Position numbers and translations under genes: made by a program
Notes under the pieces: model-generated
Told to the model about the DNA's origin: nothing
Database searches by the model: none
What the model saw: the letters and a program-made list of their open reading frames with translations, nothing else
Assembly: GCA_028688895.1 (NCBI GenBank)
Contig: JAQTXG010000002.1
Span: 62,001-126,000 of the forward strand
Direction of reading: 5' to 3'
Length of the DNA stretch: 64,000 bases
Origin: Candidatus Altimarinota bacterium
Lineage (GTDB): Bacteria; Patescibacteriota; Gracilibacteria; BD1-5; UBA6164
In this document: positions 1-64,000 of the stretch, piece by piece
How positions within the stretch are numbered: the first letter of the stretch is position 1
How the letters are laid out: the number at the start of each line of letters is the position of its first letter

Positions 1-80
1 TTGTTAAATCTGTATAACAATATATATTATAGAACTGTATTGTTGTTGGATTATCAGTGGTAAAATAATGTTTTAAAAAA

Positions 81-113
81 CTCCCAAACAATTTAATGTT
101 TGGGAGTTTTTTT
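81..113. terminator. Rho-independent terminator
   Basis: A 10-bp perfect stem (81-90 with 97-106) is followed by seven T on the plus strand and preceded by six A, so it could work in both directions. It ends a plus-strand gene that lies off the left edge. The stretch 114-214 shows nothing else. Confidence 0.85.
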
Positions 114-214
114 GTGTTATATATGCTAGTTATATATTTTACAAATTTTTAATTAACTGTGTGTCTAAATATATGGGGACTTGACAATAGTTAAGTATGT
201 GATAAGATAAGAAT

Positions 215-841
215 TTAATTATTTAAATAATATTTATTAAAAAAATCATCAATACACCCTATATTTAATTTACTATTTATTTCACTTTTTGTTTTATTAT
301 CTATAGTAAAATTATTTACACTTTTATATTTGAAAAATGATTCTCAAAATTTTGATATATTTTCCTGTGATTTATATTTATATGCAATAATATATCATTT
401 TCAATTATCAATACTTGCTATATAAAAACACTTTAAAAGAGGAAGAAATTCATCTTCTTTTTTATATTTGTTTATATAATCATTTATATCTTTTATATCA
501 AAATTATCATGATATGATAGTGTTTCAACTATTTTATTTTTTAGAGTATTTTGTCTTATATCAAGATTTTTTTCCATTTCTGGTATTGATATTTTGTATG
601 AGTATATATTAATAAAGTAAATAAATATAAAAATTAATAATATATTTAAACATAATAATATTTTTAATATGTGTTTATTATTTTTATATATTAACATAGG
701 AATTAACCATATAAATATGTATATTAACACAAAATATTTTTCAATTGTTCATATTTCTGTATCAATATAATATATATACAAAATAAGTGGAAATATAATT
801 CCTATTAGTAGTTTTATTATAAATAAAATTTTTTGTTTCAT
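215..841 (-). CDS. Membrane protein, possible partner of the RHS fragment
   Basis: A 208-residue protein with UGA read as Gly. The start MKQKILF is the first ATG in frame, and it ends with TAA. It has two to three hydrophobic segments in the first ~75 residues (positions about 5-22, 34-50, 57-75) and then a charged, Lys/Asn/Asp-rich domain of about 130 residues that probably faces one side of the membrane. I do not recognise a family. It starts three bases after the stop of the RHS-tip fragment on the same strand. In polymorphic toxin systems an immunity gene follows the toxin tip directly, so an immunity role is an inference from position only. Confidence 0.7.
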
Positions 842-844
842 AAA

Positions 845-2608
845 TTAATTATTATTAAATATCATATCATAAATTGGAATAACCATTTTATTATCAATAT
901 TCTTATGAGTAACTTCTTTTCATAGTAAAGTATCCATTTCAATATTTTTAATATTAGTATTGTTATTATTTTTTGATAAATCTAGTTCAGCTCAAAAATC
1001 TACATAATAATTTGTAGCCTTAGTGACATTCTTTTCTACATTATCTCTCATTAATGGTGATGCAATTTCTAATGTTATTAAATGATTAACATTTATATTT
1101 TCATCATTTAAGTAATTTGATAATAATACAGAATTATCTCATCAAAGACTATGTCAAACTATTATTATTTTATTATATTTATCTTTATTTTCTTTTATAT
1201 AATTTAGTGCTGGTAGTACTCCAGTGTCTTCATTAAAATCACCATAATATAGTTTAGTATCATATCATTTATTTCATTCAAACATGGATATTAAATCTGA
1301 TATTCAGTTGTCTACATAATGTCATTTAGGAACTTCTCATTTAGGAGCATATTTTTTAGGATTTCAAAATATATCCATTCATCATCATGCATATTCATGC
1401 TGCCATCCTGTAAATCAAATTATTAATGTTTTTCCTAATCCCCTCAAATCCTTATACATAACCCCATTATTCCCCACATAAGCATACAAATTAACATCAT
1501 CCTTTATATCAATCGGGTCTCTACTGATAAATCTTGCTAATTCTGGATTGTAGTATCTTGCTCTGTTGTAGTATAGTCATAATTCAGAATCATATTCTCT
1601 TCATGTGTATAGTCTAGTATTATCAAAACTATTATCTCATGATATTACTTTTGCTTTACCGAATACATCATAATCATACTCTACTATAGTATCTCAATTA
1701 TTATTTGTAAGTCAAACTATACTTCATAAATGATCTTTATGATAGTAGTATCTTTGTGAATTTTCTTCTAAAGATACTAGTTCATCTGTTCAGATTCAGT
1801 TTATATAGTCTCTTGTTTTAGTAGTATTTGTTGTAGTATCTGTTGTTGTTTCTTGTAGGATATTTTCATTAGATTACACATAGTTTATAACTTTTTCTGA
1901 TGTAGTTTTTTGAAATCTTCTATTTAATACATCATAGCTAAATTCTACTATTGTTTCATCTACTAAGTTTGTTGCTTTTACTAGTCTATTTTTGTAATCA
2001 TAGTAATATTTATACTTGTTATCTTGTTTTAGGTTTCAGTTGTTATCATATAAATAATCTATGTTTTCATTTGTCGTTACTAAGCTTCATGTGTATGTGA
2101 TTGTTGTAGTTGTTGTTTCTCATGTTCATGTTGTTGTACCACTTCATGTTTCAGTTGTTCAAGAACCTGTTTCTGTTGTACCACTTCCACTTTCTGTAGT
2201 TCTACTTCATGATTCAGTTGTTCAAGAACTTGTTTCAGTTGTTCCACTTGATGTTGTTGTTTCTATTATTTCTTGTAATTGGTAGCTTAGTATACTTCCA
2301 CTTAGTGTTGTATATTGGTTTAAGTTATTTGTTGCATAGTCATAGTTTGCTCAGCTTCATGTTGATTGATTGTAGCTATTTATTCTATTTCATAGATTAT
2401 CATAATCGAAACTTTCTAGTAGTGTTGTTGTGTTTGTATCTGTTATTTGTTTGATTCTGTAAATATCATCATATGAATATGTTTTATGGTTATCATTTGT
2501 GATATTTCATACTGCATCATATGTGTAATTATATGTTTTTAATCAATTGTTTAGGCTAGATGTTCTCATTAATTCATCATAGTAAACAATATATTGTGTA
2601 TTATATAT
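845..2608 (-). pseudogene. RHS/YD-repeat C-terminal fragment with GHSLGG hydrolase tip
   Basis: The open frame carries YD-repeat sequence, then the RHS core signature (YHKDHLGSIVGLT, then LGLYYNRARYYNPELARFISRDPI-like, split over 1480-1760). After the core it switches to a unique C-terminal domain of about 165 residues holding V-G-H-S-L-G-G at 1139-1159, the nucleophile elbow of alpha/beta hydrolases and lipases. Both glycines after Leu and the one before His are UGA. The gene is damaged: an in-frame TAA lies at 1874-1876, and the frame closes upstream with no N-terminus or export signal, butting onto an unrelated membrane-protein gene. A Ser/Thr/Gly/Glu-rich repetitive linker lies at about 2060-2280. 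It is best read as a remnant or displaced RHS tip cassette; the domain downstream of the TAA is still intact as an open frame. Confidence 0.8.
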
Positions 2609-3227
2609 TTAAATATATAAAGTATCAAAATATAACTACCATAAATAGTATAACTGGTAATAAATATATAGATATTTTGCAAAATGAATTGTTTATATTT
2701 TCTAAGTGAATCCATTTAGTTTCACTAAATAAAAACACTACTCCCTTTCACTCAATATATGCTAAATTCCAAATCATTCAAGCAAATAAATAGAAAAATG
2801 GTGATAACAATAAGTTAGAAAATGCAGTGAGTGGATATTCTCATAATAAATACAAGTATACATACAAATCATAAAACCAAGCAGATGAAAAAAATAACAA
2901 AATAATAGAGATATAAAACTCGCTAAAATTTTTATTTATTCATCTAATATATCTAAAAATAGCTCATACACTATAAGGTGCTGTATAATAAGTTAATATA
3001 CTCATTATTATAGTTTCAGGAATATCCCAAGTGGGGTCCAATCACAAATCAGCAATGATACAAAGTAATATAAATGCTATAAAAAATATGACTATTTTCC
3101 ACTTTTTAAGTAAGAAATTTACATATTCTATTTTAAAAAGTAGTAAAGTTTTTCTGTTTATGAATATAGATATTAGTCATATAAATACTAATATTATCCA
3201 AGATATCAAATATATATATATTAACAT
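2601..3227 (-). CDS. Multi-pass membrane protein, unknown
   Basis: A 208-residue, strongly hydrophobic protein with about five predicted membrane segments (residues ~1-23, 43-60, 75-85, 107-125, 143-160, 190-207) and short polar loops. It starts at ATG two bases after the preceding small gene and ends with TAA. It contains several UGA=Gly codons. No family recognised. It belongs to a tight minus-strand cluster (3939 to 215) of small membrane proteins around the RHS fragment, and its 3' end overlaps the open frame of that fragment by 8 bases. Confidence 0.65.
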
Positions 3228-3229
3228 TT

Positions 3230-3367
3230 TTATGAATTATTTTTAATATCAATGTTCATATCTATTTTCATTACTTCAATAAAAGTGTAAGAAATTAGTA
3301 GTGATGAAATTATTATAAAAAATATAAATAATAATATTTTTATAATCTTAATTTTTAATTTACTCAT
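3230..3367 (-). CDS. Small single-pass membrane peptide
   Basis: A 45-residue frame with a Lys-rich start and one hydrophobic helix (residues ~8-28), then a polar tail. Its ATG overlaps the stop codon of the upstream gene by one base, and its stop lies two bases before the next ATG. This tight packing supports translation in an operon. Function unknown. Confidence 0.5.
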   Translation of the reverse strand: MSKLKIKIIKILLFIFFIIISSLLISYTFIEVMKIDMNIDIKNNS

Positions 3368-3939
3368 TAGTTTTTGTTATCATTAATAATTATCTCAGGC
3401 TCTAATTCATATCATTTGGTAAAATCACTTACTTTGAAATCTTGTGAATAAATTTCTTTATTATTATAATATCATTTTACTTCAAAATTTTTATCTTCTA
3501 AAATTCAATATTCTCCTCATCAAAAAATATAAATTCATGTATTATAATCATTTGATATTTTTGTATTTAGAGAATTATCGAATTTATAAATTGGCTCTAT
3601 TTTTATATCTATATCTCTACCAGTAATATTCTTTATTGTTATTAATTGATAATTCGGAAAACTATTATAAGTATACCAATAGTTGCATGATATAAATAAA
3701 AAACTTAATATAATTACTAATTTTCACAATATTCATTTATTAATTAAAATAAAAGTTATTGTATAAAATATTATAAAAGTTATTATTAGTTTAATGATTG
3801 AATCTAATAAAATTTCTTTTAATCAAAACACATATCATCATTTAAATAGAAAAATATAAAGAATTAATGTAGAAATAATGTACAAAACAAACCAAACTAT
3901 TAATAAAGAATAGAATATTTTTTTATTAAATAATTTCAT
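3367..3939 (-). CDS. Membrane protein with extracytoplasmic domain, unknown
   Basis: 190 residues: three hydrophobic segments in the first ~85 residues, then a Cys-Asn-Tyr sequence resembling the start of an exported domain, and about 110 polar residues with several Gly (mostly UGA). It starts with ATG and ends with a TAA that overlaps the following ATG. First gene of the minus-strand membrane-protein cluster. No family recognised. Confidence 0.6.
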
Positions 3940-3983
3940 AATACTGAATTAAATACTATATTAGACTTTCCAACCTATTCTAT

Positions 3984-4022
3984 CAAAAAAAGTAGCAAAT
4001 CAAAATTGATTGCTACTTTTTT
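3984..4022. terminator. Bidirectional terminator
   Basis: An inverted repeat (agtagcaa at 3991-3998 with ttgctact at 4010-4017, inner atcaa/ttgat) is flanked by an A-run on the left and a T-run on the right. It separates the giant gene (minus, ending 4093) from the membrane-protein cluster (minus, starting 3939). Confidence 0.75.
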
Positions 4023-4026
4023 CCTA

Positions 4027-4063
4027 TCCCCCCTACTTACTAGGGAGGGGGTTAGGGGGTGGG
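4027..4063 (-). repeat. GC-rich palindromic repeat, family A, intergenic copy
   Basis: A C-run/G-run element of about 37 bases whose reverse complement reads CCCACCCCCTAACCCCCTCC followed by a short loop and a G-run. Related copies lie at 24071-24105, 40060-40095 and 42795-42827. Its GC content stands out sharply from the AT-rich surroundings. Confidence 0.75.
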
Positions 4064-4092
4064 CTATTTACGCCCTATTGTTTGGATGGTTT

Positions 4093-7000
4093 TTACCTCA
4101 TCAAATAATCACTATCCAAAATAAACATCAATTTTCATATTTCCCTGTTGAAGCGAGTGTCTATTAATCTAAAATACCAGTTTTTTTCATTTGCTATGTA
4201 TTGTATATCGTAGAACTCGTTTAAGTTGTTTATTCTTCAATCATTAAAAATTGTGAACAACTCATTTTTTGCTAGATCAGAGAGTCTGTAAATAGACAAT
4301 GCTCATGGATTGTAGTCTAGTGTTTCAGGTATAGTGTAGTATCAGTAGTTTGCTTGATTTGTAGGTAGATAGTATATTCATCTATCTTTTACATCATCAA
4401 AATTGTCTACTACATTTACTTTTGTGACTTCTTGCATTTGTACATATTGGTAAAAGATGTCTTTTGCATTGTCGCTAAGTATTATTTTTGGAAACACTGA
4501 ATCATTTTTACTATTCGTACTAGATAATACTCTAGTTTGAAGTGTAGAATCTGATAGAGTTATTTTTCAAGTATGTTCATCTACAGATGCGATTTGTTGT
4601 CATTCTCTGTATAGTTTTAATCAACTACCTGATCATGATACATTGAAATCGTATTTTCCTGTATCTGTTTTGGATTTTAGAAAACCTGTTTCATCTTGTA
4701 GACTAGTAACAACTCATCATCTAAATCTATATAGATTTACTGGCTCATCAGTCAGATCTTCATTTAGTTTTCAATCTACTTTTCAGTTATTGTAATCTAT
4801 AATACTTGGTTTAGGTGAATATACTTCTAAATCTACTTCTTTGTATCAAGCATTGTTGTTTTGATCTATCAGAGTAAATCATATCTTTTTCTTGAAAATA
4901 TTATCAAATTTTCATATATCTAGTTTGAGAGATAATAGAGAATAATTTATATTTACTTTGTTTTTGTATTCTCAGTCTATCAATCAATCATCATCATTTC
5001 TAGTATTTCAATCTCAATCAGTATCTAGTGTCAAGTCCATATCTACTATCACTTTTTTTACATTTTTTATTCATGAATCTTCATAAATATATGGTGTTAA
5101 GTCTATGGTCTTTTTTTGGTATACTGGTACTCTGATTGTTCAAATACTCAATTCTGGAGCCAATCTATCTGACTCTTTTTGTGGAGAAAGAAGTATTTGG
5201 CTAGATAATGTACCATTTAAATTGTTTTTGAAAGAGTTTATTTTCGCATAATAGAAATCATTTTCTCTATACAATCTGATATAGTAATCACTAGTTTGGT
5301 ATCATAAGTTGTACAATTCCCAAGACGATGTTTCAGAAAAATCTAGTCACAATTCAGAACCATCATAGTATTGTAAATCTACATATGATTGTTCAGACAA
5401 ATCACTACTTGTTCATGTGTATGTGATTTTTGAACCTGGAAAAAGTGGTTTACCTAGTAGGTTTCTGATACTTGCTCACTCGAAAAATTGATCTTTTGAT
5501 CATGCTATGTATGCACTTCCAGAAATTCAAACTATTTTTATATCATTGTAGAATTGAATATTTTGGTTTGCTCATATGCTTGTAGATTTCACTGTAGTAT
5601 CGGATACACTTTCATCTATATAGTTTATAGAGTAAGAATTTGCTCATGCATATAGTTTGGTTCCTTTTGTGAGATTTACTACATTGTTTGCTTCTAAATC
5701 TGTTTTGATATTTATTAGCTCTTTTGTCTGTAGTTTGACTCATTTTAAGTTTCAAACATTTTTCATATATGCTAGATTGTTTCTCTTTGTGAACAACTCG
5801 TTTTTGCTTACTATTGTAGTGTCGTCTATAGCTGAAATAGCATCAACTATATCTCTCTTTATAGCTAGTGGTCTATAGTTTGGATTGTCTAGATTAGACG
5901 ATTTGTCTACTAGTTGATAAAATCATAATCTATAGTTGTGAACTGTATTATCAGTAGAAGCAGAAAATCAGAAATTGATTCTACCGTTTGCACTTGTTAC
6001 TTCACGAGCATTGTTTACTTGATCGAAAAATTTATCTCAATTAAAGAATTTGTTATCTCCTGATTTAATGGTAATAGGATTTGTAGTTACATATGATTTT
6101 GTAGGTTTTTGTGTCAGATTTTCTTTCAAAAATAATTCACCATTTACAAAATAAAACATATCTTCATCACTATCCCCATCTATATCTATAGATTTTGTTT
6201 CTTCATTTCAGTCCAACTCATCCAAATAATCAAACAATCTATATGAAGTGTTTCATTCTAGTATATATAGTCATTTGTATTTATAACTATATGGTGAACT
6301 AGCTTGTGCTTGACAAGAATTTTGAGCACTTGTATCATTATTTGTAAAAGTATCTACTGCTGCTAATAGTTTATCACTTACAGCTATTGAGTTTGGATTT
6401 TGAACTGATTGTAGATTTGAAATATTTGAAGAGTTTGTAGCTACTGAAGCTAATAAATCACTGTTTAGAGTTGAGACTTCATTTGAATAGTTAGCATTCC
6501 TATTTGCTAATCATTCAGAATATTTTTGTAGAGGAGTATTTATAGAATTCATCAAATCTTTTGAATATTGTTGTAATTCTTGTTTTGTACCATCTCATTC
6601 TCAATCTATCAATTTTTTGGCAGTTTCTATGAATTTATCATTGTACTTAGATAATGTCTGGTTGTAAGAATCGATTTTGTTTGTATCTGTAGATCATACT
6701 TTTGTAATTATTGGCTTTTTTCAGTATGAATCTAATTGTTTTTTCAATTCTTTGTTTAGGATTATCTCTGTATTGATAATATCTTTTACTGCGTCAAATT
6801 TTTCTGTGTTGTTGTCTTGCAACTCTTTTATCAATCTATCTTCGTTTGAATATGTTAGATTGTTTGTTTGTTGCCACAATTCCCTCACTTTGTCTAGTTT
6901 TGGATCAGAAGTAATAGTTTTTGATGCTAGAGCTTTATTTATAAGTTGTTTAAACTCAGCATTGTCCACTGTTACATCTTTGTTTTTGTCTATCACTGTC

Positions 7001-10000
7001 GCTAGATGTTGTATATCTGTAGAGACTTTTTGTGCTAGTATTTTTTGTAGATTGTATTTTATATCTGCTTTTCAGACACTACCGTCTACTCAACTTGGTC
7101 AAACATCTATGTCTAGATTTGAAGGAACTGTTCCAGCTGGAACGATATCTCTCATATCTAAGTTGTTTGGATTTATGTTGAATATATTTGTAAAATCATT
7201 TGAAAATGCGTTTATAGGCATAGCTATTTGTCTAGCCATTTCTACTATAAAATCTGCTTCAAATTCTAGATTTACATATGTACTTACTTTTATAGCATCT
7301 ACAAATGGAAATGAAAACTCTGGCATAGTAGCTTCAAAGAAATCAAATCATAGATAACCTGTTCTTTCTGTTAAAAATGCGATTTGATCACCGGCTCTCC
7401 ACTCTGGATGTAGAGGGGAAGACTTCAATATACACATTGCTTTAGTTATTAGTTTTATAATATCAACTATAACTTCTATAGATGAAAGCAATTTAGGTAG
7501 TTTTGGTGGTGGTGGTAAATCTGGTAATTCTACTCTAGGAAGTGATGGTAAATCTGGAAGAGTAGGTATTTGAAGTGTAGGTAATACTGGTAAACTAGGT
7601 AATTGTAGTTGAGCAGTAATATCTATACTAGGCACTTTTGGTAAATATATATTTGGTAGATTTGGTAGAATAATAGGTTTTGAATTTAGATTGTACTCTG
7701 GTAGAGTAACTCTTAATCAAGCTCTAATATTGTGTAAATCTAGTATAATATCTGGCCATTTTGGAAACCTAATAATAGGTATCTTTGGCATAATCAAATC
7801 TATCAAAGAAAACTCTTCTTCTAGGGCATCTTGTCTCTCATTTTTACAGTCGTGACATTCTTGTTCATAATCCAAAAACACATCTACTAGTAATTGCCAA
7901 GATTTTAGCACAGATTTAATCAAAATATATAACTCTACCCAAGCTTTGAATCTGATACCATTTTTCCCTATCCGTCATCCTAGTATATATGAAAGAGTAT
8001 CTATGTTACATAGTATTTGTTCTAGATATACTTGTTTTCATGTAACTAGTTTATTGATATTTTCAGGTATTTGTTTATACGATTTTATCACATCCATATT
8101 TGATCTAAGCGAGCTTATTAATCAGTTTGCATTGCTCAAAAATTGTACTCATGCTTTTCTAGAAAGTTCATTTTCTTGTTCACAAGCTTTTTGTGCATCT
8201 GGATCTGTATATTTACAAGCTTTTCATAATGACCATGCTTCTCAAGCTGTACTCACTTCTTGTTCCCGCTGTTCTAGTGTAGATTCCCGTGAATAAAGTG
8301 CTTTGTCTATCTCTGCTTCTGAAATCCATGGCACTGTAATATTTACTGTTTCTTGATCCAAGTATACAAGTGGTGTAGAACCTATAAATTCATAAGCTTC
8401 TTTTATACCAGAATTTACTTTTTTTGCATATCAATCAACAGTAGCATTTCAAGTAAGTTCGTTGTCTATAGACAGTGCATCTGCACCAAATCTATCTGCA
8501 TTTCCGCTTTTTAATCACCAATCAGAATCAAATATTCATGAAAAATCTGGTAGTATCACAAACAAAGTAGGAAAATCTGTAAGTTTATTTGCGATTTCTT
8601 CTATTTGTCTAGTAACCCAATCCATTAACCAACTAGGAAATGGACTGATTCTTCTCATATTTATTTTTACTATATCTTCAAAGTTTCAATCTAGCATTCA
8701 AGCTACATCTACACTCACAGCTATATCTGAGTCTCATCAAGCTCTAAATAATGGTGTAATAGGAGTTTCAGAGAAATCTCATGGTAAAAAATCAAATGCT
8801 TGTTCTACTGGTCATTTTTGAGCTTCTTTTAAGTAAACTCAAATCTTTTCTTTGTTTGGTGGATTTAAATTGAATTCCAATTTATCACAATTTCAGTTGA
8901 TAATACCATATGATCAATCTGCTGAATACATAGGTATACCTGTAGATGCTGGATCTCAATCTGAACCATCTCATGCACATCCAAATGTTTTTTTAGCTAC
9001 TACTATACAGTTTCATCCTGGTACAAGTGGGGCTACTGACTCTGGTATAGTGACTCATGCTACAGATGCTGGTCATCAGAAACATATAGCTGTTCACATT
9101 CAACCTGTAAGAGTAGGTGTTATAAATAATCTAAAGTAATTTGTTGGATTATCAATTCATAACATTCATCAAGCTCATTTTCCTGAACATCATGTAGAAT
9201 TAACTGAAGTAGGCCAAACAGTAGGTACACAAACAGGTCATACTTGCATCCAAGTATTCATTGAAAATATTGGTAATCATTCATCCACAATTAATCAATC
9301 TCAAATTGTTTCTCACATAAAAACAGGATCTCATCATGGTGCTAGTGGTGCCCAGTTTAATGGTGAAGCAAAACATGATTCATTTCCAAATCAACAATTT
9401 AGTCATTTAACTATATTGTCAACTTGTTGTAAAGCATCATCTACTTTTGAAGTCATTCATCATAGATCTAAAGTGATACTTCAATCCATATCAAAATTGT
9501 CTTCTTCGTTTGGTAAACCGTCTGAATCATTGTCTTTATATATTTCTGCCAATTTTTCTTTTGAGTATTGTTTTGCTTGATCTATATTTTCTGGTTTTGT
9601 CAGTTTATCTATATAGTCAGGTACTCCGTTTCAATCTGAATCAAAAGTATTTTGTTCTATGTGTGATGGTAGTTTAATTTTTTCTTCATCACAAGTAGGT
9701 GCTTTTGTTCATTTTTCGTATGTTTTAGGATTAGTTGATCTATATATTTCTATAGCATCACTACAATTTTTGTTGTCTGGTTTCAAGATAATATCACCGT
9801 ATTTATCATCTCAGATTTCTCAGTTTTCAAATAATCATACTTGTAGGTTTCCATATTTAAGTGGTCTAACTTTTGTTTCGTATGTGTATTTGATTGATCA
9901 ATTTAATGGTATGTCGAAGTTGTCAATCATATAATTGTAACCACTTTCTCAATCATATATATCAAAGTCAGTTTGAGATTCAAATGAATTTTTATTTAAT

Positions 10001-13000
10001 TCAAATACTTGTGGTACTTGTTCTGCATATACTACATTGTTCAATCTCTTGTTTGATGTATTTGTAAGTGTTACTTCAACTTGGACTATATCATTTGATG
10101 ATACAAATTTACCATTTGTGTCTATATATCTCTTTTCTACTTTTAGTCCACTATATTCACTGTATTCACTTTTTTGAAAATATAGATTACCTCTATCGTC
10201 TGGAAATACTGTATCTCAGTTGATATAATCACTTGGATTTAAGTCAGTATTGTAATCTCAATATGGATATCTAACAAATAAATAAGAATCCATTTTTGAG
10301 TTTTGATTTTGTACCTGACTTGGTTGGTATAATCAGTCAAAATATACCAATCATCAATCATTTCTCACTCAGCTATCTAAAGTAATACCCTGCTCATTTG
10401 TTACTTTTAATTTGGTAAATTTTGGTTTTTCAGCAATAGATCAACCATAAAAAATATTTACCTCTCAAAAATCATCTAGTGTAACTATATCATCTATACC
10501 ATCATTATCCATATCATACTTCTCTGCCCTAACTATTTTTCAACTCAATCCAAAATCGCTAGAAAGAGAAATCCTTTCAAAGTTTTTGTTTACATTGTTT
10601 AGTAAGTATGGTTTTCAATCATCTGATACAAAAAATATATCATCATAATTGTCTCATGTGAAATCTCATGTTTTTATTAAATCACTTGCTCATAAATCAG
10701 CTAAAAATGCTAGATTTCACAGATCTACAAAATTGCCATCTACTGATTTGTTTTCTAGTAGTTTCAGATGATTATCGTTTTTGATAAGTAATACATCAGT
10801 TTTGGAGTCATTGTTGTAATCAAATGTCTCATAAGAAGTGATATCTGTATCTGTAGAAAGCAATTTTCATATGCTTGAATCAAAACTTCTATCAGTATCT
10901 GTTTTTGGTAATTTTGCTTTTATTTGCTTTAAGCTCAGTACTGGATCTCATAGATTTATAACTGAAAAACTCATATAGTCTTTTACTGAATCTCAAACTG
11001 ATTTACCTGCAGCAAATTCTAGTAATGACTTGTTTCAAGCACTCCATCCTATTCATTGCTCATTTGAAAAGTTTTCTATTCAATACATATTGTCACTAGA
11101 AAAACTATTTAGTTTGTTATCAGAAGCAAATGGATCATTGTAGTAAAAGATTTTTGATTGATTGTTTGTGTTTCAGTTATTGTATGTACCATATGCTGAT
11201 GTTTTGAGTAATACCAATATAGAATTTTTAGTATTATCTATTTTTGAATCAAAGACATGATCCTCTGTCGATGTAGAAATAACTGGATTTATGAAATTGT
11301 ATCATAATTCTCAAATAATTTTTCAACCTGTTTTTATGTTGATAGACAAGTATTTACTAGTATTTTTTTTGTTGAATTCAAATTCTACTGATCAAAATCT
11401 GTTTATAGTTCAGTTTTCAGATATTTCAAATAGATTTTTACCGTATATATCTCTAAAAATCAGTTTACTATCAGCGAAATATACATTGTATTTATCCGAC
11501 ACTGATTTCATAGCAATAGAAGTTTGTTTTGCATCTATACATGAACTCAGGTTTGTTTCACAAGCTGATAATTTATTTGAATCATCAAAATTGTAAAATA
11601 TCTTTCAGATAAAAGTATTTAATGCTTGATTGTAGATATTTAATCCTAGCTTGTTATTTATAAAAGTAGGAAGTATAACTATGTCTTGAGTAAGATCTCT
11701 AGAAGTGTATAGAGTTTTTAGTCATCAATTGTTATTTAAATCCAATATATTGTTATATGAATATGGATTGTTTAATTGAGATGTGACTGCTAATGATCTA
11801 TTGTTTCTGTTGAATAATAGACTTCATGCTAGATAGTTTTTCTCATATATATCTCAATAGTTTGATCATAGCAAAGTAGTATAAAGTCAGTTGTATTTTT
11901 TTCATGACAACTTACTTTGATTCCAAAAATAGAATGTTTCTATTTTTAGTGCATTTTCTCCTACTCAATTTATAACTATGTCTTTTTCTCAGTTATTTAT
12001 AGTAAAACTATTTAGTGACAATGAAGGACTTGTTCATACTTTGAAATATGCAACTCCTGGATTGACTGTTCAGTAGATTTTGAAACTACTTGTTCACTCT
12101 TTTACTATGTCACTGTTTTTGTCTGATTTAATAATGGTAGAATATTGTTCCAAGATTTCTAAATCTAATGCTGTAGAATTGTCATTGAAAACTAGATTGT
12201 TATATCTATCTTTTAGTTCTACTTTTAGATTTGCAAATGCCGTAGATGAAGCTTCTATCTTGTTTTGTGATAGGTTCAAATCTAGCTTCATAGCCTTGTC
12301 TGGATAGATTGTTACATTTTTTTGTACAATGTTTTTTAGTCATTCTACTTGAAATTCTATAGGTATATTTTTACCAGCAACAGTCTTTGTTTTGAACTCT
12401 ACTTCTGCAACTCAATTTTTTAATTCAAAGTATGGATTTGTAGATTCTAAAAATATTGAATCAGCAGTAAGATATGCTCTAGAATCAAAATCAGTAAGTA
12501 TAGCTCAATTTTTGTTTCTAAGTGAAATCTCAAATTTGTATGTAGCACCTCATACTTTTATATCTCATGAAATAGGCTTAACTGTCAGATTTATGTCACT
12601 ATATACATCAACTGTTTTGTTTGTATTTGCCAGTTTGTTTCATTCATCATCTAAAACAGTTACATTTACAATACTTTTTCAACTTGTATTATTAGATTTC
12701 AGTCTAAATATTTTGTATCATTCGTATGTACTAGTAGTCAATTTATTTGATCAAGTATCTAAAAAGCTTACTGAGTTTCAATTTATCTTGAATTCTAAAT
12801 CATAAAAGTTTCATGATACTGGGTTTTGGTATTTATCATAGATAGTTACAAAATTTGTAGTGATATTTCATCATGTTTCTAGTACTGAAGTACCTAGTTT
12901 CATATCTACACTGTTTGGAACATCTGGTAGTAATTCTATATTTTTAACTGTTTTAAATCAATTTGCATCTGTGATTTCTAGACTATAACTTCATGCTGTT

Positions 13001-16000
13001 TTCAATGCTAACAATGATTTGAAGTTTTTCATATCATCTTTTGAAACTTGTATATCTTCCAAGATCTGTTTACCTGATTTTTTGACAGAAACATTTAATG
13101 GGTAATTTATATCTGTTTTTGTACCTTTTGTATCTAAGTTTTGAAGTAATAAAACAAGTTTTTCTTCGCTTAATCCTGAATTGTTAATCAAGTTTGAAAC
13201 TGAATCAATAGTGTTTGTAGTGCCATCTACCAAAAATAGGTTTGTTTTGTCACTTACTTTCATAGAGCTAATACCATAATTGGTACTCAATCAATTTGAA
13301 CTATTAGATAGTTTGTAGCTAGAATTGAACAATCTATTTCATCTAACTTGGATTTGTAAAGGATCTGATTTCAGAAAAATAGTTTTATTTCATGAAGCAT
13401 CATTTATCAATACATTTGCACTCAAATATATATTTGCATTAGCTGATTTCACCCCTACTCAATAATTTGCTACACCATAACTAGATCTCACTTTTTGATT
13501 GTTGAAAGTGATGTAAGGTTTTGTCAATGAAAAATCATTTTTATTAGCACTATTTACATCAAATACTACTTGAGTATTTGCAGCGGTCATTTCCTTTGAT
13601 GTATCTTTTGCTGATTCTATTTTGATTAATTCAAAATTTACATCTGTACTATTTGCTATTTTTACTACATTTCAATCTTTGTCCAAAATTGTCGCTTTTA
13701 GTAAAGCGTTGCTGTTGTAATAGTATTTATCACTATCAGCGCTCAATTCTAAATATCATCCTGTTAGATTTTTTTCTATACAATCATTTACACCATTTTT
13801 GTCTACATCTCAGTTACATTGTAATACTTCTTGTTTTTCTGAGTCACTCAAAAAATTAGCATCTTGAAAAACTCATCATTCATCTGTCAACAATGTCGAT
13901 CAACATACTCACTCAGATATAGAAATAGTTGGAGGCATCATATCTCATAACCAGCACATGATAGCTGGTATCCAATTCCAAATAGGTACTCAATCTGGTG
14001 GTCCACATTTGGTATTTGAATCTTGACTTGCTCATGAGCTTCAAACTCATGAGCTTCAAGTTCAAATATTTGAACTAAACAAGTTTGAAGATAATTCTAT
14101 ATTTTTAGAAAAGATATCAGCATATGGATTTTCAGCTTTTGCTTTTGGATCCATTTTTACATACATATTTTGAGCATCTCATGGAGCTCATAAATATGAA
14201 ATCTCATATTGTTTTTTGTTTTTTGAAAGTAGATAATTTGATTCTTGTTCTCAAAATTGGTCTACCAAGTAGTTATCAAATATAAATCAGTATTTAGCTG
14301 ATACACTATTTAGATTATTCCAATATTGTGAAAATACTAGGGTATCATAATAACTAAGTGTTTTTGAGTCACCTGTAATTTTTAGTGTAGAATCTTTTTT
14401 GTCTTTTAGTATTTTTGTTAAATCTATATCAGCTTTTGGATAAGCTCCTGTTTTTAATAAATCATATAATTCTTTGTCTTTGGCTTGTAAACTACTTGGA
14501 TCGTTTTTTACTATTAAGTCATTGATTTCTTTTGATTTGTCTGCTAATATTTTTTCTAGTTCTTTTGTGATAGTTTCAAATGAAATATTTGATTTATCAG
14601 CCTGATCTAATCTAAATAAATTTGGGTATTCTATTTTTGCGTATTCTCATTTTGCTGATATAAAATCTATGTATCTATCTTTGTCGACTGGCAAAGATTT
14701 AGTAGCCATTGCATTTACTTGAGTAGTTAGTTCATCTGCAGTTGGTGATTTGTGTTCTATATATGAAGGTATTGTTTTATAACTAAAAGTTAGGTTGTTA
14801 TCATTTGTATCTAGTACAATATTTCAATCTAAATAAATATCTCCATTTGGACTTTTGTAATTTGCATCAAAACTTTTTGCATATCAATATGTTTTTCAAT
14901 CATTGTTATCTGTAGTACATGACCAATTTACTCTTGAACCAAAAGTAGGTATTCTATAGTCTACATAACATTTTCAATCACTATCGACATCATGGCTTTG
15001 AGCTAATATATAGTTATTTTCTAAACAATTTAATGGTGTTTGTATTTTTCTACTATCATCTATTTTTTTTCATCATCATATATCAAATATAGGATAAATA
15101 GCTCATTTATAATCATGTGCTTTCAAAACGTCTTGTCACTCTACCATTTTTTGTGTATCCAAATTGAGTGGACTATTTCTTCACCAAAATCAGTTTAGAG
15201 CTGCTCATGAAAGTAGATTTTGATAACAATAATTTCTGTCTGGTTCGTTGTACAATATATCATTGTCTGGTTTTGACAGATTTATATTTGTTCATCTATT
15301 TGCTTCTACTAGCGTTCCTCAGTTTAGATTTGAACCTCTGTAAATACTACATTGTGTTGCTGAACTAATATCTTCAGCTTTTGTTCAGTATAGATAATTT
15401 TGATATGTAGTCCCGCATCAATTTCCGTCAATTACTCTAGTTGGTAAAGCTATTTTTCTAGAAAATCAGTTTTTTACTATATCATCAATCTGTTTTTCTA
15501 CTTCAGTATTTACATCTTTTGTGATTTCATCATTTACTAAATCTAAGACAGTAACTATATATGGAATCATATCTACATTTATATCTCAACCTGTTTTGTT
15601 GTATCTTCAAGCATTATTGACATCTTTTCTGAATTCTCATATTGTTCATTTAGCAAATATTTCTATAAATTTTTTGGTAACATTTTCTACTATATATCTA
15701 GTTTGAATGTCTGGTACTCTAGAAGTATCTGGTCTCTCTCCTATGTATTTTTTTGCCATATCTGAGTCCACTTTGTCTAAAAGTTTTCAGATAGTATCAT
15801 CTGCAACTCACATACTTTTGTTTGTGACTTTGTCTGCTAACTCTTTATTGAATCTAGAGTAATTTATATCTTCTTTGTTTTCTAAATATGCTTCATAGGC
15901 TTGAAAACTGTTATAATTTAAAGCTTTTTCTTCTCTGAATTGGTCATAATAAAATACAAAAGGTTCATAAACTGATGGTACTCAAACTGTATTGTTTCAA

Positions 16001-16650
16001 TTTAAAACTCCTCATGAATATTTAAAATTTCCTGTTCCTGCATAATAATCATGATTTTTGTCAAAATAATCTTTTAATCATTGTACATTATCAGCAAATG
16101 TTCATAGATTTGGTGATATAACTCAATGCCATATTTCTGATTTCAAACCATCTCTATTATCGGTATTTTTTTCATATCTATCTGTATCATGATTGTAGAT
16201 ATATACTTTGTCTTCAAAATCTGTAAATGGTAATATTGTCCTAGAATAGGTGTTGTTATCGTATATATTAGGTAATTCAAAGTCTCATATGACTACAGTT
16301 CATATAAGTTTTGATTGAAAATCTGCACTTTTATCTATTGCTTTTAGTCACTCTGTATACAATGATTCATTTAATGATGCTATATTGAAAGCTGGTGTAT
16401 TTGATGGAGTAGGTAAAATAACTACTTTTGTGTTTTCTAAAACTCACTGTATATCTCTAGAATATCTATCTATTTCTGATTTTACAGCATCATAAGATTT
16501 TTGGTCCACTATTATAGATACCAAATTGTAAAACTGGTCATTTCATGCAAATGTTTTGAAGTCAAAATATGGAACTCTGAAAGTGATGCTAAAAAGTAAA
16601 GCAAAAATTAAAAAACTTGATGTAAATTTTTGGAATTTAGAATAGTTCAT
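4093..16650 (-). CDS. Giant secreted surface protein (4185 aa)
   Basis: A single reading frame of 4185 codons (UGA=Gly). I sampled it at many points and all long sub-frames share its phase; no in-frame TAA or TAG was seen. Residues 1-35 form a signal peptide or anchor (MNYSKFQKF, then a hydrophobic run). Residues ~1100-1600 contain repeats like bacterial Ig-like (Big-1/invasin type) domains. Residues ~2040-2060 hold a Y-D-M-D-N-D-G-I-D-D stretch typical of FG-GAP/VCBS calcium-binding sequences. Residues ~2335-2390 hold thrombospondin-type-3-like D-x-D-x-D-G runs. Residues ~3005-3100 are rich in Leu-Pro repeats (PPPPKLPKLL). The tail is globular with no obvious anchor motif. Transcribed alone between terminators. 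A role in attachment to a host or neighbour cell is inferred from architecture, not shown. Confidence 0.85.
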
Positions 16651-16750
16651 ATATCAATTTTTTCGCTGAATAAATAAACAAAAATGACTTTTTAACATAT
16701 TACTTAATTTTTTAACATTTACAAGCTTTTTTGTATCATTTTTTTATACA

Positions 16751-16777
16751 AAAAAACGCTTTTTTAAGCGTTTTTTT
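16751..16777. terminator. Bidirectional terminator
   Basis: The stem aaaaaacgctt/aagcgtttttt is A-rich on the left and T-rich on the right. It lies 435 bases beyond the end of serS on the minus strand and upstream of the giant gene, where it could stop transcription coming from serS. Confidence 0.75.
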
Positions 16778-16906
16778 GTTTGTTGATTTCTGTTATTCTG
16801 AATGTGATTTAGAATAATATATGTTTTTTGTATGTTTTTGCTTTTGGTGTAGTGAATTTGATAATTATTTTTTGTTTATTTTTTGTTTGTGGAGTGTACT
16901 CTCTTT

Positions 16907-16930
16907 CATACTTTTGGGGCCAAAAGTATG
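16907..16930. repeat. Perfect 24-bp palindrome
   Basis: catacttttgg and ccaaaagtatg are perfect reverse complements around a GG centre. It lies in the non-coding gap downstream of serS. No T-run follows, so it is not a standard terminator; a dispersed palindromic element or a protein site is possible. Confidence 0.6.
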
Positions 16931-17084
16931 GCAAAAGCCTTAGGGGGCTGCGACATTCAGATACAATGTTTTGGTTGTTTCTTTAAGTGCTCACTATATT
17001 CTCGCCCCCTAAAACCCCATTTTCTAGGAGTTTTTAGAAATATTTTTTTAACACTTTATTTTGAGTTTGTATGTTTTACTGCTA

Positions 17085-18344
17085 TTATATCTCTGTTTTT
17101 CCTCACATAAATGGGATTAGTGCTTCAGGGATTTTTATGTTTCATTCTGCTGTTTGGTAGTTTTCCATAATAGCTATTAAACATCTACTCATAGCTATTA
17201 CTGTACCATTTAGAGTGTGAGCATATTGTAAATCTCAATTTTCATCTCTGTATTTGATACCTAATCTTCTAGATTGATATTCTCAAACATTACTACAACT
17301 TGTTACTTCTCTGTATTTGTCTTGTGCTGGCATCCATGCTTCTAGGTCGTATTTTTTCATAGCTGGATTTCATAAGTCTCCACTACATACATTTAATTTT
17401 TGGTATGGAATACCTAAACCTTGCCAGATTTCTTCTTCTACTCATATCATAAAGTCATGCATTTTTTTTGATTCATTGTTTTTTGTAAAACAAACCATTT
17501 CTATTTTATCAAATTGATGTCCTCTCAAAATACCTCTCATATCTTTTCATGCTGAACCTGCTTCTCTTCTGAAACATGAACTGTATGCTACATACATCTT
17601 TGGAGTTTGTAAATCTAGTATCTCATCACTGTGATATGAAGTAACTGGTACCTCTGAAGTACCAACTAAGTATAAATCATCTTCTCCAGGATTTACAGAG
17701 TAAATCCCATCTTCTCATGCAGGAAAAAATCATGTACCAAACATAGCTTTTTCTCTGACTAAAACTGGTGGTAATATAGGATTAAATCACTTTGCTACTA
17801 GTTTAGTCATAGCGTAATTTATAAGTGCAAATTGTAATAAAACTAGGTCTCATTTCAGATACCAAAATCTAGCTCATGATACTTCTGATCATTTGTCTGT
17901 GTCGATCCATCATTTTGCTTCTCATATTTCATAATGCGCTTTTGGTTCGAAATCAAATTTAGTCTTTTCTCAAAAATATAGTTCTACAGCATTGTCTTCA
18001 TCTGTATTTCAAATTGCAGCTGTATCATCTAATAAATTTGGTATTTTATAATACATTTCTTTCCATTTTTCTTCTACTTCTGATTGTTGTTTTTCTAATA
18101 ATTCTAATTGTTCTCATAATTTCTTCATTTCAGCTATTTTTGCAGGTCTAAGTTCATTTGATAAAGTAGGTATTTCTTTACTTACTTTGTTTTTGATAGC
18201 TCTTAGTTCGTCTACTTTTACAATTAAATCTAGTTTTTGAGCATCTATTTCTAAAAAAGTATCTAAATCCAAGTTTAAATTTCTCTTTTTTATATTATCT
18301 TTTACCAATTCTGGATTATTTCTAATTATTTTTATATCTAACAT
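17085..18344 (-). CDS. serS: Serine--tRNA ligase
   Basis: A 419-residue class II aminoacyl-tRNA synthetase that charges tRNA-Ser in the cytoplasm. The N-terminal [17 protein letters not shown] and the following long helical arm are typical of SerRS. Motif 2 is seen as [17 protein letters not shown] and motif 3 as [21 protein letters not shown]. The C-terminus is PFMGGKTEI, where the first Gly is UGA; stopping there would cut off the conserved tail. Length is normal for bacteria. It stands alone, with a terminator beyond its 3' end. Confidence 0.97.
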
Positions 18345-18362
18345 TTTTGTGTTTTTTAAATT

Positions 18363-18656
18363 TTAAATCATATTTTCATAGTTTTGTAAACTAGAAAAAA
18401 TTCTGTAAATAGTTATAGTTTTTGTATCTTCGTTTACCGAATAGAAAACTTTATATTTTCATCTAACTATTATTACTCTTATATTATTTTTGTATTCTTT
18501 GAATCTGTAAGGAAATATTTGAAGTGAGTAAATTCAGGACACTATTTCTTTATAAATATTATCAACTATTTCACTTGAAAAAGTATATCTAAAAATAAAA
18601 TCAGTAATTATATTTAAATCGCTTTTTGTTTGACTTAATAATTTGATTTTATACAT
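18363..18656 (-). CDS. RelE/ParE-family toxin
   Basis: A 97-residue basic protein with the typical RelE/ParE ending: a conserved R-W/G-K-Y-K-V-F-Y-S-V strand followed by I-T-I-Y-R-I-F-S-S. Members cut mRNA at the ribosome (RelE) or inhibit gyrase (ParE); the sequence here does not decide which. Its ATG lies inside the 3' end of the upstream small gene (8-base overlap), the usual antitoxin-then-toxin order. It lies downstream of smpB and upstream of serS on the same strand. Confidence 0.8.
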
Positions 18657-18822
18657 TTTTTCATAAATTAATTCTAAACTTATTAGTTTCTTCAAAAAAC
18701 TCCTCAAACGATATAGTTGGGGATTTCTCTGCTTCTGCTAGCAATTTATCAATAATTTCTTCAGCATCTGGTGCATCAAAATCTATGAAATTTTCTGGTT
18801 TTGTGTATGTGTTAGTTTTCAT
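18649..18822 (-). CDS. Predicted antitoxin of the RelE/ParE pair
   Basis: A 57-residue acidic protein (MKTNTYTKPENFIDFDAPDA at the start, then a Glu-rich helix). No DNA-binding motif is evident by eye. It overlaps the toxin start by 8 bases, which suggests coupled translation. A second in-frame ATG three codons upstream (at 18831) is an alternative start. The call rests mainly on size, charge and position. Confidence 0.65.
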
Positions 18823-18923
18823 AATAAGCATTTTATTAATTATTTTCTCTTATTATAGCTAAAAAATAAAAAAATCAATTTAAGGATTGTCTAAAAACTC
18901 ACTTTTATAAAAAAATGTTATTT

Positions 18924-19394
18924 TTAAACATATTTCTTCAATGCAATTTTTGCTTCTTTATCCATTGTTCTTTCTTTTAGTACTTGTTTCTTTTGATATG
19001 CTTTTTTTCATTTGGCTAGTCAGACTCTGAGTTTTATAAGGCTTCAGACGAAGTATAATTCTAGTGGTATAATAGAATATCAAGCTTCTTTGAGTTTTCA
19101 AATCAAAAAAGTAATAGTTTTTTTATGTAAATATATCTTTCTAACTCTTTCTGTTTCTATCGACTCTCTATTTGGCAAGGCTTTCCATGCTGAAATATGC
19201 ATTCATTTGACATATAATTCTCCATTTATGACTATAACATATGCTCATTTTAGGTTTACATGACCGTTTCTGATGCTTTTTGTTTCATATCATCTAAGCT
19301 CTATTCAAGCCTCCCAATTATCAAGTATTTCGTAATCAAAATATGCCTTTTTGTTCTTTGTGATTACATTATCTATATTTTTTTTCTTTTTCAT
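18924..19394 (-). CDS. smpB: SsrA-binding protein SmpB
   Basis: A 156-residue partner of tmRNA in trans-translation, which frees stalled ribosomes. The sequence shows the OB-fold SmpB core: KNKKAYFDYEILD, GIELRGYETKSIRNGHVNLK, AYVIVINGELYV, then LKLRVGLAKGKKAYQKK-type basic C-terminal tail. Length and order match the family. A terminator follows the next gene upstream (19465-19505). The ssrA gene itself was not seen in this window. Confidence 0.95.
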
Positions 19395-19464
19395 AATTGT
19401 CTTTTATTTTAAAATTTTTAGAATTATAACTAAAATAATGAATTAGACAATTTTTATTATAAAT

Positions 19465-19505
19465 AAAAAATACCCTTTTCAATTAATAGAATTGGGTATT
19501 TTTAG
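19465..19505. terminator. Terminator after the M23 peptidase gene
   Basis: An imperfect stem (taccc...aatt with aattgggta) flanked by an A-run and a T-run. It lies downstream of the minus-strand peptidase stop (19538) and upstream of smpB. Confidence 0.6.
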
Positions 19506-19537
19506 TAAATATATGAACACTGTTCAAGTTAATTTTG

Positions 19538-20707
19538 TTATTTATTGAAATATTTAAATTGATTTTCTAAAATAAATTCAGTATTTTTTCACTTCAATAA
19601 CCAATCCCATTTCATATAATCATCTAAATCATATTCTTGATTTTTTTGTAAATTGAATGGATTTTTTTGTACTTCAAAGTGCAAGTGGTAGTCAGTATAA
19701 TTTTCATCAGGTACTCATGTTTTTCAAACAGTTCATAATGGTTGTCATTTTTTAACTACTTCTCATATTTTTATGTTTGAAAATATTTCATTTAGATGAC
19801 TATAAAATACAACATCACCTGACATTGTTTTTAGCCATACTTGATTTCATCTAAGTATATCTAGATTTCTAGTTAAATCTTCGTTTGATAGAGCTTTTCA
19901 TTTTTTTATTTTATCTAAGTCTGAAAATTCAAAATTGGTTACAGTTCTGACTATTATTCAGTCATCTAGTGCGATAACTTGTTCTCAAAAATCAGCATCT
20001 ATATCCCATCAATGATGTATTCAGTCTGTGTATTCTTGTCTATATGGTCTACCTGTATTTGGTATCTTTGATTGGTTTGTAGGCATTTTGCGTCATGCAA
20101 CTGGTACAATGTATTTTTCTGACCTTTTTTCTAGTATTTTATCAATCAAATCTCTATTATAAATTGTTTCCGATAGTATTCTATTTTTTTCTAGAAAAAT
20201 GTAATAGTTTTTTTCTATAGTTGAATCGTATTTTTGAAATTGTTTATAAGATTGTATTTTTTTGTTTAGTATTTGTTTTAGACGAGCTAATTTATCGCTA
20301 TCTAAATCTAATAATTTTGTATATATATCATATTCTGATAATAGATTTAATTTAAAATTTAATTTTACCTCATCATTACTATCAACTAAAACAAAATTTT
20401 CTTTTTCACATTTATTATCAAAAAATTTTAAGTCAAACATATAATATCATCATTTAGCTGATGTAAGCTTAGAAAATATATTACATTCTGATTTTATTTT
20501 GTATTCACTTAGGTCATGACCTGACTTAAATAAAATTTTTGTTTTATTTAGAGTAATAGAATCTAAATATATATTTTCTGACGATTTAAATGATATAGAT
20601 AAACTGTTATCAAATAATCAAGTTCATGCAAATACCAGCGAATAGCCGAAAACTATACTAAAAACTATTATTCAGATAACTCATGTAAGAATCGATTTCT
20701 TGTTCAT
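19538..20707 (-). CDS. M23-family metallopeptidase (LytM-like)
   Basis: 389 residues. Residues ~1-28 are a signal peptide or anchor (MNKKSILTGVIGIIVFSIVF). The middle is a helical, Lys/Asp-rich region. The C-terminal third is the zinc peptidase domain: HHGWDID near residue 232 (the H-x-x-x-D metal site), the central VWLKTMSGDVVFYSHL strand, and YHLHFEV near residue 340 (H-x-H metal site). M23 enzymes cut peptidoglycan peptides outside the membrane, in cell-wall remodelling or lysis of neighbours. All catalytic positions are present, so it is probably active. Confidence 0.9.
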
Positions 20708-20821
20708 ATTTTATTTTATGGTTTTAAATATGCTTGTTTTAATATTTTAAAGTGTTTTAATTATAGTAATTTTATTTATATTACAAGATTTTTTAGCTAT
20801 TTAATGTTAAAAACCGTATTT

Positions 20822-22303
20822 TTATAGTTTACAATTGCTTTCATTTTCTAATAGTCTGTAGACTTTTACATTTTCATATCATTTTTCTTTTAGGTATAGT
20901 CAATGCAAGTTTGAAAGCACTCATTTTTCGCAGTATAATAGGTAAGTTTTTGATTTATCTAGATTTTCAAATCTGTAGTTAATATCAAAAAATGGTATAT
21001 GCATAACTTCTACTCATTCTAATACTAAAGGATTTTTCTCAACTGTAGATAATTCCCTAATATCTATAACTACTTCGTTGTCTCATGGTAAAAAAACTAC
21101 TTCTATTTCCGTAGAATCTTTTCCTTTGTATTGTTCCATCATAGTATTTACAAACTCCGTTTTTCTGTTTTCTACAGCACTAATTAATACTTCTTCCAAA
21201 ATCTTTTCTTCTTCATCCAAAATATCTTGCAGATTGGCTCAAGTAGATGGTTTATCTGAAATCACTCAACAATATTCTGGCATATTACAGGCAAAATTGT
21301 ATGTACCAATTTGTTTTGATATATCTACTATTTCTTGTTTGTTGTATGATATCAATGGCCTAAGAACTAGGTTTGTGCTTGCTTTGTCTATTACATGCAT
21401 ATTTCTAAGTGTCTGACTAGAAACTTGTCATAGACTATCTCATTTTATCAGTGCAAAATAATGATTTTCAGAAATAAGCGAAGCTGCTTTTAACATAAAT
21501 CTCTTTAGAAGTATTCATCTGTATTTATGATTTACTTTTTCTAGTAGATTTTTTATAATTTCTTCAAAATTTACAGTTATAAATCTAGCTCTTTTGTGTG
21601 GTACAGAAAAATTTCTCCATAAATAATATGAAACTTGTTTTACTCACAATTCATGAGCACTTCATCATAGATTGAAAAATAAATAATCTACTTCACATCA
21701 TCTTTTCATCATAGAATAAGTACTTACTCCAGAATCAAATCATCCTGAAATCAGACTCAATACTTTGTCTTGAAATCCTACAGGATATCATCAAATTCAC
21801 TCTACTCTGTTTTTAACTATATGTAATTTTTTATCTTTTATTTCTAGATTTACAGTTAAATCTGGATCAGTTAATTTAACACTTGCATTTTTTGCATTTT
21901 TTAGTAATCCTCATCCTATGTATCTTTCTAAATCTATAGATGTAAAACTATGATTTCCACTTCTTTTTACTCTTACTACAAACGATTTGTTCTCTATTTT
22001 ATCTAGATAATATTCTCTTGATTTAGTAAAAACAAAATCAAAAATTTCATCCTCATTTTCTGGTAATAAAAAAGTATTTACTTCTAAAAAATTGGCAATT
22101 CATGGGATTTTTTTCAAGATATTTCATACTTTTTCATCTTTTCACTCGATATTAATCCTGTCCCATGTTCATGTTACATTTGCTTTTATGTTATGGTTTT
22201 CAAGGTGTTTTTTTATGTTATTTTTCAACATCAAAACTGCTCTTTTTCTAACTGGTCTAGATTTAATCGTCAATTCAGGTGATATTTTTACTATGTATTT
22301 CAT
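20822..22303 (-). CDS. thiI: tRNA 4-thiouridine synthase ThiI
   Basis: A 493-residue protein. An N-terminal ferredoxin-like/THUMP region is followed by a PP-loop (LISGGFDSGVS, residues ~183-193) that adenylates U8 of tRNA. A C-terminal rhodanese-like part ends with YCEKGVLSNLHGLYL; Cys at about residue 456 would be the persulfide carrier. It makes s4U8 in tRNA and can supply sulfur for thiamine in some bacteria. Several motif glycines are UGA. It stands alone on the minus strand. Confidence 0.92.
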
Positions 22304-22473
22304 TATATATTTTATTAATTAATGTTTTATGAATTAATTTACCATTTCATAAATATATTTTAAACAACTTTTCTCGCAATCTCTTATATTCTGTACTTAA
22401 TAAGTGCTCTAAAAGTTTTATTAAAAATATTTATTTCATTATTCAATGCTAGAAAATTATACTCAAATGTAAA

Positions 22474-23025
22474 TTATTTCACAATCATCATTACTCAATC
22501 ATCTATGTCGATTGGTAATACATTGTATTCTATATTGTGCTCAGCTAGGTATTCCCATAATCAAACCATTTTTTCTCTAAATTTGATTACATCATCTATT
22601 ATAATTATTCATCAATTTTTTAGTTTTGGCCATGATAATTCTAGGAAATCTTTACTCCTCCTCATCATACCATCTATGAAGATGAAATCATAAACATTGT
22701 CTGCTAATTTTGGTATTTCATCTAGTGCGTTTCACAATATTAGAGAAACAGTATTTTGTAAATTTACTTGTTTTATATTTTCTAAAGCTTCATTGTGTGA
22801 CTTTGGTGAAAAATCAATACTCAATAATTTTCATCATACTTTTTCAAGTTCTATTCAAAAATTTATAGCACTAAATCAGTTTGCTGTTCATACCTCTAGC
22901 ATATTTTTAGTTTGACTTATTTTAATCAAGTCAATCAAGAATTTTGCATTTACATCACTAATATTAGGAACAGTATTTTCTATTCAATACTGTCTCAGTT
23001 CCTTTAAAAATTGTATTCTATCCAC
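22474..23025 (-). CDS. SAM-dependent O-methyltransferase-like protein
   Basis: 183 residues starting at GTG, because the codon just upstream is TAA. It shows a class I methyltransferase fold: motif I as NMLEVGTANGFSAINFG (residues ~38-54), an acidic residue after the second strand (LLSIDFSP), and YDFIFIDGMMRRSKDFLEL then GGIIIIDDV, the catechol-O-methyltransferase-type pattern. The substrate cannot be told from sequence. Confidence 0.85.
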
Positions 23026-23103
23026 TTATATTTGTTATTTATTATTAACTTTTTGTATAATTTAACCCATTTTTTAAAATTTGCAAAATTTTACAACAAA
23101 AAC

Positions 23104-23132
23104 TTGCGTTTTTATATTTTTTTCAATATAAT
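23104..23132 (+). promoter_or_regulatory. Promoter of the pilin-like gene
   Basis: -35 ttgcgt (23104-23109) and -10 tataat (23127-23132) with a 17-base spacer, 36 bases before the ATG at 23168. Confidence 0.55.
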
Positions 23133-23167
23133 AACGGTGTTATAATTTAATAATAATTTTTATACAC

Positions 23168-23521
23168 ATGAAAAATGTAATAAAAAACAGCTTCTATACT
23201 GCTGCTTGAATTGCTTTGTTGAGTTTTAGTACAGCTAGTGCTGCTATAAATCCAGGGCAATGAGTAAATGATAATTTAAGAACTGTTTGAACTGCTGACA
23301 CTGTTGTGCAAATATGGTTAGGTAATTTATTGACTTTCTTGTATCTTGTTGCTGTTTTATTGGGTATATGGTGAGGTTTTAATATCTTGACTGCTGCTTG
23401 AGATGAAGAAAAAGTGAAAAAATGAAAAACTATTTTGTTACAAGCTATTGGTTGAATAGTTGTTATTTTCTTGGCTGGTTCAATAATAGATTGGTTATTA
23501 ACTCTTATCGTAGGTCAATAA
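23168..23521 (+). CDS. TrbC/VirB2-like pilin subunit
   Basis: 117 residues. A signal peptide ends near ALLSFSTASAA (residue ~26). Two hydrophobic helices (residues ~50-75 and ~92-115) are separated by a small charged loop, TAAGDEEKVKKGK. This hairpin layout is that of the VirB2/TrbC type IV secretion pilin family. Only the pilin is here; no other secretion genes flank it. It has its own promoter and two terminators downstream. Confidence 0.75.
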
Positions 23522-23534
23522 TATACAAAACTTA

Positions 23535-23571
23535 AAATTTCTTCTGACGAAGAAATTTTTTATTTTTTCAA
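23535..23571 (+). terminator. Terminator of the pilin-like gene
   Basis: The stem aaaatttcttc/gaagaaattttt around ctgac is followed by T-rich sequence, 14 bases after the stop codon. Confidence 0.75.
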
Positions 23572-23604
23572 GGAAACACTGAAAAATTTGGCATAATAAT
23601 AAAA

Positions 23605-23638
23605 AATTAAAACGTTAGATTTTCTCTAACGTTTTTTT
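23605..23638. terminator. Bidirectional terminator
   Basis: A perfect stem aacgttaga (23611-23619) / tctaacgtt (23624-23632) with A-run and T-run flanks. It serves the convergent pilin gene and the small minus-strand membrane gene; its T-run overlaps the stop of the latter. Confidence 0.85.
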
Positions 23639-23855
23639 AAAAATCCATATCATTGTCATTTCAATCATCTTTTTCTAGCATTCATCTCAAACCATATCAG
23701 ATAAATATTCAAATAATAATAGAAACAAAAGATAATATATATGTCTTTGAACTTCAGTCTATGAAAACATATGCTGATAATCCAGTAACCATATTTTCAA
23801 TTATTAAAATAGCACCTAAAGCTATTCATCCAAAAACAAAGATTATATTCATCAT
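23637..23855 (-). CDS. Small two-helix membrane protein
   Basis: 72 residues with two hydrophobic helices (residues ~3-22 and ~40-58) and a short acidic C-terminal tail. The layout resembles LapA/DUF1049-type small inner-membrane proteins, but that match is weak. It starts at ATG-ATG; I take the upstream one. Function unknown. Confidence 0.6.
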
Positions 23856-23998
23856 AATAATATTTATTATATTTTAATAAAGTCATTATAAAACAAGTTT
23901 GATTTTTTTCAAACAAAAAAATAAAAAGATAAAAATATTGTAATTTGTAAAGATTTTTATAAAATGGACTGGATTATTTTATACTTATTTAAACAAAA

Positions 23999-27412
<3,414 letters not shown>

Positions 27413-27419
27413 TTATAAC

Positions 27420-28850
27420 ATGAACTTAGTATACTTTTTGGTTGTATTTTTAGAATGATTTACAACTTTGTCAGTAGAAATAATAGCAATCAGAAAGTGT
27501 ATGAGTATTATTTGATCCAACTCTGTAATCACTTCTATCATACTTTGAGTAATACTTATAGCTTTGAGTTATTGATATTATATGGGTTGAAAAATAGCTA
27601 GTAATTCTTCTAGAGAATTTATAGTAAAGAGATTATTTATCAATTTATTTTTGGCTTCTATAATATATACTTTGTTTTCATTTCCTTTTGAAAATGTGAT
27701 TTTGTCATATTTTTTGAGTACTTGATTGTGATATGCTTTTTCTATATTGGTATCTATATTTATACTATTTTTTATTCCAGTATTTTTGGCTAGTCAGACT
27801 ATACCTTTACTGAATGAATTGATAGAAAATGAAAAAAAATCAGAACTAGTTTGAAAACTGCTTTTTTATTCTACTATATGATCTTTTATATGAAGTATGT
27901 CGTCTAGTATAGTGTTTTTCCCACTTATTTGAGTAACAAAAACTATTGTATTAAATTGACTTATTTTATCATCATTGTCTCTTGTCATAATACTAACTAA
28001 TAAAAAATATTTTAAGGATATAATCATGTATGTAAATGTATTTTTTGCTTGATTGTTCTTGTATTTGTTATTTATAGACTTGTGAAGTTGAAATACTGTT
28101 TATAGTTATAGTACTGCTCACAATGATATAAATATAATAGATTATGATTTGGATAAAAGAGTAATGCTTCTGAATGGTTGATATAGTTCTGGTATAAATA
28201 GATTTACAAAAGAAAGTTATTTTACATATATCAATGAAACTGAAAAACTTATAAAAGAATACAAACCAAAAAATATATTGGTAATAGGTTGAGCAGGTTT
28301 TAGTTTACCATACAATGTAGCAAAATATGATTTTGTAGAAAATATAGATGTATGTGATATAGATGAAAAATTGTATGAGGTATCTCAAAAGTACTTTTTG
28401 GAAGATAAGCTAGATGAAAAAATACAGTTTTACCCTATTCCAGCTAGATATTTGCTTAATATAAAATCTAAAGAGTGAGTAAAATATGATTTCATATTTG
28501 TAGATGCTTATGCTTGACAATCTGTACCTTCACAGCTTTTGACTAAAGAATTTTATGACTGACTGAAAAAGATATCAGAATGAATTATTTCTTTTAATTA
28601 TATATTTGACCAAGAGAAAAAATCTGATTTTTATAAAAAAACAGTAAATACTTTGTATGAATCTCTAGGTAATGTATATATAAAAAATGTGTCTGGTTAC
28701 ATAGCTGATTTTTGAAACTATATAGTTATAGATAAAGAAAATGAGCTTTATAACAAATTGCAAAAAAATGCTGATGTGTGAATTTATACTGATGATAAGG
28801 GAACGCAAGAAATAGATAAATATAATTTGTATAAGGATAAAAAAAGGTAA
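27420..28850 (+). CDS. Membrane-anchored spermidine-synthase-like protein
   Basis: 476 residues. The first ~230 residues hold about six hydrophobic helices. The rest is a Rossmann methyltransferase-like domain of the spermidine synthase superfamily: NILVIGGAGFSLP (residues ~281-293), an acidic strand VCDIDEK, and FIFVDAYAGQSVPSQL where spermidine synthases carry their D-A-x-G-x-x-x-P gate. The arrangement is that of fused membrane/SpeE-like proteins. Whether it makes polyamines is uncertain; no SpeD is nearby. It starts 8 bases after leuS and probably shares its transcript. Confidence 0.8.
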
Positions 28851-28872
28851 ATCGTATGATTTACCTTTTTTT
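28841..28872. terminator. Bidirectional terminator
   Basis: A 13-bp stem aaaaaggtaaatc/gatttaccttttt overlaps the stop codon of the spermidine-synthase-like gene and faces the convergent rnhA. Confidence 0.85.
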
Positions 28873-28876
28873 GGTT

Positions 28877-29614
28877 TTATATGTATACCTTTGCTTCATC
28901 CAAGAAATACATAGTTTTACATGATGGGCATGATAAATAATATAGATAATAATATGATCAAGGTTTTATATTTTTTGATTTTTTTGGTTGTTTTTGTTCT
29001 ACTGGAGTATTACATTTTCTACATAAATCTCATTGTTTTTTTATTTTTATACTTTTGTCTACATTTGTGTTAAATTCTGTTACATTGTTTGATTTTAAAA
29101 AATTATTTGTGCTTTTTTCTAGTTCTTCCTCTGATGGAATATAATTTGTATCATCTAGTAAATTGTCCATATTCATAGCTTGTGTAGCTAATTGGTCGCA
29201 TCTCTCATTTTCTATATGTCCATTATGTCATTTTACCCAATGAAAAGTTACTTCGTGTTTTGAAACTAAGTCTAGTAATTTGTCCCACAAATCATAATTG
29301 ACTGCTTTTTGTGTTTTAGTTCTGTACCAGGTGTTTTCTTTCCATTTTTTTGCCCATCATTTTTCTATACCATTTATAGTATATTGAGAGTCAGTATAAA
29401 TTTTTACTCTTGATTTAGTTTTTAGTTTTTCTAGTCATGTGATAGCTCATGTAAGCTCCATACGGTTATTTGTAGTGAATTTATAACCTGCACTGAATTC
29501 TTTTTTTATTCATTTGTAGTGAAGTATTACTCAGTACCCTCACTTTCATGGATTTGGATTGGAACCTCAGTCGGAGAATATTTCTACTTGTGGAAGTGCT
29601 TCTTTATTGTTCAT
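28877..29614 (-). CDS. rnhA: Ribonuclease HI with C-terminal zinc-ribbon tail
   Basis: 245 residues. Residues ~9-150 are the RNase HI fold that cuts RNA in RNA:DNA hybrids: catalytic Asp at FSDGGSNPNPG (residue 15), Glu at NNRMELTGAI, Asp at YTDSQYTING and Asp at ENERCDQLA. The tail (residues ~195-245) carries CRKC and CPSC pairs, a probable zinc ribbon not found in E. coli RNase HI. It starts at ATG directly after the ndk stop codon, so the two are co-transcribed. Confidence 0.95.
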
Positions 29615-30106
29615 TTAATTTGTTTTATTATTATTTAATTTTGTTGTTATTTCTGGAAAATGTATCATTATTTCCCTATTTGCACTCTCTATACTATCAG
29701 CTGCATGTGTCATATTGTATCTACATTTTGGATTTACTAGATATTCTTGTCTTATATCTGTAAGTATTTGTCTTCACTTTTTTATTGCATCTTCTCAATA
29801 AAATATAATCCAATATGATTTTCAAGAAATCATAAACTGTAATAATCATTCAAAAGAATCTTTTGTAAAATTGGAATTTGTATTGTTTTTATGTTCTATA
29901 TAATGTTTTTCAGATGTTTCATAGTTTAATCTATATTCTCTTTCATTGATTATTTCTAAATCTTTCTCTTTTAGCTTATTTTTTACTAATTCTACAAAAT
30001 CATAAGGATTTTCAGGTAATGCTTTTCTCAATTTATTATTTTCGTCTCTTGTTTGTAAAGGATTAAATGCGTCTGGTTTTATTCAGAATAAACTGTATTG
30101 CTTCAT
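29615..30106 (-). CDS. ndk: Nucleoside diphosphate kinase
   Basis: A 163-residue enzyme that moves phosphate between nucleoside triphosphates and diphosphates. The N-terminal YSLFGIKPDAF matches the family start, and the active site appears as RYNMTHAADSIESANREI with the phosphorylated His near residue 134. It is about 20 residues longer than typical because of a Lys/Asn-rich middle segment (residues ~55-85). Its TAA abuts the rnhA ATG. Confidence 0.92.
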
Positions 30107-30159
30107 GTATTAATTGTTAATATATAACTACAAAACTATAACTAAGTTTTAATATATTT

Positions 30160-30190
30160 CAAATAAAAAGAACTCAATTATGAGTTCAAT
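30160..30190 (-). terminator. Terminator after superoxide dismutase
   Basis: On the minus strand, a short stem gaactca/tgagttc is followed by TTTTTATTT, just beyond the dismutase stop. Confidence 0.6.
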
Positions 30191-30198
30191 TTTATACA

Positions 30199-30774
30199 TT
30201 ATTTCAAATTGTTATTAACAAAATCCCAATTAACTAGATTCCAGAAATTTTCTATGTATTTTGGTCTAGCATTTCTAGTATCTATATAATATGCATGTTC
30301 CCAAACATCTATAACCATAAGTGGTTTATAGTCAGTAGTGATAACCGTTCCAGCATTTGAAGTATTTACTATTTCTAGTCTACCTGCTGGAGTAATGACC
30401 AACCAAGTCCAACCACTACCGAAGTTTGTAGCTGCACTAGTAGAAAATTTTTCTTTGAAATTCTCAAAGCTTTCGAAATCTCTTTCAATCAAATCAGCTA
30501 TTTCTCAATTAGGATTTCATCCAGCATTTGGAGCTAAACAATTCCAATAAAATGTATGATTCCAAACTTGTGCTGCATTATTAAATACTCCTCATTCTGA
30601 TTTTTTGATCAATTCTTCTAAATCATCATCATTGAAATCACTTCATACTGTTAAATTGTTTAAATTTGTAACATATGCTTGGTGGTGTTTACCATAGTGG
30701 TATTCAAGAGTTTCAGCAGAAATATAAGGTTCTAGTGCGTTTTTTTCGTATGGTAAATCTGGTAGTTTAAACAT
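30199..30774 (-). CDS. Superoxide dismutase, Fe/Mn family
   Basis: 191 residues; it converts superoxide to hydrogen peroxide and oxygen. The start [32 protein letters not shown] and the metal ligands are clear: His in EYHYGKHH, His in WNHTFYW, and Asp/His in [18 protein letters not shown] is also typical. Sequence alone does not settle Fe versus Mn, so no symbol is given. It stands alone with a terminator. Confidence 0.95.
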
Positions 30775-30937
30775 AATTTGTGTAATTAAATATTAAAATA
30801 TTACTAAAATAGTAATGATTCTTGTTTTAAATGCAAGAAAATATATAATAATTTTGATTTTAAATTGCTTGTTACATTAAAAAATTAAATGTTTTTTTTG
30901 TTTTTATATTTACTATTTGATTTTTATATATTTAGTT

Positions 30938-31861
30938 TTATCACTTTTTTATTTTTCTTAAAAAATTTATCAAAAAATATTTACATTTTTTATTGATAAA
31001 TATATAGCTATCACTAACAAGTCTAATATCACTAGTAAATTTTTTCTTGAAATCTGTAACTCATGCTAGTGGACTATTTTCATCTCATGGAGTCGCTACT
31101 CATAGGAAATCATATAGTTTTGATTTGTTTTCTTTTGCTAATTTTATAGCGGTCCATTGAAGTAAATATGGTGACATCAAGTTTCTGTATCTAGTATCTC
31201 AACTAGATGCTCAGTAGTAGTATATACTTATGTCTGAATCAAATGTAAAAATTCATCCAGCAATTACTATTCACTCATAAAATGCTAATAACAATTTAGA
31301 ATTTTCTAGAGTATTTAAAAATGTTTTGTAGTAATCAATAGTATTACCATTAAATCAATCTCTAGAAGTTGTTTCTAGCATCAATTTGTAGAATAATGCT
31401 ATATTTTCATCTGTTTTGTCTACATCTAATACTTGTATTCATTTTTTCTCTGCTAGTTTTATATTGTATCTACCTTTTGGTTTCATGTTGGACAATATTT
31501 GATCAAGTGTCAAACTTGTGTCTATAACTGCAGTATATGGAGTAATGAATTTCTTATAATATCATTCTCTTATTTTGTAGCCCCTTTCTCTAAAATTAGA
31601 GAAAGGATTCAGGATAGAGTTTTTTTCATAATCAAAACATTCAACTTGTAAAAACAGTGTTTTTTCTTTTTTACAAAGATTTATCAATTCATTAACATCT
31701 TTTTCACTTAAATCTTTTTCTAGTCACAAAATAAAGAGTCCATATTCTCACATGGCTACTTTTCTCTTTTCTATGTATATTCAGTTTATTTCTATTACTT
31801 TTTCTGCTTGTCATGAAGCAACTAACATTTCTCACCATTTTTTTGTTTGCCAGATAGACAT
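30938..31861 (-). CDS. FemAB-family aminoacyl transferase / GNAT-like
   Basis: 307 residues of the FemX/FemAB type, which add amino acids from aminoacyl-tRNA to the lipid II peptide. Motifs seen: MSIWQTKKWGEML at the start, TLDQILSNMKPKGRYNIKLAEKKGI in the middle, and the GASSSDTRYRNLMSPYLLQW plus YDFLGVATPGDENSPLAGVTDFKKKF pair in the C-terminal half, which form the family's acceptor site. A perfect 24-base palindrome lies in frame at 31583-31606. Confidence 0.85.
31583..31606. repeat. Perfect palindrome inside the FemAB-type gene
   Basis: cctttctctaa and ttagagaaagg are perfect inverted copies around AA. They are translated in frame as part of ILNPFSNFRERGYK. A hairpin of this quality is not expected from protein constraint alone. 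Confidence 0.6.
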
Positions 31862-31891
31862 GGATTTATTTTTTAGTTAATAATTATAAAA

Positions 31892-31940
31892 AATCCCCAA
31901 CCTTGAATTCCTTCCCCTTTAGTCAAAGAGGAAGGAGGCT
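31892..31940. repeat. Palindromic repeat between FemAB-type gene and kinase
   Basis: CCTTCCCCTTT and AAAGAGGAAGGAGG flank a short loop. It is GC-rich within an AT-rich gap and resembles family A in its C-run/G-run layout, though the sequence differs. Confidence 0.5.
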
Positions 31941-31952
31941 GCAAAATTTTAA

Positions 31953-32645
31953 TTAATGCAATGGTATATTATTTTCTTTTATAAATTTGTCCAAATCAAA
32001 TCATCTGAGTTCTAAATATGGGTCAAATTCATTTATTATTATCATATCTGATACTTGTTTTTGAGGTTCTATGTATTTTTCATGCATGGGATTAACTACT
32101 GTTTCAAATATTTCTACTATTTCATTTACTTTTTGTCTAGTTCTTTTCATATCTCTAAGTATTCTTCTAATAAGTCTACCATGTGTAGAAGTTTCTACAA
32201 ACAATTTCAAGTCTGATAAACTTATAAATATTTCGTGAAGTGTAAATAATCCTTCTACTATTATGACTTTTTTTGGTTCTATTTTTACAGAATTAGGAAT
32301 AGATTTTGATTCTACGAAGTCATAATTAGGTATTAATACTTCTTTTCAAGTAGAAAGTATTTCTAGATGTTCATGTAATAATTTTATATTTATAGCTTCT
32401 GGTTGATCAAAAGTAATATTGTTCTTTATTACATATTCTGCTCAATAAAAATAATTGTCCATAGATAAAACAACTGAATTATCTTTGTAAAATTTGGCTA
32501 TTTTGTTTGCTACATTGGATGTCTTTCATGATGCCGAACCTCAAGCAACAAATACAAAAAGTATTTCTTTGGTAGTCAATTTTTCTTTGATAATTTTTTT
32601 TGCTTTGAATAGTCATTCGTATAGTGGAAATGATTTATTGTTCAT
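31953..32645 (-). CDS. Uridine kinase / phosphoribulokinase-like protein
   Basis: 230 residues with a P-loop G-S-A-S-G-K-T-S (residues ~35-42), the SMDNYFYG sequence that follows in uridine kinases, VIIVEGLFTLH as the Walker B-like strand, and HGRLIRRILRDMKRTRQ with the lid arginines. Uridine kinases phosphorylate uridine or cytidine with ATP or GTP. Substrate remains uncertain. The ATG lies one base after the ruvB stop, so both are one operon. Confidence 0.85.
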
Positions 32646-32646
32646 A

Positions 32647-33660
32647 TTATTTTTGTAAATGGTTAATTCATGCTCCTGATATCTTTCTACCTCTAGGCGT
32701 TCTCTCTAAAAATCATATTTGCAATAAATAAGGCTCTACTACATCTTCTAGAGTGGCTTCTTCTTCTCAAATAGATGAAGCAAGAGTGTTTAATCACACT
32801 GGTCATCAATTGAAATTTTCATACAAAGTAGACAAATATTTTCTGTCCAAGTAATCTAATCAAAGCTCATCTATTCATATATCTTTAAAAATTGTTTCTA
32901 GTGTTTCTAAGTGTCAAACTTGTTTTCAAATAGTATGGTAATCTCTAACTATTTTCAAAAGTCTGTTTGCTATTCTAGGAGTACCTCTAGATTTTTTGGC
33001 TATTGTTTCTAGAATTAATTCATCGAAAAGTAGATCTAGTTTGGATGCATTTTTGTGAATAATAAGTGAAATATCATCTATGTTATAAAAATCTAGCTTC
33101 AAAACATTACCAAATCTGTCTCTAAGTGGTGAAGATAATGCACTAAGTCTAGTAGTAGCACCAACCAAAGTAAATTCTTTTAATGGTAATTTGACACTCT
33201 GAGCTCATGTACCAGATCAAACCATGATATCTATCTCAAAATCCTCCATGGCAGTATAAAGTATCTCTTCTACTTGTGGTCTGAGTCTGTGTATTTCATC
33301 TATAAAAAGTATGTCGCCTGACTCTAGATTTGACAAAATACTTACCAAATCTGATTGTTTTTCTATCGCTGGTCAGCTTGTTGATTTCAGATTTGTTTCC
33401 ATCTCTGTTGATATGATATTGGAAAGTGTTGTTTTTCATAATCATGGAGGTCCATAAAAAAGTATATGTTCCATAGCTTTTCATCTGATTTTTGACGACG
33501 CAATAGAGACAGAGAGATGTTTTTTAATACTCTCCTGCCCTACATAGTCCTCCAATTTCAAAGGTCTCAAAATATTTGAAAACTTTCATTTATCTGCTTC
33601 TTTTTCTTTTGGAGATGTAACTCTTTCTGGAGATTGTTTGTTTGAGGATTCTATTACCAT
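32647..33660 (-). CDS. ruvB: Holliday junction branch migration ATPase RuvB
   Basis: A 337-residue AAA+ motor. The order is typical: [19 protein letters not shown], Walker A G-P-P-G-L-G-K-T (residues ~70-77), Walker [12 protein letters not shown], sensor 1 [11 protein letters not shown], arginine finger LRDRFG, sensor 2 [11 protein letters not shown], and the winged-helix C-terminus ending in [11 protein letters not shown]. It drives branch migration with RuvA, which is not in the window. Several Gly of the motifs are UGA. Confidence 0.97.
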
Positions 33661-33743
33661 AATTAATGATTAATTGTTTTTTAAAATACTATTTAATAAT
33701 TTAATTACTTATAATTAATAAAAAAATAATTGATGAATAATTT

Positions 33744-34559
33744 CTAAACTAATTGCAAAGAAATATCTAATTTTAAGTTTAATAAGCTTTTATTTGTTAT
33801 TTTTTTAATCAAATTAATCTTTTCTATAAAAGTTAAATTTTCTAATTCATTTACTCACAATCTTTTTTCTGATGCTTTAAAATATATTTTATCCATTTCA
33901 ATTCAAATAAATCTTCTTCATAAAATTTTGCATGCTTCTCATGTACTTCATACTCACATAAATGGATCTAATACTAAATCTCATTCATTAGACGAAATTT
34001 CGATAATATGTTTTAAAATATCCAAAGGTTTTTGCGTTGGATGTAATGTTTTTCAATCAATTCATTTAATCCTTTCTTTTCATGAACAAATTCAACTTTC
34101 AATAAAATTATGCATTTCTGCTTGTGTTTTAAAATTCCATTTATGTCATTTATTCCAACAAGCAACAATCAACTCACAACTATTTAAAAATCATTTCTTG
34201 AAAAAATTTGGTACTGGATTTTTTTTATGCCAAACCATAAATTGAAATGTATCAAATTCATCATCAAAAGCTTCATGAAATTTTCATATCATATTATAAC
34301 TTGTAAATATAAATATATTTCATGTAGATTTTAAAACTCTTTTATACTCTTTTACTAAATCTAAAGGATTTAAATCTTTTAAATCCCATTCTGCTAAATC
34401 ATTATTAATATCTTGTCTCCAATCAAATTTAATATTTCATGTGCTATATTTAGCTATATTATATGGGGGGTCTGTTAATATTAAATCAACTGAATTATCT
34501 GGTATTTTTTTTATTTTCTCTAAGCAATCTCATAAAACAAGTTTAATTGAATTTTTCAT
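33744..34559 (-). CDS. DNA methyltransferase, beta-type (N6-adenine or N4-cytosine)
   Basis: 271 residues. The catalytic motif IV D-P-P-Y-N-I is near residue 31 and the SAM-binding motif I, LDPFMGVGSTGEACKILGRRFIG-like, is near residue 205. Motif IV before motif I defines the beta class; DPPY suggests N6-adenine (N4-cytosine enzymes often have SPPY). It ends with TAG. Last gene of a four-gene restriction-modification operon, 9 bases after the predicted endonuclease. Many Gly codons, including in motif I, are UGA. Confidence 0.9.
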
Positions 34560-34568
34560 AACTTAAAA

Positions 34569-35384
34569 TTAGTCTTCTAAATATAATTTTTTAATTTCTT
34601 CTAATGCTTCTTTTATTATTCAAGCACTTTCTTCATAAGCTTCAATAACCATATCAAATCAATTTTCGTCTTTACATATAAAATTCCAAAAATCCTTTCA
34701 TATTAATAATTCATCATTTGAGAAAAATTGTTTAACTCTTTCTTGTTTCCAATCATTTCATTCTCAAAACCTATTATATGCAGTTGCAAATTTACATTCA
34801 ATTTTTGCATTTTCATCTAATGAATTAGACAAAATAGCATATTGTTCAAAAATTGCTTCCTTTTCTGACCTTGCTTTTTTATTGTCTAAATCTCATCAGA
34901 TTTTTAATTCTACTAAATAATGAGTATCTGTTTCTTTGTCTAATAAATAGTAATCACTTACATGAATTTTATGATGATTTTCTCATGTTTTTGCTAATCT
35001 TATTTTTTCATAATCTTCAATTTTCGGCTTATTTCAATTTCATCTATCTTTATAACTTTCTAATAAATCAGCAATAATTCTTACTTGTTCTTGATGAATA
35101 AATCAATCAACTCTATCATTTACTTCATAAAATCATTTAGCTATATTTACAGCCATTTTTTCAAGCATATTTCATAAAGAACTATCAAGAGATCTAACTA
35201 ATGCTGAATAGTATTGAATATCTGGTCATAATTTAGCTATGAAAATATTATGTATTTTCATATTTAGTGTTCAATTTGGATTTTCTATTTCTCATTCATG
35301 TCTTCATTTAAATCATTCTGCAAAGCTTTCAACAGAAGCTCTTACAATTCATTTAATGAAATCTTTTTTAGAAGGTGTGTTCAT
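34569..35384 (-). CDS. Predicted type II restriction endonuclease
   Basis: 271 residues. A PD-(D/E)XK-like site is suggested by SDYYLLDKETDTHYLVELKIGGD (residues ~145-167: Asp, then E-L-K). The overall layout, including the ATAYNRFGEGNDW and FWNFI segments near the C-terminus, recalls TdeIII-type type II enzymes; I cannot confirm this without a search. It sits between an HNH gene and a methyltransferase on one transcript, the typical setting for a restriction enzyme. Confidence 0.65.
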
Positions 35385-35399
35385 AAATTATTAATTGTA

Positions 35400-36176
35400 T
35401 TAATTATAAAAAACTCAATTGGTTTTAATCGCAACTACTATATCATCAATTTTTTTTGTATTCTTATCTCTATGTATCATTCTATGACAATTTGAACATA
35501 ATGGAGATAAATTATTTAATGCATTTTCTATTTTTACATTAATGTCTTCTCACTCATATTGAAAAATTGGTCTTTTATGATGTATTTCTATATAATTCTT
35601 TGATATTTCTGCTCAATAAAATAAATCAAAACAAAATGAACAACATTCACAATACAATTTTCAGTCAGATTTTTTAAAATGGTTAATTGCAATATTTCTT
35701 AATCGATCAGATCTATTATAAGTCTTAACATTAATTACCTTTTGAATTCATTCATTTATTAAAATATTTTCATCAAAAAGTTCTATTTTTTTATTATTAA
35801 TAGTAGTAGAAGTATAAACATTATTAAATCATTCCTTAATGTCATCCCAATCAAAATCGTTTTCAATTAAATACTCAGTTACTTCATAATTTTCTAACAA
35901 ATATAATTTTCATTTTTCAGTTATTTTAAATCATCTATCTTCATGAATTGCAAAATTATTTTTTAAAAAAGATTTATGCGATTTTAAATTTCATATTATT
36001 TGCAGAAATTTACTTTCATTAGGTCTTGAATTTGATTTTTCTAAATCTTCTCATTTAGGTTTCATAATAATTGGTAATATTTCCTTTAATTCACTAGTAG
36101 ATATATATCAATCATTTTTCCTATACATCAAATATAAAGCTGGTAAAATTAGATGACTTTCTTCTATTCTAGTCAT
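35400..36176 (-). CDS. HNH endonuclease-domain protein
   Basis: 258 residues. The C-terminal ~90 residues contain the HNH site: CECCSFCFDLFYG, then YIEIHHKRPIFQYEG, then LSPLCSNCHRMIH, with two Cys pairs that would hold a structural zinc. The N-terminal ~110 residues look helical, resembling the winged-helix/Mrr-like N-terminus seen in some restriction proteins (ISTSELKEILP, GFKITEKGKLYLL). It lies 4 bases after the D12 methyltransferase. Either the main nuclease or an accessory one. Confidence 0.8.
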
Positions 36177-36180
36177 ATTT

Positions 36181-37317
36181 CTAATAGTTAGTTATTAATA
36201 AATGTTTTACATCTTTATCATTTCTATTCATAAAACTTACAAGATATTTTTTATCAAATGTTTTAATATTCAAACCTTTTTTATTATATAATTCAAATAT
36301 AAAATCAGTATTTTTAATTATCATCATCCATTTTGCCTTACATTCTTTTATTAAATAATTAGCTAGTCTTTTTTGATCATCTCTATTAAATACATTTTTA
36401 TCATATGTACTAAATTCAGAATCATATGGAGGATCTAAAAAAATAAAATCATCCTTTTTTGGTTCATTATCTATAAAAAATGTTTCAAAATCTTTATTAT
36501 CTACAACTGTTTTTTCTAAATGCATAAATAATTCATTTGATTTTAAGTAATCTATTTTCTTTTTAAAATTTTTATTGTTATATCAAATTCAACCATATGG
36601 GACATTAAAACCTCAACTTTTATTATATCTAAACATTCAACTATAAGCATAATTTCTAATAAAAAGAAAAATTGCTATTATGTAAGAATGTTTTAGATTA
36701 TACCTTAATTTATTATTATATAAATATCTAAAATGCATATAAAAAGCACTTTTCAAAGCTGTTTCTATATTATCCAAAATATCATTTTCTGGTAATTTTC
36801 ATTTTGCTTTTTCTATAACTTTCATTCTTTTTATTTTTCAAAAAAGATTTCTATTTATTTCTTTTATAAAATTATCTATATTATGATTAAAAGTAGTCAC
36901 AAACATTCAATTAAATTCCTTTGTATGACTTAAAATAAACTCAGTAATTTTATCTTTTAATGAAAATTCATCAATTGTATTATTTGAAAAATTTTTGTAT
37001 AAATTTACAAAAAAAGAATTATTATTTTTTATTACGATATTTCATAAAATTTCCCAATTATGAATAATTTCATCTAATACTCAAAAAAAATCATCCCTAT
37101 CATTTGATGTTATTATTTTATATAATCAAATCAATTCTTCAGATTTATCATTAATAAAATATTTATTTGCTTCTAAAGAAAAATAAACAGCTCATCATCA
37201 AACAAAAGGTTCATAATAATTATTAAATTTTTCTGGTAAAGCTGGTATTATATATTTTAATTCTTGTTCTTTTCATCATGCCCGTTTTAAAAGAGGAGAC
37301 AAATTATTTTTTTTCAT
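36181..37317 (-). CDS. DNA adenine methylase, D12 class (Dam-like)
   Basis: 378 residues. The SAM site is at the start: SPLLKRAGGKEQEL then YYEPFVGGGAVYFSL, where three consecutive UGA codons give G-G-G. The catalytic motif FLDPPYDSEFSTYD is near residue 285. This alpha-class order (motif I before IV) is that of Dam and D12 methylases, which make N6-methyladenine. It is longer than Dam (278 aa). It opens the restriction-modification operon and ends with TAG. Confidence 0.9.
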
Positions 37318-37450
37318 AATTATTCATAGTTTACATAATTAATTTCTATATTTTATCTATTAATATTCTTTTTCAAAATTTAAAAAACATTAATTAATAT
37401 ATACATTATATACTCATAATTAATAAATCAATAAAAAATTATTTTTTTAA

Positions 37451-37478
37451 TTGACTTATTTTTAAAAAATGTTATAAA
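37451..37478 (+). promoter_or_regulatory. Promoter of the small basic gene
   Basis: -35 ttgact (37451-37456) and -10 tataaa (37473-37478) with a 16-base spacer, 32 bases upstream of the ATG at 37510. Confidence 0.65.
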
Positions 37479-37509
37479 ATAATTGCATTTAAACCAAAGG
37501 GGAACTCAA

Positions 37510-37728
37510 ATGCGAAAAAATAAAGGTGTAAGAATAGTTCCAGAGTATGATGAAAGCATATCTAATCGGATAATAAGAAAGACTTTTGCAATTTCTTTGA
37601 AAAACTGGGAACATACTTCTCAAAGAAGACAAAAAGCAAAGGTTTCCGGCAAAAGACAAAGTATTATCAAGCAAGACAGGCACAACATGAAGGAACTTGT
37701 TCGTGATTTGAAATGCTGTTATTCTTAG
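37510..37728 (+). CDS. Small basic protein, unknown (72 aa)
   Basis: 72 residues rich in Arg and Lys (MRKNKGVRIVPEYDESISNR at the start; QRRQKAKVSGKRQS in the middle). It has its own promoter, a strong Shine-Dalgarno-like AAAGGGGA (37496-37503), a TAG stop and its own terminator, so it is probably well expressed. Codon use differs from neighbours: CGA, CGG, CGT, GGC and TCC occur and no UGA is used. A very loose resemblance to ribosomal protein bS21 (E-x-S-I then R-x-x-R, basic tail) is noted but not relied on. Possible recent acquisition. Confidence 0.6.
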   Translation: MRKNKGVRIVPEYDESISNRIIRKTFAISLKNWEHTSQRRQKAKVSGKRQSIIKQDRHNMKELVRDLKCCYS

Positions 37729-37737
37729 ACTATGGAG

Positions 37738-37768
37738 AAAAGAGGTGTTAATAACACCTCTTTTTTGT
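37738..37768 (+). terminator. Terminator of the small basic gene
   Basis: The stem agaggtgtta/taacacctct is followed by six T, 12 bases after the stop codon. Confidence 0.9.
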
Positions 37769-37783
37769 ATTGTAAAAATTCTT

Positions 37784-37811
37784 TTGACAAAATATTATTG
37801 GCACATATAAT
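37784..37811 (+). promoter_or_regulatory. clpB promoter
   Basis: Consensus -35 ttgaca (37784-37789) and -10 tataat (37806-37811), 16-base spacer, 36 bases before the clpB ATG. No CIRCE-type inverted repeat was seen. Confidence 0.8.
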
Positions 37812-37846
37812 GTTTATGTGCTAATTTAATTCTTAATTTAATTATT

Positions 37847-40456
37847 ATGAATATAGAAAAATTTACAATAAATGCTAGTAAGAGAATAGAAGAGGCTCAA
37901 AATCTGGCAAATAAACTAAAAAATAACTCAATAGTTCCTTTGCATTTACTATATAGTATTGTGACAAGTACGGATTCTATAGTAAAAGAAATATTATTAG
38001 AAATGTGAGTGGATTTACAAATACTTGCTTCAAATATTAAAAGAGAAGTAGAAAAAATTCCTACTATAAGTGGTAATTATCAATTGACATTGTCTCACGA
38101 ATTGAACAATGTGTTTATAGAAGCTGAAAAAATAGCTGATAGAAACAAGGACCAATATGTGACTGAAGAACATTTGATACTTGCTTTGATAGAATATAGT
38201 GACAATACTACAAAAGATTTATTAAAAAACGCATGAATAGAATATTCTAAGGTAAAAAATATTATGGACAATATGAGAAATGGAGAAAAAGTTACTGATA
38301 ATGACCCTGAAAGTAAGATGAATACTCTGAAAAAATACTGAATAGATTTGATAGAACTAGCTAAAAACTGAAAAATAGACCCCGTAATAGGTAGAGAAGA
38401 AGAAATCAGAAGAACTTTGCAAATATTGTCTAGGAGATCAAAAAATAATCCAGTTTTGGTTTGAGAACCATGAGTAGGTAAAACTGCAATAGTTGAATGA
38501 ATAGCACTAAAAATAGTAAAAAAAGAAGTACCTGAAAACTTGATAAATAAGAGAGTGATTACTCTGGATATGTGAGCATTATTAGCAGGTGCAAAATACA
38601 GATGAGAATTTGAAGAAAGACTTAAATGAGTGATAAAGGAAGTAGAAAAATCTGACTGACAAATCATACTTTTTATAGATGAAATACATACTATTGTGTG
38701 AGCTGGAGCAGCTGAATGACAGGGGGACGCTTGAAATCTACTGAAACCAAGTCTAGCTAGATGAGCTATGAAACTAATCGGAGCTACTACACTAAATGAA
38801 TATAGAAAATACATAGAAAAGGATTCAGCTCTAGAGAGAAGGTTTGCAAAAGTAATAGTAGACGAACCTAGTCAGGAAGAGACTTTGGCTATTTTAAGAG
38901 GTATAAAAGACAAATATGAGGCTCATCATGGACTTAAAATAACAGACAAAGCTATAGAGGCAGCTGTTACATTGTCGACAAAATTTATCCCAGATAGACA
39001 ATTACCTGACAAGGCTATAGACTTGACAGATGAAGCTCTTTCATCTGTTAAAATGACATCTATATCTAAACCTATGGAGGTAGAAATATTGGAGAAAAAT
39101 TTGAGGACTTTGGAGATAGAATTGGAAGCGAAGAAAGCTGAGAAAACAGAGAAAACTCTCTCTACAAATACATCTGCTTCTCAGGAGAAAGATGCTTCAG
39201 ATAAAATAGAAAAAATAGAAAAAAAGATAGCTAGTAAAAGAGAGCAATTAGCTAGTATAAATTCTGCATGGAAAAAAGAAAAGGAACTCATAGATGAACT
39301 AAAAAATATCAGAGAAGAAATAGATAAGCTCAAAATACAAGCTGATAATTTTGAAAGAGAATGAAATTTCTGAGAGGTAGCTAGAATCAGGTATGGAGAA
39401 ATACTTACAAAAGAGAAAAAAATAGAAGAAGTAAGTGAAAAATTGAACAAATTGCATGAAAATGGACAAAGTTTTCTAAGAGAAAAAGTGACTGAGGAAG
39501 ATATAGCAGAAATAATAGCAAAATGGACAGGTATACCAGCTACAAAATTACTAGAAACAGAAAAAGAAAAATTGTTGAAACTAGAAGATTATTTAAAAGC
39601 TAAGGTAGTATGACAAGACCAAGCAATTATAAGTGTCTCAAATGCTATAAGAAGAGCTAAAGCATGACTAAATGAAGAGTGAAAACCTCTATGAAGTTTC
39701 TTGTTTTTGGGACCTACAGGAGTCGGTAAAACAGAAACTGCAAAAGCATTAACAGAAGTAATGTTTAATGATAAAAATGCATTTATCAGAATAGATATGA
39801 GTGAATATATGGAAAAACATGCTGTGTCTAGATTGATTGGTTCTCCTCCTGGTTATGTTTGACATGAAGAAGGTGGACAATTGACAGAAGCAGTTAGAAG
39901 AAAACCTTACTCTGTGATATTGTTTGATGAAGTAGAAAAAGCACATCCAGATGTATTTAATACCCTACTACAAGTGCTAGATGATGGTAGATTGACAGAC
40001 TCTAAAGGTAGAACAGTTGATTTCAAAAATACAATAATCATAATGACTTCTAATCTAAGACCCCCCTCTAACTCCCCCCTTAGTAAGGGTGGAGAAGAAG
40101 ACTTCTCATATTTAAAAGAATTTTTTAGACCTGAATTTCTAAATAGAATAGATGATATAGTAAAATTTAATAGTTTAGATGAAAATGTAATTATATGAAT
40201 AATAGACATATTACTCGAAAATGTAGTAGTGCTATTAAACAATAAGTGAATAAAAGCAAGTTTTACTGATAATTTGAAGAAGTACATAGCAAAAACTGGT
40301 TATGATAATGAGTTCGGTGCTAGACCCTTGAAGAGAGCAATTACTAATGTAATTAGTAATAGTTTGTCTGTTAAATTGTTGAATGGAGAATTGGTTGCAT
40401 GAGATAGTGTGGTAATTGATGTGGATGATGGGGGTGAGTTGGTGGTGAGGAAATAA
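37847..40456 (+). CDS. clpB: Chaperone ClpB
   Basis: An 869-residue disaggregase. N-terminal repeat domain at residues ~1-140; first ATPase with Walker A G-E-P-G-V-G-K-T at 206-213 (both outer Gly are UGA); a coiled-coil middle domain at ~400-540 rich in Glu and Lys; second ATPase with Walker A G-P-T-G-V-G-K-T at 622-629, Walker [17 protein letters not shown], and arginine finger [11 protein letters not shown]. The long middle domain separates it from ClpA and ClpC. It resolves protein aggregates with DnaK. Residues ~738-752 derive from a palindromic repeat in a loop between sensor 1 and the arginine finger. Confidence 0.97.
40060..40095 (+). repeat. GC-rich palindromic repeat, family A, inside clpB
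   Basis: The plus strand reads acccccctctaactcccccc, then ttagtaagggtggag. It is translated in frame as [14 protein letters not shown] after IIMTSNL in the second ATPase domain. The flanking ClpB sequence is intact on both sides. Confidence 0.85.
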
Positions 40457-40466
40457 AATATAAAAA

Positions 40467-40505
40467 TAAAAAGTATAATAAATATTTATTATACTTTTTA
40501 TTTTT
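40467..40505. terminator. Bidirectional terminator
   Basis: A long A/T stem (aaaagtataataaa/tttattatactttt) lies between the convergent clpB and prepilin-like genes. Confidence 0.8.
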
Positions 40506-40519
40506 AGACATTATTTGAA

Positions 40520-43267
40520 TTAATTTTTTAGGCAACGAATAGAAAATGCATTACCTCTCGTATTACTATTAGATGGATTTATACTACTTGAATTAAAATA
40601 GATTCTATATCAATTTCAAGATGATACTGGAGAACTAGACCAAAAACTTGCTAAAATTGACTGACTTCAATAGTTTCAATTTGTATATGCTCTTGCTCAT
40701 GCATATGGTAATCTCAAAACTGAAGCAATTAATGAATTATATGTCATACCATTTGTACATGTAGTTCATAAAATATTATTACATGCATCTTGCCAATCTT
40801 TTAAACTTGGTACATGCCGACCATTAGGACAGGGTCATTGTCTTCATATTGGAGTAGTCCCGGCTCAATCAGTAGTAGTAGTATCACTTATACTTCATCA
40901 CCATTTCGCATCATTACGAGGTTCCCATCAATTACCATATCATGATATTCATGCTGTAAATCATGTATCATTTCTTCACCATTGGTAATAATCTCATGCC
41001 CGATTTGGTTTATTTGAACAATCAGTACTACTAATACAGTTAAAAGTACTAGTTCAATCCCGGATAGTAGTAGCTCATAGATTTTTGCATGCCCATATTT
41101 GTCAATTAGAAAGAGTTATATCATTTAGTCATCAACAATTACTTGCAATTTGACATGTTGTTCAGTTTGAACCATAACCTGAATTACAAGAAAAGTAGCA
41201 TGCTGATGAGGAATCAGCACTTTGCCATGCTTGATTTGGAATAGTTGGTGTTCAAGTTGTTAATGAAGCATTTGTTGGTTGTGTAGTATCACATCATATG
41301 TTTTGGATACAATTTCAAGAAATATTTGTAATATCTGTTGTTAAACTTGCTGGTCCATTTATTGTAGTATTACATGTATAACCAGCTCTGGTTGCTGTTA
41401 TAGTATTACATGTACTTCCATAATTTCTAGTAGTAGAAAAATTACCACTTGAATCAGCTGTTACGTTTGTTCCACATACATTTATTGTTGCTCAATTCGC
41501 TCATGCTCAGAAACTTCAACTTACTGTATATGTATTTATAGTACAAGAGCTTCCGTTCCAAGAATAATTTACATTACAATCAAAATCACAACTAGCTTGG
41601 CTTTCTCACCAACTTGTACTTGGTGTCCATATACTTCAATTCCATGTTTGTGTGTAAGTTGTTGCTGTAGTTGCTGTTGCAAAATTTGGTATAGTTCATC
41701 AACATGTTACACTTTGTGTTCATGCTTCACATATATTTCAATTTTGTACATAGTTTGAATTACAGCTTGTTACTGTACATGTTCACCAATTACTTCAATT
41801 CCATGTTTCTTCTCATGTACCATTTGTGATTACACAGCTTCTCGTATCTGATACAAATGTTGTTCATCAGTCTTCTGTATGGTATCATGTTTGATTTGTA
41901 TATTTACATACTCATGGACTTGTACTATATGTCCATGCTGATGTTCATTGTGTTCCGTTCAATTCTGCATTTGCTGGCATTGTTCATGTACATGTATCTA
42001 GTACACAAGATTCTCAGCTTACTATAAAATTGTTTTCACAATTTGTTGTTTCTGTTCAGTATGTAAGTGTTCCGTCGTTACAGCTTACTTCTATATCTTG
42101 TGTACCATTTGAAATTGTTTTTGTAACTAATTGATTGTTTATTCCATGATTTATTTGTGGGATTGTATATCAGCTTTGAGTTGTTGCTGTACAGTTGCTA
42201 TATGTTGTAGTTGTTCATCATCCTCCTCATGTTGTTGCTAAGTTTCATCACAATGTATTATTTACATAATTGTTTGAATAGTTTACTAATTCTGGGCTTG
42301 GATTATTTAAGTCTATATTTAGTGATACTATATTTTTTATTTCTCACTCATTTTGTACTATTGTTCCACTATAGGCTTGTTGTAATCATTGTAATAGTGT
42401 CAATCTCGCTGTATTGCTTGTAGTACTTGTTAATGGTGCACATGATCATGTATCACTATAGGCTACTAGTTTTGTTGTAGTAAATTCAAATCATCAGTCG
42501 TATTTAAATTTACTTGTTTTGAATGTGCTTGGGAGGTTTCTATATCATGTATATACTAGTTTTTGTTCTGTTACTATTTGTTCTAGGTCTGTTACGCTTG
42601 TATCGTTTGTGATTATTGTTGGTAGGCTCAGTACATTACATGTATTTCATGACAGACTTTTTGTCATTTGTCAGTTATAATTTCATGTAGTGTAGGCTAG
42701 TGCTTCTGTATCTCATGCTGAAACCCTTATCAATTCTACCCTTCAAGCTATAGACTGGTCATGTATCAATGGAGATAAGGCTACTGTAGCTTGTTCCCCG
42801 CCTTGATAAGGAGGGGTTAGGGGTGGTCTGAAGCTTATAATCTCTCATTCCATCATTCATCATAGTTCATATTCATTTCTACTTAATAGTGTAGAATATG
42901 TATATTCTTTATCTGTTAGTGGATCTATTGGTATTTTGTCTAATCTATCTACATTTGCAAATACTGTTTCTCAGAATGTTCATTGATTCCACACAGTTGC
43001 TCACGAATATGTGATATTTACTCATGATGTTGCTTGTGGGTATTTCCCTGCATCTAGTTCAAACAATTCTAGGCTTGTTTTCATACTACTTAAGTCACTA
43101 AGTCTAGTACTATCTCTAGCGCTTGTACTATATCATTGTAATGCCATAAAGGCTATTGTACCTAGGATTGCTAGGATTGTTATTACTACTATGAGTTCTA
43201 CGAGGGTGAAGGCTATTTTATCTTGTACTATTAATTTAAACTTAGAGTTTATTCTTTGTTTATTCAT
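40520..43267 (-). CDS. Prepilin-headed surface protein with FISUMP-like C-terminus
   Basis: 915 residues. The head is a type IV prepilin or pseudopilin: a polar leader, then AFTLVELIVVITILAIL with Phe at 20 and the key Glu at 24. Residues ~150-160 come from a palindromic repeat. The middle (~350-680) is rich in Cys, Thr, Ser and Gly with repeated C-x-n-G-Y/W-x-n-C units. The last ~220 residues (GLNDITLSNGQIWACKNLGA, then PCPNGRHVPSLKDW, then SFWSSSPVSSGNGYRIYF) resemble the Fibrobacter succinogenes major paralogous (FISUMP) domain. Probably an exported, pilus-associated adhesin; a prepilin peptidase is not in the window. Confidence 0.85.
42795..42827 (-). repeat. GC-rich palindromic repeat, family A, inside the prepilin-like gene
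   Basis: The minus strand reads ccacccctaacccctcctta, then tcaaggcgggga. It is translated in frame as RPPLTPPYQGGEQ, closely like the leuS copy ([12 protein letters not shown]). Confidence 0.85.
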
Positions 43268-43385
43268 AATTATTAATTTAATACTAATATTGGATATTAT
43301 ACAAAATAAAAAAAAAAAGTAAAATAAATTATTTGAATGTATATTTACAAAATTATGTGAATAATAAGAACTATTCTCATTATAC

Positions 43386-43413
43386 TTGCAATATTTTTAA
43401 AAATATATATAAT
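43386..43413 (+). promoter_or_regulatory. Promoter of def
   Basis: -35 ttgcaa (43386-43391) and -10 tataat (43408-43413), 16-base spacer, 31 bases before the def ATG. Confidence 0.55.
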
Positions 43414-43443
43414 TTTTGTATATATTAAAATAACTAATAAAAG

Positions 43444-43929
43444 ATGTTTAAAATCGAAACATGAGTAAATAACCCTATTCTCAGAAAAATAGCGGATAAA
43501 GTGACTGATAAAGACTTCAATGAAGCTGTAAAACTGGGTAAAAAGATGATAAAGTATATAAAAGACCCTGAAAATGGTTGAGTTTGATTAGCTGCTCCTC
43601 AGATATGAGTTTCATGGAAACTTGTAGTGGTAAGCATGTTAAAAGATCGGGATGATGAAAATTTCAAAACTATTATGATGATAAATCCTGAAATACTTGA
43701 ATTTTGATGAGGAAAAGAAATAGAGGTAGAATGATGTCTATCGGTACCCTGAGTAAAGTGAAAAGTAGAAAGATACAATATGGTAAAACTAACTTATCTA
43801 GATGAAAAAAAGAAGCAAATAACACTTATATTGAAATGATTACAAGCTAGAATTATTCAACATGAGCTTGATCATATAAACGGTAAATTGTTTGTGGATT
43901 ATTTGAAAAATAAAGAACCATTTATGTAG
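43444..43929 (+). CDS. def: Peptide deformylase
   Basis: 161 residues; it removes the formyl group from new proteins. All three metal-site motifs are present: G-V-G-L-A-A-P-Q at 46-53, E-G-C-L-S at 96-100 and H-E-L-D-H at 140-144. Gly46, Gly48 and Gly97 are all encoded by UGA, which makes this gene direct evidence for UGA=Gly. Ends with TAG, followed by a terminator. Confidence 0.97.
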
Positions 43930-43947
43930 TAATAAGGTTCTTTTTTT
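43913..43947 (+). terminator. Terminator of def
   Basis: Stem aagaacc/ggttctt spans the stop codon region and is followed by seven T. Confidence 0.75.
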
Positions 43948-44004
43948 GTATTCTAAGTATATTTATGTTAAAATAAATATGATTTATTATTAATATAAAA
44001 AAAT

Positions 44005-46572
44005 GTGTTAGCAAATGCATTAAAATATAAAAAACCAAGTGAATCTTACAATACTAGTAGTAATACTGATTCATTGGTTTATGATATAAGTGAAAAAGTA
44101 AATAATAGTATAGGTATTTTGGCAGAAACCATTAAAAAATACCCTTTTTTGAGTATAGAAAGTAGTTGAGAATTAATAATAAATACTGAACATAAGTTAT
44201 TCAATAGTGATAAATTGATAGGAATGATTGATTTTATATTTGATTCAAAGTTATGATTTGATTGATTGAATTATGAAAATCTAGAAAATTTACTATATGA
44301 TGAAGAAAAATGAGAAAAAATAGTTATATCTAAATGAGTAAAGAAAACTTACAAAACTATTTTGGATAATTTTTATAAATGACTGTATGAAGAAAAAGAT
44401 TGAAAACTGTTTTTGATATTGGACAACTTTGATGAAACTAATAAAAGAAAATTGATAAATTTACTTTGAGAGGATAAATACAATGAAATGAATATGGGAG
44501 TAAATTTTGATGATTTATTTGCATATATATGGATAGAACTTTGAATCAGATTTTGATACAATTTTAAATACTTGAATTCTGTAGAATTTAGTTGAATAAA
44601 AAGAGAAGAATTAAATAAAAGTGAGGTATGTATTGCAAGTATAAGAAAACCTGTAAATGACCAAAATGATGAAATAAATTTGTGAGCAAATATTAAGTTT
44701 GTAAAACGTGAAAAACAAAGATTGAGTACAAATGATAAAAATAAGACAATTAATGAATATACCTATCCAAATGTAAAAAAATGAGATATAGTAGCTCAAT
44801 TAAAAATCTGAAAAAAATGACATAGCTGAGTAGATTTAAAGTGAAATATTATCTGATATGAAAAAGCTTTTGAAATAGATGAAAAAAGTTTCGTAAATGA
44901 ATGACAAAAATATTTAGAAAAAAAAGTAGATATAATTGATTGATATAAAATCATTAGTTATATAGCTAAAGAAGAATTGTACTTAAACTTTGTGAAAAAT
45001 AAAAGTAGTGTAGATATAGATTATTTTGCTAGGTGAAGAAATGTATGAATTAATGTATCACCAATATGAATAATAAACTCTAATGATATATGAATAGAAA
45101 CAGGTAGTATGGAAATAAAAAATGAAAATACCATGTTTTTACAAAAATGAAATATATCAGAGTGATATTATCTTAAATGAAGTGATATATATTTGAAAAA
45201 TTCTCAGGTAATGTCTGGTTCTAAAGTAATTGCGTCGTATGATATATATTTACACTGAGATACTAATATATGTAACTGAACATTACAAACACTGAAATGA
45301 TGAGTAATATCTAATAAAGAAACAAAAATACATACAAATAGTAAAATATTTGCTGTGAATTGAAAAGTAGTTATAAAATGAGATATAGAGCAGTCTACTA
45401 TAGTTGCGGATGAAATAATAATAGAATGAAATGTAAATACATGTACTTTGGTTGCCAAAAATATCACTCTGATATGAAATGTAAAAAAAAGTAAACTTAG
45501 ATGAGAAAAAATAAATGTAAATATAGATGATTGAGAAAATGAATTAGTAATTATTGTATTTTATGCTATTGATAAATTTAAAAGGTATTTAGATCAAATT
45601 AATAGTAATAAAGCAAAATTTAATATAAGATTAAAATCATTAATAAAAAATTTAAATGATAGAAGAGCTATAATAAAAAGTCTTAAAGAAAAATTATCCA
45701 TAACTAAAGATGTAAAAACAAAAGAAAATTTAACTTTCGAAATACATAAAAGTTTGAGAGAATTGGATAATATAAAAAATCAATGAGACCAAATAAATAA
45801 CAAAATGAATGAAGATAAAAATTATTCTGAAAGAATAAAGAGATTTATCAAATATTTCGAAGATAAAAAGGACTGAAATGTATTAAGAATTCTAAAATGA
45901 AATTCTAATAGTGATATATATATACATCCAACTTGAATAATTTTTGATGATGAGGAACATATATCATTGAATCCAAATGATATATCAAATAGAATGAAAA
46001 ATAAAATGGTATTTTTACAATCACTAATAGAGTTCAACTTCAAAAATGAGAAAAGATTAATAGTAAATGAAACTTGAACTAGTGTTCCTTTGACTCATAT
46101 AGAAAGTTTGGAAATGTTAAAGAATCATATGGAAACAATGAATAGTAACATAAATACAGAAATAATGTCTCAGAGATTGGATGAAAGAAGACATTTAATT
46201 ATAAAACATGATACTTGAGCATTGTTTGATACAAGTAAATTAAATAATGCTTATGAGATAAAAAAACATAATCTGATAAATGTAAATATAGATTGAATGA
46301 CTGATTGTTATCTAAATGATTTAAGTCTGAAATGAGCAAGTTTTTTGGTAAATAATAATAATGCTATACATAAAGAAAATACAAGTATAGATGTAAAATT
46401 TGAACTTAAAACAGAACAATGAACACATGAAATAAAATCTAGTTTTTGGATAACTCGTATAGAAGACAAAGAGAATCATAAAAAAATATCTGGATTTTTC
46501 TTGTGATCTACATCTGAGAATTTGATAGCTAAGTATTTTAACTATATAGATAGTAAGCAACAAAAAAAGTAG
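44005..46572 (+). CDS. FapA/DUF342-like protein with PilZ-like C-terminus
   Basis: 855 residues starting at GTG (no usable ATG nearby). The middle (~250-500) is a beta-helix-like run of short strands with many Gly (nearly all UGA), Asn and Ser, matching DUF342/FapA polymer-like proteins (GRNGVNVSPIGIINSND, GSDIYLKNSQVMSGSKV, GDIEQSTIVADEIIIEG). A long coiled coil follows at ~530-620. The last ~90 residues (LNDLSLKGASFLVNNNN, then KISGFFLGSTSENLI) resemble a PilZ domain, though the classic RxxxR motif is not seen. FapA-type proteins are linked to surface or flagellar assembly; role here unknown. Confidence 0.7.
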
Positions 46573-46639
46573 AGAAATAAAATAATATATACTTTTTATA
46601 TACCTTATATTTACAATTAAAAAATTATTGTTACAATAA

Positions 46640-46666
46640 AAAAACTTCCATATGGAAGCTTTTTCC
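46640..46666 (+). terminator. Terminator after the FapA-like gene
   Basis: The palindrome cttccatatggaag is flanked by an A-run and followed by cttttt, 70 bases after the stop codon. Confidence 0.65.
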
Positions 46667-46782
46667 ATAGGAAGTAATATTTTATTTCCTAACATGCTTG
46701 TTATGAGAATATATCTATCATTCAAATAAAAGAATGGATATATTTTTGCTTTTAGTATTTTAAATAATACAAAAAAGAAAGC

Positions 46783-46818
46783 GAAAAAAAAGAGAGGTTA
46801 GCCCCCTCTCTTTTTTTT
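46783..46818. terminator. Second terminator-like hairpin
   Basis: agagagg/cctctct stem with A-run before and eight T after. No gene is seen between it and the previous terminator. Confidence 0.7.
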
Positions 46819-46869
46819 ATTTCCCAGCTTGTATGAGATATATATATTATAATAAATTAATTTAAAATT

Positions 46870-46895
46870 GCAAAAATTTTATATAAAATTTTTGC
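46870..46895. repeat. 26-bp perfect palindrome
   Basis: gcaaaaattttat/ataaaatttttgc is a perfect inverted repeat in the gap upstream of the subtilase gene, just before the 60-bp tandem repeats. Confidence 0.75.
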
Positions 46896-46902
46896 CGAAA
46901 AA

Positions 46903-47033
46903 TTATTATTTTAAATAAAATAGCAAATATTACATCTTTTTGCCTATTTACATTTGTAATATTTATTATTTTAAATAAAATAGCAAATATTACATCTTTT
47001 TGCCTATTTACATTTGTAATATTTATTATTTTA
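46903..47033. repeat. 60-bp tandem repeat, 2.2 identical copies
   Basis: Two identical 60-base units (46903-46962, 46963-47022) and an 11-base start of a third. Each unit contains the inverted pair aaatattaca ... tgtaatattt (10 bp) around a 20-base pyrimidine-rich loop. The array ends 19 bases before the subtilase ATG. It lies in the 480-base gene-free gap 46573-47052. Confidence 0.9.
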
Positions 47034-47052
47034 TTCCAATAATAATTTTTTT

Positions 47053-48990
47053 ATGAAAAAAATATTGCTGTGATTGATATTGATAATTTGATTTTTTTAT
47101 TCAATAAATATAAGTGCTTTTAATGAAGATGAATTATTAAAAAAAATGAATGAAAATCTATATAATCAAAATGAAAAGAGCTATTGTAAAGTATACAATG
47201 AAACAATTACATTAAATGATGATTATACATATTATAGAAATGAACAAAAAAACAACTTTTCAAGTGATAAATTCTGGGATTACTCTAATAAAATTAATGA
47301 AATATTTTATAAAATTAAGAATAACCAAGAATGGATGGAATCTTATAAAAATATTTACAAAATTTGAAATAATATAGATTGCTACAAGGCAACTTACTGA
47401 ACTCCAAACAAAAATAACTATATATATTTAACAGATAGTTATCCAGAAGAAGGTTATATGTACAGTTATAGTTCAATAGCAATTGAATGAAAATGATTTG
47501 AAAATAATATTAATAAAAATGTATATATTTATTTTGTTGTATGAAGTGCAGAATTTCAAGTAAATAATTATAAAAAATTTTCTAATGAAAAAATATATAT
47601 AAATCTACCTGATGCAATAATAGATTCAATAAGTAATTGAGTAGTAGTTTGAGTACCGTATTATGAGGTAAAATACTGTGTTGAAAATGAATGTGCTTAT
47701 ACACCTATTAAAAGTTGATGATTAACTAATGATAATTTATCATATCAACAATATTATCTATATAAACATAATATATTGTCTGCAAGAAACACTATAACTA
47801 ATCCAAAAAAAGTAAAAATAGCAGTGATTGATGATGGTGTATCTCTAAATCATCCTGATTTAACAAATAAAATATGGGTAAATAAAAATGAAATACCTTG
47901 AAATGGAATAGATGATGATAAAAATTGATATGTAGATGATTATAATAGTTGGAACTTTGTTTATAATTGAAATAATACTAAACCATTATGAACTCATTGA
48001 ACTAAAGTAGCATGAATAATTTGAGCTCAAATTAATAATAATGAATGAATATGATGAATAGTAGATAATGTAGAATTGATGTCAGTGTGAGTATGTAATA
48101 AGACAGGATGTGAAGTTGAAAAAATTATAGAATGAATATATTATGCAGTTGATAATTGAGCAAATATAATAAATCTAAGTTTATGATGAAATCAATTTAA
48201 TTGATATGATAAGAGTTATGATGAAGCTTTAAAATATGCTTATGATAATAACATAATAGTAGTCATAGCTTGAGGTAACTGAGATGTATTAAGTAATAAT
48301 GGTGTAAATACAACTATAAATAAAATATCGCCTGTATGTAATAATTGAGACAATTATAAAAATATTATATGAGTATGAGCATTTACATCTAAATGGAGTA
48401 ATTATTGAGATTGTATAGATTTTTATACAGTATGAGAAAAAATAATGTCGACTTCTTTTTGAGAAAATAGTAACTCATTATCATGAGAAAATTATACTCT
48501 AGCTAATTGAACTTCTTTCTCTGCGCCAATATTAACTTGAATAATAGGTTTATGATATGAAAAATACTGAATAATTGATAGAAATACTGTATATGATGCA
48601 TTAACTGAAAGTGATAAAGATTGAATTATTGATGCTTTAGAATATATTAATGTATTATGAAAAAAGTTATGAAAAAGTAATAATACAAAAAAGGAAAATG
48701 TAAAAATAAATACTAGAAAAATTATTGTTATAGATGATAAAGTAAAAAATGAGAATTTACAAAAAGAAAAAGCAGATAAAATTTTTGTAAAAATTATAAA
48801 TATATTGAATAAATATCCAAAAAATAAAAAAGATGAAGCATTAAACTCAGTTATAACAAAATTAAATATATTAAAAACTAATGAAAGCTCAGATAAAATA
48901 ATAATGTACAGACATTTAATAAATTTAATAAATAAAGAATTATGAAAATGTGATGAAGTTCAAGTATTATTGTGACTATGTAGCGAATAA
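47053..48990 (+). CDS. Secreted subtilase (S8 serine protease)
   Basis: 645 residues. Signal peptide at residues 1-20. An N-terminal ~240-residue region with no known motif is followed by the peptidase S8 domain: Asp260 in VIDDGV, His315 in GTHGTKVAG and Ser488 in NGTSFSAP. The Gly residues of these motifs are UGA. Asn of the oxyanion hole is likely in AGGNGD (~417). A C-terminal tail of ~110 Lys/Asn-rich residues follows an EF-hand-like D-K-D-G-I-I-D-A-L-E. Probably an exported protease; substrate unknown. Confidence 0.92.
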
Positions 48991-49007
48991 TTATTAAAAT
49001 AATCTTT

Positions 49008-49511
49008 ATGAATAAATATATAGACTCTGCAATAAAAGTACTTTCGAAGAGTAATATTCCACTACATTCAAAGACAATTACAGAATTAGCTTTATCTAAA
49101 TGATACTTAAAAAGTGATTGAAAAACACCAGATGAATCTATGTGATCAATTATACGTGATGATGTAAATAAGAAATGAAAAAATTCCTATTTCATAAAAA
49201 CTGAACCATGATATTTTAAATTAAACAAAAATATAAATATTAATACAGAGGAAAAAAGTTTAGCAAAAAATAAAGAATATACTACTGATGAACTTGAATT
49301 AATATTTTCATTATGTCCTACTAAAGATAATGTAAAAAAATTAGCAAAAATACTTAATAGGAGTGAAAGAGCTATTGAACAACAATATCAATGGGCAATG
49401 CTAAGTGATAAAGCTATAGATATAAAAAATAAAGAAAATGATACAAATTGGAACAAAAATATGAAATGTAGAGAAATATCTAAAAAATTATGATGGTTAA
49501 GAACATATTAA
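49008..49511 (+). CDS. HARE-HTH domain protein
   Basis: 167 residues. Residues ~5-80 match the HARE-HTH winged-helix domain: AIKVLSKSNIPLHSKTITELALSKG, then GKTPDESMGSIIRDDV, then FIKTEPGYFKLN. The domain occurs in RNA polymerase delta and in DNA-modification or restriction proteins. The C-terminal half has a Myb/SANT-like look (YTTDELELIFSLCPTKDNVK, then LNRSERAIEQQY). A DNA-binding regulator is plausible. It lies 17 bases after the subtilase gene, likely co-transcribed. Confidence 0.75.
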
Positions 49512-49514
49512 AAA

Positions 49515-49548
49515 AACAAAAAAAGTAGAGAAAATCTCTACTTTTTTA
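49515..49548. terminator. Bidirectional terminator
   Basis: Stem aaagtagag/ctctacttt with A and T flanks between convergent HARE-HTH and secY genes. Confidence 0.85.
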
Positions 49549-50820
49549 TTATCTAAATTTACCGTAATCAAACATTTTCATTTCAGCATCAACTTTTCTA
49601 ACTACATCTAGTATAACAGAAACTATAATGATTAATCAAGCAGCTGAGATAATAAAATCAACTGATTGTCACATAATTTTTGATACAATATATGGTAGAA
49701 CTGCGATAAGTGCCAAGAATCAACCTCCGAATAAGTTTAAGTGTTCAGATACTTTAGTTAAGTATTCTGATGTCTCAGAACCTGGTCTAATACCTGGAAT
49801 ATATCCTCATCTTTTTTGTATGCTTTCTGCAACATTATCTGTATTGAAAGTAATAGATACATAAAAGAATGAAAATCCAAGAACTAATAGGAAGTATATC
49901 AATATAAATATCCATGAAGGATTAGACATATTGAAATATTCTAATAAAAATTTACCAATATTTGAAGCTGTTTCACTTGAATTAGGTCAAGTAAGTATTT
50001 GTCCAATAATAGCTGGAAAAGTAACTAATGATACAGCAAATATGATTGGAATCATTCATGCTTGGTTGATTCTGATTGGAAAATATGATTTTTCCTCTCT
50101 ACCAGTTCTAGTGTAAATAATAGGTATTCTTCTATTACCTTCAGTAAATTTAATAATTATGTAAATAATTAATAAACTAGCTATAAGTAAACCTACAAAT
50201 AATGGATAATCTCATGTAGATATATGTCACATAATCGTTCCAGGTACACTAGATAGCACTCATGCAGTAATTATTATACTTATACCATTTCAAATACCGT
50301 TTTCAGTCATTACTTCACCTAACCACATCAAAAATATAGTTCCGGCTGTAATAATAGTCATGGCAGTTAATACAACTTTTATATCTGATAAATCAATTAT
50401 TGTACCAGATGCAAGAGTATTAAGTAACACTATCATTCAATAAGATTGAACAAATGCTAATGGTAATGTTAGCCATCTAGTATATTTAGTCATTCTCTTT
50501 TGTCATTGTTCTCATTCTTTTTGAAGATCACCTATTTTTGGAACTATTACTCAAAGTAATTGAATAATAATCATAGCATTAATATATGGTGAAAGTCACA
50601 TCAGAATAATAGAAAAATTCGATAATCAACCTCACATTAAAGCACTAAAAAAAGATAAACCTTTATTTGCTTCCATAATCGCATCAAGTTTCGTTGTATC
50701 AACTCAATACACAGGTATTACAGATAAAAACTTATAAACCAAAACCAAAAGCAATGTAGCTATGATTTTCTTTTTAATAGCTTTATTCTCGAATACAGAC
50801 TTTATACTATTTAGTATCAT
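49549..50820 (-). CDS. secY: Protein translocase subunit SecY
   Basis: 423 residues with about ten membrane helices; it forms the protein-export channel. Typical sequences are seen: FLSVIPVYGVD near residue 35, GGGLSNFSIILMGLSPYINAMII near 65, MWLGEVMTENGIGNGISIIITAG near 175, and the cytoplasmic loop RRIPIIYTR near 230. Last gene of the ribosomal-protein block but separated from uL15 by a terminator and 262 bases, so it probably has its own promoter. Confidence 0.97.
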
Positions 50821-51040
50821 AATATTTTTTTATAAAATTAATATCACCTATATTATATATAATACCTATTTTTACAAGTTTTTCGGTGATTTTTACAATT
50901 ATAACAATGGTTATACTAAAAAATCAATTATTATGAGAAAATATTTATATAATTTTTAATAAAAAATACAAATATTTTGGCTATAGGAAAGTGTTATTCA
51001 GACCTAACAATAATAAATATTTTTTTAGTATTTCCAAAAT

Positions 51041-51078
51041 GAAAGAAAAACCCAAACTTTAAAAGCCGGGTTTTTCTC
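51041..51078 (-). terminator. Terminator of the ribosomal-protein operon
   Basis: On the minus strand gaaaaaccc ... gggtttttc forms a stem ending in a T-run, just after the uL15 stop and before secY. Confidence 0.75.
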
Positions 51079-51082
51079 TACA

Positions 51083-51538
51083 TTATTTTGTTTCAAGTTT
51101 TCCTCAAGCTTTTTCTACAGCTTCTCTAGCTGTAATAGAAGCTTTATCTACAATAACATCTATTTTACTAGTAAGCTCTCAAGCTCATAATAATTTAATA
51201 GGAAGAGATTTTCTTCTGATTAATTTATTTTCAAGTAAAACTTCTTTGTTTACAGTATTTATACCTTTTTCAGCTAATAAAGCTAAATCAGATAAATTAA
51301 TAACACTATATTCAGTTTTAAATTTTGCATTAGAAAAACCTTTTAATTTAGGCATTCTTCTAAATAAAGGAGTTTGTCCTCATTCAAACCATGATGGAGT
51401 TCATCCACCTGCTCTTGAATTTTGACCTTTACAACCTCTACCACAGTAAGTTCATTTACCTGAACCGTTACCTCTACCTAGTCTCTTAGATGTAGTTCTT
51501 GAACCATTTGATGGTTTTACATTTGTTAAAGATAACAT
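51083..51538 (-). CDS. rplO: 50S ribosomal protein L15
   Basis: 151 residues. Gly/Arg-rich start (RLGRGNGSGKGTYCGRGCKGQ) and GGTPSWFEGGQTPLFRRMPKLKG are characteristic of uL15. It ends the operon. uL30, which lies between uS5 and uL15 in most bacteria, is absent; a palindromic element occupies the gap. Confidence 0.97.
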
Positions 51539-51568
51539 AAATATTTAAGGTTATATATATAGATAAAA

Positions 51569-51627
51569 TGTCATTCTGAAGTAAATTCAGAATCAGTCAT
51601 TGATCCTGGATTTAATACAGGATGACA
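51569..51627. repeat. Palindromic element in place of uL30
   Basis: Outer arms atgtcat/gatgacat enclose ttctgaa...ttcagaat and cctgg...caggat hairpins. It lies in the 98-base gap between rplO and rpsE. The layout is that of the small dispersed palindromes of the TGTCATTCTGA type. Confidence 0.65.
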
Positions 51628-51636
51628 TATAATTTA

Positions 51637-52110
51637 TTATTTGAACGAAGATAAAGCTTTTATAGTAGCTCTAGCGTTGTTAATCATATTTGAAGAACCA
51701 TATCTTTTTGCAAGAATATCTTGGTATCATGCTACAGTTAAAACTTTTCTAGCAGCTCAACCAGCAATAATTCAAGTACCTACAGAAGCAGGATGTACCA
51801 TTACTTTAGCAGCTTTATATTTAGCTTCAACATTATATGGAACAGTACCATTTTCTATTCTAACTTCTGTTAAGTTTTTCTTTGCATCAGAAATAGCTTT
51901 TGCAATAGCATCAACTACTTCCCATGATTTTCATGTTCATAAAGCAACTTTACCTTTACCATCTCAGATAACCATAACGGCTCTAAATCTAAGTTGTCTA
52001 CCTCATGAAGTAACTCTTGTTACTCTATCAATAGCAAGTAATTCTTCTTTATATTCTTTCTTTGGTTTTGAAAATTTTCATTTTCCTTTGTCATTTCCAG
52101 AAAAAGCCAT
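51637..52110 (-). CDS. rpsE: 30S ribosomal protein S5
   Basis: 157 residues. [41 protein letters not shown] and VHPASVGTGIIAGGAARKVLTVAG are the uS5 signatures; the protein helps decoding accuracy. Confidence 0.97.
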
Positions 52111-52129
52111 ACTTATTTGTATTAATTAA

Positions 52130-52474
52130 TTAAAATTTTAGACCTCCGGCTCTTAAAGCTTCAGCTAAAGCTTTAACTCTTCCGTGATAAGCAAATCATC
52201 CTCTATCAAATACAATTTCAGTGATTTTTAAATCAAGAACTTTTTTAGCCATCTCGCTTCATACTTTTGTTGCCATTTCAGTTTTTGTACCAGATTTATC
52301 AAGTTTTAAATCTGAAAAAGATGTAAGAGTTTTTCAAGCAGTATCATCAATAAGTTGTGCATATATGTTAGAATTACTTCTAAACACTGCTAAACGAGGT
52401 TTCATTTCTGTTCAACTTATTTTTGCTCTGATTCTATTTTTTCTTCTTAATCTTTTTAATGTTTTTTGTAACAT
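52130..52474 (-). CDS. rplR: 50S ribosomal protein L18
   Basis: 114 residues; binds 5S rRNA. RLRRKNRIRAKISGT, KPRLAVFRSNSNIYAQLIDD and [27 protein letters not shown] match uL18. Confidence 0.96.
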
Positions 52475-52500
52475 TCTTAAAATTATTATAAGTTAAATTT

Positions 52501-53043
52501 TTATTTTTTTGAACCAGTTTTACCAGCTTTTCTAACAATATGTTCACCTACATATTTAATTCATTTTCCTTTATAAGGTTCTGGTTTCTTTTTTGATCTA
52601 ATTTTAGATGCAAATTCTCAAACTAATTGTTTATCAGCTCCAGAAATGTGCATAATATTTTTAGCTTTTTCATCCATAGCAATAGTAATTCAAGCTGGAG
52701 CTATCATTTCTACTTTATGTGAAAAACCAATACTTAATATAAGTTTATTACCAGCAACTTCAAATTTGTAACCAACTCAGTTGATTTCTAAACTTTTTTT
52801 GTAACCTTCTGAAACTCAAATAACTAAGTTATTTATGATTGATCTAGTTGTACCCCATAGAGATGCAGCTGATTCATCTAATAGTCTAACTATTAAAGTA
52901 TTTTCTTCTTTAATAACCTCTATTTTTGGTGAATAATCAAATGATAATTCTCATAATGGTCATTTTACTTTTACATTATTGTTAGCTAAAGTTAATTCAA
53001 CTTTACTTGGTACTACAATAGGTAATTTACCAATTCTTGACAT
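52501..53043 (-). CDS. rplF: 50S ribosomal protein L6
   Basis: 180 residues. MSRIGKLPIVVP and GVSEGYKKSLEINGVGYKFE are typical; the C-terminal uL6 signature appears as RSKKKPEPYKGKGIKYVGE. Confidence 0.97.
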
Positions 53044-53115
53044 TTTTTTTGTAATTATAAATATAAATCGGAACAATGATTTTGGTAATCATTTCTCGTT
53101 TATAATTTGGAGTGA

Positions 53116-53511
53116 TTAGTAAACTTCACATAGTAGCTCACCACCAACATTTAAACTTCTTGCTTCATACCCTGTAACAACTCATTTTGGAGTTGAAACA
53201 ATATAAATACCTTGTCCATTTCTAGATTTTCTAATATCTTTTGCTCAGATATAGATTCTTTGACCTGGTCTACTTATTCTAGTAAAAGTAGGAACATATT
53301 TAGTTGTTCTTACGTCGTTTAAAGTAAGCATAATTGATTTTTTATTGTTTCATTCATCAACAATTGCGAATTCTACAATATATTTATTTTTTTTAAGAAT
53401 AGTTGCTATATCAAGCTTTAATTTAGAGTAAGGTAATTTTACTTCTATAATTCTTGCCATGTATGCATTTCTAATTCTTGTTAATAAATCTCCGATTGGA
53501 TCTATTATCAT
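53116..53511 (-). CDS. rpsH: 30S ribosomal protein S8
   Basis: 131 residues. DPIGDLLTRIRNAYM, then RISRPGQRIYIGA, then RNGQGIYIVSTPKGVVTG fit uS8. Confidence 0.97.
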
Positions 53512-53593
53512 AACAATAAAATTAATAAACTAAATTTATTTTTTATACCCCCGGGTACCTTCTCTTGATTCGAAATTCACCCTGACTATTTTT

Positions 53594-53818
53594 CTACCAA
53601 CTAGATTTTCTAACACCTGGCAATTCACCTGCATTAGCTTTTTCTCTAAAACAAATTCTACAAATATCAAATTTCCCTAGATATCATCTAGTTCTACCAC
53701 AGATACCACAACAGTTAAATACTTTTGTAGCTTCCTTAGGTTTTCTTCAATCTGCTATAGCTTGTAAAAATGTCTTTTTTAATCTATTTGCTTTAGCAAT
53801 TTTTGACTTTCTAGCCAT
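53594..53818 (-). CDS. rpsN: 30S ribosomal protein S14 (zinc-binding type)
   Basis: 74 residues. Two Cys pairs (CGICGRT and CRICFRE) make the zinc site of the short uS14 form; the N-terminus is 10-13 residues longer than the usual 61. Ends GVRKSSW then TAG, as in the family. Confidence 0.95.
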
Positions 53819-53874
53819 CTTAATTTTTCTTATAAAGTAAATCCAGTAATCCTGGACCACGCTCTGCGTGGCTT

Positions 53875-54411
53875 TTATTTAGAAAAAGGAAATCACAATT
53901 GTGTTAATAATTCCTTTCAAGCCTCTTTGTTTTTAGCAGTTGTTTTAACTGTAATTTGTAATCAGTGGTTTTTGATTACATCATTGTGTGGAACTTCTAA
54001 GAATATAGAATGTTCTTTCACTCAGAAATTGTAATTTCCTTGGTTATCAAAACCTTTTTTGTTAATTCATCTAAAATCTCTTACTCTAGGTAATACTACA
54101 TGAATTAATTTTTCTAGGAAGTTATACATTGCATCTCATCTCAAAGTAACAGATAATCATACTGGCATTCAAGCTCTTAATTTAAAGTTTGATATCGCTT
54201 TTTTTGCATATCTAACTGTACAAGCTTGACCTGCAATTAATGATAAATGTTCTTGTAATGAAGAAAAATCTTTGTTTCATTGTTTTATATATGTTCAAAT
54301 TCACATATTTAATACAACTTTTTCTAATTTAGGTACTTCCATAACATTAGAAACTCATAGTTTTTCTTTCAATGCAGGAGCAATCTCTTTTATATATTTT
54401 TCCTTAAGCAT
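53875..54411 (-). CDS. rplE: 50S ribosomal protein L5
   Basis: 178 residues; contacts 5S rRNA and P-site tRNA. VPKLEKVVLNMGIG, GQACTVRYAKKAISNFKLRAGMPVG and FLEVPHNDVIKNHGLQITV match uL5. The spacer to rpsN (53819-53874) contains a small hairpin ccacgc/gcgtgg. Confidence 0.97.
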
Positions 54412-54437
54412 TTGCGTTTATAAATAATATAAGTAAA

Positions 54438-54788
54438 TTATTTAATAATAAATTTTTTAGCTTCTCCACCGTTTTCTTTTACAGCTCTTTTTGAGAATCT
54501 AAATTTCTTTATTTTTCCTTTCTCTTCAATTTTTACATAACCAACTCTCGTAGGTTTTTTAGTAAAAGGACAAACTAACATTACATTTGATGCACTGATA
54601 GCTTTTTCCATTTTAATAATTTGCCCAGGATTAGTTCATTGTTTTTTAATATGTCTAGTAGCAATATTGATTCCTTTAACGATGATTTTATTTTCATCAC
54701 TAAATACTTTCAAAACTTCAGCTTCTTGGCCTCTGTCTTTTTCTTTACCTGACATGATTATAACTTTATCTCAAGTTCTAATTTTCAT
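54438..54788 (-). CDS. rplX: 50S ribosomal protein L24
   Basis: 116 residues. MKIRTGDKVIIMSGKEKDRGQ is the KOW motif of uL24; GINIATRHIKK and ASNVMLVCP follow as in the family. Confidence 0.96.
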
Positions 54789-54808
54789 AATTCTTTATTT
54801 AATAATAA

Positions 54809-55177
54809 TTATAAAACTTCTGGAGCTAAACTCACGATTTTTTGGAAACCTTTGTTTCTAAGTTCTCTAGCAACTGGCCCGAAAATACGAGTTCATCTAG
54901 GATTATTATTGTCATCGATTATAACACATGCGTTGTCATCAAATCTCAAATATGATCCATCTTTTCTTCTTACTTCTTTTGAAGTTCTAACTATTACAGC
55001 TTTAACTACTTTTTTCTTTTTCACTGTTCCATCTGGAGCAGCTTTTTTAACAGTACAAACTATAATATCTCAAACAGAAGCATATCTTCTGTGTGAACCT
55101 CCAAGTACTTTAATACATAATACTTCTTTAGCTCAAGAGTTATCAGTAACTACTAGTCTTGACTCTGTTTGTATCAT
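54809..55177 (-). CDS. rplN: 50S ribosomal protein L14
   Basis: 122 residues. [33 protein letters not shown] and [24 protein letters not shown] match uL14. Confidence 0.97.
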
Positions 55178-55206
55178 AAAATACGATTCTTAAAAGTTAA
55201 AATTAA

Positions 55207-55434
55207 CTATATTTTAGAAACTACTTCCCATCTCTTTAATTTAGAAGTTGGTCTAGTTTCTTTTATTGTAACCTGTTCTCATTCAGTACAAGAGTTGTTT
55301 TCATCATGTGCATAAAATTTGTTTGTAATTCTAAATCTTTTTTTGTATTTATCATCACTTTTATATGTATGTACTGATACAACAATTGTCTTATCCATTT
55401 TAGTGCTAGTAACAACACCTCTTTTTGTTCTCAT
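55207..55434 (-). CDS. rpsQ: 30S ribosomal protein S17
   Basis: 75 residues. RGVVTSTKMDKTIVV and KETRPTSKLKRWEVV are uS17 signatures. Ends with TAG. Confidence 0.95.
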
Positions 55435-55458
55435 AAACTTTTGTTTAATTAAAAATAA

Positions 55459-55683
55459 TTAACCTATATTAAATCATTTAGAAGCTGCTATAGTTTTTAC
55501 TTGTGCAGTATATCTTCTAAGAGCTTTAATTAAATGAGTTTGTTTTAATTCACCCAATTCTTTTTTCATTCTTAAAACATATAAGTCTTTAGATGATTTA
55601 GTTAATTCGGCTTTTAAATCTTTTTCATTTAATTCTCTAAGTTTTCCTATTTCTTGGAGTTTTAAATCTTTTATTTCTTTCAT
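55459..55683 (-). CDS. rpmC: 50S ribosomal protein L29
   Basis: 74 residues, two long helices (KEIKDLKLQEIGKLRELNEK and ELKQTHLIKALRRYTAQVKTI). ATG at 55683 fits the family length; an ATG at 55701 would overlap the uL16 stop and add six residues. The last residues follow a UGA. Confidence 0.93.
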
Positions 55684-55693
55684 TTTGAAATGA

Positions 55694-56098
55694 TTAATCA
55701 ACTATTATTTTAGTTTTAACTGGTAATTTGTAAGCAGCTAATCTAAAAGCTTCCCTTGCAATTTCTGGCGTAACTCATGTTATTTCAAATAACACTCTAC
55801 CAGGTTTTACAGGGGCTCTATACATTTCTACAGATCATTTACCTCAACCCATTGGAACTTCTAATGGTTTCGTAGTAAAAGCTTTATCTGGGAAAATTCT
55901 TATCCAAATTTTACCTCATCTTTTAATATATCTAACCATAGCTCTTCTTGCAGATTCAATTTGTCTCGAAGTGATAAATCATCTAGTAGTTGTCTTTAAG
56001 GCATATTCACCAAAAGATAACGTAGATCATCTAACAGCTTTTCATTTCAATCTTCATCTGAAGGTCTTTCTATATTTAGTTTTCTTTGGTTGTAACAT
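55694..56098 (-). CDS. rplP: 50S ribosomal protein L16
   Basis: 134 residues. [50 protein letters not shown] and PMGGGKGSVEMYRAPVKPG match uL16. Confidence 0.97.
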
Positions 56099-56144
56099 TT
56101 TTTTGCACAATTAGTATATAAAAAAAATTCAAATGTCAAATTTT

Positions 56145-56777
56145 TTATTTTTTATAAATGTCTCATTTATAGATCCAAACTTTTAATCAGATAGTTCAAT
56201 AAACAGTTTCTGCTCTAACAGTTACATAATCTATATCAGATCTGATAGTTTGCGTTGGGATATTACCTTCCTTGAAAGTTTCCTTTCTAGCTATTTCAGC
56301 TCAGTTAAGTCTTCAACCAACTTTTACTTTTATTCATTTAGCACCTTTTTCCATTGTTTTTGCAATAGCTTGTTTGATTGCTCTTTTGTAAGGCATTCTT
56401 TTTTCTATTTGATTTGCAACATTGTATCAAACAATTTTTGCATTCAAATCTGGATTTTTAATATCCCTAATTTCAAGATTTACTTTAATTAATAGTTTTG
56501 AAGCTAATAATTTTTCTAATCTTTCTTTATTTTCACCTGTCTTTCAAAGTATTAATGCTGATTTTGCAGTATAAACTACAATATCAAGTACATCTTGATT
56601 TCTAGAAACCAATATATCTCATACAGGGATTCAAGTTAATTCTTTATTCAAAATTGCTCTAGCTTTTAAATCTATGCTTAAAGAGCTTTTATATGTTTTT
56701 TTGTCTTCATACCAAATTGATTTCCATGTTCTAATATATGGAATTCTAAAAGCTATAGGACTTACTTTATGTCACAT
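56145..56777 (-). CDS. rpsC: 30S ribosomal protein S3
   Basis: 210 residues; KH domain and mRNA-entry helicase site. [17 protein letters not shown] starts with a UGA-encoded Gly2; GIKVKVGGRLNGAEIARKE and GTIGLKVWIYKGD are conserved. It ends soon after, without a long basic tail. Confidence 0.97.
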
Positions 56778-56853
56778 AAATTAAAATGTGTTAATAAATT
56801 ATTATTACTGTGTATAAGTAATATTATAAAAAATTTTAAAAATATTTCAGTTA

Positions 56854-57180
56854 TTACTTAACTTGTAGTTCTAATTTTACATTAGAAGTTCTTTTTAATA
56901 TTGGGTGCATTCTCCCTCTTGATACAGAATTTCATCTTTTGTAAACAATACCTTTGTTTACACTAAGAGTACTTATATATAATGTAGATAATTTTTGATT
57001 ATCATTGTTTTCAGCATTTGCAACAGCACTTGCCAAAATTTTATACATAAGATCAGCTCATTTTGTAGGAGCAAATTTTAGAAATTTTAATGCTTGTTCA
57101 GCATCTTGACCTCTAACAATTTCAGCTACTACTCTTAGCTTTTTTGGAGAAATTCTTATATTTTTCCCATTTGCTTTCAT
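56854..57180 (-). CDS. rplV: 50S ribosomal protein L22
   Basis: 108 residues. NIRISPKKLRVVAEIVRGQDAEQAL and YKRGNSVSRGRMHPILKRTSNVKLEL match uL22. Confidence 0.96.
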
Positions 57181-57183
57181 AGT

Positions 57184-57376
57184 AATTAATTTTAATAGTT
57201 ATAACCCTTTTTAGGGATGTATAAAATATTTCTATTTGAGCTATCTCTAAAAACTTCGAATTTCATCGTCAGAATAAATTTTAACTTAATCACTTACATA
57301 CGTAAGCTCATTTCGTAAAAATTTTTCTTCCTCGAACTTCTCGTTTTTGAGATGCTCTGTAATTTTGTACAGGTCT
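57184..57376. other. 193-base spacer in the ribosomal operon
   Basis: The gap between rpsS and rplV is long for this operon. It contains the palindrome cttac-atac-gtaag (57293-57306) and an extension of the rpsS frame: 31 sense codons after its TAG (57284-57376). No independent gene is seen. Confidence 0.6.
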
Positions 57377-57640
57377 CTATTTGTTTCATGAATGACCTTT
57401 GAAATTTCTAGTCATTGAAAATTCTCATAGTTTATGTCATACCATATCTTCAGTAACGAAAACTGGTGTGTGTACTTTTCCATTGTGAACACCAAATGTG
57501 TGTCCTACAAATTCTGGAATAACAGTACAAGCTCTTGACCAAGTTTTAATTACACCTTTTTTTCATGAATCATTCATTGCAACTACTTTTTTCAAAAGTC
57601 TGTCATCAATGTAAGGTCATTTCTTTAAACTTCTTGTCAT
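57377..57640 (-). CDS. rpsS: 30S ribosomal protein S19
   Basis: 87 residues. [44 protein letters not shown] and [23 protein letters not shown] are uS19 signatures. It ends with TAG at 57377-57379, at the normal family length. Confidence 0.96.
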
Positions 57641-57730
57641 AAGTTAGTTTTAAGTTTTAAGTTGTAAGTGTGTAAGTTGTAAGTGTAAGTATAAGTAATT
57701 ATTTTTAGCTTATCTTATACTTACTGCTTA
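57641..57730. repeat. Simple repeat between rplB and rpsS
   Basis: A degenerate tandem of taagttgtaagtg-type units at 57641-57697, then an inverted partner (ttatacttact, 57716-57726). Confidence 0.6.
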
Positions 57731-58582
57731 TTAACTTTTGTTCATTAATTTACCTTTTCTAGTTTTTAGAATCCATTTAGATGTAGTGTTTTTTCTACTT
57801 CTAGTTTTTAACCCTAAAGCAGGTAATCCCCATGGAGTTTTAGGTCATTTCATACCAATTGGTGAATGTCCTTCTCAACCTCAATGTGGATGATCAACTG
57901 GATTCATTGATTTACCAAGAACAGTTGGTCTTTTTCACATCCATCTAGATCTTCAAGCTTTTCAAATAACAATCATATTGTGGTCAGTATTTGAAACTTG
58001 TCCGATAGTAGCATAACATTTTTTGTGTACTAGTCTGATTTCTCATGAAGGCATTTTAATTTGTGTGTATTCACCTTCTTGTGAGAAAACTGTACCAAAT
58101 GAACCTGCTGATCTAATAGAACTAGCTCATTGTCCAACAATCAATTCTAGATTGTAAACTTGTAAACCAGTAGGTATATTTCATACCTCCATTCTATTTC
58201 AAGCATCTAATGATGCTTTTTCATCTGTAATAACTTTATCTCATACTTTCATATCTTTGTGAGCAATCACATATCTTCTTTCTCCATCTTTATAACAGAT
58301 TAATGAGATATATGCTGATCTATATGGATCGTATTCGATAGTTTCAACTTTGGCTACAATTCATTTTTTATCAACTTGAAAAAAATCTACTAGCCTGTAT
58401 CTTTGAGCATGACCACCTCATTGGTGTCTTACTGTAATTCTTCAAGTATTATTTCTACCTGAATGTTTTTTTAATTTTACTGTAAGTGGTTTGTACGGAG
58501 AAGAAGTTGTAATTTCTTCAAATGTACTAACAGTCATTCATCTTCTACCTGGAGTGGTAGGCTTAAATTTTTTAATTCCCAC
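57731..58582 (-). CDS. rplB: 50S ribosomal protein L2
   Basis: 283 residues starting at GTG ([14 protein letters not shown]). [21 protein letters not shown] and [15 protein letters not shown]-type motif (seen as [18 protein letters not shown]) with the key His near residue 235 match uL2. Part of the peptidyl-transferase centre. Confidence 0.97.
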
Positions 58583-58605
58583 TGTTAAAATTTTTAAAAA
58601 CTAAA

Positions 58606-58902
58606 TTATTTAATAATAGAAAAGTCTATTTTTGCTTTTGTATCTTTTAAAGTAACATAAGCTTTTTTAGTAGATCTTTTTCTCAATTGCATTCATCTTT
58701 TTTTCCCATACTTGAATTTTTCTCTAGTATGTAAAACATTAACAGAAGCAACTTCTACTTTATATAGTTCAGAAATTGATTTTTTAATATCAATTTTAGT
58801 TGCACTAGAATCAACTTCAAATACATATGTATTATTATTTAATTCTAAAACAGAAGTTTTTTCAGTAGTAATTGGTTTTTTTAAAATTCTAAAAATTCTC
58901 AT
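58606..58902 (-). CDS. rplW: 50S ribosomal protein L23
   Basis: 98 residues. LKKPITTEKTSVLELNNNTYVFEVD and the following VNVLHTREKFKYGKKRG match uL23. UGA=Gly adds the last 29 residues. Confidence 0.95.
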
Positions 58903-58958
58903 TTTATATATATTTTAGAAGTAAACCCCTCTAATGTGGGGCCCAAGCTTCAGCTGGG

Positions 58959-59582
58959 TTATTTAGTTAGATTATCTAATTTTGTTAAAGAATCTTTTAA
59001 TAAAACTAATGTTTTATATTTAAGTAAGTCTTTTACATTTAAGTAATCTACAAGTATACTTTTAACATACGATAAGTTTGCTGTAGATTTTTCAATAATT
59101 TCATTTTTTGCAGGAAGTGCAAGTAAAGCTTTTTCATTGTATGGTAATGCATTAAACATTTCTACCATATTTTTTGTTTTCGCTTCATTAAATGTAATAT
59201 TGTCTACTATAATCAAATCATTGTTAGCTAGTTTAGAAGATAAAACTGTAAATAATGCTTTTCTTCTCTCTTTTTTATTCATTGACAATGTAAAGTTTAC
59301 AGTGTTTCTTGGACCAAATGCAACTCAACCTTTTTTTCTAATAGGCGATCTATTTGAACCCATTCTAGCTCTACCTGTACCTTTTTGTCTATAAATCTTT
59401 CTTGTTGAACCTCTTCTTTCTCATCTAGTTTTAGTATGAGCAACTACCATTCTATTATTAGCTAGTTGATATACTAAAGCTCTATGAATAAGTCCTTCAT
59501 TAAGTTCTAATCAAAATACTAAATCATTAAGTTCGATTTCTCAAAGCGATTTACCTTTTTGATCAAATAAATTAGTCTTCAT
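58959..59582 (-). CDS. rplD: 50S ribosomal protein L4
   Basis: 207 residues. The exit-tunnel loop is seen as TRGERRGSTRKIYRQKGTGRARMGSNRSP, then GGVAFGPRNTVNFTLSMNKKERRKAL. Gap to rplW (58903-58958) holds two small GC-rich hairpins. Confidence 0.96.
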
Positions 59583-59600
59583 CAGAGTAATATTTAATAA

Positions 59601-60209
59601 CTAAAAAATAATATTTACGAATGAATTTCTTCATCCTGGAACTCCTCATCTAACACCGATTACACTAATTTCTTTATTAATCAATTCCACTGGAACTTTC
59701 TTAATAGTAAATTTAGTATTACCAAGATGACCGTGCATCTTTTTACCTCTGTGAGTTCTAGTTGGTTTTCTGTTACCGATTGAACCAAGTGCTCTATGGA
59801 ATTTTGAACCATGTCATCCAGGTCAACCATGGAAATTGTGTTTTTTCATAGCTCATGAGAATCATTTTCATTTTGAAAATCATTCAACAGAAACTTTAAC
59901 ATTTTCTTCCAACATATCTAATGTAAGAGTATCTCAAACATTGTACTTTTCAGATTCTTCATCAGAAACTGGAAATTCTACTATTTTTGAAAATTTACTT
60001 TTATTTAAAGTATTTTTTCATTCAACTAATTGAACATCTTCAACCTTATCATCTAAAACTCAGATAATGATAGCTTTATAACCATCTTTTTCAAGAGTTT
60101 TAAATCATACTACTTTTAAAGTAGGAACTTTTAGTAAAGTAATTGGGATAAATTTATCATCCTTAATCACTCTAGTCATTTCCAACTTTGTAGCTATAAT
60201 TCAAGCCAT
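59601..60209 (-). CDS. rplC: 50S ribosomal protein L3
   Basis: 202 residues. GIIATKLEMTRVI at the start and [33 protein letters not shown] are uL3 signatures. It is the first gene of the operon: uS10, which precedes it in most bacteria, is not upstream. Confidence 0.96.
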
Positions 60210-60322
60210 ATAAAAATATGTTTACAAAATTAAAGTTAGAGGTTAAACTTCCTTTTATATAAATGGAGTCTAACTTAACCTCTTCAAAAACTTTTCGTGA
60301 TATTTTCTTAAAAAGCCCCGTG

Positions 60323-60350
60323 ATTATATAAAAAAGTGAGTATTTGTCAA
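60323..60350 (-). promoter_or_regulatory. Promoter of the ribosomal-protein operon
   Basis: On the minus strand, perfect consensus TTGACA (60345-60350) and TATAAT (60323-60328), 16-base spacer, about 114 bases before the rplC ATG. The leader contains inverted copies of agaggttaa (60238-60246 and 60274-60283 region), a possible regulatory hairpin. Confidence 0.8.
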
Positions 60351-60449
60351 ATGAAAAATATTTTTTGGGATTTATTTAAATATTAAAGCAATTTTCTATA
60401 ACTTTAAATATTGTTTTTTTGTAGTATAATATAGCTTAAGTATTATAAT

Positions 60450-60478
60450 TTGACTTTTTATGTATTCTTTTATATAAT
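60450..60478 (+). promoter_or_regulatory. Plus-strand promoter of a possible small RNA
   Basis: -35 ttgact (60450-60455) and -10 tataat (60473-60478), 17-base spacer, pointing to the hairpin region at 60485-60570. Confidence 0.65.
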
Positions 60479-60484
60479 AGGTAT

Positions 60485-60570
60485 ACAAATGTCCTTCGGG
60501 ATCCACCTCCAATATATTTGGAGGAAGAAAAATAGGAAAAACTTAGAGTAAAAAAACTCTGAGTTTTTTC
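60485..60570 (+). ncRNA. Candidate small RNA
   Basis: After a good promoter come a small UUCG-type hairpin (tccttcggga), the stem cctccaa-tatat-ttggagg and a terminator (acttagagt/actctgagt then six T). No convincing coding frame is present. The segment ggatccacctcc resembles the 3' end of 16S rRNA. The 3' end overlaps the stop of the minus-strand MazF-like gene. No known RNA family recognised. Confidence 0.45.
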
Positions 60571-60572
60571 TT
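60534..60572. terminator. Bidirectional terminator at the end of the MazF-like gene
   Basis: aaaaacttagagt/actctgagttttt stem with A and T flanks; it contains the last codons of the minus-strand gene. Confidence 0.7.
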
Positions 60573-60953
60573 TATTTCAGAGAAATCACATTCTGAAATA
60601 GTTCATATATGCTCAAAAAATCTCTTTTTATCCATAACTTTTACTTGCGATAAAATAGCATATGATGAATCTTTGTATTTAGGATTATTTAAATCAACAT
60701 TATTAAATTTATAATAAAAATGATTATCTATTTTTCATTTACTTGTTAAAGCTACTGTAAAAAATAAATTTCATACTTTTTTCAAAACTAAAACTGGTCT
60801 AAGAAAGTCCCCTTTTCAATTTTCCTCAAATCAAATATTAACTCACATTTTTGTAAACCAAATCTCTCTTGAATTGACATAAAAATCACTTAATTCAGTT
60901 TTGTGTATATTTTTCTTATTATCATTCCATTTATCAAAATCTTCGTTTTTCAT
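60543..60953 (-). CDS. PemK/MazF-family toxin-like protein
   Basis: 136 residues. REIWFTKMGVNIGFEENGKGDFLRPVLVLKK resembles the MazF/PemK start (G-D-I-W ... G-x-E-Q-x-G-x-R-P-x-L-V-L), followed by ALTSKGK and SYAILSQVKVMDKKRF, where family members carry their conserved Ser and Q-x-k strand. MazF toxins are sequence-specific endoribonucleases. No antitoxin gene is seen next to it, so it may be a lone domain protein. Confidence 0.75.
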
Positions 60954-61069
60954 ATATTTATTTATAAATTTTATATTATTATATTTGGGTAACAATAATT
61001 TGTTGGCTTATTAAAAGTATTGTCGGGTTTACCGACTTTACTTATCTTTTGCATTGTTAGTTCTCATAT

Positions 61070-61126
61070 CTATTCTTGTGTCATCCATACATTTTCATTT
61101 TTGTAGAGTATTATTTTAGTTTCCAT
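61070..61126 (-). pseudogene. Possible RhuM-like N-terminal remnant
   Basis: An 18-residue frame, METKIILYKNENVWMTQE then TAG. The beginning resembles the I-I-x-Y ... V-W-L-T-Q start of RhuM/Fic-associated proteins. Too short to be sure. Confidence 0.25.
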
Positions 61127-61197
61127 AATCTAGTATTAAATTGTAAATATAATTCATATTATATACTTTTTATATACTAGTCAAGTTTTTAGGGAAT

Positions 61198-61232
61198 AAA
61201 AAAATATTACGGGGTGGTGTAATATTTTTTTG
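61198..61232. terminator. Bidirectional terminator
   Basis: aaaaaaatattac/gtaatattttttt stem with a ggggtggt loop, after the minus-strand gene ending at 61278. Confidence 0.85.
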
Positions 61233-61277
61233 GTTTAAAATTAATGATATTTAAATTTTTACTAAGATTTTAAAGTA

Positions 61278-61994
61278 TTAAATTTCTATTTCTAAATCTT
61301 TTGATAATAATTCTAATAATCCATAAGACATTAATTTTATATCATTTTTAATAGAATTATTATTATTTGGTAGAAAACTATTTTCTCATAATAAAGAGAT
61401 ATTTAAAGAATTTCAATGATGTATTTTTGAAATAATTATATATAAAGGTTCAATTTTATCTCATTTTTTCTCTAATTCATATTTTATATATTTATTATAA
61501 TTACTAGTTATACTTCAAGTTATTCATAATCATTTATATAAGTCATAGTATGTTTTATTTCATTTTTTTACTAGATATTTAACTGAATGTTTATCAAATA
61601 CATTTTTTAAATTATCAAAATAACTACTATCTATTTTAGACTTGTCATTATATTTATTTAATCATTCATAAGCACAAATTAATCAAAAATCTACATATAT
61701 TTTTATTTTTTCTACAATTTTATCTTTATCCTCAAAAATTACTCTAAATAATATTATTCTTTCTAATAATGTTCTAAGTAAGATAACAGCTGAAATTAAA
61801 TTTCATAAATTTAGTAAATCATTTATTCATTTGGAAATTTGAAATATCTCTCATAATAGTTTTTTTACTTCTATTATTTCATCAGAATCTAATCAAAATT
61901 TATATTTTATATTTCATATATCGGAATAATAAGCAGGTAAATAAAAAAATAATTCTTCTTGTAAAATATCTTTACAATATTTATTAAAATTCAT
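61278..61994 (-). CDS. Helical protein, unknown (238 aa)
   Basis: 238 residues, mostly helical, Lys/Asn/Ile-rich with many UGA=Gly. The central segment (NLISAVILLRTLLERIILFR) has an abortive-infection- or DUF5677-like flavour, where conserved Arg/Glu sit in such helices, but the match is weak. It starts 4 bases after the upstream small gene; they are likely one operon with the DKNYY-repeat gene. Confidence 0.6.
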
Positions 61995-61997
61995 AGT

Positions 61998-62291
61998 TTA
62001 TAATTTAATTCTTTCGTTATTTAAAATTCATTTTTTTTCCATAAATTCAAATAATTGCATATATTCATTATACTTTAAAAAATATTCTTTAATATTATTA
62101 TCTTTAATATTATTATATACATTAAAAGAGCTTTTAAATATCTCAAAAAAATGGTCTTTTTCTATAATCTCAGCTTCTAAAAAAGATTCAATACAAAAAT
62201 CATAAAAATTTTCTATGTCATCAGGATTTCATCATCAAATATTTAGATGTGTTATAAAACTCTTCAAAGAACTAATTGTTTTAGATTCCAT
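61998..62291 (-). CDS. Small acidic protein, unknown (97 aa)
   Basis: 97 residues, helical, with a G-G-G triplet encoded by three UGA codons near residue 20. It lies 3 bases before the next gene and 25 bases after the DKNYY-repeat gene. No family recognised. Confidence 0.6.
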
Positions 62292-62316
62292 AATTCAATA
62301 TGTTAAAAAATAAGTG

Positions 62317-63924
62317 TTATTTGTAATAAGTAATTAATCATAAAAATTTCTTTTTTATTTTTCAAAGATAATATGTGTTATTTTTATCATATACATTATC
62401 TCTATTAATATATGTAAAAGTTTTTGGATCAGATCATAACAATATTTTTCAATTGTGATAAACATTATATTTATCTTTTGAATATCAATCTATTAATATT
62501 TTAAAACTTTTAGGATCAGAATTTTCAATTTTCTCTCTATAATAGTATACATTATACTTATCTTTTCTATATATATCATCTATAAATTCAAAAGTATTTG
62601 GATCTGCTCATTCAATTATAGTAGTATGATTGTATACATACTTTATATCTTTATTATAGTTTTTATCGATTATTTTGAAAGTATTTGGATCAGATAATGG
62701 AATTTTTTTTATTTCTAAATAGAAATTATAATAAGCCATATTATTATCTTTTTTATAATATTTTTCTATAGAGTTTATAAAATTTTTCAATCACTCAACT
62801 TTTTTAATTGATCAATCTTTCTCATAATAATATATATATTCAATATTTCAATCTGTTATAACATTAAAAATTTTAAATTTACATTGTTTAATATTTGAAT
62901 CAGTATCCCTAACAACATTTGCTGATACTGAATTTCTATTTACACATTCTAATGTTAATGGATTACTTCATAATATTTCTTTAAATTCTGTAATATCAAC
63001 ATAAAATACTGAGTTTATATCTCTCCAATATTTACTACTTATAAATTCAAAACTATAACTATCAATTCAATCTATAAATATTTTAATAAAATTTTTAAAA
63101 TTATCATTGATAAAATAAAGATTTTTTTTATCTTTTGCAAAATTTTTATTTATGATTTTAAAAGATGAATTTGGAATTAAATTGTAATTTTCATTTCAAT
63201 CAAAATAGCTAATTTTATCATTATAATTATTATAGACAAAATTCTTATCTTTTTTATATCAATAATCTAATAGTTTAAATGTTTTTGCATCAAATCACTC
63301 TACTATTTTTCAATCATTATAAACATTATTAATATCTTTTGAGTATCCATTTTTTAACAATTTAAACGATTTTGAATCTGATCAAAATATCTTTTTTGAA
63401 TGATAATAAATATAATTAGAGTCTTTACAATAACTTGAATCTATTATTTCAAATGAGTTAATAAAAATTCAATCTATTTTATATCAATTCCGATATGCAT
63501 TATTTTTATCTTTTGTATAAGTATTATCAATAATCTCAAATGTTCTAGAATCAGCTCATTCTATTTTAGTATCATAGTGAAAAACATCTCTTAATGTTAC
63601 TTTATAACTTTTTAATTCACTTTGATTATCTGATGAATAACCATTTCATAAATATATCTCTTTGACATCCTCAAACCTCTTTCTCAAAATCTTTTCATCA
63701 TTTTTTATTTGATATCAATCGACATAATGGCATTCATTATGACATCTTTCACATATACTTACTATATCATCATCTCTTTCCATTCATCTTCTTTCATAAC
63801 TTAGATGATGTACAGTCGTTGCTTTTTCAGAGCAACATTCACACTCAGGTTGTTCTTCTAGTTTCATTTTTTTAATTGCTTTCCATGCAAATGATTCTAG
63901 ATATTCTTTATAATTATTTTCCAT
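62317..63924 (-). CDS. DKNYY-repeat protein with HNH-like N-terminus
   Basis: 535 residues. Residues ~20-75 carry CECCSEKATTVHHLSYERRG then CERCHNECHY, an HNH-type or zinc-finger arrangement (two Cys pairs around His). The rest is about 12 imperfect repeats of 35-40 residues with a K-D-x-N-x-V-Y-Y/N core and a D-P-x-T-F-x-x-I tail, as in DKNYY-family proteins. Whether the HNH site is active is unknown. First gene of a three-gene minus operon. Confidence 0.75.
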
Positions 63925-64000
63925 ACTAGATTTTTTATTTTATAATTTATTATTAATAATATAACTACAAATTATACTTTGTAAAATCACAAAATTAAAA

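What the first reader, a model, noticed from the sequence alone, without database searches (positions are those of the whole stretch)
46870..47033. Tandem hairpins upstream of the subtilase
A 26-base palindrome and two identical 60-base units, each with a 10-bp inverted repeat, end 19 bases before the ATG. They may be a regulatory RNA switch, a binding array or a phase-variable copy-number site.
Basis: seen in the sequence. Interest (0 to 1): 0.55.

Follow-up and report, generated by a model that had tools for sequence, protein, structure and literature searches.

The report
Duplicated repeat beside hidden RNA gene
The repeats in front of this protease gene look like a recent short duplication of its control region, while the palindrome beside them overlaps the promoter of a previously unnoticed RNA gene on the other strand, one of a small RNA family that carries the same variable sequence in two places.

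Summary
In detail: a perfect 26-bp palindrome (46870-46895) and a 60-bp unit repeated 2.2 times without mismatch (46903-47033), 19 bases before the subtilase ATG, in a Gracilibacteria genome that reads TGA as glycine. Each unit has 18-base arms (16 paired) around a 20-base loop. BLAST finds the unit nowhere else in its genome, and TTATTATTTTA stands at every unit junction, as expected of a recent tandem duplication. A duplicated promoter/operator segment is my best, modestly supported reading; a structured leader RNA is not excluded.

The palindrome is a separate thing. It overlaps the -35 box of a minus-strand non-coding RNA gene (about 46838-46640), kept at 95% in congener G002, which lacks subtilase and units, and at 74% in G014. 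I found 12 full copies of this RNA family in 5 of 48 family genomes; no Rfam family reached its threshold in the stretches scanned. Each RNA has two loops sharing a segment that varies between RNAs: for the seven type A RNAs only the true pairing among 5040 reaches the observed score. Bridge RNA was tested and failed (no IS110 recombinase domain in carriers); pairing with the tandem units is no better than chance. The repeats are ordinary; the RNA family is the lead.

The parts
46903..47033 (+). 60-bp unit repeated 2.2 times (46903-46962, 46963-47022, 47023-47033), TTATTATTTTA at each unit start; each full unit with an 18-base-arm inverted repeat
46870..46895 (.). perfect 26-bp palindrome overlapping the -35 box of the minus-strand RNA gene
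   Evidence: 23 of 26 bases kept in G002
46846..46873 (-). promoter-like TTGCAA-16-TATAAT of the RNA gene
   Evidence: similar boxes in G002 and G014
46640..46838 (-). non-coding RNA gene (type B copy): loop 1 at 46837-46827, hairpin 1 at 46818-46784, hairpins at 46782-46748 and 46743-46709, loop 2 from 46707, end hairpin at 46659-46645. Ends inferred
46940..46969 (+). promoter-like TTGCCT-18-TATTAT, unit 1 (weak)
47000..47029 (+). promoter-like TTGCCT-18-TATTAT, unit 2 (weak)
47053..48990 (+). subtilase (PF00082), open with TGA read as glycine
49008..49511 (+). HARE-HTH protein gene; only its tail remains in G002

Best explanation
The stretch is the control region between two divergent genes. 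To the left a minus-strand non-coding RNA gene reads from a TTGCAA-16-TATAAT promoter; the palindrome overlaps its -35 box and is best read as an A/T-rich upstream element or operator of that promoter. To the right is the subtilase. The 60-bp segment before it, with a promoter-like pair inside an inverted repeat, was recently doubled, probably by slippage or recombination between 11-bp direct repeats, giving two promoter/operator copies. Shown: anatomy, identity of the units, junction repeats, the RNA gene in relatives, no second place of the unit in the genome. Inferred: that the units work as promoter/operator DNA, that the palindrome acts on the RNA promoter, and the duplication mechanism.
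For: Identical units with TTATTATTTTA at every junction; unit found only here in its genome by BLAST, and only these two copies match the dyad exactly in 5 genomes of the genus; promoter-like pair in each unit; palindrome plus promoter plus RNA gene kept in G002 without subtilase and units; promoter boxes and RNA kept in G014 at 74%.
Against: Promoter-like matches are frequent in this AT-rich DNA (13 found, 6.2 expected). The region folds well as RNA (z -6.4). The palindrome is not seen in the G014 or G011 copies, so symmetry is not needed for that promoter. High identity of the block in G002 need not mean selection: the adjoining 91 nt with the HARE-HTH tail are 96.7% identical too, against 81.7% (def), 66.6% (FapA-like) and 82.7% (secY side). 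Dyads within 3 mismatches are about twice as frequent as the reversed control (44 against 22 in 5 genomes). No expression data.
Confidence: 0.45

Rival explanations
1. The units are transcribed in the subtilase leader and act as RNA hairpins that set mRNA stability or translation.
For: Fold z -6.4 for the region and a hairpin of -8.3 kcal/mol, z -3.6, for one unit; position just before the ATG.
Against: Any inverted repeat folds; the same unit cut at 46903-46962 gives z -1.9. No Rfam family at threshold; no tandem repeat in 7 of 7 homologous leaders examined.
Confidence: 0.2
2. Neutral duplication without function.
For: Found in one genome only; no second place; absent from 7 homologous leaders.
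Against: Sits directly before a gene and keeps a dyad; weak evidence.
Confidence: 0.25
3. The neighbouring RNA acts on the subtilase leader by pairing with the units.
For: Adjacency only.
Against: Duplex energies are no better than for shuffled leaders (156, 202 and 160 of 300 shuffles as good or better for loop 1, loop 2 and full RNA) or other AT-rich stretches (113, 172, 200 of 248).
Confidence: 0.03
4. Unit number is an assembly artefact.
For: 57-contig draft and identical copies.
Against: The array is only 131 bp, short enough for ordinary reads to span (general knowledge, not tested).
Confidence: 0.05

Closest known systems
Tandem duplication of a promoter/operator segment between short direct repeats (recalled, general bacterial genetics)
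   Same: Identical adjacent copies, short repeat at the junctions, just before a gene
   Different: Promoter activity is not shown here; the unit also carries a long dyad
IS110 bridge RNA (PMC11208160, passages read)
   Same: One non-coding RNA with two loops, each with a segment that varies between copies
   Different: In bridge RNA the loops serve target and donor and sit in an element with a recombinase; here the two loops match each other and no IS110 domain was found in carriers
Sibling small RNAs with a common seed, such as OmrA/OmrB (recalled)
   Same: Own promoter, terminator-like hairpins, a common segment in two parts
   Different: Both parts lie in one apparent transcription unit, and the segment differs between loci of one genome

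Membership tests
IS110 bridge RNA system | IS110 recombinase (DEDD domain, PF01548) encoded with the RNA | tested here: not met
   2 of 48 family genomes match (G007, G055), none a carrier of the RNA. PF02371 was not searched.
IS110 bridge RNA system | two loops pairing with target and donor DNA | tested here: inconclusive
   Two loops with a shared variable segment, but no target found near the genes
Known Rfam RNA family | score above the gathering threshold | tested here: not met
   Window 46500-47100: 19 sub-threshold matches, none at gathering score; 12 loci: none. L090, L092, L093 not scanned.
sigma-70 promoter duplication | -35/-10 pair in each unit | tested here: inconclusive
   TTGCCT-18-TATTAT, 9 of 12, in a background with many matches
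sigma-70 promoter duplication | mapped transcription start after each copy | not testable with these tools
   no RNA data held
Phase-variable copy-number site | unit number differs between strains or reads | not testable with these tools
   one genome per species, no reads

The most novel reading that the evidence does not exclude
The RNA gene beside the repeats is one locus of an undescribed Gracilibacteria RNA class in which a single transcript displays the same variable guide twice, each locus with its own guide: a two-handed guide RNA, with an unidentified protein partner, acting on two identical sites or on a paired target. The palindrome is part of its promoter region.
Probability: 0.2. 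Interest if true: 0.8.

Novelty: new variant of a known kind. Interest (0 to 1): 0.42.

Why it matters
The tandem units alone matter little. The RNA family beside them could matter: two places of one RNA that change together between loci imply a partner they both recognise, which can be looked for directly. My two literature searches on Gracilibacteria/Absconditabacteria with noncoding or small RNA listed 4 and 1 papers, none of them on such RNAs by title and abstract start; the library lacks most subscription journals.

Tried and rejected
(1) Bridge RNA with an IS110/Piv-type recombinase: no PF01548 in carriers. (2) RNA pairing with the tandem units: chance level. (3) TTTACATTTGTAATAT of the unit as a recurrent operator: 19 places in 5 genomes at up to 1 mismatch, two of them the units, against 8 for the reversed control; of the 17 others, 13 lie inside an open frame. 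The core matches 11 times in the window, 4 of them in the units, against 5.9 expected, reached by 8 of 100 shuffles. (4) Loop segments matching DNA within about 1-2 kb of their own gene: sum reached by 153 of 20000 permutations, but the listed matches are short AT-rich strings and can come from the rest of the RNA, which was masked only at the loops; I do not count it. (5) The shared segments as target-site duplications: set aside, because promoter and CATA motif outside and inside them are conserved between loci. (6) Other copies: unit in viral contigs 0 exact, RNA hairpin in viral contigs 0. (7) A second loop-2 copy or target of the window RNA's GCTTGTTATGAG in the window: only itself without mismatch, 8 matches against 5.5 expected. 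(8) Papers: candidate phyla radiation with structured RNA and covariance model gave 0; two searches were read as listings only; of PMC11208160 I saw passages.

Weak points: R1, built from five type A copies, scores type B copies at only 27.0-41.9 bits (window 38.0), while reverse-strand hits on the palindromic hairpin reach 34.7; A-B kinship rests mainly on shared layout. Covariation is modest: 4 of 42 pairs with changes on both sides; 'further pair types' (9) is no more than in shuffles (9.3); hairpin 1 is misaligned in two of seven rows. One search picked loop 2 wrongly for several RNAs and lacked one; one search replaces it. The four short single-loop elements were left out of the test. In one search the own loop scores highest in 11 of 12 rows and 9 of 12 columns. 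One search ran with stricter filters, so copy numbers are lower bounds.

Full report
Setting. The window lies in a genome of 1.8 Mb in 57 contigs. Long genes are open only when TGA is read as glycine. Two MAGs that carry the same RNA hairpin are named Candidatus Gracilibacteria. Gene order: def-like (named by eye), FapA-like (PF20250), the intergenic stretch, subtilase (PF00082, E 4e-46), HARE-HTH protein, then a minus-strand gene that I read as secY by eye.

Observation. Palindrome and units are as described, with two additions: arms of 18 bases with 16 paired, and an 11-base third partial copy. It is the strongest tandem array of the window and the only exact one of its kind. Other palindromes of comparable size exist in the window.

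The units. BLAST of the 60-base unit in its own genome returns only the two adjacent copies. With 150 bases of the region in 48 family genomes at E up to 10, all 48 gave short AT-rich matches; the best elsewhere was 49 bases at 86%, E 3e-8, in G004, and the list was cut. That place lies beside a gene and shares TTTACATTTGTAATAT, which did not prove to be a recurrent operator. The dyad at up to 3 mismatches gives 10 places in G000 and 44 in 5 genomes against 5 and 22 for the reversed control, only the two here being exact. I looked at 7 of the 16 homologous places: no tandem repeat in any, an inverted repeat in one. Each unit has TTGCCT-18-TATTAT; the last ends 23 bases before the ATG. I prefer doubled promoter/operator DNA, at modest confidence.

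The palindrome. In G002 the stretch 46586-46914 is 91.6% identical, against 81.7% for the def stretch, 66.6% for the FapA-like gene and 82.7% for the secY side; the 91-nt HARE-HTH tail is 96.7% identical, so recent shared history of this block is as possible as selection. G002 has def, this block, a tail of the HARE-HTH gene (32 residues), FapA-like, secY side; subtilase and units are missing, and the FapA-like gene lies on the other side of the block. The minus strand shows TTGCAA-16-TATAAT, its -35 box overlapping the palindrome end, then hairpins and terminator-like stems. In G014 and G011 the boxes are similar but I see no palindrome.

The RNA family. The hairpin GAGAGG..CCTCTC as a pattern gave 19 places in 10 of 48 family genomes and 0 for the reversed control. 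By eye 11 of 19 have the full layout, 4 a short form with loop 1 only (G000:C30, G002:C19:18712, G004:C1, G004:C2) and 4 (G005, G010, G012, G021) none. A covariance model of the middle hairpins of five type A copies, searched in 77 genomes of the order, matched 9 places in 4 genomes at E up to 0.001 and added a copy in G011. Total 12: 7 type A, 4 type B (one each in G000, G002, G011, G014), one in G059. Seven type A cores: 4 of 42 pairs with changes on both sides; covariation score 0.102 against 0.076 in shuffles, reached by 1 of 500; 'further pair types' not raised. Three single folds have z -6.0, -6.0 and -7.2. Around 10 of the loci the translated neighbours differ and, by eye, include no transposase. 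Rfam: none at gathering score in the window stretch or 12 loci.

Matched loops. Each RNA has a CATA motif followed by a variable stretch, once before hairpin 1 and once after the third hairpin (in G059 the motif is less clear). The stretch is nearly the same in both places of one RNA and differs between RNAs. Permuting loop 2 among RNAs: 7 type A, only the true pairing of 5040 reaches the sum; 4 type B, 1 of 24; all 12, 0 of 50000 random permutations. Orthologs such as G000 and G002 type B are not independent, and types differ overall, so the type A test is the fair one. Bridge RNA predicts an IS110 recombinase, absent from carriers. No target was identified. Two joined small RNAs with a common seed is the conservative reading, a dual-guide RNA the bold one.

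Verdict. The repeats are real but ordinary; the palindrome goes with a neighbouring RNA gene, and that RNA family is the point worth following.

Noticed in passing
window 46640-46838 (-); L045, L046, L047, L050, L071, L072, L075, L076, L080, L092, L093: Family of about 200-250-nt RNA genes with matched variable loops (12 full copies in 5 of 48 family genomes).
   Followed up: partly
L090 about 1455-1550 (-), L059 (-), L048 (+), L078 (-): Short elements with loop 1 and the GAGAGG hairpin only; three of them lie at the end of a similar (glycosyltransferase-like by eye) gene in G000, G002 and G004.
   Followed up: partly
window 43400-50000 against L023: In G002 the FapA-like gene lies on the other side of the RNA block, the subtilase is missing and only the tail of the HARE-HTH gene remains.
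   Followed up: partly
window 40461-40506: Perfect 46-bp palindrome just after the end of a ClpB-like gene (named by eye), AT-rich.
   Followed up: no
window 40074-40092, and by eye in the protein at 40520-43267 and in L046: GC-rich near-palindrome read in frame as [13 protein letters not shown] in the ClpB-like gene; similar PPL..GGE stretches in two other proteins.
   Followed up: no
L071 about 1799-1900: Long head-to-tail array of an 11-bp repeat (GCTACAACAAG type) downstream of a type A RNA gene.
   Followed up: no
window 37738-37764 and 49519-49547: Two more perfect palindromes of 13-bp arms; a weak hit of the RNA model (18 bits, E 0.61) covers the first.
   Followed up: no
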